NCBI RefSeq assembly: GCF_011440375.1
Contig: NZ_JAAOIR010000005.1
Span: 124,001-188,000, forward strand
Length of the DNA: 64,000 nucleotides
From: Halorubellus sp. JP-L1
Lineage (GTDB): Archaea > Halobacteriota > Halobacteria > Halobacteriales > Natrialbaceae
Direction of reading: 5' to 3'
Position 1 is the stretch's first letter, and each line of letters starts with the position of its first letter. Of the stretch, positions 1-64,000 are shown in pieces. Made by a program: the position numbers and the translations under genes. The notes beneath the pieces were generated by a model, which worked only from the letters and a program-made list of their open reading frames with translations, had not been told where the DNA came from and did no database searches.

Positions 1-619
1 GTGAAATACGTTCCCTGGCGCTTTGATCTCCCCCGTTCGCTCGACCCGCCGCGACCGCACCGCAGCCACCCCTCCCCAGCCGACTCGCTCGCCGACTCCC
101 TCCGGTCGTCGCCTCGTTCCTCCAGCGTGAGACCAAGCTCTCACTGGCTCCCGTTCGCTTCACTCGCGGGAACCTCGCGCAGTATCGACGCAGTCGCGCT
201 CCCCTCGGCTCGCGGCCTTCGGCCGCTCGCCACCGAGGCGACGGAGTCGCCTCGCTTCGCTCGCGCGACTGCGACACCGCGCGCCAGTCGGAGCTCTCGT
301 GTTCGATTGGAACACGCTCTCACGCTCGATTCGACCGCTAATTTCGGCCGCGAGCAGCGCGCGCAGTTCCGCGTGCGTTGCGAGCAGGGGGAGGGTAGGC
401 GCGGTGCGGTCGCGGTGGCAGAGTCGTCATGGGGGCAGTGCGGTCACGGTGGCAGAGTTGTCGCGGTGGCAGTGCGGTCGCGGGCGAGGGATGCCGGCGT
501 CGCGATGGGTCGTCTGTCCCGACGCCCGGTTCCAGTATCAGGCACTCGCGTACAGTAGTGTGCGTCGTCGGTCACGTGCCGTCAACAATCTTGTTCGGGG
601 TTCCGGCCCTCTCTAGGGT
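1..619. other. Gene-poor stretch before tryptophanase
   Basis: I see no convincing gene here. One frame is open over 1-558, but its translation is a Ser/Arg/Pro-rich mixture with no domain, as expected from stop-poor GC-rich DNA. The stretch contains short near-palindromic GC-rich words of the kind common between haloarchaeal genes. An imperfect 34-bp tandem repeat lies at about 404-481. The promoter of the downstream tryptophanase should lie in the last 100 bases, but no clear TATA box stands out. Confidence 0.6.
404..481. repeat. Imperfect 34-bp tandem repeat
   Basis: The word GTGCGGTC recurs at 404, 438 and 472, a constant 34-bp spacing, with related sequence between (GGTGGCAGAGT follows in the first two copies). 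About 2.3 copies are present, with several mismatches. It lies in non-coding DNA and has no recognised function. Confidence 0.6.
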
Positions 620-1963
620 ATGGTCAGGTACAAGTCGAAGATGGTCGAGCGCATTCACTTGCCGGCGCGCGAGGAACGAGAGCGGAACCTCGCGGACGCG
701 GGCTACAACGTCTTCAATCTGGACGCGCGCGACGTCTTCGTCGACCTCCTCACGGACTCGGGAACGGGAACGATGACGGACTCGCAGTGGGCGGCGCTGA
801 TGCGCGGCGACGAGGCGTACGCGGGCAGTCGGAGCTTCGAGGAACTCGAATCCGCGGTCGCGGACGTCATGGGGTTCGAGCACGTCGTCCCCGCGCACCA
901 GGGTCGCGGGGCGGAGAACGTCCTCTACTCGGCGCTGCTCGACTCTGGCGACGTCGCGCTGAACAACACGCACTTCGACACGACGCGAGCGCACGTCGCG
1001 AACCAGGGCGCGGACGCCGTCGACTGTCCGGTCGACGAAGCGCACGACCCGGACGCCGACGCCGACTTCAAGGGGAACTTTTCCGTCGAGAAGGCCCGCG
1101 AGTACGTCGACGAGCACGGCGCGGATTCGGTACCCGTCGTCATCCTCACGATCACGAACAACTCCGCGGCCGGCCAGCCCGTCAGCGTCGAGAACACGCG
1201 CCGAGCAGCCAACTTCGCCGACGAGATCGACGCGACGTTCGTCCTGGACGCGTGCCGGTTCGCGGAGAACGCGTACTTCGTCACCGAACGCGAGGACGAG
1301 TACGCCGACGCGACGGTTGCCGCGGTCGCGCGCGAACAGCTGAGCTACGCCGACGCGATCGTGATGAGCGGGAAGAAGGACGGCCTCGTGAACATCGGCG
1401 GGTTCGTCGCGACCGACGACGACGCGCTCTACGAGCAGACGAAACAGCTCGGGATCCTCTACGAGGGCTTCCCGACGTACGGCGGAATGGCGGGCCGCGA
1501 CGTCGCCGCGATGGCAGTCGGCCTCCGGGAGGCGGTCGAACCCGGATACACCGAGGACCGCGTCGGGCAGGTGCAGGCGCTCGGCGAGGCACTCGCCGCG
1601 CGCGGCATCCCCGTCTTCGAACCGATCGGGGGGCACGCCGTCTACCTCGAGGCGAACGCGTTCCTCCCGCACCTCGACCGCGAGGAATTCCCCGGCCAGT
1701 CGCTCGTCTGCGAGCTCTACCGCGAGGGCGGCGTGCGCGCGGTCGAACTCGGCGAGCTCGCGTTCCCCGCCGCCGACCGACCCGAACTCGTCCGTATGGC
1801 CGTCCCCCGACGCACCTACCACCGGGAGCACGTGGAGCACGTCGTCGACACCGTCGCCGCCGTCCACGACCGCCGCGACGACGTGACGGGCCTCGAGATC
1901 GTCGACGAACCCGAAATGGCGGAGATACGCCACTTCACCGCCGAACTCCAGCCCGTCGAGTGA
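620..1963 (+). CDS. tnaA: Tryptophanase (beta-eliminating lyase)
   Basis: This 447-residue PLP enzyme of aspartate-aminotransferase fold type I splits L-tryptophan into indole, pyruvate and ammonia. The PLP lysine lies in SGKKDGLVNIGG (about residues 250-261, K253 by analogy with the bacterial SAKKDAMVPMGG), and FVLDACRFAENAYF (about 208-220) supplies the Asp that contacts the pyridine nitrogen. The glycine-rich QGRGAEN cofactor-phosphate loop is at about 94-100. Length and motifs match tryptophanase; the related tyrosine phenol-lyase is the main alternative. The ATG at 620 gives the typical haloarchaeal N-terminus. In Haloferax the orthologue's promoter is tryptophan-inducible; whether that holds here cannot be seen. 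Confidence 0.93.
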   Translation: MVRYKSKMVERIHLPAREERERNLADAGYNVFNLDARDVFVDLLTDSGTGTMTDSQWAALMRGDEAYAGSRSFEELESAVADVMGFEHVVPAHQGRGAENVLYSALLDSGDVALNNTHFDTTRAHVANQGADAVDCPVDEAHDPDADADFKGNFSVEKAREYVDEHGADSVPVVILTITNNSAAGQPVSVENTRRAANFADEIDATFVLDACRFAENAYFVTEREDEYADATVAAVAREQLSYADAIVMSGKKDGLVNIGGFVATDDDALYEQTKQLGILYEGFPTYGGMAGRDVAAMAVGLREAVEPGYTEDRVGQVQALGEALAARGIPVFEPIGGHAVYLEANAFLPHLDREEFPGQSLVCELYREGGVRAVELGELAFPAADRPELVRMAVPRRTYHREHVEHVVDTVAAVHDRRDDVTGLEIVDEPEMAEIRHFTAELQPVE

Positions 1964-2006
1964 CCGAACCACGCGAGATGGCTCGGTGGCATCACTCGCC
2001 TAGCGA

Positions 2007-2666
2007 CTACTCGCCGCGTTCGAGTCGCGCGCCGATGCGCTCGGGGAGGCCCGCGTCGTGGACCGCCTCCTGCACCGCGTCGACGTCGTACTCGACGCGG
2101 CGTTCGTCGATCGTCATCGCGTCCAGGTCCAGGAGCGCGTACGCCGCCCGCGGGTCGCCGTCGCGGGGCTGCCCGACGCTCCCGGGGTTCATCACGATGC
2201 CGTCGCCGTACTTCTCGTGGTGCTGGACGTGCGTGTGGCCCATGACGAGGACGTCCTCGTCGTCGAGGAGGCGCGGCGAGAACTCGTGGGGTCGCGTGTA
2301 GTGGTCGGGGTCGTCGGGATGGCCGTGGACGATCTTCACTCGACCGCCGGCGGCGAGGCGTTCCTCGGGGAGTTCCGCGAGGTACTCGAAGTGCTCGTCG
2401 TCGAGGACGTCGCGCGCGTACTCGACGCCAGCGTTCGCCATGCTGTTGAAGCCGAATCCAGAGTCTCGGACGACCGCGCGGTCGTGGTTCCCCATGACCG
2501 CCGTCGCGCCCTCGCGTCGAACGGCGTCGACGCACTCCCCCGGCCACGGCCCGTACCCGACGACGTCGCCCGCACAGAGTACGCCAGCGACGCGCGGCAC
2601 GTCCTCGAGCACCGCATCGAGCGCGACGCGGTTCCCGTGGACGTCCGAGATGACGGCGACTTGCAT
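2007..2666 (-). CDS. Metallophosphoesterase, YfcE/MJ0936-like
   Basis: This is a 219-residue calcineurin-like phosphoesterase. All family metal-binding motifs are present in order: DVHGN near the N-terminus (about residues 8-12), GDVVGYG, GNHD, and GHTHVQHH in the C-terminal half. The length and the start directly at the first beta strand are typical of the single-domain archaeal YfcE/MJ0936 group, which are Mn/Ni-dependent phosphodiesterases of poorly known physiological substrate. It is convergent with tryptophanase, 43 bp away, so it is probably transcribed alone. A more specific substrate cannot be assigned. Confidence 0.88.
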   Translation of the reverse strand: MQVAVISDVHGNRVALDAVLEDVPRVAGVLCAGDVVGYGPWPGECVDAVRREGATAVMGNHDRAVVRDSGFGFNSMANAGVEYARDVLDDEHFEYLAELPEERLAAGGRVKIVHGHPDDPDHYTRPHEFSPRLLDDEDVLVMGHTHVQHHEKYGDGIVMNPGSVGQPRDGDPRAAYALLDLDAMTIDERRVEYDVDAVQEAVHDAGLPERIGARLERGE

Positions 2667-2813
2667 ACCCCGCCACTACGACGGGTTCGGGTTTCAGTCT
2701 CCCGGTGACAGTTCATGCAAGCACGTCGCTGCAGCCCAGTCAGCGCGCAAGCTGAGCGCTCCGCACCCAGACTGGAGGTAGTTTCTTCCCGTCGGCGAGC
2801 GCGTCTCTAGCCG

Positions 2814-3686
2814 ATGACCGACGACGACTTCGCTCCGGCCGCCGTCTCGCACGAGAACGTCATGACCGTCGCGGACGACCGGTTCGCGCCCGGGAACGTC
2901 GCAATCGTCACCGGTGCCGCGTCGGGCATCGGACGCGCGACGGCGGTCGCGCTCGCCGCGAACGGCCTGACGGTGCTCGCGACCGACCTCGACGAGGACG
3001 GTCTCGCCGACGCCGTCGAGCGCGCCGACGAGATCGGCGTCGACGGGTCGGTCGAGACCCACGAGGCGGACCTGACGAACGACGACGACATTGAGGGGAT
3101 CGTCGACGCCGCCGCCGAACTCGGCGACGTGCGGTTCGTCGCGAACATCGCGGGCCTCCAGCACATCGACCCGATCGACGAGTTCCCCGTCGAGAAGTTC
3201 GACCTCATGCACCAAGTCATGCTCCGTGCGCCGTTCCTCCTCGCGAAGCACGCGATGCCGCACATCCGCGAGAGCGGGTCGGAAGCAGCGGGAACGAGCG
3301 GGACCGGCGCGATCGGGAACATGGCGAGCATTCACGGCCACACCGCGACCGAGGACAAGGCCGCGTACATCTCCGCGAAGTTCGGCCTCCGGGGGCTCAC
3401 GCAGGCGATCGCGGCCGAAGGCGACGGCACCCTCCGCGCGTTCTCGGTGTCGACGGGGTACGTGAAGACGCCGCTCGTCACCGAGCAGATCCCCGACACC
3501 GCCGCAGAACGCGGCATCAGCGAACAGGAGGTCGTGGAGGACGTCATGCTCGGCGACGCGAAGGTCAAGGAGATGATGGAACCCGTCGAGGTCGCGAACC
3601 TCTTCGTCCTCGGGTTCAGCGAGCACGCCCGCCACCTCGACGGCGGCGACCTCACGTGGGACGGCGGCCACCTCTACACGTACTGA
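2814..3686 (+). CDS. bdhA: Short-chain dehydrogenase, 3-hydroxybutyrate dehydrogenase-like
   Basis: This 290-residue classical SDR probably oxidises 3-hydroxybutyrate to acetoacetate with NAD. The Rossmann motif TGAASGIG follows an N-terminal extension of about 30 residues. The catalytic Ser is in NMASIHG and the Tyr/Lys pair in AAYISAKFG. The C-terminal region (TPLVTEQIPDTAAERGISE) resembles D-beta-hydroxybutyrate dehydrogenases. Its stop codon overlaps the start of the next gene, a patatin-like hydrolase (TGATG, 3684-3688), so the two should be translationally coupled. Coupling to a probable polyhydroxyalkanoate depolymerase favours a role in breakdown of storage polyester. Substrate is inferred from family and context. 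Confidence 0.8.
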   Translation: MTDDDFAPAAVSHENVMTVADDRFAPGNVAIVTGAASGIGRATAVALAANGLTVLATDLDEDGLADAVERADEIGVDGSVETHEADLTNDDDIEGIVDAAAELGDVRFVANIAGLQHIDPIDEFPVEKFDLMHQVMLRAPFLLAKHAMPHIRESGSEAAGTSGTGAIGNMASIHGHTATEDKAAYISAKFGLRGLTQAIAAEGDGTLRAFSVSTGYVKTPLVTEQIPDTAAERGISEQEVVEDVMLGDAKVKEMMEPVEVANLFVLGFSEHARHLDGGDLTWDGGHLYTY

Positions 3687-4777
3687 TGGCGGACGAACCG
3701 GCCGCCCAGGACGTGGAAGCGGACGAATCAGTCGAAGACAGATCGAGCGAAGACGACCCCGGTGCGACGCGCGTCGCCATCGCGTGCCAGGGCGGCGGCA
3801 GCCACACCGCGTTCACCGCGGGCGCGCTCCAGTCGCTGCTCGCGGACGCGGAGACGAACGTCGTCGGGCTCTCGGGGACGAGCGGCGGCGCGATCTGCGC
3901 GACCGCGGCGTGGTACGGACTCCTCGCCGAGGACGAGACGCCAGCGAGCGTCCTCGACGCCGTCTGGACGGACGTCGCCGCTCGCTCGCCGCTCGACCGC
4001 GCGCTGAACGCGTGGACGGTCTGGGGGAGTACGATCGAAGCGTCGGGGTTCCCGACGCCGAGCGTGAGTCCGTACCATAACCCTGCGGCCGGTATCGCCC
4101 AGAAGCACCTCCGGCGTGCGCTCGCCGACAACGTCGACTTCGACCGGTTCGCCGACCTCGCCACCGAGGACGCACCACGGCTCGTCGTCGGTACCGTCGA
4201 CGTCGAAGGCGGCGCGTTCGAGACGTTCGCCGACGGTGACGTCACCGCCGACGCCGTCCTCGCCTCGACCGCCATCCCCGAACTCTTCCCCGGCGTCGAG
4301 ATCGACGGACACGTCCACTGGGACGGAGTCTTCTCGCACAACCCGCCGATCAACGCCCTGATGAACGTCGACCGGGAGCGCAAGCCCGAGGAGCTCTGGA
4401 TCGTCCAGATCAACCCCGACGGCGCCAGCGAGAACCCGACGTCGCTCCGCGAGATACAGGACCGCCGGAACGAACTCGCCGGGAACCTCTCCCTCAATCA
4501 GCAACTGCACCTCGTCCGGCGCGTCAACGACTGGCTCGACGCCGGCCACCTCCCGGAGAGCGACTTCCAGACCGTGAAGATCCGCCGCATGGAACTCGAC
4601 CGCGACCTGTCGTACGCGACGAAGCTCGACCGCGACGCCGACTTCCTCGACGACCTCCGCGACCTCGGCGCCGACGCCGCCGCCGAGTTCTGCGACCGCC
4701 GAGAGGCTGGGGACGTCGACGAGCACTTCCACGTCGACGCCACCGCGATACACGACGCTCACGCCGACGACGACTGA
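3686..4777 (+). CDS. Patatin-like hydrolase, probable PHA depolymerase
   Basis: This 363-residue patatin-family protein has a Ser-Asp dyad. The oxyanion motif CQGGGSH lies at about residues 34-40, the nucleophile elbow GTSGG has S66, and the acid is D213 in the DGVFSHNPP motif. The ATG at 3686 overlaps the stop of the upstream 3-hydroxybutyrate dehydrogenase; an in-frame start 30 bases earlier would lie inside that gene and adds unlikely sequence. In Haloferax mediterranei a patatin-like protein on polyhydroxyalkanoate granules acts as a depolymerase, so the coupling to a 3HB dehydrogenase suggests polymer mobilisation. The alternative is a phospholipase A-type enzyme. Confidence 0.82.
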   Translation: MADEPAAQDVEADESVEDRSSEDDPGATRVAIACQGGGSHTAFTAGALQSLLADAETNVVGLSGTSGGAICATAAWYGLLAEDETPASVLDAVWTDVAARSPLDRALNAWTVWGSTIEASGFPTPSVSPYHNPAAGIAQKHLRRALADNVDFDRFADLATEDAPRLVVGTVDVEGGAFETFADGDVTADAVLASTAIPELFPGVEIDGHVHWDGVFSHNPPINALMNVDRERKPEELWIVQINPDGASENPTSLREIQDRRNELAGNLSLNQQLHLVRRVNDWLDAGHLPESDFQTVKIRRMELDRDLSYATKLDRDADFLDDLRDLGADAAAEFCDRREAGDVDEHFHVDATAIHDAHADDD

Positions 4778-4856
4778 CTACGTCAGTCTGGCAACCGGAC
4801 GCAGTCGGTGACGACGACTGACGCGGTCCGTGACCGCTCGGACCGCCAGCCGACGC

Positions 4857-5438
4857 TCAGCCGTTGTGAACCGCGGTCTCGAACCCGTCGCCGTCGCGCG
4901 AGACGCCGGCCGCGCAGACCGCGTGCTCGAACTCGAGGTCGTACGCGTCACGGGCCGCACTCGCCGCGTCCGCCGCGTCGAACGCGAACGCCTCCGGTGC
5001 GTCCCTCTCGTAGGTCGCGACGATCGTCGACTCCTCGACCGCCCGCACCAGCACGGCGTCCCGACGCACGATCCCGACGTACGCGTCGCCTGCGTCGTCG
5101 AGCACGCCCGCGACGCGCGGTGTGTCGTAGTCGTCCTTCTCGAAGTCCAGCGCCAGCAGCACGGACGCCAGCGCGTCCCGCGCCGGATACCCGAGGTCGA
5201 GCTTCTCCACGACCGGATCGACGTGCGAGCCGTTCCCCAGCACCGCTTGCGCGCCGTCTGTCGTCGTCCGCACGCAGTTGTACTCCACGTAGGGGTTGTC
5301 CGTCTCCTCGGCGTCCGCCGTCGGCCCCACCGTCAACGCCGCGTCGCGCTCGCGGATCTCCCGGTTCGGGAACGACCGCGAGGACACTCGATACGCCGCC
5401 ACGTCCGGACCGACGACAACGAACCGTCCCACGTACAT
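4857..5438 (-). CDS. purO: IMP cyclohydrolase, archaeal PurO type
   Basis: This 193-residue protein matches the archaea-specific IMP cyclohydrolase PurO, which closes FAICAR to inosine monophosphate in the last step of purine synthesis. The N-terminus [10 protein letters not shown] followed by [11 protein letters not shown] is the signature of the haloarchaeal family, as is the central YVEYNCVR segment. Length is normal. The gene stands alone, convergent with the patatin gene and divergent from the HNH gene, so it probably has its own promoter in the AT-richer DNA near 5439-5470. It is unrelated to the bifunctional bacterial PurH. Confidence 0.9.
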
Positions 5439-5599
5439 ACACGACCGTGCGCAACTATCGACCTAATAGGCGTCGATATGTGCACGAACGAGCGTCGCTG
5501 GATGATTTTGCCGCGTGACAGTTCCACTCAGAAGCGCCATCCTACTCTACTTTCACTCCACCCGGCCACCTTTATTACGAATAAAATAGAACGAATACT

Positions 5600-6163
5600 A
5601 TGGCCGACGAAGCCGACTGCGTCACCGCGCTCCGCGAAGCCGCCCACCGCCTCGGCGAGTCCCCGACCAGAGCACAGTACGACGAACTCGGGCTTACACC
5701 AGCTGGACCTACGATCCAACGTACCTTCGGCGGCTGGAACGCCGCCAAACGAGCGGCAGACCTCGAAACGTACGACCAGGGTGGGGGTGCGGATCCGACA
5801 CCTGACCCGAAACCGGACGACGTCACGTTGCCCGACGGCGTGGAGTGGGTGTCGCTGACTGCAAACCAGCGCTGGTACTACAAGAACCGTGAGTACGACA
5901 TCGAACGGCGCGAAGAGCGCCGGCAGGAACTCCAGGCGTGGGTTCGCGAGCAGAAGGCGGAAAGCGACGGCTGCGAACGGTGCGAGGAAGCCCACCCTGC
6001 GACACTCGAGTACCACCACCCCGGGGAGAAGTTCAAATCGATCTCACGCATGGTGAGGGACGGGCACTCGCGGGATCGTATGCTCAAGGAGATGTCGCGA
6101 TGCGAACTTCTCTGTGCGAACTGTCACCGAAAGCTCCACGACGAAGCGCTAGAGAGCGCCTGA
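5600..6163 (+). CDS. HNH endonuclease-like protein with homing-endonuclease-associated repeat
   Basis: This 187-residue protein has an N-terminal module (about 8-55) of the homing endonuclease-associated repeat type, with ESPTRAQYDELG and a closing FGGWNAAKRAA. A basic linker rich in Arg/Glu follows (about 95-120). The C-terminal HNH-type zinc domain has CERC at about 134-137, EYHH and a final CANCHRKLH. It is not inside an intron or intein. It lies 66 bp upstream of tRNA-Gln on the same strand. An AT-rich promoter-like run sits at 5572-5595. It could be a domesticated homing nuclease or a defence nuclease; the substrate is unknown. Confidence 0.8.
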   Translation: MADEADCVTALREAAHRLGESPTRAQYDELGLTPAGPTIQRTFGGWNAAKRAADLETYDQGGGADPTPDPKPDDVTLPDGVEWVSLTANQRWYYKNREYDIERREERRQELQAWVREQKAESDGCERCEEAHPATLEYHHPGEKFKSISRMVRDGHSRDRMLKEMSRCELLCANCHRKLHDEALESA

Positions 6164-6197
6164 GGGCTCGCCCCTCTGTCGGTTCGATGCGACAGGC

Positions 6198-6206
6198 ATA
6201 AATATA
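6198..6206 (+). promoter_or_regulatory. TATA box of tRNA-Gln
   Basis: The AT-only string ATAAATATA is centred about 28 bp before the first base of the tRNA, the usual archaeal TATA position. It is the only such string between the HNH gene and the tRNA. Confidence 0.75.
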
Positions 6207-6229
6207 CGCCTGCACCTACGTTGATCCGT

Positions 6230-6302
6230 AGTCCCATGGGGTAGCGGCCAATCCTGAAGCCTTCTGGGGGCTTCGACCGCAGTTCGAATCTGCGTGGGAC
6301 TA
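6230..6302 (+). tRNA. tRNA-Gln (anticodon CTG)
   Basis: The 73 bases fold as a cloverleaf. The acceptor stem AGTCCCA pairs with TGGGACT. The anticodon stem AAGCC/GGCTT encloses the 7-base loop TTCTGGG, with anticodon CTG for codon CAG. A 5-base variable loop precedes the T stem CGCAG/CTGCG with loop TTCGAAT, and the discriminator is A. No intron interrupts the anticodon loop and CCA is not encoded. In archaea this tRNA is normally charged with glutamate and then amidated by GatDE. Confidence 0.95.
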
Positions 6303-6394
6303 CTTCTCGCCGTTCGATACGAACCACTACGCCGTCGTGCGTTTCTCCAGTCGAAACGAAGGGGTCTAGCGGTGGGTTCGGGTTGGTCGAGTGG

Positions 6395-6547
6395 TCAGTC
6401 CTGGGCGTGGTCCATGAGGCACGGGATCGAGCAGTAGTAGTGCCGTATCTGTTGGGTTTCGCCCTTGTACTCCATGGGTTTCACGACCTGGACGTGCGTG
6501 TCTTCTTGGTCGTCGATGTCGGCCATGCAGACGTTGCATTGCGGCAT
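6395..6547 (-). CDS. 50-residue Cys-rich (zinc-binding) small protein
   Basis: This short gene reads MPQCNVCMADIDDQ at the N-terminus and ends YYCSIPCLMDHAQD. Four cysteines in CxxC (C4, C7) and CxxxC (C39, C43) pairs suggest one zinc site of treble-clef or zinc-ribbon type. The middle HVQVVKPMEYKGE is conserved in appearance with tiny haloarchaeal zinc proteins I have seen annotated as DUF families, but I cannot name the family with certainty. Codon third positions are mostly G/C, as in a real gene. It lies just downstream (on the opposite strand) of tRNA-Gln and has no operon partner. Function is unknown; protein or nucleic-acid binding is plausible. Confidence 0.75.
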   Translation of the reverse strand: MPQCNVCMADIDDQEDTHVQVVKPMEYKGETQQIRHYYCSIPCLMDHAQD

Positions 6548-6611
6548 TGGTGGATCCCCCCTTGTGGGCTGCTAACTGGATACGTACGATATGGTGTCAG
6601 GGGTTATCGGT

Positions 6612-8003
6612 TTATCGGCCCGACACGTCGCCATCCTCGGCTTCTGAGCCGTCTACGGCCTGTTCTTCCAGGGTGTACGCGCCGCGTTTCTCGAGGCGGC
6701 CGCGTTCGCGGAGGACGCTCGGCGTCCGGCAGACGCCACGTTCGCCGGTGGCTTGTGGGACGGTGCAGTTGTTGCAGGACTCGCAGACGACGTGGACGTC
6801 GGGGGTGACGTGGTCGCGGTCGGGGGCGTCGAGGAGGCGGGCGGCGAGGCGGGGTTCGGCGTAGAACGGGCGGGCCATGCCGACGGCGTCCGCTGCTGGA
6901 GGGTCGCTGGAGTCGCCGTCGGACCCGAGCAGGCGGTCCATCTCGCCGCGCTCGCGGACGCCGCCCTCGCAGAGGACGGGGACGTCGACGCGGTTGCGGA
7001 CGCGCCGGCAGAAGTCGGCGTTCCACGGCGCGTCGAAGTCCATGCGGCGGGCTTGGAGGCGGTTGAGGGCGCGAACCGAGAGTGCGCGCCATCGGCTCCC
7101 GAACGCGTCGGCGTACGCGTCCTGGAGCGAGTCGTCGGTCCACGCGCGCTTCGGGTAGGCGCCGCGGACGATGCTCATGTCCCAGAAGACGTTCGTCTGG
7201 ACGGGTACCACGGCGTCGTACCCGTAGTCGGCGAGGCGCTCGGCGAGTGCGACGCCGTCCCGAAGGTCGAGGTGCCGGGGGACGAGCCGCGGAGCGGGCG
7301 TCTCGGCGGGGACCTTCGTGACGACGGGGACGTCACCGGCCCGGGACCGGATCTCGTCGAGGACGAGCTCGAAGAACGCGCCGCGGTCGCCGAAGCGGTC
7401 GTCGCGGCGGTTGTAGAACGGCGTCGCGAACTGGTGGAGGAGTCCCATGTTGGCGCCGGCGAGGTGGATGCCGTCGTAGCCGGCGTCCGCGCACCGTCGC
7501 GCCGCCTGGCCGAAGTCCGCCGCCAGTTCCTTGACTTCGCTCGTGGTCATGACGTGGGGGTCGTAGTCGAGGAAGCCGACGCGATCGAGCGCGCGAAGCT
7601 GCCAGGGCGGCTGGGAGACCGCGAGCTGGCGGAGGTCGGGGTGCTCGCGTCGGTAGTCGGCGTGCCAGGTCTCCATCGACCGGAGGCCGCCGTGCTCGAG
7701 CTGGACGAAGATCTTCGCGCCGTGGTCGTGGATGGCGTCGGTGAGTGCGGCGAGGCGCGAGACGAAGTCGTCGTCGTGGACGCGCGTCATCCCGGGCGCG
7801 GCGCAGCCGCCGTCGCCGCGGACGATGGTCGCGCCCTGGAAGACGAGGCCGACGCCGCTCGCCGCCGCGGGTTCCAGGTCCGCGATCAGCGTCTCGACGG
7901 CGTCCGGGCCGTTCCCCGCGCACTCCAGTAGCGGCGCGCGATAGAGGCGGTTTGGGACGGTGACGCTCCCTATTTCGAGGGAGTCCTCGAGTTGCGCGCC
8001 CAT
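6612..8003 (-). CDS. NADH:flavin oxidoreductase (old yellow enzyme family)
   Basis: This 463-residue TIM-barrel flavoprotein belongs to the OYE/2,4-dienoyl-CoA reductase group. It begins with the typical strand GSVTVPNRLYRAPL and carries FVQLEHGG, DGIHLAGANMGLLHQF and the C-terminal phosphate-binding region PVLCEGGVRE. A cysteine cluster near the C-terminus (CESCNNC then C in GVCRTP) resembles the CxxC-xxxC iron-sulfur ligands of dienoyl-CoA reductases, but the FAD/NADPH domain of those larger enzymes is missing. The ATG at 8003 starts right at the family's conserved first strand. Substrate unknown; probable reduction of activated alkenes. Confidence 0.85.
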   Translation of the reverse strand: MGAQLEDSLEIGSVTVPNRLYRAPLLECAGNGPDAVETLIADLEPAAASGVGLVFQGATIVRGDGGCAAPGMTRVHDDDFVSRLAALTDAIHDHGAKIFVQLEHGGLRSMETWHADYRREHPDLRQLAVSQPPWQLRALDRVGFLDYDPHVMTTSEVKELAADFGQAARRCADAGYDGIHLAGANMGLLHQFATPFYNRRDDRFGDRGAFFELVLDEIRSRAGDVPVVTKVPAETPAPRLVPRHLDLRDGVALAERLADYGYDAVVPVQTNVFWDMSIVRGAYPKRAWTDDSLQDAYADAFGSRWRALSVRALNRLQARRMDFDAPWNADFCRRVRNRVDVPVLCEGGVRERGEMDRLLGSDGDSSDPPAADAVGMARPFYAEPRLAARLLDAPDRDHVTPDVHVVCESCNNCTVPQATGERGVCRTPSVLRERGRLEKRGAYTLEEQAVDGSEAEDGDVSGR

Positions 8004-8101
8004 AGGTACTCCTTCGAGTGCGGTCGGGTGAAGGTTACGCCGCCGTCGCTCGCGGCCGGAACCGTTCGACTCGTCGTCCGCTCCGCAGCGTCGCGAGGCG
8101 G

Positions 8102-8680
8102 TCAGTGGTCGATCGACAGCAGGACGACGCGCTCGCGGACGAGGTCGGCGAGGGGGGCGTCGGTTGCTGTCAGTTCGCGGTCGCCGACGTCGAAGAACTC
8201 GCGGACGCGCTCGCGGTCGGTCGCCGCGAACGTCTCGCCCGCGTCGAGCGACTGCGGCGCGTCGAGGAGGTCCGCGACTGCGGTCGCGCACTCGCGTTCG
8301 GCGTCGCGCTCTTCCCGGGCCGTGTCGCTGTCGTTCTGGCCCGTGTCGCGCTCGTCGAGGGGCGCGTCGGGGAAGTCGGTCGCGACGACGACCGCGACAT
8401 CGTGCTCGCCCTCGCTGACGCCCATCGCGAGCGCGCGGTCGATCTGGCGGCGGCCGGCGGCGTACAGGAGCACCTCGACGGCGGGGTCCCGGGCGATGGC
8501 GTCCCCGCGGCGGTGGGCGCGAGCGGCGTACCGGAGCGCGGTCGCGAGGTGCTCGCGCCCGGCGACGTAGCGGGCGTCGAACGCCTGCACGACGCAGTCG
8601 TGGGCGTCGCCGACGTCGCCGAGCGCGGCGACGAATCCGTCGAGGTCGTCGACGACCGTGGTTCCCTCGACGACGCGCAT
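8102..8680 (-). CDS. cgi121: KEOPS complex subunit Cgi121
   Basis: This 192-residue protein matches Cgi121, which binds the tRNA 3' end and the Bud32 kinase in the KEOPS complex that makes N6-threonylcarbamoyladenosine at tRNA position 37. Recognisable elements are VQAFDARYVAGREHL, LYAAGRRQIDRALAMGV and the C-terminal VRERVVLLSIDH. A variable acidic insertion (about 105-135) is typical of halophiles. Its ATG overlaps the stop of hel308 (TGATG), so both are in one operon and translationally coupled, an arrangement common in haloarchaea. Confidence 0.9.
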   Translation of the reverse strand: MRVVEGTTVVDDLDGFVAALGDVGDAHDCVVQAFDARYVAGREHLATALRYAARAHRRGDAIARDPAVEVLLYAAGRRQIDRALAMGVSEGEHDVAVVVATDFPDAPLDERDTGQNDSDTAREERDAERECATAVADLLDAPQSLDAGETFAATDRERVREFFDVGDRELTATDAPLADLVRERVVLLSIDH

Positions 8681-10968
8681 CAGAAGTCACCCAGGCTCGC
8701 CTGATCGTCGTCGTTCCCGTCGTCGCTCGAACTGCTCGCGCTCTCGCTACTGGCGCCGCTCGCAGTCGTCGCCGCGACGACCTCGTCGGGGGCGTCGTCG
8801 ACGCTGACGTCGTCCATCGACGCGTCCTGCCGGCCGGCGTTCTCGAGGACGGTCTCGGCGGTCTTCTCGCGGCCGTCGAGCGCGGCGAGCACCGTCGCCT
8901 TCGGCGCCTCTCGGAGGTCCGCGCGCGTCTCGATGCCCGCGTCGAACAGCCGCCGCGCGCGCTTCCGCCCGACCTCGCGGACGCCCACGAGGTCCAGGAG
9001 TTCCTCCCGTACGCCGTCCTCCACGCGCTTTCTCGCCTCGCGGACGCCGACGACGACGTCCCCGCCGAGGTCCAGTTCCGTCGCGAGCGACTCCGCCGCC
9101 CCCAGCAGCCACTCCGCGGTCTCGGTCTTCCCACGGACGTCGCCGGGGCCGACGCCGTAGCGCTGCGTGATCGTATCCTCGTCGAGTTCGCTCGCCCAGT
9201 CCTCCATGAGTCGCGCCGTCTTCAGTGCACTCAGCCAGTCCTCGAAGCGCGCGTCCTCGAACTCGCTCGGTGCGGGGCCGAGGAACTCCTGCTCGCGCTC
9301 GTAGAACTCCTCCGTGTACTGCTCGCGGTCCCCGGACTTCAGGTAGAGCTGGTACATGTCCGGCGTCCGACTCACGAGGTGGAACAGGGCGAGCGCGGTC
9401 GGCTTCCCATCGGCCGCTTTGAGGCCGTCGACGATCTCCGCGGCGCTCATCGGGTCGAGGTAGAGTCGAGAGACGGTGTGTCCGAGGCCGGTCGCGGCAA
9501 GTTCGTCGCCGTCCCGCGTCACGAAGTCGTTCGTCTCGAGGTAGCGCAGGACGTCGTCGAGCAGCGCCTCCAGTCGGTTCGGGTCCTCCTCCTGGACCGC
9601 GTACAGGGTCTCGCGGAGGAACTCGAGGAGCGCGCTCCGCGAGCGCGCGAACCCGCTCGCTACGGTGGAGAGGACGTGCATCCGCAAGGCGGGTTCGGCG
9701 ACGAGCTTCGACCGGAGCTCCTCGGGGTCGGCGCGCACGTACTCCTCGCTGAGTCGTTCGAGGTCCTCGTGGCTCTTCGCGAGCAACACCGCTTCGCCGT
9801 AGGGGTCGAGGCCGGGCCGTCCAGCGCGCCCCATCATCTGGTGGACCTCCAGTACCGGAAGGGGCTCCATGCCGCTGCCGGTATAGCGCTGCCAGTCCCG
9901 GACGACGACGCGGCGCGCGGGCGTGTTCACGCCCGCTGCCAGGGTCGGCGTCGCGCTCACCGCCTTGAGCGTCCGTGCGCGGAAGGCGTCCTCGACCAGG
10001 CTCCGGTGCTCGCTCGCCAGTCCCGCGTGGTGGAACGCCGCCCCGTTGGCGACCGCGTCCGCGAGGTCGTCGCTCGTCTCCGTGTCGCTCACGTCCCGGA
10101 TATCCGCGGCCAGTTCCTCGCAGCGCTCGCGCTCGTCGTCGGTGAGGAACGGCGCGACGGTGTCGCCGAGGCGACGCGCAGCGGCCTCGGCGTTCCGCCG
10201 CGAGTTCACGAACACGAGCGACGACCCGCCGTCTTCCAAAGCGTCGCGGACCAGCGCCATCTCCGCCTTCTCGCCGCTGCGTACGCGAACCTCGCGCTCC
10301 TCGTCGTCGCCGTCGAAGTGCAGCGCCGACCCGTAGTGCACGCCCTTCTTCAGCTCGATCGGCCGCCAGTCCGAGTCCACGAGTTCGGCGTCCAGCCACT
10401 CCGCGACCACGTCCGCGTTCCCGACGGTCGCCGACAGCGCGACCACCTGAAGGTCGCTCGTCAACTGGCGGAGCTTCGCGAGCGTCACCTCCAGCGTCGG
10501 CCCGCGCTCGCGGTCGTCCACGAGGTGGACCTCGTCCGCGACCACGCACGAGACGTCCCCGAGCCAGCTGGCGTTGTTCCGCACGAGCGAGTCCACCTTC
10601 TCGCTCGTCGCGACGACGACGTCCTTCTCGGCGAGCCACTCGCTCGTCCCCTCGTAGTTCCCCGTCGACACCCCGATGTCGACGCCGAACGCCTCGAACT
10701 CGCGGAACTCCTCGGCCTTCTCGCTCGCGAGCGCCCGCAGCGGCACGATGTACAGCGCCGTCCCGCCCTCGGCGACCTTCGACAGCATCGCCATCTGCGC
10801 GACGAGCGTCTTCCCGCTCGCCGTCGGCACGCTCGCCACCACGTTCGCGCCCTCGGTGACGCCCGCCTCCACGGCCTCGCTCTGGGGCGGGTACAGCTCC
10901 TCGATGCCGTCGTCGTGCAGTTGCTCGCGGAAGGCATCGGGGAGGTTCGGCACGTCGGCGACCTTCAT
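8680..10968 (-). CDS. hel308: ATP-dependent DNA helicase Hel308
   Basis: This 762-residue Ski2-type superfamily 2 helicase unwinds lagging strands at stalled replication forks. It has the Q motif near YPPQSEA, Walker A PTASGKT (48-54), DEVH (145-148), SAT (about 180), then HHAG, the [10 protein letters not shown] motif VI, a winged helix, the ratchet domain and a C-terminal helix-hairpin-helix ([17 protein letters not shown]). The last residues QASLGDF fit a PCNA-interacting QxxLxxF box. Length is normal. It is the first gene of a two-gene operon with cgi121. Its ATG lies 26 bp after the start of a low-complexity upstream region, and no other in-frame start is needed. Confidence 0.95.
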
Positions 10969-11044
10969 TGCACTTCGCTTGGTGCCTCCCCCGGTTTAAA
11001 TTGTCGTCCGAGCGTCGGTGCGGGCCCCCGCCACGACCGACGGG

Positions 11045-11515
11045 TTACAGCCCGCCGAAGAGGCGAGCGCTCGCGAGCGCGCCGACGACGCCGCCGACGA
11101 GCGGCGCGTACGCGACGGGCGCGAGGACGGCGGTGACGAGGGCGACGACGACGCCGACGAGGTACACGTCGAACCACGGCGGGTCGCCGTCGTTGACCGC
11201 GGCGTACGTCACCTCCGGGGCGGCCGTCGGCGCGAACCCGGGGCCGATGTCGTTTTTCACCTCGCCCGTGGTCACCTCCTGGAGGCGGTAGACGCGGTAC
11301 GTCAGGAAGGCCGTGAATCCCGCGAGGAACAGCCCCAGGAGCGTGCCGACGAGCACGCCCGCGTAGAACGTCCCCGCGACCTCGCTGGCGAGGACGACGA
11401 CGCCCGTGATCGCCGGTGGGGCCGCGACGACCGTGATGCCGCTGACGACCCCGAGCACCACGGCGGTGACGACCGCGATGCTCCGTTCGACGACCCCGAC
11501 CCCGCGAGCGCCCAT
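11045..11515 (-). CDS. Small haloarchaeal membrane protein
   Basis: This 156-residue protein has about four hydrophobic segments (roughly 12-33, 47-68, 113-133 and 135-152) with a short polar loop after the second helix pair. It resembles the small DUF5518-like membrane proteins of haloarchaea, but I do not recognise a functional motif. It is divergent from the HtpX-like protease, 130 bp away, and the two may share control through the palindrome at 11523-11541. On its strand TTTGTA lies about 27 bp before the ATG, consistent with a leaderless transcript. Confidence 0.75.
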   Translation of the reverse strand: MGARGVGVVERSIAVVTAVVLGVVSGITVVAAPPAITGVVVLASEVAGTFYAGVLVGTLLGLFLAGFTAFLTYRVYRLQEVTTGEVKNDIGPGFAPTAAPEVTYAAVNDGDPPWFDVYLVGVVVALVTAVLAPVAYAPLVGGVVGALASARLFGGL

Positions 11516-11522
11516 TCATTGC

Positions 11523-11541
11523 ATGTTGATAGAGTTAACAT
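11523..11541. promoter_or_regulatory. Palindrome between divergent membrane-protein and htpX genes
   Basis: The arms ATGTT (11523-11527) and AACAT (11537-11541) are separated by nine bases and end 8-26 bp before the start of the minus-strand gene, over its expected transcription start and TATA region. Its position suits an operator. No regulator is identified. Confidence 0.4.
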
Positions 11542-11645
11542 ACAAATCTTTTCCTCCGGAAGTCCTCGCGCCTCCGGCACCTGCTCGCAGCGAGCCAAAC
11601 CGGGACATACCCGGACTTATCCGGTCGCGTCGCGTAGTTCGACGC

Positions 11646-12530
11646 ATGCAGTGGAAGACAGACTGGGGGTTGCAGACGCGCATGGGACTGACGATGTTCC
11701 TGCTGTTCGCGGTCTACGTCGCGTTCGCCGCCGGTCTCACCTACGCCCTCGACGCCTCCATCTGGGTCGTCGCCCTCGCGCTCGGCGCGTTCACGCTCGC
11801 GCAGTACTTCTTCAGCGACCGCCTCGCGCTCTACGGCATGGGCGCGAAGGAGGTGAGTCGCGAGGAGTACCCCGAGCTGTACGCGTCCGTGCAGCGACTC
11901 AGCCAGCAGGCGGACCTCCCGATGCCGACCGTCGCGGTCGCCGACACCAGCACGCCGAACGCGTTCGCGACCGGCCGGAACCGGAAGAACGCGACCGTCT
12001 GCGTCACCACCGGCCTCATGCGGACGCTCGACCGCGACGAACTCGACGGCGTCGTCGCGCACGAGCTCGCGCACATCAAGAACCGCGACGTCCTCGTCAT
12101 CACCGTCGCCTCCTTCCTCTCCAGCCTCGCGTTCCTCATCGTCCGCTGGGGCGCGTTCTTCGGCGGCGGCCGCCGCGGCGGCCGGAACGGCGGCGGTGGC
12201 GTCGTCGTCGCCATCCTCGTGTCGCTGGTCGTCTGGATCGTGAGCTTCCTCCTCATCCGACTGCTGTCGCGGTACCGCGAGTACGCCGCCGACCGCGGCG
12301 GCGCGGCCATCACCGGCCAGCCGAGCGCGCTCGCGTCCGCGCTCCTGAAGATCAGCGGCGAGATGGAGAAGGTCCCGACGCAGGACGCCCGCGAGCAGGC
12401 GGAGATGAACGCGTTCTTCATCATCCCCGTCAAGAAGGGGTTCGTCGGAAGCCTGTTCCGTACCCATCCCTCGACGGAGAAGCGCGTCGAGCGCCTCCGC
12501 GACCTCGAACGCCAGCTCGAATCGCGCTGA
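11646..12530 (+). CDS. htpX: HtpX-like zinc metalloprotease
   Basis: This 294-residue M48-family membrane protease has two N-terminal transmembrane helices (about 14-34 and 38-57). The zinc site HELAH lies at about 139-143, after the DRDELDGVVA lead-in, and a downstream Glu is in the YREYAADRGGA motif. Two further hydrophobic helices (about 155-170 and 195-215) flank a Gly/Arg-rich linker GGGRRGGRNGGGG. The family degrades misfolded membrane proteins. The ATG at 11646 starts at the conserved MQWKTDWGLQTRM sequence; the frame is open further upstream, but that extension is arginine-rich and not conserved in look. Confidence 0.92.
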   Translation: MQWKTDWGLQTRMGLTMFLLFAVYVAFAAGLTYALDASIWVVALALGAFTLAQYFFSDRLALYGMGAKEVSREEYPELYASVQRLSQQADLPMPTVAVADTSTPNAFATGRNRKNATVCVTTGLMRTLDRDELDGVVAHELAHIKNRDVLVITVASFLSSLAFLIVRWGAFFGGGRRGGRNGGGGVVVAILVSLVVWIVSFLLIRLLSRYREYAADRGGAAITGQPSALASALLKISGEMEKVPTQDAREQAEMNAFFIIPVKKGFVGSLFRTHPSTEKRVERLRDLERQLESR

Positions 12531-12563
12531 CACCGTCAGTTCGCGGTCGGCGTCTCGCGTGGC

Positions 12564-14195
12564 TCAGCCAGCGATCCGCGTGCGGAGTCGACCGACGGCG
12601 AACGCGAGCACGTCCACGACCGCGGCGACGCCGACCGCACCGATGACCGCGAGCATCGCCATCTCGACCGTCCCGACCCAGAACGGGAGGTAGAGGAACG
12701 CGTACCCGCCGAGCCGGTCCAGCAGGCCGCCGTCGCCGGATTCGTTCTCGTCGGAGTCGCCCTCGCCGGACTCGCCGTCGCCGTCGTCCGCATCGCCGGG
12801 CGTGGAGCCCTCCCCTCCGCTGCCGGTCGCCGCGTCGGTCGGCGTCTCGGTGGCCGTCGGCGACCCGGTCGGTTCGCCAGTGGCCGTCGGCTCGCCGGTT
12901 CCCGACGGTGCGGCCGTCCCAGTCGGCGACCCGGTCGGTTCGTCCGTCGCGCCCTGCGCGGGCATCCCGTCGGGTTCCTCCGGGAGCGACACCCGGTCGG
13001 CCTCGTAGGGGATGCCGCGCTTCCCGTTCCACGCCACCTGGTACGACCACACCACCTCGCCGTCAGGCGTCACCTCGACGACCTCGTACCGGAGCGAGTT
13101 CGTGACGAGCGTGTTCCCGTTCGGGAGCCGGTCCGCGTCGCGCGGCCACAGCAGGTCGTCGTCGTACGTCCACACGACCTCGTTCGCCGAGGCGTCGACC
13201 TCGACGATGCGGTCCGCCTCCGAGTCCGCGACCACCACGTGGTCGTCCGCGACCCACATCGGGTTGTGCTGGTCGTCCAGGATCGGGTCGCGGCCCGCGA
13301 CGTCCTTCCCGCTGTTCCGGGGCTCCCCGATGACCCGCTCGATGTCCTTCGTCGACCGGTTCACCTCGAGGAGGACGTCGAAGTTCCGGATGGAGAGCCC
13401 GAACGTCCCGTTCTCGAGCCTATCGATGTCGTTCATGTGCGTCCAGTCGCTCTCCGGCCGCGGCTCATCCGGGCCGCCGTACGTCTCCCAGAACTCGCTG
13501 CCGGGCCCGATGTGCTCGCGCGCCGACCACTCCCAGACGACGTCCCCGCTCTCGTTCACGACGAACGCGCGGTCGTTCCCCATGTCCGCGATCGCCGTCT
13601 CGCCGGTCGCCAGCCGATCCGCGTCGTGGACCTCGTGGTGGTTGATGAACGCGTCGTACCAGCGGTACGACCACACCACGTCCTTCGAGTCGTACTCCAG
13701 TTCGACGACGTTGTTCTTCACGCACCGATCGGGCTTGTGCTCGAGCGTCCGCTCCGGGCACTCGCTCGCCGGCAGGTGCGTCGCGTACGACACGAGCACG
13801 TTCCCGTTCTCCAGGAACTCCGCGTCGAACACGCGCGAGTCCTCGGGCGCGAACGACCACACGACGTCCCCGTCCCGTACGAGGACCGCCCGACCGTTGT
13901 TCTCGCCGAACCCGCCGTAGCTCTGGACGGTCACGAGCACGCCCGACCGGTTCCGCGTCGCCACGCTCGACTCCCCGCCGTCGGATTCGCCGTCGCCGGG
14001 ATCGGTCGCGGTCGCCTCCACGTCCCCGGGCGGCGTCGCCGTCCACCGACCGTCGTCGCTCGTCGTCGACGCCGTCCCGCCAGCCGTCGCCGCCTGGAAC
14101 GACAGCGCGAGCGCGAGCACGAACACCACCGCGCCGTACGCGACCACACGCGTCCGACGGCTCCGCAGCGCCGAGAGGGCCGAAGCAACGTTCAC
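12564..14195 (-). CDS. Arylsulfotransferase-like membrane-anchored beta-propeller protein
   Basis: This 543-residue protein resembles archaeal arylsulfotransferase (ASST) family proteins. It has an N-terminal membrane helix (about 16-35) and a propeller domain with repeated blades: VVWSFAPEDSRVFDAEFLENG, HNPMWVADDHVVVADSEADRI and WPRDADRLPNGNTLVTNS. His-rich INHHEVHDADRL may supply catalytic histidines. A Thr/Pro/Gly/Glu-rich, probably glycosylated spacer (about 395-465) leads to a C-terminal membrane helix (about 505-530). The start is a GTG at 14195, chosen because it places the membrane helix near the N-terminus; no ATG is nearby. The active domain would be outside the cell. Substrate unknown. 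Confidence 0.8.
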   Translation of the reverse strand: MNVASALSALRSRRTRVVAYGAVVFVLALALSFQAATAGGTASTTSDDGRWTATPPGDVEATATDPGDGESDGGESSVATRNRSGVLVTVQSYGGFGENNGRAVLVRDGDVVWSFAPEDSRVFDAEFLENGNVLVSYATHLPASECPERTLEHKPDRCVKNNVVELEYDSKDVVWSYRWYDAFINHHEVHDADRLATGETAIADMGNDRAFVVNESGDVVWEWSAREHIGPGSEFWETYGGPDEPRPESDWTHMNDIDRLENGTFGLSIRNFDVLLEVNRSTKDIERVIGEPRNSGKDVAGRDPILDDQHNPMWVADDHVVVADSEADRIVEVDASANEVVWTYDDDLLWPRDADRLPNGNTLVTNSLRYEVVEVTPDGEVVWSYQVAWNGKRGIPYEADRVSLPEEPDGMPAQGATDEPTGSPTGTAAPSGTGEPTATGEPTGSPTATETPTDAATGSGGEGSTPGDADDGDGESGEGDSDENESGDGGLLDRLGGYAFLYLPFWVGTVEMAMLAVIGAVGVAAVVDVLAFAVGRLRTRIAG

Positions 14196-14308
14196 ACCAC
14201 CTACCAGTCGGCACGCCACTAAGTGCTTTGCAGTTCGAGACGATGCGGTCGGCCCGCGAAGGACGAGCAGGGAGTCCGAGACGGCGTCGCCGGAACCCAT
14301 TGCCGGCG

Positions 14309-15019
14309 TCAGTCCGCGGCGACGTCGTCGGTCGCACGAGCGCGCACGAACTGCGTGAAGTTCTCGAACAGCGTCTTCGCCTCGCAGGCCGCCGCGTACT
14401 CCTCGTCCGTGATGCCCGACAGCACCGCGTCCTTTCGCTCGTCCGGTAGCTCGTCCTTCCCCTCCGTCACCGAGCGCGCAGTCGACGGATCGTACTCCGG
14501 GTGGAACTGGACGCCGAACGCGTCGCCCGTCCGGAACGCGTGGACGCCGTAGTCGTTCCGCGCCGTCTCCGTCGCCCCCGGTGGCAGTTCGACGACCGCG
14601 TCCGAGTGCGTCGTGAACACCGTGAACGCGTCGTCGACGCCCGACAGGAGCGGGTCGTCGACGCCGTCGACGCGTCGGACCTCCCGGTACCCGATCTCGT
14701 ACTCGCCCATGTCCGCGACCGTCCCGCCGAGCGCGTCCGCGAGCAACTGGTGCCCCCAGCAGACGCCCAGCGCCGGCAGCCCGTGCTCGTCGACGGCCTC
14801 GCGAACCCACTCGCGGGTCGCGTCGATCCACGCCTCGTCCTCGTACACGGACGACCGCGAGCCCGTCACGACGAACGCGTCGTACTCGAAGCCCTCGGGG
14901 AGCTCGCACGCGTTCGCGTCGAACTCGACGAGGTCCGCGTCGAGCTCGCGCCGGAAGTTCCGGCGCGTGTCGGAGTCATCGTGCGCAGCGTTGACGAGAG
15001 CGATGCGTGGACGTCTCAT
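14309..15019 (-). CDS. Class I glutamine amidotransferase
   Basis: This 236-residue protein is a stand-alone class I glutaminase-type domain. The nucleophile C87 lies in GVCWGHQ, and the His/Glu pair (H173, E175) is in QFHPEY. The oxyanion region is VVTGSRSSVY. The triad is intact, so it should release ammonia from glutamine or hydrolyse a gamma-glutamyl bond. It is related to GMP synthase glutaminase subunits, but the extra C-terminal helical tail and lack of a synthetase neighbour suggest the YfeJ-like or gamma-glutamyl hydrolase type. The partner is unknown. Confidence 0.85.
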   Translation of the reverse strand: MRRPRIALVNAAHDDSDTRRNFRRELDADLVEFDANACELPEGFEYDAFVVTGSRSSVYEDEAWIDATREWVREAVDEHGLPALGVCWGHQLLADALGGTVADMGEYEIGYREVRRVDGVDDPLLSGVDDAFTVFTTHSDAVVELPPGATETARNDYGVHAFRTGDAFGVQFHPEYDPSTARSVTEGKDELPDERKDAVLSGITDEEYAAACEAKTLFENFTQFVRARATDDVAAD

Positions 15020-15085
15020 TCACTCGAACCGAGTGGTGGAACGGAAAAAACGCTTGCGTCGCGTCGAGACGTTGCCGGTGTCGCG

Positions 15086-15220
15086 GACGCCGGATGCCAC
15101 TCAGTCGGTAGCGGACGGCACCAGAACCGGGGTCCTGGGGGACGCCGGATGCCACTCAGTCGGTAGCGGACGGCACCAGAACCGGGGTCCTGGGGGACGC
15201 CGGACGCCACTCAGTCGGTA
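15086..15220. repeat. 55-bp tandem repeat copying the 3' end of the alpha/beta hydrolase gene
   Basis: Two identical 55-bp units (15086-15140 and 15141-15195) are followed by 25 bp of a third (15196-15220) with one mismatch. The third copy contains the stop codon and last codons of the hydrolase gene (stop at 15211-15213, minus strand), so the first two are duplicates of the gene tail and the bases after it. Confidence 0.95.
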
Positions 15221-15981
15221 TCATCGAGAAAGCCGAGGACGGCGTCGTTGACTGGGCGGGAGCGCTCGGCGTGGACGAAGTGGCTGGCGTCCGGGAACGA
15301 CTCGCGCTCGCTCCGCGGGAGGCCGTCGGCGAGTTCCGCGGCGGCACCGTCGTCGACGAGGGGGTCGGCGCCGCCGTCGACGACGAGCGCCTCGTTGTCG
15401 ATCTCGTAGAGCGCGCCGGCGTCCCAGTCCTCGAGTGCGGCACGCTGGTGCTCCCAGTCGTCGCGGTCGGCGTCTTCCATCGTGCGCCACGCCGCGACGT
15501 CGTCGAGGGCGTCCGGGTGCGCGTCGCGGAACTCGTCGCTGAACGCGCACGCGAGCGATTCGCGGCACGCCGTCTCGTCGTCGGGGTCCGCGAACAGCGG
15601 CGCCGGATCGTACGCGTCGCCGCGCGCGGCGCCCGAGAGGAGGACGACCTTCCGCGCTCGTCCCTTCCGGCGCGCGTACTCGAGCGCCACCATCGCACCG
15701 AGCCCGCACCCGACGACGTGCGTCGCGCTCGCGCCGTGGTCCTTCATGATCGCGTCGAGGTCGTTCGCGAACGTCCGCATCGACAGGTCACCCCGCGGCC
15801 GCGAGGACTCGCCTGTTCCGCGCGGGTTCCACACCACGGCCTCGTACGGGCCCGCGAGCGCCGCGTGCTGCCAGCCCCACAGCCACGCTCCCGTCCCGAC
15901 GTCGGGGACGAACGCGACCGTCTCGCCGTGCCCCGTCGCCTCGTAGTACAGTTCGGTTCCGTCGCGCTCGACCGTGGGCAT
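15211..15981 (-). CDS. Alpha/beta hydrolase fold protein lacking the nucleophile Ser
   Basis: This 256-residue alpha/beta hydrolase has the usual oxyanion and WNPRGTGESS regions. The probable acid D206 (GGADPLVD) and histidine H234 (DASHFVH) are present. At the nucleophile elbow, however, the sequence is VVGCGLGAM (residues 89-97): Gly93 stands where the GxSxG serine belongs. The nucleotides read clearly as GGG there. It may be inactive, use another chemistry, or bind a ligand. The gene tail lies in a 55-bp tandem repeat. It is followed by the amidotransferase gene on the same strand, 192 bp away, and preceded by the GT87 gene 139 bp away. Confidence 0.85.
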   Translation of the reverse strand: MPTVERDGTELYYEATGHGETVAFVPDVGTGAWLWGWQHAALAGPYEAVVWNPRGTGESSRPRGDLSMRTFANDLDAIMKDHGASATHVVGCGLGAMVALEYARRKGRARKVVLLSGAARGDAYDPAPLFADPDDETACRESLACAFSDEFRDAHPDALDDVAAWRTMEDADRDDWEHQRAALEDWDAGALYEIDNEALVVDGGADPLVDDGAAAELADGLPRSERESFPDASHFVHAERSRPVNDAVLGFLDDTD

Positions 15982-16022
15982 GCGGGCACCTCGGCCGCGA
16001 GCGGACTTGAACCCCGGCGTCT

Positions 16023-16136
16023 CGCTCCGCCGACTACGCGCTCGCCGACTACGCTCCGCCGATTACGCGCTCGCCGACTACGCTCCGCCGATTACGCGCT
16101 CGCCGACTACGCTCCGCCGATTACGCGCTCGCCGAC
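16023..16136. repeat. 29-bp tandem repeat copying the 3' end of the GT87 gene
   Basis: Nearly identical 29-bp units start at 16023, 16052, 16081 and 16110; the last is incomplete (27 bp). Units two to four contain the minus-strand TAA, and unit four is the true end of the GT87 gene (stop 16121-16123). The extra units lie downstream of the gene and are non-coding. Confidence 0.95.
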
Positions 16137-17353
16137 GCGGTCCGACGCTCCCGGACGGCGAGGACGCACCCCGCGAGACAGAGCACGGTCCCGTACAGCG
16201 GCGGCGTCGCGAACGTGAACACCGGCGCGACCGCGTCGACCGCGACCCCGGTGGCAGCGTCGGGGAGCGGCAGTCGACGGATCGCTCGCTCGACGGTCGG
16301 CAGCGTGTACGCGGCGTTCGCGACGAGCACGCCCGCCGCGAAGACGCGCTGCGGACGCCCCTCGAGCACGTACAGCAGCGCGAGCAGCGGGAGGAACGCG
16401 AGCGGGAAGTAGACGAAGTACGACGGCAACGCCACCAGCAGCGCCGCGACGGTGACGTACGCGCCGACCAGGCGCTCCACGGGCGTCGAGACGGACCGAT
16501 AGCAGTACGCCACGACGGGGACGACCGCGACGACCGCGCCGAGCGAAACGGCCCACGACGGCGCACCCGTGAACGTCACCGACAGCGGGCGGCGGAGCGT
16601 GAAGATCGCCACGCTGGGCGACATCCCGCCCGCGAGGTCGACCTGCCCCAGTCGTCCGAGGAGCGCAACGTCGACGTACCGGCGGTGGACGTCGACGCCG
16701 AACAGCGCGACGCTCGCGAGGAGCGCCCCCACACCGGCCGCGACCGCCGACCCGACGGCCTTCCACGACCTGTTCCGGAGGAACCAGAGCCCGACGGCGG
16801 CCGGGAACACCTTCACGAGCGCCGCCGCTGCCGCGGTGACGCCCGCCCGTGCGCTCTCCGAACGGTCGACCCAGACGACCGCTGCGCCGAGCGCCAGCGC
16901 CAGCGTCGGATTCACGTTCCCGTAGTAGAGCGACGGCATCACGTGGACCGAGAGCGTCGCGTAACCGACGACCAGGGCGCGGTCGAGTCGTTCGAGCGAC
17001 GCGCCGTGACGCTCGGCAACCCGGAGCGCGAGCGTGCCGAGGGCGACGCCGCTCGCGACCTGCACGAGCGTGTGCAGGAGGAACCCGGGCCACGGCGACG
17101 GGAGGAGGGCGTACGGCACGAACGCCAGCGCGACCACCGGCGGGTAGAGGTAGCCGTAGGCGGGGTGACCGGGCGGTCGCGCCCCGTAGAGGTCGCCGCC
17201 CGACAGGACCGCCTCCGCCGCGTAGTAGTACACCTCGAAGTTCACGGCGAACAGCCCGGGTTTCCGGCGACTCATCGCGACCAGCGTGTACAGACCGAGC
17301 AGGATCCCGACCGCGAGCGCGACCCTGGGAAGGCGGCGCGACGACTCCGTCAT
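16121..17353 (-). CDS. GT87-type (DUF2029) membrane glycosyltransferase
   Basis: This 410-residue polytopic membrane protein has about ten hydrophobic helices. The N-terminal helix (about 8-26) is followed by an outside loop with DLYGARPPGHPAYGYLYPP, the acidic/aromatic pattern of DUF2029/GT87 mannosyltransferases. These use polyprenyl-phosphate-linked sugars at the outer membrane face. The segment YYGNVNPTLALALGAA, with a conserved GNxN-like turn, and a later ALVKVFPAAVGLWFL are also family-typical. Acceptor and sugar are unknown; S-layer glycan or glycolipid synthesis is likely. Its end is embedded in a 29-bp tandem repeat. Confidence 0.85.
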   Translation of the reverse strand: MTESSRRLPRVALAVGILLGLYTLVAMSRRKPGLFAVNFEVYYYAAEAVLSGGDLYGARPPGHPAYGYLYPPVVALAFVPYALLPSPWPGFLLHTLVQVASGVALGTLALRVAERHGASLERLDRALVVGYATLSVHVMPSLYYGNVNPTLALALGAAVVWVDRSESARAGVTAAAAALVKVFPAAVGLWFLRNRSWKAVGSAVAAGVGALLASVALFGVDVHRRYVDVALLGRLGQVDLAGGMSPSVAIFTLRRPLSVTFTGAPSWAVSLGAVVAVVPVVAYCYRSVSTPVERLVGAYVTVAALLVALPSYFVYFPLAFLPLLALLYVLEGRPQRVFAAGVLVANAAYTLPTVERAIRRLPLPDAATGVAVDAVAPVFTFATPPLYGTVLCLAGCVLAVRERRTASASA

Positions 17354-17431
17354 CGTTCTGGGGGTCCGGACGAGAGCGAATGGGTCTTGCGGTCACCGCA
17401 GAGGAACCGACCGAACATACCGCAGCCAGCA

Positions 17432-17489
17432 CCGGCGGGCAGCGACCGTTCCGGCCGATGGCAAGCTCCGGCGGGCAGCGACCGTTCCG
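17432..17489. repeat. Two-copy 36-bp-spaced direct repeat upstream of the HD gene
   Basis: The 22-base word CCGGCGGGCAGCGACCGTTC plus CG occurs at 17432-17453 and again at 17468-17489, 36 bp apart. It lies between the divergent GT87 and HD-domain genes, 37 bp before the HD start, so it may also act as a paired upstream site. Confidence 0.75.
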
Positions 17490-17525
17490 CGCCCTTTTTG
17501 CACGCGCCCGGTCACCGATAGGGGT

Positions 17526-18689
17526 ATGCGAGCGATCAAGGACAGCGTCCACGACTACATCGAGGTCGAGGGCGTCGCCGCGGACCTGCTGGACACGGAG
17601 GCGTTCCAGCGGTTGCGGCACGTCAAGCAGCTCTCGACCGTCCGCCTCGTCTACCCGAGTGCGAACCACACGCGGTTCGAGCACTCTCTGGGCGTCTACC
17701 ACCTCGCGCGCAGGGCGTGCCGGCACCTCGACATCGACGGGTCGCGCGCCGAAGCGGTCCAGGCCGCCGCGCTCCTTCACGACGTCGGTCACGGCCCGTA
17801 CGGGCACCAGACCGAGGGCGTCATCGAACGACGCCTCGGCCGGCATCACGACGACGTCCACGGCCTCATCGACACCGGCGAGGTCGGGCGCGTCCTCGAA
17901 CGCCACGGCCTCGACACCGACGCCGTCGCCGACCGCATCGCGGGCGACGGCCAACTCGGGCAGCTCGTCTCAGGAGAACTCGACGTCGACCGCATGGACT
18001 ACCTCGTCCGTGACGCCCACCACTCCGGCGTCCCCTACGGCACCATCGACCAGGGCCGACTCCTCCGGGCCTTGCGGTACGTCGACGGCGACCTCGTGCT
18101 CGCCGAGGGGAACGTCCAGAGCGCCGAATCGCTCCTCGTCGCTCGCGCACTCATGAACGCGACCGTCTACCGGCATCACGTCTCCCGCATCGCCGGCACG
18201 ATGCTCGAACGCGCCTGCGAGCGGTTGCTCGACGAGACCGACCTGCACGCCGAGGACTTCGCGCGCATGACCGACGACGAACTCCTCGCCGCGCTCCGGG
18301 ACTGTCCCGCGACCGCCGACGCCGCCGCACGCCTCGGGACTCGCGACCTCTACAAGCGCGCGTGCTGGCTCGAACTCGACGACGTCCCCGAGCGCGTCGT
18401 CGACGCCGACCACGCCGCGATCCGGGAGCTCGAACGCGACGTCGCCGCCGCCGCGGACCTCGACCCCGCACTCGTCCACGTCGACGTCCCCGGCCGACCG
18501 AGCATGCCCGAATCGTCCACGCGGGTCGTCGTCGACGGCGACGTCCGCCGCCTCCACGAGGAATCCCCGCTCGTCCAGGGCCTCCAGGCGTCCCAGGACG
18601 TCCAGTGGCGCGCCGGCGTCTACGCGCCCGAAGCACACACCGACGCCGTCGGCGACGCCGCCGAGAGCACCCTCGGTCTCTCCACCTGA
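17526..18689 (+). CDS. HD-domain phosphohydrolase, dNTPase/SAMHD1-like
   Basis: This 387-residue HD-superfamily protein starts with the family signature IKDSVHDYIEVEGV. The metal ligands are His in TRFEHSLGVYHLA (H53), the HD pair in LLHDVGHGPYGH (85-86) and a distal Asp in ELDVDRMDYLVRDAHH. This architecture is shared by SAMHD1-like and YdhJ-like dNTP triphosphohydrolases. The C-terminal part (about 260-387) is variable. The ATG at 17526 fits the conserved N-terminus. The frame is open upstream, but the extension looks non-coding. It probably acts on nucleotides; specificity is not shown by sequence. Confidence 0.88.
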   Translation: MRAIKDSVHDYIEVEGVAADLLDTEAFQRLRHVKQLSTVRLVYPSANHTRFEHSLGVYHLARRACRHLDIDGSRAEAVQAAALLHDVGHGPYGHQTEGVIERRLGRHHDDVHGLIDTGEVGRVLERHGLDTDAVADRIAGDGQLGQLVSGELDVDRMDYLVRDAHHSGVPYGTIDQGRLLRALRYVDGDLVLAEGNVQSAESLLVARALMNATVYRHHVSRIAGTMLERACERLLDETDLHAEDFARMTDDELLAALRDCPATADAAARLGTRDLYKRACWLELDDVPERVVDADHAAIRELERDVAAAADLDPALVHVDVPGRPSMPESSTRVVVDGDVRRLHEESPLVQGLQASQDVQWRAGVYAPEAHTDAVGDAAESTLGLST

Positions 18690-18780
18690 CGCCAGTGCGC
18701 GAGCGCCGCGGGCTTCCAATCGCGCATCGGGAGCGGTCACGGCCATTCAATCAGCCGATAGGTTTTTGCAAGCGGATTCC

Positions 18781-18916
18781 GATGACTGTCATAGGGCGAG
18801 AGCCCTGCGCGTAATCGGATCAGTCGTTGCCTCCTGACCGACACTCGGCACGCACCGAGTGACCGACTGGGATACGCCACTATCATTCCTCAACGCGCCC
18901 CCGTTCCGGGGGCGCG
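18781..18916 (+). ncRNA. Candidate structured RNA (several hairpins)
   Basis: Inverted repeats are stacked along about 135 bp. AGGGC-GAGA-GCCCT lies near 18794-18807. A helix TCAGTCG/CGACTGG encloses the perfect hairpin CACTCGG/CCGAGTG (18842-18848 with 18855-18861). Then comes a perfect 10-bp hairpin CGCGCCCCCG/CGGGGGCGCG (18894-18903 with 18907-18916) with a 3-base loop. The region lies between genes and codes for nothing credible. The direction is assumed from the flanking plus-strand genes. I cannot match it to a known RNA; mobile-element ends or chance in GC-rich DNA remain possible. Confidence 0.35.
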
Positions 18917-19114
18917 ACCTTCCCACGCCGACAGCGACCGCACCCGGGCCGTCGCGCGGAAGCGATGCTCGACCGGAGACCCACCCCCGCAAGGCGACCC
19001 AGTCACCTGCTAGATACTCACACCCATCACCTGCAGGGGAAACGCAGTCTTCGGCGGTCTCTGTAGCGTCCCTCGTGCTTCTGACCCTCGCCACTGCGCC
19101 CATCGCGACGTCCA

Positions 19115-19197
19115 GCGTCCTCGACCCCGCCGACAGGACGCCACCTCCTTGCGTCCTCGACCTCGCCGACAGGACGCCACCCCCATGCGTCCTCGAA
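19115..19197. repeat. 36-bp tandem repeat
   Basis: GCGTCCTCGA recurs at 19115, 19151 and 19187, with units of 36 bp that match except for a few bases; about 2.3 copies. It is non-coding, upstream of the DUF421 gene. Confidence 0.85.
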
Positions 19198-19277
19198 CCC
19201 GTCCGCTCGGCGGAGACCCAGTTGGCCGGCGAGGAGGCGGCCGCCGACGCCCGGTACTGGCCGCCGGTGACCGACCG

Positions 19278-19826
19278 ATGAGCGACGTCGCCTTCTTCTT
19301 CGAAGGCTGGGAGCCAATCGTGCGGATCGTGGTCGTCGGCGTCCCGATGTACGTCGCGCTCACCGTCTTCCTGCGCCTCTCGGGGAGTCGAGCGCTCGCG
19401 AACCTGCACGTGTTCGACTTCATCGTCACCGTCGCCATCGGGTCGGCGTTCGGACGAGCGCTCACCGCGACCGACGTCACCCTCGCCGAAGCAGTGGCGG
19501 CGTTCCTCCTCCTGATCTCGCTCCAGTACGTCGTCACCGTGATTCAAGCGCGATCGCCCAGGTTCGGGCGCGTCATCACGAACCAGCCGGCGCTCCTGTA
19601 CTACCAGGAATGTTTCCTGCAGCGACAGATGCGAGCCAACCACGTGACGAGGGACGAACTGCTGACGGCCGTCCGGGAACACCAGATGGGGTCGATCGAC
19701 GACGTCGACGCGATCGTCCTCGAATCGACCGGCGAGGTCTCGGTCGTCCGCTCGCTCGGCGACGAGTCGGCACTGGAAGGGCTGGTCCAGAACGCCTCGG
19801 GTGCGTCCCGAGGAGACGGGGGGTGA
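19278..19826 (+). CDS. DUF421 (YetF-like) membrane protein
   Basis: This 182-residue protein has three N-terminal hydrophobic segments (about 14-33, 43-60 and 68-86). They include the family signature LRLSGSRALANLHVFDFIVTVA. A cytoplasmic C-terminal domain has the typical NQPALLYYQECFLQRQMRANHV and the closing DDVDAIVLESTGEVSVV. This matches DUF421/YetF proteins, known in Bacillus spores and many prokaryotes, whose biochemical role is not settled. The ATG at 19278 begins right before the first helix. It has no close operon partner. Confidence 0.87.
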   Translation: MSDVAFFFEGWEPIVRIVVVGVPMYVALTVFLRLSGSRALANLHVFDFIVTVAIGSAFGRALTATDVTLAEAVAAFLLLISLQYVVTVIQARSPRFGRVITNQPALLYYQECFLQRQMRANHVTRDELLTAVREHQMGSIDDVDAIVLESTGEVSVVRSLGDESALEGLVQNASGASRGDGG

Positions 19827-19922
19827 GACGGTCGTCCTCATCGGCGCCGTCCTCAGGTTCCGCCCCTAAGCGACCCGCTATTCCTCGCGCACGATCGCCG
19901 TAAACGACCGAGGAATCAGCTC

Positions 19923-22712
19923 TCAGGCGTTCTTGACTGCTCGCAGGACGTCCGCGGCCTCCTCTAGCGCGTCGTCGAGCGCGTCGACGTCCGGGCCGCC
20001 ACCTTGCGCGAAGTCCGGGGGGCCGCCGCCGCCACCACCGACCTTGCCCGCGAGCTCGCCGACGACCTCGCCGGCGTTCACGCCAGCGTCCTCGGGCACC
20101 GCGACCACGAACTGCGCGCTCCCGCCAGCGCCGGACCCGAACACCGCGATCGTCCCCTCCTCGACGAGCGCGTTCGCCGTCGCGCGAAGCTCGTCCGTGT
20201 CCGCGTCCAGCCGCTGGATCACGGCGGGCGTTCCGCCGACGTCGACCTCCTCGGCGTCGCCGGCGCCGCTCGCGCGAACCTCGGCCAGCTCCTCCTTGAG
20301 GTCCTCGATCTCCTTCCCGCGAGCCTTCCACTCCTCGAAGAACCGCTCGGCGGTCTCCGGGACCTCCTCCGGCGTCACGTCCAGCACGTCCGCCGCCCCG
20401 TACAGCGCGTCTTCGGCCTCCTGCGTGTACGAGATCGCGGCCTCACCGGCGGCGAACGTCAGCCGCTCGACGCCGTCCTGCACGCGCTCGGCGTTCCGGA
20501 TCTTGATCGTCCCGATGTCGCCCGTGCGAGCGACGTGCGTCCCACCGCACGCCTGGACGTCGTCCGCGACGTGGATGAGGCGGATGTTCTCGCCGGGCGG
20601 AATCCCGCCCTGATAGAGGTCGAACCCGTGCTCGGCCTCCGCGTCGTGCCGGTCCGGCCACTCCTGGGTCACCGGCGTGTTCTCCATCACGATCTCGTTC
20701 GCGACGTGCTCGATGCGCTTGACGTCCTCGCGGTCGATGCGGTCGTAGTGATGGACGTCGATCCGCGACGACTCCACGCCCTTCTGCGCGCCCGCCTGCC
20801 GGATGTGTTCGCCGAGCACCCGTCGCGCCGCGTGAATCACGACGTGCGTCGCCGTGTGATGCCGCATCAACTGCCGGCGCCGACGCGTGTCCACTTGCCC
20901 GCGGACGATGTCGCCCTTCTCCGGGCGCTCGTCCGTGCGATGCAGGATGACGCCGTCCCGGATCTGGACGTCCTCGACCTCGACCGTGTACGACCCGTCG
21001 TCGTCCGACAGCGTCCCGGTGTCCGCCGGCTGTCCACCACCTTCGGGGTAGAACATCGTCTGGTCGAGCACCACGTCGAACCCCGACTCGCGCTCGAACA
21101 CGTCCAGCACCACGGCCTCGAACGACGTCCGCTGCTGGTCGTCGTAGTACAGTCGTTCCGTCTCCGGCAGGTCGTCGATGCGGTCGTCGCCGTCGCTCCC
21201 CGCGTCCTCGAACGCCTCCTCGGAGTCGTGTCGCTCGGCGACGAGCGAGTAGAAGTCGTCCGGGACGTTCACGTCCGCACCCGACTCGGCCGCGATCTCC
21301 TCGACCATGTCCGGCTGGATGCCGTGCGAGTCGTACAGCTCGATGAGCTCGCTCGTCGGAATCGACTCGGACTGCCGCGCGTAGTCCTCGGCGAGCTGCT
21401 CGACCCTCCGACCGCCGCGCTCGAGCGTCTGCCGGTACTTCTCGACCTCGGTGCGGACGATGTCTCGTATCGTGTCGCGGTTCTCGTACCCGAGGCGCTC
21501 GGCCTGCATGTCCACGAGCTCGTCCAGCGGCGCGTCCACGCCGACGCCGTCGACGAGCCGCTTCGTCCGCCGGAGCACCATCCGCGCCAGGTAGCCCGTC
21601 GAGACGTTGCTCGGCACGATCCCGTCCCCGAACATGTACGCCATGGTCCGACAGTGGTCGGCGATCGCGTAGATGTCCTCGAGGGGCTCCATGAGCGCCT
21701 CCAGCTCCGCAACCTCGACATCGAGCTTCTCCGCGATGGTGTCGCGCGCGGACTCCATGTCCTCGGCCTCGTCGATGTCCATGTGTCCCGCGAGCTTCGC
21801 AGCCCGATGCACGAGCTCGGCCTCCGATTCGGAGAGCTCGATGCCCGCGTTCTCCTTCAGGAACGCGATCGTGTCCGGATAGACGGCCTCGTACACCGTC
21901 GGCGTCCCCTGACTCATCCACGTCCACCGCTCCAGGCCGTACCCGGTGTCGACGATGTACGTGTCCATGTACGAGTACGTGTTCCCGTCCTTCAGCTCGT
22001 ACTCGCCATCCGGGTCCTGCTCCATACACATGAAGACGAGCGTCGCGAGTTCGGCTCCTTTATAAATGACCTCGATCGCGGGCCCGGCGTTCCCGCCACC
22101 CACCCACGGATCCTCGATGTACACGATCTCGTCGAGGTTCGCACCCATCGACTCGAAGAACTCGTCGCAGTACTCGACGCACTCGTCCTTCCAGTACACC
22201 TCGCCCTCATACGCGTACTGGCCGGGGTCATCGAGGTCCTCGCGCGCGTTGAACGCGTGATGCGCCATCATCTCGAACGCCATCGTGTGCCGGCCCGTCT
22301 TCCCGACGTTGTCGATGTCCTGCATCCGAATGCAGGGCTGGGAAATCGTGAGGGGGTTCGCCGGCGGCGGCGTCTGCCCCGAGGTGACCAGCGGCTGGAA
22401 GTCGTAGATCGACGCCTGCGTCAGCAGGACGTCGTCCCGCCAGCGGTTCGCCGCGACCGGATACGGCTCGATGCGCTCGTGATCGTTCGCCTCGAAGAAC
22501 GACAGGAACGCCTCCCGCATCTCCTCCAGCGAATAGGCTTCGTCGAACCCGGGGTCGTCGATGAACGCGTAATCCTCACAGGGCGGTTCTCCGCACGTCT
22601 CGCGGTCGTGATCCCGTGTCCAGAAGTTCGCCCCGCAGTCCGTGCACTCCTTGCGCACGAACCCGTTCTCCTCGAAATAATCGAGGCGATACTCCTCTTC
22701 TAGCTCGCTCAT
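19923..22712 (-). CDS. alaS: Alanyl-tRNA synthetase
   Basis: This 929-residue class II synthetase charges tRNA-Ala. It begins with the archaeal-type N-terminal zinc motif ([20 protein letters not shown]). Then follow the catalytic core with class II motifs ([30 protein letters not shown]), the tRNA-recognition helices, the editing domain with [10 protein letters not shown] and CGGTH, and a DHHA1 C-terminal domain with glycine-rich [16 protein letters not shown]. Length is normal for archaea. It is a single gene, separated from the upstream response regulator gene by 143 bp. Confidence 0.97.
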
Positions 22713-22855
22713 TCTTGCGTCAGTCTCGCCCCGCGGGACGTAAAACGGTTCCGGGAGTCCCTGACGCGGGCGGTTTCACCGGGTCGCCGCGCCGGTCACA
22801 CGGACGTCGAGGACGCCGTCACCGGACGGGGTACCGGCGAGGATGCCGTCGGCAG

Positions 22856-23437
22856 TCACTCCATCGCAGACTCGATGAGACCCCGAAACAACCGCGTCTG
22901 CGTCGACGGATCCGACAGCAACTCCTCGAGGAGCTCGTCGGCGCGCTCGCGGTGCGCCGCCGCACGCTCCACGAGCCGATCGTACTCCGCCGAGGCCGAC
23001 AACTCGTCGCTCGACTTGTGTGCCTCCAGAACGGAGAGCTTCGACACCGCCGCGTAGTACTCGCGGAGCTCCGTCGCGTACGCCGACCGCGCGAGCAACC
23101 GCTCGAGCGTCCGCTCGAACGTCTCCCGCGTCACCGGCTTCACGAGGTAGTCGTCGAACCCCATCTCGACGATGTCGAAGTCCGGCTCGACCGCCGTCAC
23201 GATCACCACCTGGCCGTCGTACCCGCGATCCCGCAACCGCTCGAGCACCTCGTCGCCGGAACACCCCGGGAGCCGTCGGTCGAGAACGACGACGTCCGTC
23301 GACTCGTCGACCGCTGGCACCGCCTCGTCCCCGGACATCACCGTCTCCACCGACCACTCCTTGGGCGTCCACGACGCGTACAGCTCCGCCAGTTCGGCGT
23401 TGTCCTCGACGACGAGGACGGACGTGTCATCCGTCAT
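22856..23437 (-). CDS. Response regulator with HalX domain
   Basis: This 193-residue protein has a receiver domain (about 5-120) with acidic ED near the N-terminus and the phospho-acceptor D53 in VVLDRRLPG. The TA switch residue is in VTAVEP and the Lys in YLVKPV. The C-terminal part (about 125-193), starting RSAYATELREYYAAVSKL, is the alpha-helical HalX domain found only in haloarchaea. No DNA-binding domain is present, so output is probably by protein interaction. No histidine kinase gene is adjacent. Confidence 0.92.
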   Translation of the reverse strand: MTDDTSVLVVEDNAELAELYASWTPKEWSVETVMSGDEAVPAVDESTDVVVLDRRLPGCSGDEVLERLRDRGYDGQVVIVTAVEPDFDIVEMGFDDYLVKPVTRETFERTLERLLARSAYATELREYYAAVSKLSVLEAHKSSDELSASAEYDRLVERAAAHRERADELLEELLSDPSTQTRLFRGLIESAME

Positions 23438-23640
23438 GATACTCGCAAGCCATCGCTAACCTTGTGAGACCGTCACATAAAGCCCCCGGCCGGAGACGCC
23501 TCAAACCCGAAAAATCATCCGCGAGCGCGCCTCGAACCAACGACCAGCGAGTAGTACCACCGTCTCCGAGTCTCGACACCACGTTCGCGGACCGAACGGA
23601 CTGGCGTTCCCGGACCGAGTCGAACCGGCTCGAACCGAAC

Positions 23641-24621
23641 TCAGTCGCGAGCGAGCGACGCCAGCAACGCCTCCAGCTGGATGCGCTCGTTCGCCCCCTC
23701 CGTGATCCGATAGTCCGCCTCCCCGAGCCGATCCATCAACCGCACCGTCGCCGTATCGTCCAGGTCGAACTCCCACGCCGACCGATGCACCTGATCGATG
23801 ATGTCCCCACCAGCCAGCCCGCGATCGCTCAAGAGTTCGTCCAACCGCGAGCGCGACGCCACGAAGTCGCCGTCGATCGCCAACGACACCATCTCCTCGA
23901 CCTCCTCCGGCCGCGCCGTCGACGTGATCGCGTACACGGTCGCCTCGTCCACGACCTCGTCCGTCACCGACGCCGCCTGCAGTGCGTTGATCGCCCGCCG
24001 CATGTCGCCGTCCGCCGCGTACACCAGCGCGTCAACGCCGTCGTCGGTCACCTCCAGCCCCTCCGCCTCGGCGATCTTCCGGACTTGCGCCGCCACCGCC
24101 TCGTCCCCCAGCGGCGAGAACCGGAACACCGCACACCGCGACTGGATCGGGTCGATGATCTGACTCGAGTAGTTACACGACAGGATGAATCGCGTGTTGT
24201 TCGAGAACTGCTCCATCGTCCGCCGGAGCGCCGACTGCGCGTCGCTCGTCAGCGCGTCGGCCTCGTCCAGGAAGATGATGCGGTACTCGTACCCACCGAA
24301 CGACGAACGTGCGAAGTTTTTGATACGGTCTCGAACCACGTCGATACCGCGCTGATCGGACGCGTTGAGTTCCAAGAAGTTCTCTCGCCAATCGTCGCCG
24401 TAGACCTCCTTCGCGATGCTAACGCTCGTCGCCGTCTTCCCCACGCCCGCCGGCCCTGCGAACATGAGGTGCGGCAGGTCGTTCTTCCGGACGTAGCTCT
24501 CGATGCGGTCGATGATGTCCTCGTGCCCGACGACGTCGTCGAGGGACTCCGGCCGGTACTTCTCGATCCAGACCTCCGTCTTCCCGGCGGGTCGGTCCCC
24601 TGCGTCCGCGGACTCGCTCAT
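23641..24621 (-). CDS. rfcS: Replication factor C small subunit
   Basis: This 326-residue AAA+ clamp-loader subunit opens PCNA and loads it onto primed DNA. It has the RFC box [15 protein letters not shown], Walker A GPAGVGKT (56-63), the DEAD Walker B motif in [10 protein letters not shown], sensor 1 and the SRC arginine-finger motif in [10 protein letters not shown]. The C-terminal oligomerisation domain follows. The ATG at 24621 gives the normal haloarchaeal start [14 protein letters not shown]; the open frame upstream is not coding-like. It stands alone, divergent from the bactofilin-like gene. Confidence 0.96.
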
Positions 24622-24796
24622 ACCCTCGGCCACGGCCCTGCCGCAGATAAAGCCCCCGAGACGACGCAGGCACCTCGAGTTCGGGGACGTCGTCGACGGC
24701 CTTCTCCAGGAGCACATCGAGGGCAAGTGTGCGGCGGTGCTCACTCCCTGAGAACCAATGCTCGTGATTATGGTCGATTCCGTCGTATCCGTACGT

Positions 24797-25867
24797 ATGA
24801 GCCATACGTCTTCCCGGCGAGCGTCGGCGTTCGTCGTCCTGCTCGTCCTCGCACTCGCGATCACGCCCGCTCTCGCGGCGGCCGAAACGCGCGCCGGGTC
24901 GACGGTCACCGTCGGCCCCGGCGAGACCGTCGACGGTCTCGAGGTCGCCGCCGCGACCGTCGTCGTTCACGGGACCGTGAACGGGAACCTCGACGGTGCC
25001 GCCGCGAACGTCCGCATCAGCGACTCCGGCGTCGTCACCGGCGACGTGAACGTTGCCGCCGCCAGCCTCAGGATCGACGGCGAAGTCGGCGGTGACGTCT
25101 CCGCGGGCGTCGCGACGTTCGTCCTCGGCGACGGCGCTCGCGTCGGTGGCGCCGTCGACGTCGGCGCGGCGGATGCGACGTTCGCCGGCCAGGTCGAGGG
25201 CGACGTCACCGTCGGCGCGGACACCATCCTCGTCGCCGACAGCGCGGCTCTCGGCGGCGAACTCCGATACGACGGCGACCTCACGCAGCGCAGCGGTGCC
25301 ACCGTCGCTGGCGACGTCGTCCAGGACGAGAGCATCGGCGGGAACCAGTTCGGGTTCTCGCCGGTTCCCACTGGAGCCGGTGCAGTCTACGGGTTCCTCG
25401 CGAACCTCGTGCTCGGCGCGATCCTCCTGATCGCGTTCCCCGGAACGACCCGCGCAATCGCACGCACCGTCGCGGACCAGCCCGTTCGCGCCGGCGCGTT
25501 CGGTCTCCTGACGCTCTTCGCGGTCCCACTGGTACTGGTCGTGTTCGCGCTCACGATCGTCGGGCTCCCGGTGACCGTCCTGGGCGCGTTCCTGTTCGCG
25601 CTCGTCGTCTGGACGGCCGTGGTCTACGGCTGGTACGCGGTCGCGTCGTGGGCGCTCGGCCGCGTCGACGTCGGGAACGACTGGGTCGCGCTCGCCGTCG
25701 GCCTCCTCGCGAACGCCATCCTCGAGTTCGTTCCCGTCCTCGGCCCCGTCGTGTCGTTCGCGGTGTTCCTCGCCGGCCTCGGCGCGCTCGCGCTCGTCCT
25801 CGACGACTACCGGCGCAACCGCCGGAACGCGCGTCGCGGCACGACCGCGGACGCTCCGACCGCCTGA
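24797..25867 (+). CDS. Bactofilin-like polymer-forming membrane protein
   Basis: This 356-residue protein has a signal peptide (hydrophobic 12-30, ending [10 protein letters not shown]). A right-handed beta-helix region (about 35-190) follows with short repeats such as [20 protein letters not shown] and [15 protein letters not shown], like bactofilin/polymer-forming cytoskeletal proteins. The C-terminal half (about 205-340) holds four to five transmembrane helices. The beta-helix is predicted outside the cell because of the signal peptide, unlike cytoplasmic bactofilins. The ATG at 24797 places the signal peptide properly; an in-frame ATG 39 bp earlier is possible. Confidence 0.8.
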
Positions 25868-25949
25868 CCGCTTGGACGGTAGTGCGTCCACGTCGCTCGC
25901 GGACACTGGACCCGTTACGCTGAAGCGCGCTCGGCCGATACCGTGGGGT

Positions 25950-26150
25950 ATGCAGGTGACGGTGGACGTGAAAGGCGAAGCCGAGACCGAGGTCGACGCG
26001 TCGGCGGACGCGACGTACGCGGACCTGTTGTCGGCGGTCGACCTCAGTCCGCACGAGGTCACGGTCCTCGTCGACGGCCGGCCCGTCCCGGAGGACCAGC
26101 CGGTCGTCGTCGACCACGTCACCGTCCTTCGGCTCGTCAAGGGTGGATAG
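25950..26150 (+). CDS. samp2: Ubiquitin-like small archaeal modifier protein, SAMP2 type
   Basis: This 66-residue beta-grasp protein ends in KGG, the diglycine tail that the E1-like enzyme UbaA activates. Its sequence (LSPHEVTVLVDGRPVPEDQ, VLRLVKGG) closely follows Haloferax SAMP2, which both tags proteins through isopeptide bonds and carries sulfur for tRNA wobble-uridine thiolation. The ATG at 25950 gives the known length. The GNAT gene starts 5 bp after its stop, so the two form an operon. Confidence 0.93.
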   Translation: MQVTVDVKGEAETEVDASADATYADLLSAVDLSPHEVTVLVDGRPVPEDQPVVVDHVTVLRLVKGG

Positions 26151-26154
26151 GTCG

Positions 26155-26598
26155 ATGTCGGGCGCACGCGGCGACGCCGGGGTGGTGGTTCGGGAGGCGA
26201 CGGCGGACGAATCGCTGGCGGTTCGGCGCGTGCTGGACGCAGCGATGCTGGAGACGGACGCCGTGGACGGCGCGGTCGAGCGCGGGGACGCGTTCGTCGC
26301 GGCGGTCGACGATCGCGTTGTGGGCGCGCTCGTGCTCGTTCCGGTCGCGTCGGTGGACGGCCCCGACGAGCTCGACGGATGCGACGGGATGCACGTGGAC
26401 GCGGTCGCGGTCACGCACCGCCGACGCGGGCAGGGCGTGGGGCGTGCCCTCGTCGATGGGGCGCTCGAGCGAGAGCGACGGCTGTCGGTCGCGTTCGACC
26501 CGAGCGTGGGGACGTTCTACGACGCGCTCGGGTTCGAGACGGTCGTTCAGGCGGACGCGGACGGTCGCGCCTGGGCGGTGCAATCGCTGGACGTGTAG
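26155..26598 (+). CDS. GNAT family N-acetyltransferase
   Basis: This 147-residue protein has a GNAT fold: an N-terminal VVVREATADESLAVRRVL, the acetyl-CoA pyrophosphate loop HRRRGQGVGRAL (Q/RxxGxG/A) and the C-terminal FYDALGFE motif. The protein-specific or small-molecule substrate cannot be read. The ATG at 26155 follows the SAMP2 stop by 4 bases; a GTG at 26143 in the same frame would overlap that gene. The link to SAMP2 may only be shared expression. Confidence 0.86.
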   Translation: MSGARGDAGVVVREATADESLAVRRVLDAAMLETDAVDGAVERGDAFVAAVDDRVVGALVLVPVASVDGPDELDGCDGMHVDAVAVTHRRRGQGVGRALVDGALERERRLSVAFDPSVGTFYDALGFETVVQADADGRAWAVQSLDV

Positions 26599-26718
26599 GC
26601 GACTGCGTGGTGGCGAACAGGGTGGACGACGGCGGCGTGCGAGGGCGTCCACCGCTCCCGTCTCGACCGCTCGCACGCCCGCGAATCGGGCACGGCGAGC
26701 GTGGCCGCGTCCTCCGAC

Positions 26719-28149
26719 TTAAACGAGGGGTTCGACGAGGTCGCGGCCGGCGTCGAGGAGCGCCTCGACGCGGGCCTCGCTCTCGGCTTCGGCGTACACG
26801 CGGAGCTTCGGTTCGGTGCCGGAGGGCCGCATGAGCGTCCACGAGCCGTCCTCGAGCAGGAGTTTGAAGCCGTCGACGGTGACGACGTCCGCGACGGGTT
26901 CGCCGGCGACGGCGTCGGGGATGTGGTCCTCGAGGGCGGCGAGGACGTCCTGCTTGCGGTCGTCCGGGCAGTCGACGCTTTCCTTCCCCTGGTGGATCTC
27001 GCCGTGTTCGGCGAGGAGGTCGCTGACGCGGTCCTCGAGGGGGCGGTCGACGGCCGCGGCGGCGGCGAGTAGCGCCATGAACACGCCGTCCTTCTGGCGG
27101 AGGTGACCGCGGACGGCGAACCCGCCGGACTCCTCGCCCGCCATCAGGGGGTCGAAGTCGGCCATCGCCTCGGCGACGTACTTGAACCCGACCGGGGTCT
27201 CGTGGACGGTCTCGCCGTAGGCGTCGGCGACGCGGTCGACGAGGAACGTCGTCGAAACGGTTCGAACTGCAGACCCGCTCTCGCGTTCGAGGAGGTAGTC
27301 GTAGATTGCGGCGAAGAACAGGTTCTCGTCGAGGAATCCGTCTGGAGTGACGACGGCGATGCGGTCGGCGTCGCCGTCGTTCGCCACGCCGAGGTCGGCG
27401 TCGCGTTCGCGGACGGCGTCGACGAGTCCCTGGAGGTTCTCCTCGCTCGGTTCGGGGTGTGCGCCGCCGAAGTCGGGGTCGCGCTCGCACCGCAGTCGGT
27501 CGACGGACGCCCCGCACGCTTCGAGGAGCGCGTCCGTGGTGTCGCGGCCGGAGCCGTGGATGGCGTCGTAGACGACGTGCAGGCCGTCGAGGAGGTCGGT
27601 GGTGCTCTCGTCGCTGGTCGCGTCCCCGTCGTCGGCACCTACATCGGCGAGTTCGGCGATGCGGCGCCTGCACTGCTCGAAGTGCGGCGTCACCACGTCC
27701 ACGCGCTCGACGTCGCCCCACTCGCTCTCGGGGAGCGGGTCGGGTTCGGCGAGGTGGTCGACGATGGCGTCGGTCTCGGCGGCGAGGGCGGGCGAGCCGT
27801 CGTCGCTGACGAACTTCACGCCGTTGTACTCGGGCGGGTTGTGGCTCGCAGTGATCATGCAGCCGCCGGCGAGGTCGCGGTCGCGGATGGCCCACGCGAG
27901 CTGTGGCGTGGGGCGGTCGCGCTCGGGCATGACGACGTCGAACCCGTTCGCGCAGAGGACGCGCGCGAGCTCCTCGGCGAACCCCTCGCTGGTCTCGCGG
28001 GCGTCGTAGCCGACGCCGACGGTCTCGCCGGCGCGTCCGGCGTCCTGGAGGTAGCCGGCGACGCCCTGTGCGACGATGCGGACGCGGCGCTCGGTGAACT
28101 CGTCGAGGGTCGCGCGCCAGCCGTCGGTCCCGAACTGGATGGCGTCCAT
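26719..28149 (-). CDS. Phosphoglucomutase/phosphomannomutase family protein
   Basis: This 476-residue alpha-D-phosphohexomutase has the four expected elements. These are the active serine S102 in TASHNPPEYNG, the metal loop NDGDADRIAV, the sugar-binding loop GEESGGFAV and the phosphate-binding RPSGTEPKLRVY near the C-terminus. It isomerises a hexose 1-phosphate and 6-phosphate, feeding nucleotide-sugar synthesis for surface glycans. Glucose versus mannose or glucosamine specificity cannot be decided. The ATG at 28149 gives the family N-terminus IQFGTDGWR. It is transcribed alone. Confidence 0.92.
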   Translation of the reverse strand: MDAIQFGTDGWRATLDEFTERRVRIVAQGVAGYLQDAGRAGETVGVGYDARETSEGFAEELARVLCANGFDVVMPERDRPTPQLAWAIRDRDLAGGCMITASHNPPEYNGVKFVSDDGSPALAAETDAIVDHLAEPDPLPESEWGDVERVDVVTPHFEQCRRRIAELADVGADDGDATSDESTTDLLDGLHVVYDAIHGSGRDTTDALLEACGASVDRLRCERDPDFGGAHPEPSEENLQGLVDAVRERDADLGVANDGDADRIAVVTPDGFLDENLFFAAIYDYLLERESGSAVRTVSTTFLVDRVADAYGETVHETPVGFKYVAEAMADFDPLMAGEESGGFAVRGHLRQKDGVFMALLAAAAAVDRPLEDRVSDLLAEHGEIHQGKESVDCPDDRKQDVLAALEDHIPDAVAGEPVADVVTVDGFKLLLEDGSWTLMRPSGTEPKLRVYAEAESEARVEALLDAGRDLVEPLV

Positions 28150-28726
28150 GCGCGAGCAGACAGGCGCCGAGGCGAAAAAACCCCTGCACGGCCCTGCGAA
28201 GACCGGGGGTGAAGACGCTGCGAGCCGTGTCGCCTCGGGCTTCACTTTCACTTTCACCGCGCTTCGCTCGCACTTTTCCCCGTTCCGTTCACTATTACCA
28301 ATAGCGCCCGATGGCGCGAGTTCGTACCGTCGCGGTGCGAGCGCGACGCACGCCGCACTGCGTCGATAAACAACGACGACGGCGGAGGTGTCTCTCGATA
28401 CGAACGAAGGTCGTCATGACGCTGGCGACCGGAGCCGTCACGCTCCTCTCGCAGGGGAACGACGCGGGGTACGTCCTGCTCGCGGTCGCCGTCCTCGCGT
28501 CGCGCGGCTCGCGGTCGACCGAATCGCACGCCAGTGACCGCGACGCCCGATAGCGCGGGCGCCGCGGCCCACCGCGTCGGCTCCCCGCCCGGAGCCCACG
28601 CGTGTGGTGTTCTTCGAGCGAGATAGTGCTATCGCCGCCGGCAGCGGCAACCCGCGGTGCCTCGGAGACCGAGCGCGCCGTCTCCGCGACGAGGCGCTTA
28701 TCCACGTCCACGACCAACTCCGGACA
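28150..28726. other. 577-bp stretch between divergent genes
   Basis: I see no well-supported gene. A 45-codon plus-strand frame from an ATG at 28416 encodes one hydrophobic segment (YVLLAVAVLASRG), but the rest is basic low-complexity sequence, so I do not call it. Both flanking genes read outward, so promoters of the mutase and the FMN reductase should lie here. Confidence 0.5.
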
Positions 28727-29314
28727 ATGACCTCCCTCTCGGTCGTTGCCGTCTGCGGCAGTCTCCGCGACGAATCGTACACGCGAACCGCGCTCGCGTA
28801 CGCCCTCGACGCCGCCGAACGAGCCGGCGCCGCCACCACGCTCCTCGACGTGGGCCGTGAGGACGTCCCGATGTACGACCCCGACGTCGACGACCAGGGC
28901 GTCTCCGAACTGCTCGCGACGATCGAAGCCGCCGACGCCGTCCTCCTGGGCTCGCCCGTCTACCACGGCACGTTCACGGGCGCGCTCAAGAACTTCCACG
29001 ACCACTGCGGCTGGGACGAGTACGAGGACACCGTCGTCGGCCTCGTCGCCACCGCCGGCGGCGGCAGCTACGCCAGCACGCTCGAGCACATGCGCAGCAC
29101 CGTTCGCGGCGTCCACGGCCACGTCGTCCCCGAACAGGTCGGCATCCGCTCGGCGTCGAGCAAGTTCGACCCCGACCCCGAAGCGATCGACGACCGCGCC
29201 ATCTCCGATCCCGACATCGAGGAGCGCCTCCGCGACCTCGGCGACGCCGTCGTCCGCGACGCCCGCCGCTTCGCGACCGAACCCTGCGAGGGAACCGCCG
29301 CCGCCGACGATTAG
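28727..29314 (+). CDS. NADPH-dependent FMN reductase family protein
   Basis: This 195-residue flavodoxin-like protein starts VVAVCGSLRDESYTRTAL, the FMN phosphate-binding loop (GSLRxxSxT). It continues with the substrate-loop signature LLGSPVYHGTFTGALKNFHDHC, typical of the NADPH-dependent FMN or azo reductases. Reduction of quinones or free flavin is likely. The ATG at 28727 starts directly before the first strand; the upstream open frame is not coding-like. Monocistronic. Confidence 0.9.
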   Translation: MTSLSVVAVCGSLRDESYTRTALAYALDAAERAGAATTLLDVGREDVPMYDPDVDDQGVSELLATIEAADAVLLGSPVYHGTFTGALKNFHDHCGWDEYEDTVVGLVATAGGGSYASTLEHMRSTVRGVHGHVVPEQVGIRSASSKFDPDPEAIDDRAISDPDIEERLRDLGDAVVRDARRFATEPCEGTAAADD

Positions 29315-29377
29315 CCAACCCAGGCCCGCGAAACGCGCGTTTCAGCTAGCCACACCTTCTTCGGTTCCGGCACCGAC

Positions 29378-29866
29378 GTGCCGCACGTGCCAGACTGCTT
29401 CCGCCGAGACCTCCTCGGGACCACCGCCAGCGTCGCCGCCGCGGCCGCCTCGCTCGCCGGCTGCCTCTCGACCTCCGGTATCGGCGGCACCGAGAGCCAG
29501 CACACGGCGCCCGGGAACCTGACGGCGTGGGACCACACGCCCGACTGCAAGACGAGCGAGGAGCGCGACGCGATGGACGAGCACTACGACAGCACCATCG
29601 CGGTCGACCACACCACGACCAGCCTCGACGGCGGGTACGAACCCATCCGGTACGCGTCGCTGACCGGCGCGGAGCAGGCCCTGCTCGATACCGTGACGAC
29701 CGACGGCGGGTACTCGACGTGCGACGAAGGCGACGCATTCGAGCGGTTCGTCGTCCGAGTCCGCGAGCACCTCCAGCGTCAGGACGACACGATGGCGTAC
29801 CTCGAACGCGGCAGCGTCTACTACGCACTCCGCGTCGAGGTCAAGGACGTGGGCGTCTCGTACTGA
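29378..29866 (+). CDS. Tat-exported lipoprotein of unknown function
   Basis: This 162-residue protein has a twin-arginine signal (RRDLLGTTASVAAAAASLAG) ending in the lipobox LAGC, so it should be secreted by Tat and lipid-anchored. The mature part (about 30-162) has four further cysteines or acidic runs and shows no family I know. It starts at GTG 29378 or GTG 29387; both keep the signal. It is not in an obvious operon and lies convergent with the next gene. Confidence 0.7.
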   Translation: MPHVPDCFRRDLLGTTASVAAAAASLAGCLSTSGIGGTESQHTAPGNLTAWDHTPDCKTSEERDAMDEHYDSTIAVDHTTTSLDGGYEPIRYASLTGAEQALLDTVTTDGGYSTCDEGDAFERFVVRVREHLQRQDDTMAYLERGSVYYALRVEVKDVGVSY

Positions 29867-29890
29867 CGACGGAACGCCGCCACCGACGGG

Positions 29891-30169
29891 TCAATCGTCG
29901 TCGAGTGCGTCCGCGATGGCTTCCAGGTCCGCCTTCCGGAACGCGCCCCCCTCTGTCTCGGGGTCGGCGTCGTCCGCGAGGCCGACTCGTGCGCGAATCT
30001 CCGCGCGCATTCGCTCTTTCGTCGGGAGCCGGCCGTCGCCGACGTCGTACCCGAGGTCGCCGCAGATTGCCGCGAGCGCCTCCTTCGTGAACCCCGTCGA
30101 GACGAGGCGTTCGTGACGGCCGGTCGCGGCGCGGATCTCGTTGCGAAGATCGTCGACGGTCGGTGACAT
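29891..30169 (-). CDS. Small haloarchaeal protein of unknown function
   Basis: This 92-residue protein (MSPTVDDLRNEIRAATGRHE) is all-helical by composition. It carries a helical pair FTKEALAAICGDLGYDVG and a second similar half FRKADLEAIADALDDD, suggesting an internal duplication of a short helical motif. I do not recognise it. It lies downstream of the hypothetical membrane protein and helicase genes on the same strand. Confidence 0.65.
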   Translation of the reverse strand: MSPTVDDLRNEIRAATGRHERLVSTGFTKEALAAICGDLGYDVGDGRLPTKERMRAEIRARVGLADDADPETEGGAFRKADLEAIADALDDD

Positions 30170-30277
30170 ACCCGGAGTGGAGATGCGCCCACCGCCTGTA
30201 CGTTGCGGTCGCGACGCGGCCGGGATGCTGTGATCGCGACGCCGCTGGGACGGTGCGGTCGATAGACCGCTGTCGGG

Positions 30278-30697
30278 TCAGTCCTCGAAGTCGAACTCGT
30301 CTTTCGCGCTGTCGACGGGTTCGTCGCGCGCGACGACCTCGGGCGGCGCTTCGGGGTCGTACCGCCAGTAGGCGTACGCGGTCGCGACGACCGCGCCGAC
30401 GGCGAACGCGACGCCCGAGAGCGGCCACGCGAGCGCGGTGTTCGCGGTGACGAACCCGTGGAGGACGACGACGCCGAGCGCCGCGAACAGGACGCCGATG
30501 CCCGCGACCCCGTATCGGCCGTACCGGTGGAACGCGACCGCGCGGTCGCCGTCGCCCGCCGCGACCACGACGTAGTCGTCGTCCGCGGGGAACCACACCA
30601 CGTCCACGCGCTCCCCGCTGTCGGCCGTTGTCTCCTCGCGGTCTCGAGGGTTCACGCGAGAGTCCGCGCTGTCCTCGCTCGGGTCGCTCGCGCCCAT
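30278..30697 (-). CDS. Small membrane protein downstream of Ski2 helicase
   Basis: This 139-residue protein has a polar N-terminus (about 1-30), a short beta-rich part (VDVVWFPADDDYVVVAAG), two transmembrane helices (about 63-83 and 90-110) and an acidic C-terminal tail. It follows the helicase stop by only 3 bases, so it is in the same operon. No family is recognised and no functional link to the helicase is evident. Confidence 0.7.
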   Translation of the reverse strand: MGASDPSEDSADSRVNPRDREETTADSGERVDVVWFPADDDYVVVAAGDGDRAVAFHRYGRYGVAGIGVLFAALGVVVLHGFVTANTALAWPLSGVAFAVGAVVATAYAYWRYDPEAPPEVVARDEPVDSAKDEFDFED

Positions 30698-30700
30698 CGA

Positions 30701-33046
30701 TCAGGTCACCCGGACGGTCCGCGTCTCTGCGACGGGCACGAGCGGGTGGTCGGGGAAGGCGATCGAGATCTCGTAGGTGAGTTCGTCGTCGTCGGCGCCG
30801 AACACGGCGACTGGCGTGGTGGTCTCGTCGCCGAGGTACGTCTCCGTCTCCGTCATCTCGACGCCGTTGACGGTGACGCGGAGGTGCGCGTTCGCGCCGC
30901 CGCCGTCGTTCGCGACCGTGACCTCGCGGACGTCGTTCTCGCCGGTCGCGACGGAGTCCGGGAACGCGCCCCACTCGATGCGCGGTGCGGGCAGGTCCGC
31001 GGCCGCGTCGACGATGCGTTCGGCGACGCCCTCCGAGAGGCCGGCTTCGACGAGGCCGTCCACGCCTGCGGCGACGAGGTCCCCGGGCGTCGCGAACCCC
31101 TCCTTCGCGAGCTTGCTCGCGCGGCCCGCGCCGACGCCGTCGACCGCGGTGAGGCCGACCGCGTCCGCGCTCACGCCGTCCTCGATGCGGGCGGCGACGC
31201 GCTCCGCGACGTTCGCCGCGTGCCCGTCCGCGAACCGCTCCAGGAACGCCCGGCACGCACCCAGGAGGCGGAGCGCGTTCTGCTTGATGACCCACGCGTC
31301 CGACCGCAGCTCCTTCGGGGTCGACCCCGTCATGCTCGACTCCAGTATCGCGAGCACCTTCCGCTGCCCCGGCTCCATGTCGCCCGTGTCCCGGCCGACG
31401 AGCACTGCGTCCACGGCCTCCTTCTCGCTCTGGCGAGCGCTCACGGAGTCGAACTCCATCGCCGTCGCGACCGCACCGAGGACCGCGTTCGCGTCCACCG
31501 GTGCGTCGCGGGTCGCGAGCTCGCGGAATCGGGCGGCGGTGTCGAGCCGCAGGTAGAACTTCGACGCGAGCATCCCGAGGCTCGTCGCCGACAGCGACAG
31601 GTCGTCGCCGGCGTCCACGAACCCGCGGTCGACGAGCCCCTCCAGCTTCCCGCGAACGTACTCGCGGAGTCCCTCGAAGTCGTACATCTCGGGCGCGGCG
31701 GACGCGCGGACGTAGTAGAACGTCGTCTCCAGCCAGTCCATCACGTCGTCCATGTCCCGTATCGTCCCCATCGCGATCTCCGCGTTCAGGTGCGCATCGA
31801 GGTTGTCCGCGAGCCGCGACTCGATGTCCTTGCCCTCCCGCAGCAGCCGCCGGTACTTGTCGGCGTCCGCGCGGTCGCAGACCACCCAGCCGTAGCCGAC
31901 GTCGTCGTACCCCGGACGGCCCGCGCGCCCGAGCATCTGGAGGACGTCCAGCGGACTCATGTCCACCTCGCCCTCGAGCGGGTCGTGGAGCTTCGTGTCG
32001 CGGATGACGACGCAGCGCGCGGGGAGGTTCACGCCCCACGCGAGCGTCGACGTCGAGAAGAGTAGTTGAATCTTCCCCTCCTTGAACCACTGCTCGACGC
32101 GGTCCTTGTCGCCCTTCGCCAGGCCCGCGTGGTGGAACGCGACCCCGTCGAGGACGCTCTTCCGGAGCGTGTCGTTCTGGAGTTCCTTCGCGTCGTTGTG
32201 GAAGTCGTAGTCGCCGCGCGCGCCCATCGGGATGTCGCGCTCGCCGACCTCGTCCCGGGCCTTCTTCGCGGCCTGCACGGTGTCCTGGCGCGAGGAGACG
32301 AACACGAGCGCCTGCCCGTCCTCGCGGACGTGCGGTTCCGCGAGGTCGAGCGCGCGGTACAGCCGCCGGTACTTGTCCGCGAACGAGTTGTCGCCGTGCG
32401 TGTACGTCTTCACGCCCGCGTTCAACTCCACCGGTCGGTACTCGTCGCCGAACGCGAACGTGTTCTCCGCGGGCGCGTCGAGCCACGCCGCGACGTCGTC
32501 GACGTTCGGCATCGTCGCCGACAGCGCCACGACGCGCGGGTCGCAGAGCCGCCGCAACCGCGAGATCGTCACCTCGAGCACGGGCCCGCGCTTGTCCGAG
32601 TCCAGGAGGTGGACCTCGTCGATGATGCAGACGTCGACGTCCGTCACGAAGTCGTACCGCGTCGAGTCGTGCTTGCGCGTCGCCGAATCGAGCTTCTCGG
32701 GCGTCATCACGAGCACGTCGGCGTGCCGCGCCCGCCGCGGGTTCAGGTCGCGCTCGCCGGTGACGACGTACACCGAGTACCCCATGTCCTCGAAGCGCTC
32801 CCACTCGGTCTCCTTCTCGTTCGTGAGCGCCCGCATCGGCGCGACGAACAGCGCCGTCCCGCCGTCGGCGAGCGTCTTGCAGATCGCGAGCTCGGCGAGC
32901 GCGGTCTTCCCGCTCGCGGTCGGCGCGCTCGCAACCACGTTCTCGCCGGACTCGAGCAGCGCGGGCAGCGCCTCGCGCTGCATCGGATTGAACTCCTCGA
33001 ACGCGAACGCCTCAGCGAACTCCGGGACGACCTCGGCGACCTCCAT
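30701..33046 (-). CDS. Ski2-type DEAD/DEAH-box helicase with C-terminal extension
   Basis: This 781-residue superfamily 2 helicase is a second Ski2-family enzyme besides Hel308. It has Walker A PTASGKT (42-48), DEVH (143-146), SAT, VFHHAG-like FHHAGLAKGD and QMLGRAGRPG, then winged-helix and ratchet (Sec63-like) domains. A helix-hairpin-helix (LTAVDGVGAGRASKLAKEG) precedes a C-terminal beta-rich extension (about 690-781) resembling the FN3/Sec63 domain of Brr2-like helicases. That extension separates it from Hel308. The ATG at 33046 gives the natural start. RNA or DNA repair roles are both possible. Confidence 0.9.
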   Translation of the reverse strand: MEVAEVVPEFAEAFAFEEFNPMQREALPALLESGENVVASAPTASGKTALAELAICKTLADGGTALFVAPMRALTNEKETEWERFEDMGYSVYVVTGERDLNPRRARHADVLVMTPEKLDSATRKHDSTRYDFVTDVDVCIIDEVHLLDSDKRGPVLEVTISRLRRLCDPRVVALSATMPNVDDVAAWLDAPAENTFAFGDEYRPVELNAGVKTYTHGDNSFADKYRRLYRALDLAEPHVREDGQALVFVSSRQDTVQAAKKARDEVGERDIPMGARGDYDFHNDAKELQNDTLRKSVLDGVAFHHAGLAKGDKDRVEQWFKEGKIQLLFSTSTLAWGVNLPARCVVIRDTKLHDPLEGEVDMSPLDVLQMLGRAGRPGYDDVGYGWVVCDRADADKYRRLLREGKDIESRLADNLDAHLNAEIAMGTIRDMDDVMDWLETTFYYVRASAAPEMYDFEGLREYVRGKLEGLVDRGFVDAGDDLSLSATSLGMLASKFYLRLDTAARFRELATRDAPVDANAVLGAVATAMEFDSVSARQSEKEAVDAVLVGRDTGDMEPGQRKVLAILESSMTGSTPKELRSDAWVIKQNALRLLGACRAFLERFADGHAANVAERVAARIEDGVSADAVGLTAVDGVGAGRASKLAKEGFATPGDLVAAGVDGLVEAGLSEGVAERIVDAAADLPAPRIEWGAFPDSVATGENDVREVTVANDGGGANAHLRVTVNGVEMTETETYLGDETTTPVAVFGADDDELTYEISIAFPDHPLVPVAETRTVRVT

Positions 33047-33116
33047 CCTGATAGGTACGCAGAGAGCGCGCGGCAAAGGCGTTTCCGTCCCGCCCCGACC
33101 CCCCGGGGCGCCGCCG

Positions 33117-33635
33117 CTACTCCTCGCCGTCCGACCCGAACACGGACTCGAAGTCGTCCTCGTCGCCGTCGTCCGCGCCACCGTCGTCGTCGCCGGCGGT
33201 CTCGCCCCCGCCGCCAGCGCTCCCGTCGCGGTCGGCGTCGTCGAGCACCTCGTCCGGGTCGTCGAAGACGTCGCTCGGCGCATCGAATCCGTCGCCGGCA
33301 GCCACGCCGTCACCTGGCGCGTCGAACTCGTCACCGGCGGCAGCCCCGTCGTCGCCGGCGTCGGTCCCGTCCTCGTCGCCGGCGTCGGTTCCGTCCTCGT
33401 CGGCACTCTCGTCCTCGTCGTCGATGTCGAGGATCAGTTCGACGTCCCCGCCGTCGCCCTCCGCGTCCGCCTCGTCGTAGAACCCCGCGACCTCGGCGTC
33501 GCAATCGGGACACACCGCGAACTCGTCGACTTCACCGAGGTCGTGCAACCGGAAGCGCGGCGTCACGTCGACGACGTCGTTCTCGAACTCGACGGTGGCC
33601 GTGCAGTCACCGATCGGACACGCCCTGTCATCCAT
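33117..33635 (-). CDS. Acidic zinc-ribbon protein
   Basis: This 172-residue protein starts with a zinc-ribbon-like domain: CPIGDC at 6-11 and CPDC at about 42-45. A long Asp/Gly/Ala-rich tail (about 55-172) has approximate repeats such as DEDGTDAGDE. The ribbon suggests interaction with nucleic acid or another protein; the tail is probably disordered. It lies upstream of the Ski2 helicase on the same strand, 70 bp away, so cotranscription is possible. Function unknown. Confidence 0.75.
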   Translation of the reverse strand: MDDRACPIGDCTATVEFENDVVDVTPRFRLHDLGEVDEFAVCPDCDAEVAGFYDEADAEGDGGDVELILDIDDEDESADEDGTDAGDEDGTDAGDDGAAAGDEFDAPGDGVAAGDGFDAPSDVFDDPDEVLDDADRDGSAGGGGETAGDDDGGADDGDEDDFESVFGSDGEE

Positions 33636-33810
33636 TCAATAGGTACCGGGTGGCGAGGGATTTAGTCGTGACGGCCAACCGATGCCGGGTGGCGGGGACC
33701 CGACGACGAACGTACGGCGTCGACCGACCACCGGAGACGTCACTGGGCGGCGGTCTCCGCAGAAACGGTCCGTCGAGCGACGTCGCGAGTCTCCTCGCGG
33801 ACGGGCGAAT

Positions 33811-34137
33811 TCAGGAGCGGGGCCGTCGGGGGGACGACACGACGCGGTTCGCGTCGCCGTCGTAGTCGATGACCCCTACTTCGGCGATCAAGGGAAGGTG
33901 AACGTGGTGGAGCGAGACTGCGACCCGCTCTATGGCTTTCGCGTCGGGTTCGTCCGCGTTCTCGCGGGCAGCGACAGTTCGAGCGATGTCCGAGAGATCG
34001 ACAGGATCGGTCCGCGTCGCGAGGACGTCGAGGACCGCCCGACGCCGTTCGGACGACAATAACCGATGGGTCTCGCTCTCAGTTAGATCGACTGTTCCCG
34101 AACGGTCCTCCGGTATTTCCAGTGTCGTGTGGGTCAT
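33811..34137 (-). CDS. DUF7344-type winged-helix regulator
   Basis: This 108-residue protein carries the haloarchaeal DUF7344 domain: SETHRLLSSERRRAVLDVL, then SDIARTVAARE and VSLHHVHLPLIAEVGVIDYD. This is a winged-helix-like domain often found near sensory genes, probably DNA-binding. The ATG at 34137 is chosen over an in-frame upstream start because the conserved domain begins just after it. It is divergent from the large PAS/GAF regulator with 220 bp between, so the two may be coregulated. Confidence 0.82.
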   Translation of the reverse strand: MTHTTLEIPEDRSGTVDLTESETHRLLSSERRRAVLDVLATRTDPVDLSDIARTVAARENADEPDAKAIERVAVSLHHVHLPLIAEVGVIDYDGDANRVVSSPRRPRS

Positions 34138-34357
34138 GCTGAATTCACTCGCCTCGGTGGCTGTATGCCTCGACACGCGCTTCACCCGTAACGTTACACT
34201 CGTACTAATTAGGTGGGTCCAGTCGAAAACCGCGTCGTTGCGTCTCAAGTTTCGAATGATCGTTACGGGTTACGTACCACGTCGGACCCACTCGATTCCA
34301 CACCGCGACCCTCCATCGACGGAGGGTTGATATTGGCTGGCCGTGTTCTGGACCGGC
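34138..34357. promoter_or_regulatory. Divergent promoter region of DUF7344 and PAS/GAF regulators
   Basis: It contains the perfect palindrome GTAACGTTAC (34188-34197), on the DUF7344 side, and the perfect 7-bp inverted repeat ACCCTCC/GGAGGGT (34308-34314 with 34321-34327). The second is followed at once by TTGATATTGG, a weak TATA candidate 25-30 bp before the ATG at 34358. Its location suits an operator for the PAS/GAF regulator gene. Confidence 0.5.
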
Positions 34358-37300
34358 ATGGAAACGACATCGCTGTCGGAGAGCCTCCGGGAGACCCTCG
34401 CACGCTTCGATGCGGGCGGCGCGCCGCGGACGACGCCGGAGGTGGCCGAAGACCTCGACCTCGGCCGACGGAGCACGTACGAACGCCTCGAGCGCCTCGC
34501 CGAGCGCGACCTGCTCGAGACCAAGAAGGTCGGCGCCAACGCGCGAGTGTGGTGGCAGCCGGTGGGGGCCAGTGCGAGCGACCGAGCGGGGCCGGAGTCG
34601 GGAACCACGCAGGACGACGCGGGTCGCGACGACGGGTCGACCCGGGAGACCGACGCCGCCGAGTTCCAGGCGCTCGTGGACGCCGTCGAGGAGTACGCCA
34701 TCTTCATGCTGGACGTCGACGGTCGCGTCCGGACCTGGAACCCCGGTGCCCGGTCGATCAAGGGGTACGAGGTGGTCGACGTCGTCGGCGAGCACTTCTC
34801 GACGTTCTACACCGAGGCGGACGTCGACGAGGGCGTCCCGGAGGCGAACCTCGAGGCGGCCGCCACCGAGGGCGAGACGGAGGACGAGGGCTGGCGCGTC
34901 CGGGCCGACGGCACGCGATTCTGGGCGAACGTCACCATCACCGCGATCCGCGACGACGAGGGCGACCTCCAGGGGTTCGCGAAGGTCACCCGCGACATGA
35001 CCGAACGCCACCGACACGAGGAGGAGCTACACCAGCAGCGGGACTTCACCCAGGAAATTCTCGAGACGGCTCCGGTCGGCGTCCTCGTCGTCGAACCGGA
35101 CGGGACGTTCGAGCCGATGAACAAACGAGCGAACGAACTCCTCGGCATCGACGAGGGCGGCCCGTACAACGTCGGTCACGTCCGCGTCTACGACGAGAAC
35201 GGGGCGCTACTCCTACCCGAGGAGCGGCCGTACGTCCACGCCTTCGAGACGGGCGAACCGGTTCGGGACGTACACCTGAGCGTTCCACTGCCCGAGGGCG
35301 GGCAGCGCTGGCTCTCCGCCAACGTCGAACCGTTGACGGTCGAGGACGGGAGCGTCGAGGAGGTCCTCGTCACCATCGAGGACGTGACCCAGCTCAAGGA
35401 GCAGACCGAGCGTCTCGAACGCCACCGCGACGACCTCGCGAGCGAACTCGACGAGGTGTTCGAGCGCATCGACGACGGGTTCTACGCGGTCGACGAGGCG
35501 TTCCGGTTCACGTACGTCAACGAACGCGCCGAGGAGTTGCTCCAGCACGACGAGGCGGAGCTCCTGGGCCGGAGCGTCTGGAGCGTGTTCCCCGACGCGA
35601 CGGAGACCCCCGCGTACGACGCGTTCCACACCGCCCTGGAGACCCAGGAACCGACCAGCTACGACGTCCACTTCGACGTCCTCGACTTCTGGGTCGAGGC
35701 CCACGTCTACCCCTCGGAGAACGGCCTGTCGGTGTACTTCCGGGACGTCACCGACCAGCGGGAACGCGAGAACGAACTCGAACTGTACGAGACCATCTTC
35801 TCGGAGGCCCGCGACGGCATCTACGTGCTCGACGACAGATTCTGCTTCTCCCGGGTCAACGACGCGTACGTGGAGATGACGGGCTACGACCGCGAGGAGC
35901 TCCTGGGCGCCCACAGCTCGCTCGTCGTCGACGAGGATGTCGTCCAGGACTCCGCGAGGTCGCTCCAGGAGGTCTTCCGGGGCGAGCGAGACAGCGCCAC
36001 CCTGGAGGCGGACATCCAGCGGGCCGACGGCGGGACGCTCCGCGCCGAGAGCAAGTTCACCGGGATGCCGAACGGGGACGGGGACGGCCACCGGAAGCTC
36101 GGTTTCGTCCGGGACGTCAGCGAGCGAGTGGCACGGGAGCGCGAACTCGAGGAGTCCCGTCGGCGCTACGAGACGATCGTCGACCACTTCCCGAATGGTG
36201 CCGTCGCGCTCGTGGACGAGAACCTCGACTACGTCACGGTCGGCGGCACGCCCCCGGGCGAGGGGAGCCTTGACCGAGACGAGCTACAGGGCGGTCACGT
36301 CGCGGACGTCCTGCCAGCGGAGCTCGCGGACCTCCTCGACCCGGCCTACGAGCGGGCCTTCGACGGCGAGTCGTCCCAGTTCGAGGCTACCATCGACGGG
36401 AGCGACTACCAGTTCCACGTCGTCCCGATCCGGGACGACGACGGCGTCGTGTTCTCCGCCATGGGAATGTCTCAAGACGTCACTGAGCGCAAGGCGTACG
36501 AGCGCGAACTCGAGGTCCGGATGCAACAGCAGCGCGCGACCGCGGACCTCGGCCAGGAGGCCATCGAGTCGAACGACCTCGACGACCTCTTCGAGCAGGC
36601 GGCGACCGTGGTCGCGGACGTGCTCGGCAACGATTACTGCAAGGTGCTCGACCTGGACGCGGACGCCGAGGAACTGCTGCTCCGGCAGGGCGTGGGCTGG
36701 CAGGACGGTGTCGTGGGCGCGGCGTCGGTCTCGGCGACAGAGGACGACTCGCAGGCGTCGTACACGCTGAGCATCGACGAACCGGTCGTCGTCGAGGACC
36801 TGGAGACGGAGACGCGATTCAGCGGCACGGACCTCCTGACGGACCACGACGTCAGTAGCGGGATCAGCGTCATCGTCGGAACGCGGGACGACCCGTGGGG
36901 GATCCTCGGCACGCACGACACCGACACGAAGCAGTTCACGCCCCACGACGTGGACTTCGTCCAGGCCGTCGCGAACATCCTCGCGACCGCCATCGAGCGC
37001 GACCGCCAGGAGCGCGCGCTCGCCCAGCAACGCGAGCAGCTCCAGGCGCTGAACAGCCTCAACGAGGTCGTCCAGGGCATCACGGACGCCGTCATCGACC
37101 AGTCCACGCGCGAGGAGATCGAGGCGACCGTCGTCGAGGGGCTGGCCGCCGTCGACTCGTTCTCGTTCGCGTGGATCGGCGACGCCGACAGCGCGACCCG
37201 AGAGGTGACCCCGCGGGCGCAGGCCGACGCCGGGGACTACCTCGAGGGGTTCACCATCTCCGTCGACCCCGACGACGACCTGAGCAGGGGCCCGACCGCA

Positions 37301-38239
37301 CAGGCGCTGCTCACCGGCGAGATGCAGGTCACCCAGGACGTCGCAGTGGACGACAGCCACGACCCGTGGCGCGAGCACGTCGACGCCTACGAGTTCCGGT
37401 CCTCGGCGGCGATACCGATCGTCCACGAGGAGACGACCTACGGCGTCCTGAACGTCTACGCCGACCGCCCCTTCGCCTTCGAGGACGCGGAACGGCGGGT
37501 CCTCGACCAGCTCGGGGAGGTCGTCGGCCACGCCATCGCCGCGGTCGACCGCAAGCGCGCGCTGATGAGCGACGAGGTCGTCGAACTCGAGTTCCGCATC
37601 GCGGACTTCTTCGGCGCGTTCGACATCGAGGACGCGGCCGACGGCCGGATCACACTCGACGAAGTGGTGCCCACGAGCGACGGAAACTACCTCGTCTACG
37701 GGACCGCAGCCGAGGAGGCACGGCCGCTGATCGATCGTCTCGTCGACGCGATCCCGCATTGGACGAGCGTCACGGACCGCGGCCAGTGGGGCGACACCTG
37801 CCGGTTCGAACTCCAGTTGACCGACTCGCCGGTGCTCTGGGCCATCGCCTCGAGCGGCGGGTACGTGGACGAGGCCGTCGTCGAGGACGGCGACTACCAC
37901 ATGACCATCCACCTGCCGCCGACCGTCGACACTCGCTCGGTCGCGGACACCGTCATGGACGCGTATCCAACCGCCGACCTCGTCGCCCAGCGCCAGCGCT
38001 CGCGGACCGCCGAGTCCGCAGGCCGACTGGAGCGTATGCTCGTCGAGGAGCTCACCGAGCGCCAGCGGGCCGCGCTCGAGTCGGCGTACCGGTCCGGCTT
38101 CTTCGAGTGGCCCCGGGAGAGCGACGGCCAGACCGTCGCCGAGTCGCTGGGCGTCTCACCGCCGACGTTCCACCAGCACCTCCGGAAGGCCGAACGGAAG
38201 GTGTTCGACGCGCTGTTGTCGGAGTCCGCCGCGACCTGA
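34358..38239 (+). CDS. Multi-PAS/GAF regulator with Bat-type HTH_10
   Basis: This is a 1,293-residue cytoplasmic sensor-regulator. In order it has an N-terminal winged helix (1-70), PAS domains at about 102-218, 227-345, 365-465, 477-588 and 601-710, and GAF domains at about 728-882 and 900-1065. A bacterio-opsin-activator-like domain (about 1075-1225) and a C-terminal HTH_10 (LTERQRAALESAYRSGFF to KAERKVFD) follow. There is no histidine kinase domain and no membrane helix. The ATG at 34358 is chosen; a GTG 15 bases earlier is possible. Ligands are unknown; redox, light or small-molecule sensing is plausible. Bat-type relatives activate bacteriorhodopsin or gas-vesicle-type genes. Confidence 0.9.
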   Translation: METTSLSESLRETLARFDAGGAPRTTPEVAEDLDLGRRSTYERLERLAERDLLETKKVGANARVWWQPVGASASDRAGPESGTTQDDAGRDDGSTRETDAAEFQALVDAVEEYAIFMLDVDGRVRTWNPGARSIKGYEVVDVVGEHFSTFYTEADVDEGVPEANLEAAATEGETEDEGWRVRADGTRFWANVTITAIRDDEGDLQGFAKVTRDMTERHRHEEELHQQRDFTQEILETAPVGVLVVEPDGTFEPMNKRANELLGIDEGGPYNVGHVRVYDENGALLLPEERPYVHAFETGEPVRDVHLSVPLPEGGQRWLSANVEPLTVEDGSVEEVLVTIEDVTQLKEQTERLERHRDDLASELDEVFERIDDGFYAVDEAFRFTYVNERAEELLQHDEAELLGRSVWSVFPDATETPAYDAFHTALETQEPTSYDVHFDVLDFWVEAHVYPSENGLSVYFRDVTDQRERENELELYETIFSEARDGIYVLDDRFCFSRVNDAYVEMTGYDREELLGAHSSLVVDEDVVQDSARSLQEVFRGERDSATLEADIQRADGGTLRAESKFTGMPNGDGDGHRKLGFVRDVSERVARERELEESRRRYETIVDHFPNGAVALVDENLDYVTVGGTPPGEGSLDRDELQGGHVADVLPAELADLLDPAYERAFDGESSQFEATIDGSDYQFHVVPIRDDDGVVFSAMGMSQDVTERKAYERELEVRMQQQRATADLGQEAIESNDLDDLFEQAATVVADVLGNDYCKVLDLDADAEELLLRQGVGWQDGVVGAASVSATEDDSQASYTLSIDEPVVVEDLETETRFSGTDLLTDHDVSSGISVIVGTRDDPWGILGTHDTDTKQFTPHDVDFVQAVANILATAIERDRQERALAQQREQLQALNSLNEVVQGITDAVIDQSTREEIEATVVEGLAAVDSFSFAWIGDADSATREVTPRAQADAGDYLEGFTISVDPDDDLSRGPTAQALLTGEMQVTQDVAVDDSHDPWREHVDAYEFRSSAAIPIVHEETTYGVLNVYADRPFAFEDAERRVLDQLGEVVGHAIAAVDRKRALMSDEVVELEFRIADFFGAFDIEDAADGRITLDEVVPTSDGNYLVYGTAAEEARPLIDRLVDAIPHWTSVTDRGQWGDTCRFELQLTDSPVLWAIASSGGYVDEAVVEDGDYHMTIHLPPTVDTRSVADTVMDAYPTADLVAQRQRSRTAESAGRLERMLVEELTERQRAALESAYRSGFFEWPRESDGQTVAESLGVSPPTFHQHLRKAERKVFDALLSESAAT

Positions 38240-38288
38240 CCGGCCGCGACCAAGCTCTCGGGGGACCGACCGCCAGTCCGCGGGTTCG

Positions 38289-39707
38289 TCACCCGCTGAC
38301 GCTGTCTGCCGCGGTCTCGGCGGCGCGGTCGAGCATGCCGTGACTCGTCTGGTACCGGTAGTACGCCGCCAGGCCGAGCGCGACTGCGACGTTCGAGAGC
38401 GTCACCGCCCAGAAGACGGCGATGGCGCCGCCGCCGAGGAGGACGCCGCCGACGACCGCGATCGGGAGGCGGACGCCCCAGTTCTGGGCGAGGCTCGCGA
38501 CGAGGCTCGTTCGCGTCCGCCGCGCCGCGTTGAACCCGCCCTGGAGGAGGTAGGAGGCGCCGATCGCCCAGTAGCCGACCGCGAGGATCTGGAGGTACGC
38601 GACCGTGAACCGCAAGGCGTCCCCGGAGACGCCGGGGATGAACAGTTTCGCGAGGAGTTCGGGCACGAACCACTGGACGACGCCGACGCCGCCGAGGCCG
38701 ACGACCGCGATCGCGACCCCGACCCACGTCGTCTCCTTCGCTCGCGAGGGGTTGCCGGCGCCGAGGTTCTGGCCGACGACGCTCTGGGCGGCCTGCTGGA
38801 GGCCGCTCGCGGGAATCCACGCGATCGCGGAGACGCGCACGCCGATGGTGTACGCCGCCATCGCCGCGCCGCCGCCGGCGTAGAAGACGAGCGCGACCAT
38901 CGCGACCTTCACGCCGTCCTTCGACACGCGCTGTACGGAGTTCGGGTAGCCGACGTCGACGAGTTCGCGCCACGCGCCCGCGTCGAACGCGAGGTCTTCG
39001 CGGGAGAGCGTGAACGTGTCCCGGAGGCCGAGGGCGAACGCGACGACGAGCGCCATCCCGGCTGCGTACCCGATCGCGGTCGCGAGCGCCGCGCCCTGCA
39101 CGCCGTAGGCGGGGACGCCGATGGCGTCCCACCCGAAGATGAGGACGGGGTCGAGCGCGAGGTTCACCGCGACCGCGACGACGTTCACGTACAGCGCGGC
39201 GCGGGAGTCGCCCCAGCCGACGAACGCGCCCTCGAGCGTGTCCGAGATCGCGATGAACGGCACCGCGAGCGCGTACGTGACGAGGTAGATGCTCGCCATG
39301 GTCGCGATGCCGTCGGTCGGGTTCAGGAACGAGACGGCGGTCTCGACGAGCCACGGCCCGGCGAGCACGACGACGGCGAGGACGGGGACGGCGACCGCGA
39401 GTGCGAGCGCGACGCCGTTCGCGGCGACCGTGCGCGCGCCGGCGTCGTCGTCCGCGCCGACGCGCTGGCTGACGACGACCTGCGTGCCGACGAACGGCAT
39501 CACGATGACGGCGAGCATCACGCTCGTCAGCGGGTAGACGAACCCGACCGCGGCGACGGCGGTCTCGCCGACGCGACCGAGGAAGAGCGCGTCGACCAGC
39601 AACTGGGCGAACTGGACGACGTTCTGGAGGACTAGCGGCGTCGCGAGGAGGAGGAGCGAGCGCGGGATCGACCCGTCCGTGATCTCCTCGCGGGAGACGT
39701 CGAGCAT
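38289..39707 (-). CDS. MATE family efflux transporter
   Basis: This 472-residue membrane protein has twelve helices in two homologous halves. The first half begins SLLLLATPLVLQNVVQFAQLLVDALFLGRVG, the MATE opening pattern; the second-half motif is around GLQQAAQSVVGQNLGAG. Drug or metabolite export coupled to Na+ or H+ is expected. ATG 39707 is preferred; a TTG 12 bases upstream in frame would add MPKA. The start codon lies inside an inverted repeat, described separately. It is convergent with the PAS/GAF regulator. Confidence 0.93.
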   Translation of the reverse strand: MLDVSREEITDGSIPRSLLLLATPLVLQNVVQFAQLLVDALFLGRVGETAVAAVGFVYPLTSVMLAVIVMPFVGTQVVVSQRVGADDDAGARTVAANGVALALAVAVPVLAVVVLAGPWLVETAVSFLNPTDGIATMASIYLVTYALAVPFIAISDTLEGAFVGWGDSRAALYVNVVAVAVNLALDPVLIFGWDAIGVPAYGVQGAALATAIGYAAGMALVVAFALGLRDTFTLSREDLAFDAGAWRELVDVGYPNSVQRVSKDGVKVAMVALVFYAGGGAAMAAYTIGVRVSAIAWIPASGLQQAAQSVVGQNLGAGNPSRAKETTWVGVAIAVVGLGGVGVVQWFVPELLAKLFIPGVSGDALRFTVAYLQILAVGYWAIGASYLLQGGFNAARRTRTSLVASLAQNWGVRLPIAVVGGVLLGGGAIAVFWAVTLSNVAVALGLAAYYRYQTSHGMLDRAAETAADSVSG

Positions 39708-39721
39708 TGCCTTTGGCAATG
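39705..39721. promoter_or_regulatory. Inverted repeat over the MATE start codon
   Basis: CATTGCC (39705-39711) and GGCAATG (39715-39721) form a perfect 7-bp inverted repeat with a TTT spacer. The left arm is the complement of the start ATG. A TATA-like AATTTAG lies about 25 bp upstream on the minus strand, so the repeat sits at or just after the transcription start. It suits a repressor operator or an mRNA hairpin hiding the start. Confidence 0.55.
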
Positions 39722-39884
39722 TCGCGCACAGGACGCACTAAATTCTATCGGAAATAGCGGCTGGCTCTTGACATGGCCGGGTCGTACTCGACACGCGGAC
39801 CCGTCGCGCTGGCCTCACCGCGTGCACTCGGTCGGCCGCGATCGAACCCCACGCTTTAACCCAATCCGCGCCGCAGTTCCGGGC

Positions 39885-40829
39885 ATGAGTCGCTCGCGGA
39901 AGCCCGACTGGCTCAAGATGCGGCCGCCGTCGGGCCGTGAGTTCACGGACATCAAGCGGACCCTCCGAGAGCACGACCTGAACACGGTCTGCGAGGAGGC
40001 GAACTGCCCGAACCTCGGGGAGTGCTGGAGCGGCCGGAACGGGTCCGGAGAGGGCGGCACCGCGACGTTCATGCTGATGGGCCATCGCTGCTCGCGCACC
40101 TGCAACTTCTGCGACGTCGAGACCGGCGGGATGGAGCCGCTGGACCCCGACGAGCCCGCGAACGTCGCCGACGCCATCGCCGAGATCGGCCTGGACTACG
40201 TCGTCCTCACTTCGGTCGACCGGGACGACCTCCCCGACCAGGGCGCCGCGCACTTCGCGGAGACCATCCGCGAGATCAAGCGCCGCCACCCCGGCATCCT
40301 CGTGGAGGTCCTCACGCCGGACTTCCAGGGCGACCCCGACCTCGTCCGGAAGATCATCGACGCCGAGCCGGACGTGTTCGCGCACAACGTCGAGACCGTT
40401 TCCCGCCTCCAGCATCCCGTCCGCGACCGACGCGCGGGCTACGAGCAGTCCCTGTCGGTCCTCGAGCAAGTGAACCGCGAGTCAGACATCTACACGAAGA
40501 CGAGCCTGATGCTCGGCGTCGGCGAGTACCACCACGAGATCTACCAGACGCTGAAGGACCTCCGCGAGATCGACCTGGACGTCGTCACGCTCGGCCAGTA
40601 CCTCCAGCCCAGCAGGACGCACCTGGACGTCGAGCAGTACGTGACGCCCGACGAGTTCGACACGTGGCGGCGCGTCGCCGAGGACGAACTCGACTTCCTC
40701 TACTGTGCGAGCGGTCCGATGGTGCGCTCGTCGTACAAGGCCGGCGAGCTGTTCGTCGACGCGGTGCTTCGGGACGGCAAATCGGTCGAGGAAGCCAGGG
40801 AGCAGGCGCGTCGAGTCGCCTCGGACTGA
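39885..40829 (+). CDS. lipA: Lipoyl synthase
   Basis: This 314-residue radical SAM enzyme inserts two sulfurs into protein-bound octanoyl groups. It has the auxiliary cluster motif CEEANCPNLGEC (C36, C41, C47), the radical SAM motif CSRTCNFC (C69, C73, C76) and the C-terminal RSSYKAGE with the serine that ligates the auxiliary cluster. Length is normal. It lies 3.4 kb upstream of the E1alpha-E1beta-E2 operon, whose E2 lipoyl domain is its probable target. No octanoyl- or lipoyl-transferase gene is in the window, so that step must be elsewhere. The ATG at 39885 starts at the conserved N-terminus. Confidence 0.96.
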   Translation: MSRSRKPDWLKMRPPSGREFTDIKRTLREHDLNTVCEEANCPNLGECWSGRNGSGEGGTATFMLMGHRCSRTCNFCDVETGGMEPLDPDEPANVADAIAEIGLDYVVLTSVDRDDLPDQGAAHFAETIREIKRRHPGILVEVLTPDFQGDPDLVRKIIDAEPDVFAHNVETVSRLQHPVRDRRAGYEQSLSVLEQVNRESDIYTKTSLMLGVGEYHHEIYQTLKDLREIDLDVVTLGQYLQPSRTHLDVEQYVTPDEFDTWRRVAEDELDFLYCASGPMVRSSYKAGELFVDAVLRDGKSVEEAREQARRVASD

Positions 40830-40912
40830 TTCTCGCACGGCGAGCGTCGGTCGTTCGATTGCACCGGTCGTGCGGTCGCATCGGCCGTGGCTCGCGTCGG
40901 TCCGTCGTCGCG

Positions 40913-42850
40913 TCACTGCGTTCGCGGGAGGTCGACGACGAACGCGGTGCCGCCGAGGTCGTCGGCGTCCGCGATGGTGACGTCGCCGCCGAACTGATCG
41001 ACGAGGTTGTCGACGAGGTAGAGGCCGAGGCCGGTGCCGTCGGACGCGAGCCCCTTCTCGCCGCGACCGAAGATTCGAGCGCGCTGGGTCTCTGGGATGC
41101 CGGGGCCGTCGTCGGCGACGCGGACGCGGACGCGGTCTGCGGTGACGGTCGCGGTGACGTCGACCGTTGGATGCTCGTCGTCGTTGTGTTGGACGGCGTT
41201 GTTGACGAGGTTCGTGAACACGGACCCGAGGGTCTCGTTCGCGTCGACGAACACGGGTTCGTCGAACGTCGGCGGATGAATGGTGGCGTGCGCGAACCGC
41301 GCCTGGGCCTTCGAGACGGCTTCCTCGAGGGCGGTGTCGAGCCGGATCCGCTTGAGTTCGAGGTCCTCGTCGATGACGAGCGCCTCCGCGATGTCGCGTG
41401 CGACGAGCGTCAGGTCCTCGATGTGGCGGTTCGCGGCGAGCACGGTCTCCAGGTGCTCGCGGGCGGGGTCGTCGTCGTCGAGTTCGTCCGCGAGCTGTTC
41501 GCCCCAGCCGAGCGCGATCGCGACGTCGTTCTGGATGTCGTGCCGGAGCAGGCGGTTCAGGACGGTGAGCTGGTCGTACTGCTCGCGGATGCGGCGCTCG
41601 AGCGAGACGCGGTCGGTGACGTCGTAGAGCAAGAACAGTCGGCCGCGCTGTCGGCCACGGGCGTCCGTCACCGATCGGATGCGCGCCTCGAACCGCTCGT
41701 CGGTCGCGGGTACCGCGCCGCCGTCCGTCGTCGGTTCCGGGCCGTCGTCCGGAGCGGTATCGGCATCGGCGGCGTCGGCGGCGTCGGCGGTGTCGGCGGC
41801 GGTAACGTCGGTGTCGTCGTCGGCGGTAGCGTCGGTGTCGGCGGCGGTAGCGTCGGTGTCGTCGTCGGCCGCGACGGCGTCGGGCGTTTCGGGTTCGTCG
41901 ACGACTGCGATGACGTCGCCGTCCGCGACGTCCGCGAGCGCTTCGTCGAACGTCGCGCGGACTGCCCGTGCCGCCGACGCACCCACGAGCCCGTCCCTCG
42001 TGGGGGCGACGAGGAGGCTCGTGGCGGCCGTGTTCGCCTGCACGATCCGGTCCTGTGGGTCGACGACGAACACGGCCTCGGGGAGCTGGTCGATGAGCGA
42101 CTGCGGGTCGACGGGGACGACCGCGAGGAGGTCGCGGCGGTAGAGCGCGAACGCGACCGCGAACCACGTGACGGCGAACGTCGGCGGCACGAGGTCGATC
42201 GGATAGTTCGGGACGAGGAGGACGTTCGCGGCCCCCGCGACCATCGGGACGACGACCGCGAGACACAGCAGGCGACCCTGCCGCCTGTACATCCCGGTCG
42301 AGCGCAGCCAGAGCACGAGGAACTGGCTGGCGGCGAGCGCCGCAAGTGCGAGCGCGTACGCGGTGTCCACGTAGAACCAGGGGCCGGCGTCGTACGCAAG
42401 CGCCGTGCGGCCGACGGTCGACCAGCCGACGACCGGGAGCGTCGCCTGCCAGGGGACGGCGGTGAGGTCGCCGAAGTAGAGTCCGACACCGGCGACGGGT
42501 TCCGCGAGGACGAGCGCGACCGTGACCGTCGGGACGACCGCGAGCGCGGCGATGAACCGCCGCGTCACGTACCGGTTCGCGCCCGTGTACTCGAGCGAGA
42601 ACACGAGCACTGCGGGGCCGATCAGTTCGAACGGAACGGTCTGTGCGACGAAGAACGCGTACTTGACGTCCGTGGTCGTGGCGAGGAGTTCCGCGACGTC
42701 GAAGGCGGTGTATCCCGCCGCGCCGACGAGGGCGACTGCGAGCGCGGTCGCACCCGGCTTGTCGGGGTGGGTTCGCCTGAGGGCGACGGTGACCCAACAC
42801 AACCCGACGATGACGGGTGCGAGCAGTGCGGCGTAGAGACCGACCAGCAC
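40913..42850 (-). CDS. Membrane histidine kinase (7TM-PAS-HisKA-HATPase)
   Basis: This 645-residue sensor has seven N-terminal transmembrane helices (within 1-225) of the type found in haloarchaeal histidine kinases. A PAS domain starts near IDQLPEAVFVVD. An acidic low-complexity insertion (about 325-370) with DTDATA-like repeats interrupts it. The phosphoacceptor His is in LLRHDIQNDVAI, and the HATPase has N in FTNLVNNAVQHN and glycine boxes DDGPGIP and GTGLGLYLVDN. No response regulator gene is adjacent; signal unknown. It is convergent with lipA. Confidence 0.92.
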   Translation of the reverse strand: MLVGLYAALLAPVIVGLCWVTVALRRTHPDKPGATALAVALVGAAGYTAFDVAELLATTTDVKYAFFVAQTVPFELIGPAVLVFSLEYTGANRYVTRRFIAALAVVPTVTVALVLAEPVAGVGLYFGDLTAVPWQATLPVVGWSTVGRTALAYDAGPWFYVDTAYALALAALAASQFLVLWLRSTGMYRRQGRLLCLAVVVPMVAGAANVLLVPNYPIDLVPPTFAVTWFAVAFALYRRDLLAVVPVDPQSLIDQLPEAVFVVDPQDRIVQANTAATSLLVAPTRDGLVGASAARAVRATFDEALADVADGDVIAVVDEPETPDAVAADDDTDATAADTDATADDDTDVTAADTADAADAADADTAPDDGPEPTTDGGAVPATDERFEARIRSVTDARGRQRGRLFLLYDVTDRVSLERRIREQYDQLTVLNRLLRHDIQNDVAIALGWGEQLADELDDDDPAREHLETVLAANRHIEDLTLVARDIAEALVIDEDLELKRIRLDTALEEAVSKAQARFAHATIHPPTFDEPVFVDANETLGSVFTNLVNNAVQHNDDEHPTVDVTATVTADRVRVRVADDGPGIPETQRARIFGRGEKGLASDGTGLGLYLVDNLVDQFGGDVTIADADDLGGTAFVVDLPRTQ

Positions 42851-43243
42851 GATACCGTCGTTGCGTCGCGGCGAGGAATAACGGTTCTGGCATCTCCGTC
42901 GCCGACCGGCCCGCTCGTGGCGCGCGCGAGCGTTCGGTCGAGCCGCGACGTCACGTGTGGAATGCCAACGTGTATCGTCCTCTCTGGCGGTGATTTTCGG
43001 CGTCTTACGCGCCGGTAGGCGTCCACTGCTCCCGCCCGTTCGTCCAGAATCTCGGTAGAAAACCGTGAGGAACGTTCGATGCGTTCGATACCACGGAAGA
43101 AAACTGAAAGGTTACAGTTATCGGCGGTATTCTCGGACGTTCAATGCGAGGGCGTGGCAAGAATACACTTGATAGTAACGTTTTTACGAAAATCATATAA
43201 CGCGAGCAAGAGACGTATCACTCATGCGAAGGTGCGTTTTCCC
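42851..43243. promoter_or_regulatory. Intergenic promoter region upstream of the 2-oxoacid dehydrogenase operon
   Basis: This 393-bp stretch between the divergent kinase gene and the E1alpha gene has no gene I can support. From about 43060 it becomes AT-rich. CATATAAC at about 43194-43201 is a good TATA candidate, placing transcription start near 43222-43228, about 20 bases before the GTG start. An ATG at 43224 is out of frame with E1alpha. Confidence 0.5.
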
Positions 43244-44353
43244 GTGAGCACGCTAGAACGAAACCCTCGAGACCGCGTACAGGTACTCGACGACAGCGGT
43301 CGAGTGCTCGACGACGCGGAGGTGCCGGACCTCTCCGACGACGAGCTCCTCGAGATGTACGAGCAGATGAAGCTCGCGCGGCACTTCGACCAGCGTGCCG
43401 TCTCCCTCCAGCGACAGGGACGCATGGGAACGTACCCACCCCTGTCCGGCCAGGAGGGCGCGCAGGTCGCGAGCGCGCACGCACTCGATCAGGACGACTG
43501 GATGTTCCCCAGTTACCGCGAGCACGGCGCCGCACTCGTCCGCGGGTTCGGCCTGAAGCGCACGCTCCTGTACTGGATGGGCCACGAACGCGGGAACGCC
43601 ATCCCCGAGGACGTCAACCTGTTCACGGTCGCGGTGCCCATCGCGACCCAGATCCCGCACGCCACCGGCGCGGCGTGGGCGTCGCGCCTGAAGGGCGAAG
43701 AGAATGCGTTCCTCTGTTACTTCGGCGACGGCGCCACCTCGGAGGGCGACTTCCACGAGGGCCTGAACTTCGCGGGCGTGTTCGACGCGCCGGCGGTGTT
43801 CTTCTGCAACAACAACCAGTGGGCGATCTCGGTGCCCCGCGAGAAGCAGACGGCGAGCGAGACGCTCGCCCAGAAGGCCCAGGCGTACGGGTTCGAGGGC
43901 GTGCAGGTCGACGGCATGGACCCGCTGGCGGTGTACAAGGTCACGAAGGAGGCCGTCGAGAAGGCGAAAGCGCCCGGGGAGGACGAGCTCCGGCCGACGC
44001 TCATCGAGGCGGTCCAGTACCGGTTCGGTGCGCACACGACCGCGGACGACCCCTCCGTCTACCGGGACGACGACGAGGTCGAACGCTGGAAGCAGAAGGA
44101 CCCGATCCCGCGGATGGAGACGTTCCTCCGCGAACGCGGAACGCTCGACGACGACCTCGAAGAAGAGATTACCGCGCGCGTCGAGGACGACGTCGCCGAA
44201 GCGATTGCCGCGGCCGAAGAGGTCGAGCGTCCAGAGCCCGTAGAGATGTTCAACCACGTGTACGCCGACATGCCCGAGCGACTCCACGAGCAACTGGAGT
44301 GGTTCAACGAGGTGCGCGAGGAGTTCGGCGACGACGCCCTACTGGAGGACTAA
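43244..44353 (+). CDS. pdhA: 2-oxoacid (pyruvate) dehydrogenase E1 alpha subunit
   Basis: This 369-residue thiamine-diphosphate enzyme subunit decarboxylates the 2-oxoacid and passes the acyl group to the E2 lipoyl arm. The thiamine motif runs from [16 protein letters not shown] to [10 protein letters not shown]. The start is the GTG at 43244, giving [19 protein letters not shown], as in Haloferax; the in-frame upstream sequence is AT-rich and not protein-like. Its stop is 1 base from the E1beta ATG (TAACATG). In haloarchaea the physiological substrate is debated, because pyruvate is normally oxidised by a ferredoxin oxidoreductase; branched-chain 2-oxoacids are possible. Confidence 0.94.
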
Positions 44354-44354
44354 C

Positions 44355-45362
44355 ATGAGCAAGCAAGCACAACAAGCTGACACGGAGAACCTGACCCTCG
44401 TGCAGGCGGTGCGGGACGGCCTGCAGAGCGAGATGCGCAACGACGACGACGTCCTCGTGATGGGCGAGGACGTCGGGAAGAACGGTGGCGTGTTCCGCGC
44501 GACCGACGGCCTCTACGAGGAGTTCGGCGAGGACCGCGTCATCGACACGCCGCTGGCCGAGGCCGGCATCATCGGGACCGCGATCGGGATGGCGGCGTAC
44601 GGTCTGAAGCCGGTCCCCGAGATCCAGTTCCTCGGGTTCATCTATCCGGCGTTCGACCAGATCGTGAGTCACGCCGCGCGCCTCCGCACGCGCTCTCGCG
44701 GTCGGTTCGAGTGCCCGATGGTCATCCGCGCGCCGTACGGCGGCGGCATCCGTGCGCCCGAGCATCACTCCGAGTCGACGGAGGCGATGTTCGCGCACCA
44801 GCCCGGCCTCAAAGTCCAGATTCCCTCGACGCCGTACGACGCGAAGGGGATGCTCATCGCGGCGATCCGCGACCCGGACCCGGTCGTGTTCCTCGAGCCG
44901 AAGCTCATCTACCGCGCGTTCCGCGAGGAAGTCCCCGACGACGACTACGAGGTCCCGCTGGGCGAGGCCGCGGTCCGCCGCGAGGGCTCGGACATCTCGG
45001 TATTCACGTGGGGTGCGATGACGCGCCCGACGATGGAGGCCGCCGAAGAGCTCGCGGAGGAGGACGGCATCGACGCGGAGGTCGTCGACCTGCGGTCGAT
45101 GTCGCCGCTTCCCAAGGACGCGATCGTCGAGTCGTTCAAGAAGACGGGTCGTGCGGCGGTCGTCCACGAGGCCCCGAAGTCTGGTGGTCTCGGCGGCGAG
45201 ATCGCGACGATCATCCAGGAGGAGGCCTTGATGTACCAGGAGGCGCCCGTCGAGCGCATCACGGGCTTCGACACGCCGTTCCCGCTGTACGCGCTCGAGG
45301 ACTACTACCTCCCGGAGCCGGCTCGCATCAAGAAGGGCATCCGCGACGCGGTGGACTTCTAA
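44355..45362 (+). CDS. pdhB: 2-oxoacid (pyruvate) dehydrogenase E1 beta subunit
   Basis: This 335-residue subunit completes the E1 alpha2-beta2 heterotetramer. The conserved N-terminal pattern VMGEDVGKNGGVFRAT and DTPLAEAGIIGTAIGMA line the thiamine site, and the C-terminal transketolase-like domain starts near GSDISVFTWG. Its start follows the E1alpha stop by 1 base and its stop precedes the E2 start by 1 base, so the three proteins should be made in coupled amounts. Confidence 0.95.
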   Translation: MSKQAQQADTENLTLVQAVRDGLQSEMRNDDDVLVMGEDVGKNGGVFRATDGLYEEFGEDRVIDTPLAEAGIIGTAIGMAAYGLKPVPEIQFLGFIYPAFDQIVSHAARLRTRSRGRFECPMVIRAPYGGGIRAPEHHSESTEAMFAHQPGLKVQIPSTPYDAKGMLIAAIRDPDPVVFLEPKLIYRAFREEVPDDDYEVPLGEAAVRREGSDISVFTWGAMTRPTMEAAEELAEEDGIDAEVVDLRSMSPLPKDAIVESFKKTGRAAVVHEAPKSGGLGGEIATIIQEEALMYQEAPVERITGFDTPFPLYALEDYYLPEPARIKKGIRDAVDF

Positions 45363-45363
45363 C

Positions 45364-46971
45364 ATGCCACAGGAATTCAAACTCCCGGACGTCGGCGAAG
45401 GCGTCGCCGAGGGCGAACTCGTCGAGTGGCTCGTCGAGCCCGGCGACACCGTCTCCGAGGACCAAGCTGTGGCGAAGGTCGAGACTGACAAGGCGCTCGT
45501 CGACGTCCCCTCGCCGTACAACGGGACCGTGAAGGAACTGCTCGCCGAGGAGGGCGAGATGGTGCCCGTCGGCGACGTCATCATGGTGTACAACGTCGAG
45601 GGCGAGGACGACCTCGAGGACACGTCCTCGAGCGCGGACGCCGATGCCGGCTCGCAGGACGCGACCGCGGAGCCGCCGGACGGCGGCGAGGCGGCGGCCG
45701 GCGAGACTGGAGCAGTCGATTCCGACGACGCCGAGGAAGTGTCGACGTCGGAGGGGCGCGTGTTCGCGCCGCCGAGCGCGCGCAAGCTCGCTCGCGAACT
45801 CGGCGTCGACATCGGCGCGGTCGAGGGCACGGGCCCGAGCGGTCGCGTGACGGACGCGGACGTCCAGGCGCACGCCGAGAGCGGCGACGACGCTCCCGAG
45901 GGCGGCGAGCCCGCGAGCGCCGAGGCCGACCAGAGCGCGGACGAGGTCGCGAGCGCCGGCGATGCCGGGTCGGCCGGTGGAAGCGCGCAGGCAGCGTCCA
46001 CGCAGACGACGCAGTCCGCGCCGTCGCCGAGCGGCGTCGAGGCCGCTGGTCGCGAGAAGACGCTCGCGGCGCCGGCGACGCGGAAGCTCGCCGAGGAGGA
46101 GGGCGTCGACATCGACGACGTCCCGACCGACGAGACCCGCGACGGCGAGGCGTTCGTCACGCCCGAAGCCGTCACGGAGTATTCGCAGGCGACCCAGGAG
46201 GCCCAGGCGGCCGACGCCGGCGCGATGGCAGCCGGCGAGTCGATGGGTGCGGAGGGCCAGCGCGAGACCCGTGAGCCGTACAAGGGCGTGCGGAAGACGA
46301 TCGGGGACGCGATGGCGAACTCGAAGTACACCGCGCCCCACGTCACGCACCACGACGAGGTCGACGTCACCGCGCTCGTCGAGACCCGCGACCGCCTCAA
46401 GGGCGAGGCCGAGGAGCGCGGCATCCGCCTGACGTACATGCCGTTCGTGATGAAGGCCTGCGTCGCCGCGCTCAAGGAACACCCCCAGCTGAACGTCTCG
46501 CTCGACGAGGCGAACGAGGAGATCGTCAAGAAGCACTACTACAACATCGGCGTCGCGACGGCCACGGACGCCGGTCTGATGGTGCCGGTCGTCGACGACG
46601 TCGACCACAAGGGCCTGCTCCAGCTCTCCTCGGAGATGAACGAGAAGGTCCAGAAGGCCCGCGATCGCACGATCGGCGTCGAGGAGATGCGCGGCGGGAC
46701 GTTCACGATCACGAACGTCGGCGGGATCGGCGGCGAGTACGCCACGCCGATCATCAACCACCCCGAGAGCGCGATCCTCGCGCTCGGCGAGATCAAGAAG
46801 AAGCCGCGCGTGGTGACGGACGAGAACGGCGAGGACTCGATCGAGCCGCGGCACGTCCTCACGCTCTCGCTGTCGATCGACCACCGCATCATCGACGGCG
46901 CCGACGCCGCGCACTTCACGAACGAGGTCAAGAAGTACCTCCAGAACCCCGAACTGCTCCTTCTGGAGTAG
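45364..46971 (+). CDS. pdhC: Dihydrolipoamide acyltransferase E2
   Basis: This 535-residue core subunit has one lipoyl domain (about 1-80) with lipoylated K43 in VETDKALVDVP. Two segments like the peripheral-subunit-binding domain follow (about 132-170, FAPPSARKLARELGVDI; about 232-272, LAAPATRKLAEEEGVDI), joined by acidic, Ala-rich linkers. The catalytic acyltransferase domain (about 295-535) ends with the HxxxDG motif DHRIIDGADAAHF. Presence of two binding segments is unusual. It transfers the acyl group to CoA. It is the third gene of the coupled operon. Confidence 0.95.
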   Translation: MPQEFKLPDVGEGVAEGELVEWLVEPGDTVSEDQAVAKVETDKALVDVPSPYNGTVKELLAEEGEMVPVGDVIMVYNVEGEDDLEDTSSSADADAGSQDATAEPPDGGEAAAGETGAVDSDDAEEVSTSEGRVFAPPSARKLARELGVDIGAVEGTGPSGRVTDADVQAHAESGDDAPEGGEPASAEADQSADEVASAGDAGSAGGSAQAASTQTTQSAPSPSGVEAAGREKTLAAPATRKLAEEEGVDIDDVPTDETRDGEAFVTPEAVTEYSQATQEAQAADAGAMAAGESMGAEGQRETREPYKGVRKTIGDAMANSKYTAPHVTHHDEVDVTALVETRDRLKGEAEERGIRLTYMPFVMKACVAALKEHPQLNVSLDEANEEIVKKHYYNIGVATATDAGLMVPVVDDVDHKGLLQLSSEMNEKVQKARDRTIGVEEMRGGTFTITNVGGIGGEYATPIINHPESAILALGEIKKKPRVVTDENGEDSIEPRHVLTLSLSIDHRIIDGADAAHFTNEVKKYLQNPELLLLE

Positions 46972-47104
46972 TCGCACCGAGCTTTTTGCGTTCGCTCTCC
47001 TCTCGCGGCCTCGCCGTCGTCTGCCCGTGCTCTCGTTTCAGACAGCCGCGGAGCTGCGACGCTCGTCTCCCCCGCAGCCGGAAGAAGCCGGCGCGGGCGC
47101 CGGG

Positions 47105-47632
47105 TCAGAACTGCGTGGACTGGTCGGCGTCCGACCCCCAACTGGTGTCCGTTGAGTGTTCGGGCTCGGCACCGCTCGCCTTCTCGACGACGATTGTACT
47201 CGCGAGCACGTCGAAGATCCGCTGGGTCTTGTCGCTCAACGCCATGGTGAGGAGTGCGGCGAAGACGCTGAAGATGCCGAGGTTGAAGACCGCCGGGATG
47301 TTCCGGACGATCGTCTGCCCGAAGCTCGCCGCGTCCCCGGACTCGTCGACGACCTTGATGCCCATCAGGCGCTTGCCGACGGTCTGGCCGTCCCAGTAGT
47401 ACTCGAGGCCGGCGTTGTAGAAGAACATCGCGGCGAACGCGACCAGGAGGCCGAAGAGCCCGATGCCGCTGGCGACGCTCTCGCTCGCCTCGGCCGCGGC
47501 GCCGGCGACCCCTGTGAGACCGATGAGGAGGCCGAACGCGAGGACGACCTGGATGATTCCGTCCACGATCTGTGCCACGATTCGCTCCCCGAAGACGTCA
47601 ACGTTCAGACGTGCTTCCTGACTGGTTGCCAT
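47105..47632 (-). CDS. RDD family membrane protein
   Basis: This 175-residue protein has the RDD-family pattern: R near the first helix (VFGERIVAQIVDGIIQVV) and a central DGQTVGKRLMGIKVVDESGD. It has about three transmembrane helices (17-40, 50-78 and 115-135). Transport or ion-stress roles are proposed for the family, without certainty. It sits between the E1-E2 operon and lpdA but reads the other way, so it is probably not part of the complex. Confidence 0.88.
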   Translation of the reverse strand: MATSQEARLNVDVFGERIVAQIVDGIIQVVLAFGLLIGLTGVAGAAAEASESVASGIGLFGLLVAFAAMFFYNAGLEYYWDGQTVGKRLMGIKVVDESGDAASFGQTIVRNIPAVFNLGIFSVFAALLTMALSDKTQRIFDVLASTIVVEKASGAEPEHSTDTSWGSDADQSTQF

Positions 47633-47639
47633 CGTTTCA

Positions 47640-47668
47640 ATATCATAACTGTTCGATATAATTATTTC
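47640..47668 (-). promoter_or_regulatory. Promoter of RDD gene with inverted repeat
   Basis: ATATC (47640-47644) and GATAT (47655-47659) form an inverted repeat with a 10-base spacer. The right arm runs into TATAATTATTT, a strong TATA element 25-30 bp before the minus-strand ATG. A repressor bound here could block transcription. Confidence 0.5.
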
Positions 47669-47752
47669 GTTCCGGCACAGAAACGGTCGCGGGGCGCTCC
47701 TGCTCCTGCTGGACCGACGACCGCGAGGGCTCGCAGTGCCGATTCCTGCGGG

Positions 47753-47759
47753 TTTTTAT
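47753..47759 (+). promoter_or_regulatory. TATA box of lpdA
   Basis: TTTTTAT lies 24-30 bp before the lpdA ATG at 47783, so transcription should begin at or very near the start codon (leaderless mRNA). It shows that E3 has its own promoter, separate from the E1-E2 operon. Confidence 0.65.
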
Positions 47760-47782
47760 GGCTGCTCGCGGAGTGTATCAGT

Positions 47783-49252
47783 ATGGTCGTCGGAGACGTC
47801 ACAACTGGCACGGACCTCCTCGTAATCGGCGCGGGCCCCGGCGGATACGTCGCCGCCATCCGCGCAGGACAGCTCGGTCTCGACGTCACGCTCGTCGAGA
47901 AGGACGAATACGGTGGCGCGTGCCTGAACCGCGGGTGCATCCCGTCGAAGGCACTCATCACGGCGACGAGTCTCAAGCACGACGCCGCGAACGCCGAAGA
48001 GATGGGTATCCACGCGAACCCCGCCGTGGACATGACCCAGATGATGTCCTGGAAGGACGACGTCGTGGACAACCTCACGGGCGGCGTCGAGAAGCTCTGC
48101 AAGGCCAACGGCGTGAACCTCATCGAGGGCACCGCCGAGTTCTCCGGTGAGAACTCAGTTCGCATCGTTCACGGCGGCGAAGGCCAGGGGAGCGAGAGCC
48201 TGGACTTCGAGCACTGCATCGTCGCCACGGGCTCTCGCCCCATCCAGATTCCGGGGTTCGAGTTCGACGGCGAGCACGTCCTCTCCAGCCAGCACGCGCT
48301 CAGTCTGGACTCGGTCCCGGACGAGCTCGTCGTCGTCGGCGCGGGCTACATCGGGATGGAGCTCGCGACGGTGTACGCGAAACTCGGCACGGACGTCACG
48401 GTCGTCGAGATGCTCGACGACGTCCTGCCGCCGTACGAGGACGACGTCAGTCGGGTCGTCAAGAGCCACGCGAAGGACCTGGGCGTGGAGTTCCACTTCG
48501 GGTACTCCGCGAGCGACTGGGAGGAGACCGCCGACGGCGGCGTCCGCGTCACCGCCGCGCCTGCCGCAGCGGACGGCGGCCAGACTGCGGAGGCGGAAGC
48601 GGAGGACGAGACCTCGGACCTGGAACTGGAGGCTGACAAGGTCCTCGTCGCGGTCGGCCGGCAGCCCGTCACGGACACGCTGAACCTCGAAGCGACGGGT
48701 CTGGAGCCGAACGAGCGCGGGTTCCTGGAGACGGACGATCGCTGTCGCACGGACGTCGAGCACATCATGGCGGTCGGCGACGTCGCCGGCGAGCCGATGC
48801 TCGCGCACAAGGGTAGCAAGGAGGGCCAGATCGCGGCGGAGGTCGTCGCGGGCGAACCCTCCGCAGTGGACTACCAGGCGATGCCCGCCGCGGTGTTCAC
48901 GGAACCCGAGATCGGGACCGTCGGCCTCACGCAGGACGAGGCCGAGGAGGAGGGCTTTGAGCCGGTCGTCGGCAAGTTCCCGTTCCAGGCGAGCGGCCGT
49001 GCGCTCACCACGGCCGAGACCGACGGATTCGTGCGCATCGTCGCCGACGAACCCAGTGGATTCATTCTGGGCGCGCAGATCGTCGGCCCGGAGGCGAGCG
49101 AACTGATCGCGGAACTCGGACTCGCCATCGAGATGGGCGCGACCCTCGAGGACGTCGCGTCGACCGTGCACACGCACCCGACGCTCGCCGAAGCGGTGAT
49201 GGAGGCCGCGGAGAACGCGCTCGGGCACGCCATCCACACGCTGAACCGCTAG
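47783..49252 (+). CDS. lpdA: Dihydrolipoamide dehydrogenase E3
   Basis: This 489-residue FAD enzyme reoxidises the E2 dihydrolipoyl group with NAD+. It has the FAD motif GAGPGGYVAAIRAGQ, the redox disulfide in GGACLNRGCIPSK, the NAD motif GAGYIGMELA and the C-terminal catalytic His-Glu in VHTHPTLAEAV. A short Ala/Glu-rich insertion (AAPAAADGGQTAEAEAED, about 255-275) lies in the NAD domain. The ATG at 47783 fits the leaderless promoter. It completes the complex with the operon upstream and could also serve the glycine cleavage system. Confidence 0.96.
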   Translation: MVVGDVTTGTDLLVIGAGPGGYVAAIRAGQLGLDVTLVEKDEYGGACLNRGCIPSKALITATSLKHDAANAEEMGIHANPAVDMTQMMSWKDDVVDNLTGGVEKLCKANGVNLIEGTAEFSGENSVRIVHGGEGQGSESLDFEHCIVATGSRPIQIPGFEFDGEHVLSSQHALSLDSVPDELVVVGAGYIGMELATVYAKLGTDVTVVEMLDDVLPPYEDDVSRVVKSHAKDLGVEFHFGYSASDWEETADGGVRVTAAPAAADGGQTAEAEAEDETSDLELEADKVLVAVGRQPVTDTLNLEATGLEPNERGFLETDDRCRTDVEHIMAVGDVAGEPMLAHKGSKEGQIAAEVVAGEPSAVDYQAMPAAVFTEPEIGTVGLTQDEAEEEGFEPVVGKFPFQASGRALTTAETDGFVRIVADEPSGFILGAQIVGPEASELIAELGLAIEMGATLEDVASTVHTHPTLAEAVMEAAENALGHAIHTLNR

Positions 49253-49377
49253 ACGCGGCCACGACGGTCGGACGTCCCGGTACGACGGACGCGGCGGTGG
49301 GGCCGTCACTCGCATGCTCCTCGCTTATTCTCGCGGCACTCCTAGGCTTGTCTCACCGAGGATGAGAGGGAGGACTC

Positions 49378-51273
49378 GTGGCGGCGACTGAACTGTTCGC
49401 AGCGATTGCGCTCGTCATCAGCGTCGCGATCGCCGCGGAGCTCCTCGGTGCGCGCTTCGCGGTCCCGAACTTCCTTTTCTTCACGATTGCGGGCGTCCTC
49501 ATCGGCCCGCCGGTTCTGGGGCTCGTCCACCACGAGGTGTTCGGCGACGGGCTGGCGGTCGTCGTCGGCATGGGCGTGGCGATCATCATCTTCCACTCGG
49601 GGTCGAGCCTCAGCCTGGAAGCGATCCGGGACGCGCCGCGGATGGCGTACCTCCTCGCGACCGTCGGAACGATGGTGACGTTCCTCGGGACGGCGGCGAT
49701 CACGTACGTCGCGATGGACGTTCCGACGGGCATCGCGCTCCTCATCGGCGCGCTCCTCGTCCCCACCGGGACGACCGTCATCGAGCCGCTGCTGGCGGTC
49801 GTGCCGCTCCCCGAGCGCCTCGAGTACACGCTGGAGTTGGAGGCGCTCGCCACCGAGGTGACGGCGGGCATTCTGGCGGTCGCGGTGTTCTACGCCGTGA
49901 CGCTCACGCGGACCAACCCGGAGCAGTTCGCGTTCGTGTTCGGGTGGCATCTCCTCTCGGGCGTCCTCGTCGGCGCGGCGGTCGCGGCCGTGGTCTGGGT
50001 GCTGTTCAAGAAAGCCCGGCACGCTCCGGACCGGGCGCCCGTGCACGCCAGCCAGCTCTACCTCGCGACCGCCGTGGTGGCGTTCTCGGTCGCGGAGAAC
50101 GTCGCACGTGAGGCGGGCGTCGCGGCGGTTGCGACCGCTGGACTGCTCTTGGGGAACGCCGACCTCCCCTACCAGGAGCGAATCTCGGAGTTCGAGGAGG
50201 AGTTCATGACGTTCGTCCTCGCGTTCACGTTCGTCGTGCTCGCGGCGTTCGTCGAACCGGAGTGGCTGCGGACGGTCGGGGTGAACGGCCTGCTCGTTGC
50301 GGTCGGCGTCGTCGTCCTCGTCCGTCCGACCGCAGTCTTCCTCGCGAGCCTCGGATCGGTGCTCCCCTGGCGGGAGCGACTGTTCCTCGGGAGCGTGAGT
50401 CCACGCGGCATCATCCCGGCAGGCCTGGCTGTGTTGTTCGCCGTCCAGCTACAGGGCGAGAACCCGGGCGCGGCGGCGAACATCACCGGGACCGTGCTGA
50501 TGACGATCCTCGTCACGTCCCTGATCGAGGGGCTCTTCGCGCCGCGGATCGCCAGCCGGCTCGGGCTGTTCACGGATACCGTCGTGGTCGTCGGCGCCGG
50601 TCGGACCGGGCTGGCGCTGGCCGAGCGATACGAGAAACAGGACCTGCGCGTGCACGTCGTGGAAGCCGACCGCGAGCTCGTCGAGACCGCGAGAACCGCC
50701 GGATTCGAGGTATACGAGGGCGACGGCACGGACGGTGCCGCGCTCCGTCGAGCCGGCGTGACCCGGGCGCGCCGGGTCGTCGCCGCGACGGACGACGACG
50801 AGACCAACGTCGACGTCGCTCGTCTCGCCACGGAGGAGTTCGACGTCGATACGGTCCTCGCCCGTCTCAACCGCACGGATAACCGCTCGATGTACGAGGC
50901 GTCCGACGTCGAACTGCTCACGGGCTCGCAGCTCGAACTCTGGTCGCTCGACCAGGTCGTGGACCAGTCCGCGCCGGACTGGCTCGTCTCGCTGACGCGG
51001 ACCGGTGGCGTCCGGACGGTCTCACTGACGCGTGCCGGCGTCGACACCGTCGCGGAACTGGATCGGCTGGCGGCCGAGCGGTCGTTCGTCGTGGCGCTCG
51101 CTCGAGACGCGGAGACGTGGATTCCGGCCGCGGACGACGCCGTGAACCTCGGCGACCGGGTGACGGTCCTCGGGCGCTCCAGCGCCGTCGAGGAGACGAC
51201 GGCGCGCCTCACGCACGACGTCGACGACGACCGCTTCGACGCGAACGCCGCGTTCGACGACTCTGCGTCGTGA
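49378..51273 (+). CDS. Cation:proton antiporter with TrkA-N/TrkA-C domains
   Basis: This 631-residue protein joins an Na+/H+-exchanger (CPA) membrane domain (about 1-395, ~12 helices) to a cytoplasmic TrkA-type part. The NAD-binding motif VVVVGAGRTGLALAERYEKQ starts near residue 401, and a RCK_C-like tail (about 545-600, ending VNLGDRVTVLGR) follows. Fusion to RCK domains suggests gating by NAD(H) or nucleotides. In salt-in haloarchaea it would export Na+ or K+. The start is GTG at 49378, the first codon after an upstream stop; no ATG fits. Confidence 0.9.
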   Translation: MAATELFAAIALVISVAIAAELLGARFAVPNFLFFTIAGVLIGPPVLGLVHHEVFGDGLAVVVGMGVAIIIFHSGSSLSLEAIRDAPRMAYLLATVGTMVTFLGTAAITYVAMDVPTGIALLIGALLVPTGTTVIEPLLAVVPLPERLEYTLELEALATEVTAGILAVAVFYAVTLTRTNPEQFAFVFGWHLLSGVLVGAAVAAVVWVLFKKARHAPDRAPVHASQLYLATAVVAFSVAENVAREAGVAAVATAGLLLGNADLPYQERISEFEEEFMTFVLAFTFVVLAAFVEPEWLRTVGVNGLLVAVGVVVLVRPTAVFLASLGSVLPWRERLFLGSVSPRGIIPAGLAVLFAVQLQGENPGAAANITGTVLMTILVTSLIEGLFAPRIASRLGLFTDTVVVVGAGRTGLALAERYEKQDLRVHVVEADRELVETARTAGFEVYEGDGTDGAALRRAGVTRARRVVAATDDDETNVDVARLATEEFDVDTVLARLNRTDNRSMYEASDVELLTGSQLELWSLDQVVDQSAPDWLVSLTRTGGVRTVSLTRAGVDTVAELDRLAAERSFVVALARDAETWIPAADDAVNLGDRVTVLGRSSAVEETTARLTHDVDDDRFDANAAFDDSAS

Positions 51274-51307
51274 GGCCGAGTCTGGATGCGAGCGAGTCGG
51301 CCTGCGG

Positions 51308-51646
51308 TCAGTCCCGCCAGTCGGGGTCGTCTCGTGGCGGACTGAAGACGTCGAGGCCGACGGCGGGGACGTCGCCGCGGTTCCGGGCACCGTGGGGTTC
51401 GTCGCCGGGGATGACGAACGAGTCGCCGGCCTCGACCGTGACGGTCTCGCCGTCGACCTCGAAGTCGAGCGCGCCCGACAGCACGTAGCCGACCTGCTCG
51501 TGGGGGTGACTGTGTTCTGGAACGCTCGCGCCGGGGTCGATGTCGAAGTGCTGGACGTTCGCCTCGCTGCCGCCCGCGAGGAGCGTCAGGGACACGCCGT
51601 CGACCGCTTCGGTGCTCTCGACCGTGGATTCTGGGACGACCTCCAT
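51308..51646 (-). CDS. Cupin domain protein
   Basis: This 112-residue single-domain cupin has motif 1 PEHSHPHEQVGYVLSG (two His plus Glu ligands) and motif 2 GDSFVIPGDEPHGARN (final His), so the metal site is complete. Such proteins are dioxygenases, isomerases or sensors; the substrate is not evident. The ATG at 51646 is preferred; an upstream in-frame start would add 13 charged residues. Confidence 0.86.
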   Translation of the reverse strand: MEVVPESTVESTEAVDGVSLTLLAGGSEANVQHFDIDPGASVPEHSHPHEQVGYVLSGALDFEVDGETVTVEAGDSFVIPGDEPHGARNRGDVPAVGLDVFSPPRDDPDWRD

Positions 51647-51739
51647 GCGTTCGCGTTCGGTCGCGCGCTCGTTAACCCTTCCCACGGGTCCGTGTCGGGT
51701 CTGGATGCGTTCAGTCGATCGCGGCGCTCTCGCGTCGGC

Positions 51740-52036
51740 TCAGGTGGCGAAGACGACGTCGGGGGCGACGAAGACGGCGACGACGAGCGCGAGGAGGACG
51801 CCGATGCCCGCGAGTCGGAGGACGGCAGCCAGGTACCGCGGGGATTCGGGGAGGAGTTCGGCGACGCCACTCGTACCCATACCGATCGCCAGCCCGAGCG
51901 TGAACGGAGTCCGATGCTGGTGAACTAGCGCATAGTACGCGTAGATCGCGACGAAGACGACCGCGCTAAGCACGGAGACGCGGGCGGCGTCCCAGCCGCG
52001 GGGTGGACCGACGAGCCGTTCCGGGTGGAACTCCAT
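51740..52036 (-). CDS. Small membrane protein
   Basis: This 98-residue protein has three hydrophobic segments (about 20-38, 47-60 and 72-93). A basic/acidic N-terminus (MEFHPERLVGPPRGWDAAR) precedes them. No family is recognised. It lies upstream of the cupin gene on the same strand (93 bp), so it could be cotranscribed. A GTG 15 bases upstream is an alternative start. Confidence 0.6.
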   Translation of the reverse strand: MEFHPERLVGPPRGWDAARVSVLSAVVFVAIYAYYALVHQHRTPFTLGLAIGMGTSGVAELLPESPRYLAAVLRLAGIGVLLALVVAVFVAPDVVFAT

Positions 52037-52179
52037 CGCTCCAGATGACACTTCCCAGACACAAATAGCGGTCGATAGGTCGAGGCAGCGGCCGGTCGCT
52101 GGTCGCCGGTCGTCGGCCGCTGGCGGCGAACGCTGTCGCCCCCGACGGTCTTTTCTCGCACCGGGCGGTATCGGGTCGT

Positions 52180-53031
52180 ATGTCGACCGTTACGCTCGGG
52201 CCGTCGGGGACGTACTCGCATCGGGCTGCACGCGCCGTCAGCGACGGCGAGGTGTCGTTCCGCGAATCGGTGACGAGCATCGTGGAGGCCGTCGCGTCGG
52301 GCGCGGCCGACCGCGGCGTGGTCCCGATCGAGAACTCCATCGAGGGGTCGGTGACGGAGACGCTGGACGCGCTCGCCGAGTACGACGTCGCGGTCACACA
52401 GGAAGTGGTGACGCCGATCAAGCACGCGCTGCTCGCGCAGGGCGAGGGGTTCGACGTGGTGGCGAGTCACCCGCAGGCGCTCGCGCAGTGCCGCGAGTAC
52501 CTCGACGAGCAGTACCCGGGCGTCGAGCGGGAGGCGGTCGCGTCGACCGCGGCGGGCGTGGAGCGCGCTCGCAACGACCCCGCGGTGGCCGCGATCGCGC
52601 ATCCCGGCAATGCCGACGAAACCGACTCCAGCGAGAACGCGGCGGGGGAACCCGGGGCGGGGGCGCTGCGCGTACTCGCCGAGGACGTCCAGGACCGGAC
52701 GTCGAACGCGACGCGGTTCTTCGTCATCGCACGCCCGGAGGCGCGCAGCGAGGCGGGCGGGAAGTCGACGTTCGTCGTCTACCCGAACGCGAACTACCCG
52801 GGACTCCTGCTCGAACTCCTGGAGCCGTTCGCGGACCGCGACGTCAACCTGACGCGCGTCGAGTCCCGGCCGAGCGGCGAGCGCCTCGGCGACTACTGCT
52901 TCCACGTCGACGTGGAGGCCGGCCTGTACGAGGACCGCACGCAGGCCGCGCTCGATGTCGTCCGCGACCTCTGCGAGAACGGCTGGGTGCGCGAACTCGG
53001 GTCGTACGACGTCCGCACCGTCGTCTCGTGA
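52180..53031 (+). CDS. pheA: Prephenate dehydratase
   Basis: This 283-residue enzyme turns prephenate into phenylpyruvate in phenylalanine synthesis. The catalytic domain starts TVTLGPSGTYSH and has the PIENSIEGSV motif and the TRF motif in SNATRFFVIAR. The C-terminal ACT domain carries the phenylalanine-feedback motif ESRPSGERLGDYCFHVD. An acidic insertion (DETDSSENAAGEPGAG) lies in the middle. It stands alone as a monofunctional enzyme without chorismate mutase. Confidence 0.95.
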   Translation: MSTVTLGPSGTYSHRAARAVSDGEVSFRESVTSIVEAVASGAADRGVVPIENSIEGSVTETLDALAEYDVAVTQEVVTPIKHALLAQGEGFDVVASHPQALAQCREYLDEQYPGVEREAVASTAAGVERARNDPAVAAIAHPGNADETDSSENAAGEPGAGALRVLAEDVQDRTSNATRFFVIARPEARSEAGGKSTFVVYPNANYPGLLLELLEPFADRDVNLTRVESRPSGERLGDYCFHVDVEAGLYEDRTQAALDVVRDLCENGWVRELGSYDVRTVVS

Positions 53032-53165
53032 GGGCGCGAGCGACGGCGACGCGACCGCAGCCGTCGCCGTCGTCGCAGTCGCCGCCGTCCTCGCCGTCGA
53101 CCCCACCCGAACCGGCATCTTGGCGGGGAGGTTTTATCACCGCCGACAGCGAAGTGTCCTCTGTC

Positions 53166-53579
53166 ATGCGACGGAATCCCTTCGACGAACTGGAGGACAT
53201 GTTCGACCGGATGAGCCGACAGCTTGACACGGGCGACCTCCCCGAGTTCCGGAGCGTTCCCGTGGACATGCAGGACCACGGCGACGAGTACACGGTCGTC
53301 GCCGACCTCCCCGGGTTCGGCGTCGAGGACATCGACCTGACGTTCGCCGACGGCGACCTCCGCATCGACGCCGCGCGCGAGGAGTCCTCGGAGGAGGCCG
53401 ACGACGAGGCCGGCACGTACGTCCACCGCGAACGCAGCGAGTCCGTCAGCCGTACCGTCCGCGTCCCCGACCCAGTCGTCGAGGACGAGATCACCGCCAG
53501 CTACAACAACGGCACGCTCACGGTCACGCTCCCGAAGCAATCCGAGTCCGTCGAGGGCCACAACATCGACATCAACTAG
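53166..53579 (+). CDS. Hsp20/alpha-crystallin small heat-shock protein
   Basis: This 137-residue chaperone has an N-terminal MRRNPFDELEDMFDRMSRQ, the alpha-crystallin domain (about 28-125) with VVADLPGFGVEDIDL and the closing YNNGTLTVTLPK. A C-terminal IxI-like motif (IDI in HNIDIN) docks subunits in oligomers. Its upstream region has the AT-rich word TTTTAT about 30 bp before the ATG at 53166. The start agrees with the conserved N-terminus. Confidence 0.92.
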   Translation: MRRNPFDELEDMFDRMSRQLDTGDLPEFRSVPVDMQDHGDEYTVVADLPGFGVEDIDLTFADGDLRIDAAREESSEEADDEAGTYVHRERSESVSRTVRVPDPVVEDEITASYNNGTLTVTLPKQSESVEGHNIDIN

Positions 53580-53759
53580 CGTCGATACGATATCACAGAA
53601 CGGCCCATCTAGTGTTCGCTTCGTCAGTGAGATACTGAATCAACCGGCAGGTGGCTGTTCGCACCTACTAAAACGCATCCTATTAGCCACCGATAGGGTT
53701 GATGGGGTCGTTCTGAATACCCATACAGATTGGATACGAAGTCGAAAGAACCCGTGGTG
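53580..53759. other. Low-GC intergenic DNA after hsp20
   Basis: 180 bp with no gene; base composition falls sharply just after the hsp20 stop and stays low through the following lipoprotein gene. I see no inverted repeats of an insertion element, direct-repeat boundary or tRNA fragment. Confidence 0.5.
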
Positions 53760-54785
53760 TTAGCGGATTTGCCAGAACGCTTTGCTCCCCTCTACCCAAA
53801 TACTGAATTCGAACGTCCAGTAGAGTGGACTGACATCTTCTGGGACTTCGTAAGGAATTTTCCCGCGCCGTGATTCACCAGATGTCAATGGTTGACTTTC
53901 GTTGTAGCTTTTTTCGAGTTCAGATAATGCGCTGATACTCATTGAATGGAAGTTCCCTTGCCCATCTTTCATCCGCATTTGGAGTAGCGTGGAGAGCGAC
54001 AGGTCTTCGCTGGTATTGTTCGTTATGGTGATGTCGAGAATAACGAACTCATGGCCTTCTTCGGCTTCGGTAAATGAAGAGAGGCTTGTCTCTGTTTCCA
54101 CGCTGTTCACTTTGACTGCTACATCATCCTTAGAAACGGTATCTCCTATCGAATTCAGGGGGACACGAAGCGTTTGTTCAAGTGAGGCTGTGGTCTCAGC
54201 TTCTTTACTGAGATCGATTACGATCTGGTTGTATCGGAAGAAGCTGAAGCTAGAGAGGTCGAACTGCAACACCAGTTCGGAGGCATCGGTTGGAACTTCG
54301 TACACGATGTCGCCTCGACCGACTTCACCGGGGGCGAGTTCGCCTCCTTCGAATGCGTTTCCAGTGACGGCGACTGTTTGACTGTATGTATAACCTTCTG
54401 AATCTTTTAGTTGTGTCTGAAGGAATCCGCTGAATGTCGCGTATTTTGATTCCGTGGTGTTCTTTACAGCGAGCTTGACGATGACGAATTCATTCCCTTC
54501 ATCAGCCTCCTGGAATTCGCCAATTTTGGTAGTTCTGGAGACGGATTCGACCACCATCGCCATTTGTTTACCTTCAACTAGCTGTCCAACAATTACTTCT
54601 CCCGAGGCGTCTTCCGGCGTCGTTTCTTCTGTGTCGTCGGACTGGGTCGTTTGAGTGGTTTGGTCATCGCTTCCATCCCCATCGTTCCCCCCGCCTGAAT
54701 CGAGGGTATCATCTGTATTACTTACGCATCCAGCTACAGGAACCATGGCCATACCGGTCAGACCTAGGAAATTACGACGTTCCAT
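53760..54785 (-). CDS. Tat lipoprotein with two DUF4352-like domains
   Basis: This 341-residue protein has a Tat lipoprotein signal (RRNFLGLTGMAMVPVAGC, lipid Cys at 20). An Asp/Thr/Gln-rich spacer (about 25-60) follows. Two related beta-sandwich domains (about 68-195 and 210-340) both show the DUF4352 pattern: GNEFVIVKLAVKNTTES in the first and GHEFVILDITITNNTSE in the second. It should sit outside the cell. Codon use is AT-rich at third positions, unlike all neighbours, so the gene was probably acquired. Function unknown; DUF4352 domains are common in secreted or adhesion-related proteins. Confidence 0.82.
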   Translation of the reverse strand: MERRNFLGLTGMAMVPVAGCVSNTDDTLDSGGGNDGDGSDDQTTQTTQSDDTEETTPEDASGEVIVGQLVEGKQMAMVVESVSRTTKIGEFQEADEGNEFVIVKLAVKNTTESKYATFSGFLQTQLKDSEGYTYSQTVAVTGNAFEGGELAPGEVGRGDIVYEVPTDASELVLQFDLSSFSFFRYNQIVIDLSKEAETTASLEQTLRVPLNSIGDTVSKDDVAVKVNSVETETSLSSFTEAEEGHEFVILDITITNNTSEDLSLSTLLQMRMKDGQGNFHSMSISALSELEKSYNESQPLTSGESRRGKIPYEVPEDVSPLYWTFEFSIWVEGSKAFWQIR

Positions 54786-55013
54786 GGTATGTCAGGGATA
54801 CACAAAGAGTTAAGATTGCGGTATATTTGAATTTGCTTACTTACATTTTAAATATCTATTATCCAGGTCCTATTCCCAGTCCGCTATTGACTCCCGGTCG
54901 CTATCCAGTACGAGTTACCTGATAGCACCTAGGTGAGTTGTTGCTTGGGCGTTACCTGGGTCCGCTGTAGCTAACGATCCGATCTATAGCTATTTGTGGG
55001 TGTGAGAACCGTT
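54786..55013. other. AT-rich intergenic DNA
   Basis: 228 bp upstream of the lipoprotein gene, with AT-rich words (TTACATTTTAAATATC near 54841) suitable for its promoter. No gene is seen. The composition returns to high GC at about 55015. Confidence 0.5.
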
Positions 55014-55586
55014 CTATGACACATCAGCGTCGAACGCGTGATCGGCTGCGTCGTCGAGCGCGCGGCAGGTCGCGTCGACCGCGGCGTCGACGCCGGCCCG
55101 CCACTCTCTGGGCGGGTCGTTCCCGCGCTTCGGCGGCGTCACGGGCAGGTCCACGGCGCGATAGGTCACGCGTTCGTACGCGTCCGCGGCGAGCCGTCCG
55201 ACGAACGCCGCGTTCTCCCGCTTCGTGCTCACGCCACCACTGGCGAGGTCGTAGTACGCGGAGAACACCTGGCAGACGACGACGCGGTCGTACGCGTCGA
55301 GGACGCCCGCGTCGAGGTTTCTGAGGAGTTTCACCGTGTTGTTCGCGGGGTCCGCGCGTCGAACCTCTAGCTCTACCACGACGAGCACGCGCTCGCCCGC
55401 CCGCTCCGTGAGGACGCCGACGACGTCGACGGGCGTCCCGCCGACGTCGTACTCCTCGTGCCACTCCAAGGCGCTTGCCCTACCGTCGAGTCGCTCTCGA
55501 ACCGCGGTCTGGAGCGTTCGCGCGAACTCGCCCACGAGCTGGCGCTCGCCCCCGAGGCACTTGGCTCTCGTGGCTCCGGGTGGCAA
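55014..55586 (-). CDS. Possible PD-(D/E)xK-fold protein, unknown function
   Basis: This 190-residue protein has VDVVGVL (D54) followed 17 residues later by the strand VVVELEV (E72, E74), with a helix glutamate at residue 20. The D...ExE spacing and the strand-turn-strand pattern resemble restriction-endonuclease-like folds, but the usual ExK lysine is replaced, so this is only a suggestion. Later VVVCQVFSAYYDL is another hydrophobic strand. The start is a TTG at 55586, 18 bp after the Nudix gene stop; a GTG at codon 18 is an alternative. It is the last gene of the cluster starting at 56931. Confidence 0.6.
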   Translation of the reverse strand: MPPGATRAKCLGGERQLVGEFARTLQTAVRERLDGRASALEWHEEYDVGGTPVDVVGVLTERAGERVLVVVELEVRRADPANNTVKLLRNLDAGVLDAYDRVVVCQVFSAYYDLASGGVSTKRENAAFVGRLAADAYERVTYRAVDLPVTPPKRGNDPPREWRAGVDAAVDATCRALDDAADHAFDADVS

Positions 55587-55604
55587 CGGTGCCGTCGCGG
55601 GCGG

Positions 55605-56219
55605 TCAGTCGAGGAACGCGTCGACGTCCCCGCGGTGGTTCTCGTGGACGTCGTCGGTGACGGCGTCGACCCACGCGAGCGCGTGCTCGCTCCCGTCGCC
55701 GTACAGCGGGTGGTCGAGGTCGTCGGCGAACGTCGGGTCCTCGCGATAGCCGGCCGGCGGGTCGACGAGCGACGCCTCGAAGAGGACGCTGTCCGCGTGG
55801 AACGACGCGTCCGCGTCGCCCCCGGAGCGGAACGCCGTCCGCTCGAACGCGACGGCGTCGTCGACGCGGACGTCGACGCCAGTGATGGTGGTCATGGCGC
55901 GCTCGGCGGCCGCGACCCAGTCCTCGCCAGCCTCGACGTTCCCGCCCGGCGGCGCGTACGGTGGTTCGCCCACGAGGAGGACCGCGCCGTCGTCGTTCGT
56001 GACGCCGACCTGGACGACGCCGTCGATGCGCTCGTAGCGCTCGCGGAGCGCGTCGAACTTCTCTGCGGGGAGGACGCGGTCGCGCTCGCTGCACGCGACG
56101 GTCTCGCGCTCGCGGAGATCGTCGGGGTCGGCGAGCGAGCCGATTTCGCTCGCCGTCGGGCTCGAGCCGGTCGATTTGGCGTCGGTTCGTCCGTCGGTGG
56201 TGTCGTCGTTTCGTGTCAT
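55605..56219 (-). CDS. Nudix-fold protein with destroyed Nudix box
   Basis: This 204-residue protein has a disordered charged N-terminus (about 1-50) and a Nudix domain (about 66-200). The Nudix box lies at 93-115: GNVEAGE is normal, but the essential REUxEE becomes R-A-M-T-T-I (A108, T111, I112), removing three metal-binding glutamates. It cannot be a normal Nudix hydrolase. The rest of the fold (VGEPPYAPPGG, HALAWVDAV) is kept, so ligand binding is plausible, as in transcription factors of the NrtR type. It lies between the HTH gene (91 bp upstream) and the possible nuclease-fold gene (18 bp downstream). Confidence 0.82.
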   Translation of the reverse strand: MTRNDDTTDGRTDAKSTGSSPTASEIGSLADPDDLRERETVACSERDRVLPAEKFDALRERYERIDGVVQVGVTNDDGAVLLVGEPPYAPPGGNVEAGEDWVAAAERAMTTITGVDVRVDDAVAFERTAFRSGGDADASFHADSVLFEASLVDPPAGYREDPTFADDLDHPLYGDGSEHALAWVDAVTDDVHENHRGDVDAFLD

Positions 56220-56244
56220 CGGTCGTGTCGTGGATGTGTCTGCT

Positions 56245-56292
56245 CGGCGGTCGCGGTCGTTCGTCGCGATCGGCGGTCGCGGTCGTTCGTCG
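56245..56292. repeat. 26-bp direct repeat
   Basis: The 22-base word starting CGGCGGTCGCGGTCGTTCGT occurs at 56245 and 56271 (26 bp apart) in the gap between the HTH and Nudix genes. Confidence 0.8.
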
Positions 56293-56310
56293 GGGCTGCG
56301 TCGCGGGGCG

Positions 56311-56931
56311 TCAGGCGATCTCGTCGTCGCGGTCGACGGCGTCGACGAGCCGCCGGGCGGTCCGGACCTTCCGGTCGCCGCGGTGGAGGGCGTTCTTCGC
56401 GGCGCTCGTCGACGGGAGGTCCATGCGGTCGCGGACCTGCTTCTGGGTCAGTCCACCGTCCCGGAGGACGTGCGCGCGCGCCTCCTGTCTGGACATGCCA
56501 CCGGCTTCGAGATCGTATATCCGGGGGGTCCAGGTCGTGAGCGGGAGCATCCCGGCGGTCTCGGGGTCGAGCCCGCGCTCGACGCCGTGGGTCCGGTGGG
56601 CGTCGACGACGGCGTCCTGAAGGGTCGAGCGGGCCGCCTCGCGGTCCACGTCGTCTCCCATCGCCGTCGTGTGCTCGTCCCAGTCGAGCTGCATGAACGG
56701 CAGGCGGAACGTCGCGGTGTCGACCGCGAGCGTCAACCGCTCTGGGCCGCGGTCGACGACGGTGCGGTCCGGGCGGTACTCGGTCTCCGTGTTCTCCACG
56801 AGGTTGTCCAACCGCGGACTGGTAATCTCGTCGAACGCCTCGAGGAGCGCGTGCAGGCGGTCGGGGGGACAGTCGTGGTCGGCGGCCGCTCGTTCGACCG
56901 CTGCGTCGTCGAGGGGGTGTCGTCTCGCCAT
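56311..56931 (-). CDS. HTH protein, probable autoregulator
   Basis: This 206-residue protein is of unknown family. Its C-terminal part has a helix-turn-helix-like stretch, GLTQKQVRDRMDLPSTSAAK (about 159-178), then a basic segment KNALHRGDRKVRTARRLVD. The N-terminal half (about 1-120) is a mixed domain with VVDRGPERLTLAVDTATFRL. Upstream of its ATG lie two copies of the same palindrome GTTAG-N9-CTAAC, one over the start site and one just upstream of the TATA, so autorepression is likely. It heads the cluster with the degenerate Nudix and nuclease-fold-like genes. I do not recognise the family. Confidence 0.72.
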   Translation of the reverse strand: MARRHPLDDAAVERAAADHDCPPDRLHALLEAFDEITSPRLDNLVENTETEYRPDRTVVDRGPERLTLAVDTATFRLPFMQLDWDEHTTAMGDDVDREAARSTLQDAVVDAHRTHGVERGLDPETAGMLPLTTWTPRIYDLEAGGMSRQEARAHVLRDGGLTQKQVRDRMDLPSTSAAKNALHRGDRKVRTARRLVDAVDRDDEIA

Positions 56932-56936
56932 CGGCA

Positions 56937-56955
56937 GTTAGTCGAATGAGCTAAC
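56937..56955. promoter_or_regulatory. Operator 1: GTTAG-N9-CTAAC
   Basis: GTTAG (56937-56941) and CTAAC (56951-56955), nine bases apart, lie 6-24 bp before the minus-strand ATG at 56931 and cover the predicted transcription start. The same arms recur 29 bp away at 56966-56984. Confidence 0.75.
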
Positions 56956-56965
56956 GTTACTTAAA

Positions 56966-56984
56966 GTTAGCCTAAATGGCTAAC
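56966..56984. promoter_or_regulatory. Operator 2: GTTAG-N9-CTAAC
   Basis: The same arms with the same 9-base spacer (GTTAG 56966-56970, CTAAC 56980-56984). The minus-strand TATA candidate CTTTAAG lies between the two operators at about 56960-56966, so a dimer on each site would bracket the promoter. Confidence 0.75.
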
Positions 56985-57230
56985 TCCGGTGGTCGTGGTC
57001 GAAGCGGCCGCTCCCTCTGCCGCGCCGATCGACGCAGGTGGCTGGCCGAACCCGACGTACACGCTCGGCGAGGGCGTCACTGCGTCGGTCCCAGCCCGGA
57101 CGCCGATGGTGGCGTCGAACTCGCGCTCGAACTCGAGCGCCGCTATCAGTTCGTTCTTCGCGCCACTCCCGAGCACGCCATGCACAGGCCATCCCGAACT
57201 TTTCGACGGATAGACAGGTGCGTCTGTCAT
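56967..57230 (-). pseudogene. Possible gene remnant between operators and leuS
   Basis: An 87-codon minus-strand frame (ATG at 57230) has haloarchaeal GC3-rich codons in its centre (ALEFEREFDATIGVRAG) and fewer at both ends. Its end runs into the second operator. No family is recognised. It may be the eroded tail of a lost gene or a small real gene; support is weak. The rest of 56985-57340 holds nothing else I can identify. Confidence 0.25.
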
Positions 57231-57340
57231 CCAGGTCGGCTTTTCGGAGTGGGTCACGTCGCGTCGAGCGTGAACCAACAGAGACCGAACGACGCCAGTC
57301 GTCGAGCGTCGGTACGGCCCAGCGATAGAGTTGAGAGTGC

Positions 57341-57346
57341 TTATAC
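57341..57346 (+). promoter_or_regulatory. TATA box of leuS
   Basis: TTATAC lies 24-29 bp before the leuS ATG at 57370, so the transcript is predicted to be leaderless or nearly so. Confidence 0.7.
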
Positions 57347-57369
57347 ATGCCCCACGTGAAGTCCGGTCC

Positions 57370-60240
57370 ATGAGCGAGTACGACCCCCAGGAGCTGGAGT
57401 CGAAGTGGCGGTCGCGGTGGCGCGAGCAGGGCCGCTACGAGGCCGACGCGGAGGGCGACGCGGAGACGACGTTCGTCACCGTCCCCTATCCCTACCCGAG
57501 CGGCGGGATGCACATCGGGCACGCCCGAACGTACACGGTGCCGGACGTCTACGCCAGATATCGGCGGCTGCAGGGCGACAACGTCCTGTTCCCGATCGCA
57601 TGGCACGTCACGGGAACGCCGATCATCGGCGCGGTCGAGCGCCTGAAGAAGGGCGAGGAAGAGCAGTTGGACGTCCTCCAGAACACGTACAACGTCGACG
57701 ACGCGACGCTCCAGGACCTGGAGACGCCGATGGGTTACGCCCGGCACTTCATCGAGGAGCACTACAAGAAGGGGATGCAGGACCTCGGCCTGAGCATCGA
57801 CTGGCGTCGGGAGTTCACGACGAACGACGACCGGTACTCGCAGTTCATCACGTGGCAGTACCGCACGCTCAAGGAGCGCGGACTGCTCGAGAAGGGCCTG
57901 CATCCGGTGAAGTACTGTACGAACGAGGACCAGCCGGTCACGACCCACGACATCCTCGAGGGCGAGGAGGCGGAGTTCCAGGAGTACACGCTCGTCGAGT
58001 TCGGCGCCGAGATAGACGGCGCGGCCGTGACGGTCCCGATGGCGACGCTACGGCCGGAGACGGTCCGGGGCGTGACGAACGCGTACATCGACCCCGACGC
58101 GGCGTACGTGGTCGCCGAGGTGGACGGCAAGTCCTGGTTCGTCTCCGCGCAGGCGGCCGAGAAGCTCGAACTCCAGGGTCGCGACGTCGAGGTCCGCGAG
58201 GAGTACGACGGCGAGGCGCTCGTCGGCGAGACGGTCCGGAACCCGATCACGGCCGAGGACGTACTCGTCCTCCCCGCCGGGTTCGTGGACGCCGACAACG
58301 CGACGGGCGTCGTGATGAGCGTGCCCGCGCACTCGCCGGACGACTACCTCGCGCTCCAGGAGGCAAAGGCGGACGACGCGCGCATGGAAGCGTACGGGAT
58401 CGATCCCGCGGACGTCGACGCGATCGAACCCGTCCCCATCCTCGCCATCGAGGGGTACGGCGAGATCCCCGCGAAGACCGCGGTCGAGGACGCCGGCATC
58501 GAGTCGAGCGAGGACCCCGCGCTGAAGGAAGTGACGCAGGACCTCTACAACGCCGAGTTCAACTCGGGCGAACTCCTCGAGGAGTACGGCGAGTTCGCGG
58601 GCGGCGTCGTCCGCGACGTCCGCGACGAGTTCAAGGCCCAGTACCTCGGGAACGGGTTCGACACGATGCAGGAGTTCAGCGAGGAGGTCGTCTGTCGCTG
58701 CGGCGGCGACGTCGAGGTCGCCAAACAGGACACGTGGTTCCTCCGGTACAACGACGCCGACTGGAAGGCGAAGACCCACGACGCCGTCTCCCAGCTCGAC
58801 GCCATCCCCGAGAACACCCGCGAGCAGTACGACCACACCGTCGACTGGCTGAACGAGTGGCCGTGCATCCGGAACTATGGATTGGGAACCAGGCTGCCGT
58901 GGGACGAGGACTTCGTCATCGAGCCGCTGTCGGACTCGACGATCTACATGGCGTACTACACGATCGCCCACCGGATCGACGACGTCCCCGTCGAGGACCT
59001 CACGCACGAGTTCTTCGACGTGCTGTTCTACGGCGCAGACGCCCTCGAGGACCCCGAGGCGGCGCCCGAGCAGGCCGTCGAGCTCCACGAGGAGTTCGAG
59101 CACTGGTACCCCGTCGACTACCGGTGTTCGGCGAACGACCTCGTGAACAATCACTTGACGTTCTTCCTGTTCCACCACGCGGAGCTGTTCGATCCCTCGA
59201 ACTGGCCGGAGGGCATCACCGTCATGGGGATGGGGCTGCTGGAGGGCGAGAAGATGAGTTCCTCGAAGGGCCACGTCGTCCTCCCCGGCGAAGCCATCGA
59301 GCGCTTCGGCGCGGACACCGTCCGGTTCTTCCTGATGAACTCGGCGGAGCCCTGGCAGGACTACGACTGGCGCGACGACCAGGTCGAGACGACCCAGGAC
59401 CAGCTCCAGCGGTTCTGGCGGCGCGCGCAGGAGATCCTCGACGACGAGGCGCCCGACGCCCGACCGGAGCTCGCGCAGGCCGACCGCTGGCTGCTCGCGC
59501 GCCTCCAGGAGACCGTCGAGACGGTTACCGAAGCGATGGAGGGCTTCGAGACCCGGACTGCGAGTCAGGCGGCGTTCTACAACCTCGAGGAGGACCTGCG
59601 CTGGTACCGGCGGCGTCGCGACCTCGACGCACCGGGTGCGCGCTGGACGCAACGTCGCGTCCTCGAGACGCGCCTGAAGCTCCTCGCACCGTTCACGCCG
59701 TTCATGGCGAACGAACTCCACGAGGCCCTCACCAGCGAGCCCGCCGAGAACGCCGGGTGGCCCGCGGTCGACGACGAGTTCGCCGACGAGAGCGTGCTCG
59801 TCGAGGAACGCCTCGTCGAGGACCTCACCGCGGACGTGAACGACATCGTCGACGTCACGGACACCGACCCCGACACGATCCGTGTCTACGCGACCGCCGA
59901 CTGGAAGTACGACGTCCTCGATGCCGTCCGCGACGTCGGCCCGGACATCGGGCAGGTGATGAGCGAGGTGATGAGCGACCCCGAACTCCGCGAGAAAGGG
60001 AACGCGGTCAACGACCTCGTCCAGGACCTCGTCGCGTTCGTCCGCGAGCGCGACGACGACGCCCTCGACGCCCTCGAGGCGGTCGACGAACGCGCGGTGT
60101 ACGAGGCCGCCGCGGACTTCCTCGCCCGCGAGTTCGACGCCGACGTCGAGGTCTACGTAGAGGACGGCGACGACGTCGTCGACCCCGCCGACAAAGCCGA
60201 CCGCGCACAGCCGTACCGGCCCGCCGTCCACATCGAATGA
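57370..60240 (+). CDS. leuS: Leucyl-tRNA synthetase
   Basis: This 956-residue class Ia synthetase charges tRNA-Leu. It has the HIGH motif in YPSGGMHIGHARTY, the inserted CP1 editing domain (about 215-415), KMSSSKG in EGEKMSSSKGHVVL, and anticodon-binding and C-terminal domains. The archaeal/eukaryotic type is shown by the CP1 position and length. The ATG at 57370 fits the conserved start and the TATA spacing. Immediately after the stop the same frame encodes a hydrophobic remnant (see findings). Confidence 0.97.
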   Translation: MSEYDPQELESKWRSRWREQGRYEADAEGDAETTFVTVPYPYPSGGMHIGHARTYTVPDVYARYRRLQGDNVLFPIAWHVTGTPIIGAVERLKKGEEEQLDVLQNTYNVDDATLQDLETPMGYARHFIEEHYKKGMQDLGLSIDWRREFTTNDDRYSQFITWQYRTLKERGLLEKGLHPVKYCTNEDQPVTTHDILEGEEAEFQEYTLVEFGAEIDGAAVTVPMATLRPETVRGVTNAYIDPDAAYVVAEVDGKSWFVSAQAAEKLELQGRDVEVREEYDGEALVGETVRNPITAEDVLVLPAGFVDADNATGVVMSVPAHSPDDYLALQEAKADDARMEAYGIDPADVDAIEPVPILAIEGYGEIPAKTAVEDAGIESSEDPALKEVTQDLYNAEFNSGELLEEYGEFAGGVVRDVRDEFKAQYLGNGFDTMQEFSEEVVCRCGGDVEVAKQDTWFLRYNDADWKAKTHDAVSQLDAIPENTREQYDHTVDWLNEWPCIRNYGLGTRLPWDEDFVIEPLSDSTIYMAYYTIAHRIDDVPVEDLTHEFFDVLFYGADALEDPEAAPEQAVELHEEFEHWYPVDYRCSANDLVNNHLTFFLFHHAELFDPSNWPEGITVMGMGLLEGEKMSSSKGHVVLPGEAIERFGADTVRFFLMNSAEPWQDYDWRDDQVETTQDQLQRFWRRAQEILDDEAPDARPELAQADRWLLARLQETVETVTEAMEGFETRTASQAAFYNLEEDLRWYRRRRDLDAPGARWTQRRVLETRLKLLAPFTPFMANELHEALTSEPAENAGWPAVDDEFADESVLVEERLVEDLTADVNDIVDVTDTDPDTIRVYATADWKYDVLDAVRDVGPDIGQVMSEVMSDPELREKGNAVNDLVQDLVAFVRERDDDALDALEAVDERAVYEAAADFLAREFDADVEVYVEDGDDVVDPADKADRAQPYRPAVHIE

Positions 60241-60508
60241 GCTGCCCGTAGCCGTCTCGCTCTACTCCTCGCGGTTGCAGTCGTCTTCGCTCTGGCTGTC
60301 GGCGTAACGGTACCGGAGAAGCGTTCCCGCACGGCTTCACAGGGAAACCAAATGGTAGAGGCAGGTGACTCACGTATCGTTCCATCTGTTGCCTAGCTCG
60401 ACTTCTGTCAAGAACGCCGTGCGAATTATAGGGCATCTCTGCAGCCCAACGGTTGCGTTTAGTACACCGCAAGGCGGCGAATCACTCGTCGGTGAACGTG
60501 CGGAATGA

Positions 60509-60796
60509 CTACTCGATTTCTAACTGGCCGCTCCCGCTGGTCTCCTCACCGGCGTTCTCGTCCCATTCGAGTTCGAACTCGACACTTAATTCAGTCATAT
60601 TGCCAGCCGGGCCTTCGCGTTCAGCTTTGACCTCGAAGGTCGGTTGGGCAGGGGGATTCAGTGTTACGGACTCGGAGCCTGCTTTCAGGTTGATAGCGTT
60701 TCCGCTATCGAGATTGTCCGCGACTTTCCGAAGGTACGATGCAATCTCTTCTCGACTCTGTTCGCTCTCTGATTTGAACAGGACTTCTTCAGGCAT
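60509..60796 (-). CDS. Amphi-Trp domain protein
   Basis: This 95-residue protein matches the short amphi-Trp domain of halophilic archaea: MPEEVLFKSESEQSREEIA, ADNLDSG, and the ending LSVEFELEWDEN. The domain's role is unknown. The codons are more AT-rich than those of leuS, as in the rest of this patch. A TATA-like GATAAAT lies 27-33 bp before its ATG, giving a leaderless transcript. It is convergent with leuS, 268 bp away. Confidence 0.85.
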   Translation of the reverse strand: MPEEVLFKSESEQSREEIASYLRKVADNLDSGNAINLKAGSESVTLNPPAQPTFEVKAEREGPAGNMTELSVEFELEWDENAGEETSGSGQLEIE

Positions 60797-60822
60797 ACAG
60801 GAGAGATTACACAGCCTGCACC

Positions 60823-60829
60823 GATAAAT
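60823..60829 (-). promoter_or_regulatory. TATA box of the amphi-Trp gene
   Basis: On the minus strand this reads ATTTATC and lies 27-33 bp before the ATG at 60796, the normal archaeal spacing for a leaderless gene. Confidence 0.6.
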
Positions 60830-60986
60830 GCGCCCGTCGTCTCGAGTAGATGGGGCTGTTCAGTGCGCGTTCCATCCGTCGGGGCATCTCCCACTCTCCG
60901 CGACACTCGTTACGTGTTACTGAACTCGTTCAACCAGACACCAGAATGCTATTCAGAGTCACGCTTGAACACCAACGCAGATCCTG

Positions 60987-61718
60987 ATGGGAGGTGATCG
61001 CAGTATCGGTATTCTTTGCAAGAAGAACAAGCCAGTGTTTAGCGACGTAGCCGAGCGTCTTCGAAACGCGGGCTTTCAGGTTCGATTCTTCCATCCTCAA
61101 TCTACGCTCTCACGAGATCATATCGCCGATCTCCCGTTGATCGTTAACAAGAAGACACTCCCGAGTGCGTTCCCCACTCTCAGGCATGCTCGACGGACGG
61201 GGACAGCGCTGTGGAACAACCTGCAGGCGACGATCTTGTTCAGCTCACGGCTTGTCGGGCTTCGCGCACTCTCGGAGATGGGATTTCTCACGCCCGAAGT
61301 CACCTTCGAGAAACCCGATGGCGAGTACGTCGCTAAAGGCTGCTATATCTGGAACGACGAACCAGAACTCAACGGCGAGGGAGAGTTTTATCAGGAACTG
61401 ATCCCGACGGAGCCAGTCGATTACAAGTATTACGCCGTCAACGACGGGACACGAGTACACGTCGCGGGGCGGCGCGTCACATCGAAGCTCTATATGGAGA
61501 AGCGGTTCCTCGGCGAGATAGAGATTCGGCCAGCGCTTGCAGCGTCGCTCCGAGCACTTGTCGAACGGTTCGACCTCAGGGGTGTGGGGGTGGACTTGGT
61601 CAAAGACGACGACGGCCAGTATTGGGCTGTCGATGTCAACCTCGCAGCTGGATACCGGGACACTGGACTAGAACCGGCTCTCACCGAATCGATTATCGAG
61701 AGTCTACCAAGCGAGTGA
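60987..61718 (+). CDS. RimK-like ATP-grasp protein
   Basis: This 243-residue ATP-grasp protein has a short N-terminal preATP-like part (about 1-80), the ATP-binding lysine in EYVAKGCYI (K117), EFYQELIPTEPVDYK, and the metal-binding end YWAVDVNLAAGYRDTG (D216, N218). It resembles RimK/LysX-type ligases that join an amino acid to a carboxylate, but it is shorter and has no clear partner gene or carrier protein next to it. Codon use is less GC-rich than average, so it may have been transferred. Substrate unknown. Confidence 0.8.
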   Translation: MGGDRSIGILCKKNKPVFSDVAERLRNAGFQVRFFHPQSTLSRDHIADLPLIVNKKTLPSAFPTLRHARRTGTALWNNLQATILFSSRLVGLRALSEMGFLTPEVTFEKPDGEYVAKGCYIWNDEPELNGEGEFYQELIPTEPVDYKYYAVNDGTRVHVAGRRVTSKLYMEKRFLGEIEIRPALAASLRALVERFDLRGVGVDLVKDDDGQYWAVDVNLAAGYRDTGLEPALTESIIESLPSE

Positions 61719-61993
61719 AGCGGAGTAACCGCAACTCCAGGAGGGCGTCCACCTCGTTGAATGACTGGCTGGAATTGTTTCCGTTTGAGGACTTCACCAC
61801 AGCAGTCTGAGACGCGCCCTGTATCTCGCACAGGTGTCCAAATACCTCGTTGAGCTGAAAGAACCCACAGTGGTCAATTCGCAGGCTCTACGTATTGGTT
61901 ACTTCGCCACGACCGATGGCGAATCCTGTGACTCTGTGAGGAGGTCCACTGCCCCTTCTATCTGAATCTATGGGACGCGACTCCGAGATCGTT
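61719..61993. other. 275-bp gap with no supported gene
   Basis: The DNA is AT-richer than average. Short open stretches of no more than about 50 codons (for instance one reading VSKYLVELKEP) look like eroded coding sequence, but none has a start and a recognised domain. Confidence 0.4.
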
Positions 61994-62980
61994 CTACGTC
62001 TGGATGAGTTCGAACGGCGTGCCGTTGTCGTTCTCGAACGCGTGCTCGTAGACGACGTGCGCCGCGGCGACGTCCTGGATCGCGAGTCCGGTGGAGTCGA
62101 ACACCGTCACGTCGTCGTCGTTCGTGCGGCCGTCGATGGCGCCCGTGACGATCTCGCCGATCTCGCCGTAGATGTCGTCGGCGTCCATCACGCCCTCGCT
62201 GAACGGGACGTTGATCTCGCCGGAGTGCGTGCACTGCTCGAAGTCGTCGATGACGACCTTCGCGTCGAGGAGGACGTCGTCTTCGATCTCGTGCTTGCCT
62301 TCGGCGTCCGCGCCCATCGCGTTGACGTGCGTGTGGTCGCCGACGTCCTCGGGGCCGACGATCGGGTCCTCGACGGGCGTGACCGTCGACACGACGTCGC
62401 AGTGCCCGGCGTCGGAGATGTCGCCGCGCTGCACGTCGAACGCGTCGCCGTAGACGTCCTGGAAGCGCTCGATGGCGTCGTCGCGGACGTCGCTCACGAC
62501 GACCGTCTGGATGTCTCGGACCTGCGCGATGGCGTCGAGTTGCGTGTACGACTGGACGCCGGCGCCGACGATCCCGAGCGAGGTGGCGTCCTCGACCGCG
62601 AGGTGGTCCGTCGCAACTGCGGCCGCCGCGCCCGTTCGCTTCATCGTCAACTCGGTACCGTCCATGATCGCGAGCGGGACCGCCGTCTCGGGGTCCGAGT
62701 AGATCATCGTCCCCATCACCGTCGGGAGGTCGAACTGTTCGGGGTTGTCGGGGTGGACGTTCACCCACTTGATGCCCGCAGCGTCCCAGTCCTCGGCCGC
62801 CATGTACGCCGGCATCGACCGGAAGTCGCCGTTGTACTTCGGGAGGTCCACGTAGGACTTCGCCGGCATCAACGTACGACCGTCCTCGTACGCCGCGAAC
62901 GCCGCCTCGACCGCCGCGACGACGTCACCCATCTGCGCGTTCTCGTCCACGTCCCCGCTATCCAGCAGCAGCGTATCCAT
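61994..62980 (-). CDS. Ornithine cyclodeaminase/alanine dehydrogenase family protein
   Basis: This 328-residue mu-crystallin-family enzyme has a Rossmann motif GIVGAGVQSYTQ, the substrate-side KWVNVHPDNP and MDGTELTMKRTGAAAAV, typical for the ornithine cyclodeaminase/archaeal alanine dehydrogenase group. The reaction could be ornithine to proline or alanine to pyruvate; the sequence does not decide. High GC is restored here. The minus-strand start at 62980 (MDTLLLDSGDVDENA) matches the family N-terminus. Confidence 0.9.
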   Translation of the reverse strand: MDTLLLDSGDVDENAQMGDVVAAVEAAFAAYEDGRTLMPAKSYVDLPKYNGDFRSMPAYMAAEDWDAAGIKWVNVHPDNPEQFDLPTVMGTMIYSDPETAVPLAIMDGTELTMKRTGAAAAVATDHLAVEDATSLGIVGAGVQSYTQLDAIAQVRDIQTVVVSDVRDDAIERFQDVYGDAFDVQRGDISDAGHCDVVSTVTPVEDPIVGPEDVGDHTHVNAMGADAEGKHEIEDDVLLDAKVVIDDFEQCTHSGEINVPFSEGVMDADDIYGEIGEIVTGAIDGRTNDDDVTVFDSTGLAIQDVAAAHVVYEHAFENDNGTPFELIQT

Positions 62981-63087
62981 ACGGCGACGCTACCCCGCCA
63001 CTCCACTTAATTAAACCGAAAGGTACGTGGCGAAAGTTGCGGAACGGAACCTCGTCTTCGCGGCCGACAGGCGTCACGACCGGGAGC

Positions 63088-63567
63088 TCAGCGCTCCCAG
63101 TGGGGGCGATGCACGTCCGATCGTCGGGCTTCGCGCACGACGCCGTCGTGCGCCCGTCCGACGTCCGACGGCGTCAGGATGCCCTCTAGCTGCATGTGCT
63201 TCGTCACGACGAGGTGCTTGATCTCGTGGTCGTGCATCGTCGCGATCGCCTCCGAGAGCGTCTCGTCCGGCTCGATCGTTACGAGCGGCGAACTCATGTA
63301 CTCGCGGACCGGTGCGCCGGTCACGGGTCGCCGAAGGAGGAACACGATTCGATCGATGACCGTCGCGTCCTTGAGCGGATGCTCGAAGTCGCGGAGGGCG
63401 CCCTTCACGTCCCTGTCGGTAACGATCCCGGTCTTGCGCGGTGGCGACCCGGTCGTGACGACGAGACTCCCGACCTCGCGTTCCAGCATCTCGTCGAGCG
63501 CCGTCATCACGTTCGCGTCCGCGTCGATAGTCTCGACCGGCGTGGTCATCACCTCCTCCACGAGCAT
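63088..63567 (-). CDS. Two-CBS-domain protein
   Basis: This 159-residue protein is two CBS domains in tandem: first VEEVMTTPVETIDADANVMTAL, second VREYMSSPLVTIEPDETLSEAI. Together they form a Bateman module that binds adenine nucleotides or other ligands. No effector domain is attached, so it may regulate a separate partner. I chose the ATG at 63567, which begins right at the first CBS domain; the frame stays open to 63648, but those 27 residues do not look conserved. Confidence 0.85.
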   Translation of the reverse strand: MLVEEVMTTPVETIDADANVMTALDEMLEREVGSLVVTTGSPPRKTGIVTDRDVKGALRDFEHPLKDATVIDRIVFLLRRPVTGAPVREYMSSPLVTIEPDETLSEAIATMHDHEIKHLVVTKHMQLEGILTPSDVGRAHDGVVREARRSDVHRPHWER

Positions 63568-63647
63568 GCCGCCAACTACCACGTTCGGGGTGACGTGCGT
63601 TTCGGCCGCGACCGCGCAGTCCGCGTCGCCCGCCGTCGCGACGCTCA

Positions 63648-63695
63648 CAGCGTCGCCACTACGCGAGCAGCGTCGCTACTACACGAGCAGCGTCG
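63648..63695. repeat. 20-bp tandem repeat
   Basis: Units of 20 bp start at 63648 and 63668, with an 8-base third part at 63688 (CAGCGTCG). Two bases differ between the first two copies. Confidence 0.8.
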
Positions 63696-63776
63696 AAAGA
63701 AGATTCGCAGATGGGTCGGGGAGCGGTACGGAACGGGCCGATGACGTGGGAGTGTAAGTGTGGGCGTTGGCCGAAC

Positions 63777-64000
63777 TTACATTGCGCCGCCCATGCCACC
63801 CATGCCACCCATGCCGCCGCCCATGCCGCCGGGGCCGCCAGCGGGCGGGCCGCCTGCGTCGCCGCCGTCGTCGGGGTCGACCTGACCGCCGGAGAGGTCG
63901 CCCGCCGCGATGACGTCGTCGATGCGGAGCAGCATCACGGCCGCTTCGGTCGCGGACTCGATCGCCTGCGTCTTGACGCGGAGCGGCTCCACGACGCCTT
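63777..64000 (-). CDS. Thermosome subunit, C-terminal part (runs off the window)
   Basis: Only the last 73 or so residues are in the window. They read [19 protein letters not shown], then [16 protein letters not shown], then the Gly/Met-rich tail ([17 protein letters not shown]) typical of haloarchaeal thermosome subunits. This is the group II chaperonin, which folds proteins in an ATP-driven double ring. The gene begins beyond base 64000; the in-frame GTG at 63992 is internal and not the start. Confidence 0.95.

Follow-up and report, generated by a model that had tools for sequence, protein, structure and literature searches.

NrtR and AraR proteins carry an impaired Nudix domain which serves as a ligand sensor (PMC4666351). 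In NrtR a single polypeptide contains both an N-terminal Nudix domain and a C-terminal winged HTH. The locus described here, found in a 64,000 nucleotide stretch (the window) of the 3.76-Mb genome of the haloarchaeon Halorubellus sp. JP-L1, likewise associates an impaired-box Nudix domain with HTH function and operators. However, the two parts are in separate open reading frames (55605–56219 and 56311–56931), and in place of the winged HTH of NrtR there is a sigma-4/LuxR-like HTH that has an N-terminal domain of its own. Regulators of the LuxR/GerE and sigma-70 region 4 type resemble the HTH protein in the C-terminal HTH and in the palindromic site, and homologues of the HTH protein pass or approach the Pfam cut-offs for Sigma70_r4_2 and GerE. 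The N-terminal domain here is haloarchaeal and without a Pfam family, however, and no receiver or autoinducer domain is seen.

A third gene encodes a putative nuclease. With PD-(D/E)XK nucleases (SfsA, EndoMS/NucS, BamHI) it shares a predicted fold and the conserved acidic D...ExE residues together with an additional upstream E, but it is a single domain of approximately 155–173 aa from an uncharacterised haloarchaeal family and displays ExE where ExK is the commoner form. A speculative module of three genes gives way here to a predicted one-promoter switch. The interest that remains lies in the regulator family and its predicted operator, both of which, as read from sequence comparison, appear to have shifted in the window genome.

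Layout of the locus

The features of the locus are as follows.

56966–56984: distal palindrome GTTAGC-N7-GCTAAC, positions -53 to -35 relative to the HTH start; equivalent of the family GTTTAC-N7-GTAAAC site
56960–56965, minus strand: TATA-like TTTAAG within the 10 bp that separate the palindromes, read from the sequence; presumed promoter element
56937–56955: proximal, weaker palindrome GTTAG-N9-CTAAC, positions -24 to -6 relative to the HTH start
56311–56931, minus strand: HTH protein gene, 206 aa (coding score; alignment with nine homologues; homologue matches to Sigma70_r4_2 and GerE)
56244–56292: two identical 23-bp direct repeats, 26 bp start to start, between the HTH and Nudix genes
55605–56219, minus strand: Nudix-fold protein gene, 204 aa, RAMTTI for REUxEE (Pfam PF00293; alignment with 31 haloarchaeal Nudix proteins)
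55014–55535, minus strand: PD-(D/E)XK-fold protein gene (predicted), 173 aa from GTG, resident of the PheA-Hsp20-nuclease-LeuRS block and outside the inserted pair
55558–57223: segment without a Halorubellus salinus counterpart, containing the HTH and Nudix genes and both palindromes (blastn; junction sequences)

An earlier note on this DNA had reported three genes on the same strand: an HTH gene preceded by a pair of operator-like palindromes, a gene for a Nudix-fold protein without catalytic glutamates, and a gene for a protein with a D...ExE pattern and a possible nuclease fold. These observations hold, the last with a fold that is predicted by a model. All three genes are on the minus strand and coding scores favour all three open reading frames (56311–56931, 55605–56219 and 55014–55586). 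The nuclease-like gene probably starts at GTG 55535, which matches the start in its family. A small minus-strand open reading frame, 56967–57229, ends within the distal palindrome and is perhaps a remnant; despite a protein-like appearance it has a non-coding score and was rejected as a gene. No RNA families were found near the locus.

The HTH protein and its family

The HTH protein consists of an N-terminal domain and a C-terminal sigma-70-region-4/LuxR-type HTH. A Pfam search of the window protein itself gave no match, and to that extent the earlier description of an HTH protein of no known family stands; alignment, however, places it as a very divergent member in a haloarchaeal regulator family that has no name. 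It aligns lengthwise over both domains with nine homologues at 25–30% identity, and a family profile built without it recovers it at 1.2e-13. The family profile also matches LuxR-type HTHs in the PDB. Members are found in Haloarchaeobius, in H. salinus and in a second taxonomic family; nothing recognisable was found in the literature on them. A family profile search of the window genome gave no further members, and a search of genome contigs, viral contigs, plasmids and phages found no close relatives of the protein. Compared with the nine homologues, the recognition region of the window protein displays a one-residue insertion and altered residues. A single-sequence structure model (pLDDT 45) is too poor for use.

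Palindromes and the predicted family operator

The two palindromes lie directly before the HTH start. The proximal one is imperfect, with 5-bp arms. There are 3 palindrome matches at two or fewer mismatches in the window versus 0.22 expected, and a twin with AT-rich arms appears in 0 of 60 Markov resamplings of the window. No other palindrome twins are found in 125 genomes of the taxonomic family, where the arrangement is unique to the window promoter.

A predicted family site, GTT[T/C]AC-N7-GTAAAC, is present before the start in 9 of 9 homologues examined, at positions -53 to -30. The distal palindrome of the window equals this site in position (approximately 30–35 bp before the start) and in its 6-7-6 geometry, but has the half-site GTTAGC, not GTTTAC. 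It may also resemble iron-regulator boxes. Across 392 genomes the canonical motif occurs in 8 of 9 with a strong HTH homologue versus 9 of 383 without (Fisher p = 1.7e-11, a value that overstates independence since the genomes are related). There are 95 canonical sites in total in the 8 genomes with strong homologues and one each in the 9 others; in 2 of the 8, the site at the regulator's own promoter is the sole canonical one. GTTTAC-N7-GTAAAC is absent from the window genome, whose GTTAGC version of the palindrome is found only at the HTH gene promoter. For a haloarchaeal regulator family that is uncharacterised, GTTTAC-N7-GTAAAC is thus a predicted operator, and in Haloarchaeobius it marks many candidate targets.

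The motif is present in 13–45 copies in four Haloarchaeobius-type genomes and in 5 copies in H. salinus, frequently close to the start of a gene. Targets recurring between species are PanB, a proline-dehydrogenase-like gene and an FAD oxidoreductase. Some targets are shared among these relatives and many sites are without a clear gene start; the sites may possibly form a regulon.

The Nudix protein

The Nudix-fold protein matches Pfam NUDIX with an E-value = 4.5e-5. Its box reads G-NVEAG-E-x7-R-AMTTI-T-G. The GG..VEAGE half is retained, but RAMTTI is found for REUxEE and all three E residues of this segment are lost, so that the signature of active Nudix hydrolases (GX5EX7REUXEEXGU), with its catalytic glutamates, is not present and the box is impaired as in NrtR. 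The catalytic glutamates are absent in 26 of 31 aligned haloarchaeal relatives and kept in 5; dead Nudix proteins are therefore ordinary in haloarchaea. The window protein branches close to the base of the degenerate ones, a placement with poor support. A PDB sequence search with it gave nothing significant.

The nuclease-like protein

The family of the nuclease-like protein (MGEFA...TPVD...ELEWRRADPADN...) is represented by 45 named loci and was found only in haloarchaea, with none in viral contigs. Residues D37, E55 and E57 of the D...ExE pattern, plus E28, are invariant in 41 homologues and provide the conserved acidic residues of a putative PD-(D/E)XK active site. An AlphaFold model from 41 sequences (pLDDT 91.5) supports a PD-(D/E)XK core fold: the best PDB matches in Foldseek are mainly PD-(D/E)XK enzymes (SfsA, PaqCI, EcoO109I, EndoMS, BamHI), with E-values of 2e-4 to 1e-2 and TM-scores of about 0.4, which support the fold class and not any specific relative. 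A PDB sequence search gave nothing significant, and the profile gave a weak NucS match only (E-value = 0.067).

Genomic context and probable insertion

The nuclease-like gene is part of an old haloarchaeal block, PheA-Hsp20-nuclease-LeuRS-ornithine cyclodeaminase (OCD). One or more of PheA, Hsp20, LeuRS and OCD are beside it in 32 of the 45 loci, and the remaining loci are on a short contig or show a differing context. An HTH or Nudix gene is found at none of the 45. H. salinus and three Haloarchaeobius genomes display the gene order of the window minus the HTH and Nudix genes. Homology to H. salinus, the one other Halorubellus genome in the within-genus comparison, ends at position 55557 and restarts at 57224, which leaves about 1.67 kb here versus about 40 bp there. 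Because the pair is absent from all other block loci, its gain in the window lineage appears the simplest reading, with a loss in H. salinus still conceivable. In H. salinus an AT-richer stretch (AAGGTTAAGG) precedes the nuclease gene; in the window the insert replaces this native stretch and approximately 70 bp are left behind the Nudix stop. No DNA relatives of the insert were found in plasmids.

The earlier note had grouped the three genes as one module and had set their co-occurrence in other genomes as a test. No such co-occurrence is found in any set searched: none of the 45 nuclease loci has it, the sibling species is without the pair, and the nuclease gene is a resident of an older block which lacks the pair elsewhere. 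The module is therefore abandoned, and the case argues for checking synteny before neighbouring genes are read as a system. None of the other HTH-family loci examined has a degenerate-Nudix neighbour. One other genome has an HTH and a Nudix gene 3 kb apart; this candidate was rejected, as the Nudix box is intact, the genes are on opposite strands and unrelated genes lie between them.

Proposed mechanism and alternatives

Sequence comparison shows the extra segment, the place of the HTH protein in its family, the site conserved there, the changed site of the window and the damage to the Nudix box. With moderate confidence we read these as a two-gene unit inserted between the PD-(D/E)XK gene and LeuRS, in which the HTH protein is an autorepressor with a private operator and the pseudo-Nudix gene is probably co-transcribed. 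The unit, HTH regulator plus pseudo-Nudix protein, would have entered between these residents in one Halorubellus lineage. An HTH dimer would bind the distal palindrome as well as the proximal, weaker copy. The TATA-like box precedes the start codon by about 30 bp, the distance to be expected if this haloarchaeal promoter is near-leaderless. Since the palindromes flank this box, their occupancy by two dimers would block TBP/TFB and RNA polymerase. The most likely effect of the HTH protein is autorepression, with autoactivation as an alternative. In the half-site GTTTAC appears to have become GTTAGC, and the recognition region to have altered with it. As both have changed, the regulator is probably private, acting solely at its own promoter. 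This apparent joint shift of recognition helix and operator, which rests on one example, would be a natural case of regulator and operator changing together. The pseudo-Nudix protein may bind a nucleotide-type ligand. Its gene is probably co-transcribed with the HTH gene, a single transcript being uncertain because of the 91-bp gap with its direct repeats. The nuclease gene would be a bystander, though one whose transcription may now start at the HTH promoter. Binding, repression, co-transcription and the role of the Nudix protein are what we infer.

That the two inserted genes are chance neighbours is possible, if doubtful: the HTH gene would regulate only itself, and the Nudix gene would be an unrelated passenger that arrived with it or separately. 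The direct repeats between the genes fit this, as does the failure to find another HTH-Nudix pair of this kind, and gene gain is frequent here (compare the second low-GC extra segment at about 53579–55047). However, one lineage-specific segment contains both genes, they share a strand, and both have good coding scores. Unlikely as a whole is a wider reading, in which the family combines its conserved autoregulatory palindrome with a regulon in some genera, and the window member has shed the regulon, gained a private operator and recruited a pseudo-Nudix co-sensor. The earlier idea of an NrtR split into neighbouring genes is less probable still. The dead Nudix protein would bind a nucleotide (e.g. 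ADP-ribose) and the HTH protein, freeing the latter from the twin operators. Dead Nudix sensor domains are known in NrtR/AraR (PMC4666351), and the two genes are adjacent, on one strand, in one insert. But the HTH is not winged, members of its family occur without a degenerate Nudix partner and possess an N-terminal domain of their own, and dead Nudix proteins are widely found where this HTH is missing; the split-NrtR proposal thus fails to find support.

A defence role, also raised earlier, is very improbable. A nuclease effector silenced by the HTH protein would agree with the predicted PD-(D/E)XK fold and with the position of the nuclease gene, which follows the pair on the same strand and has the insert in place of its native upstream region. 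The nuclease family sits in a housekeeping block of many haloarchaea, however, without the other two genes. No PADLOC or PHROG match was obtained, a search for viral relatives found none, and no defence signature emerged.

Other observations on the block

In two Haloarchaeobius genomes the nuclease-like gene gives partial matches only (query residues 67–176 and 95–162), which suggests decay in some lineages. The segment at about 53579–55047 is absent from H. salinus, adjoins the nuclease-like gene and carries a DUF4352/DUF5067 lipoprotein; it has 48–60% GC in 1-kb windows versus about 70% around it. The LeuRS slot between OCD and the nuclease gene contains either a LeuRS close to that of the window (63–89% identity) or a distant form (27–34%). 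The distant form is found in either orientation, an apparent in-place replacement of LeuRS. Divergent haloarchaeal LeuRS types have been described (PMC3436685), and the forms in the block loci fit these.
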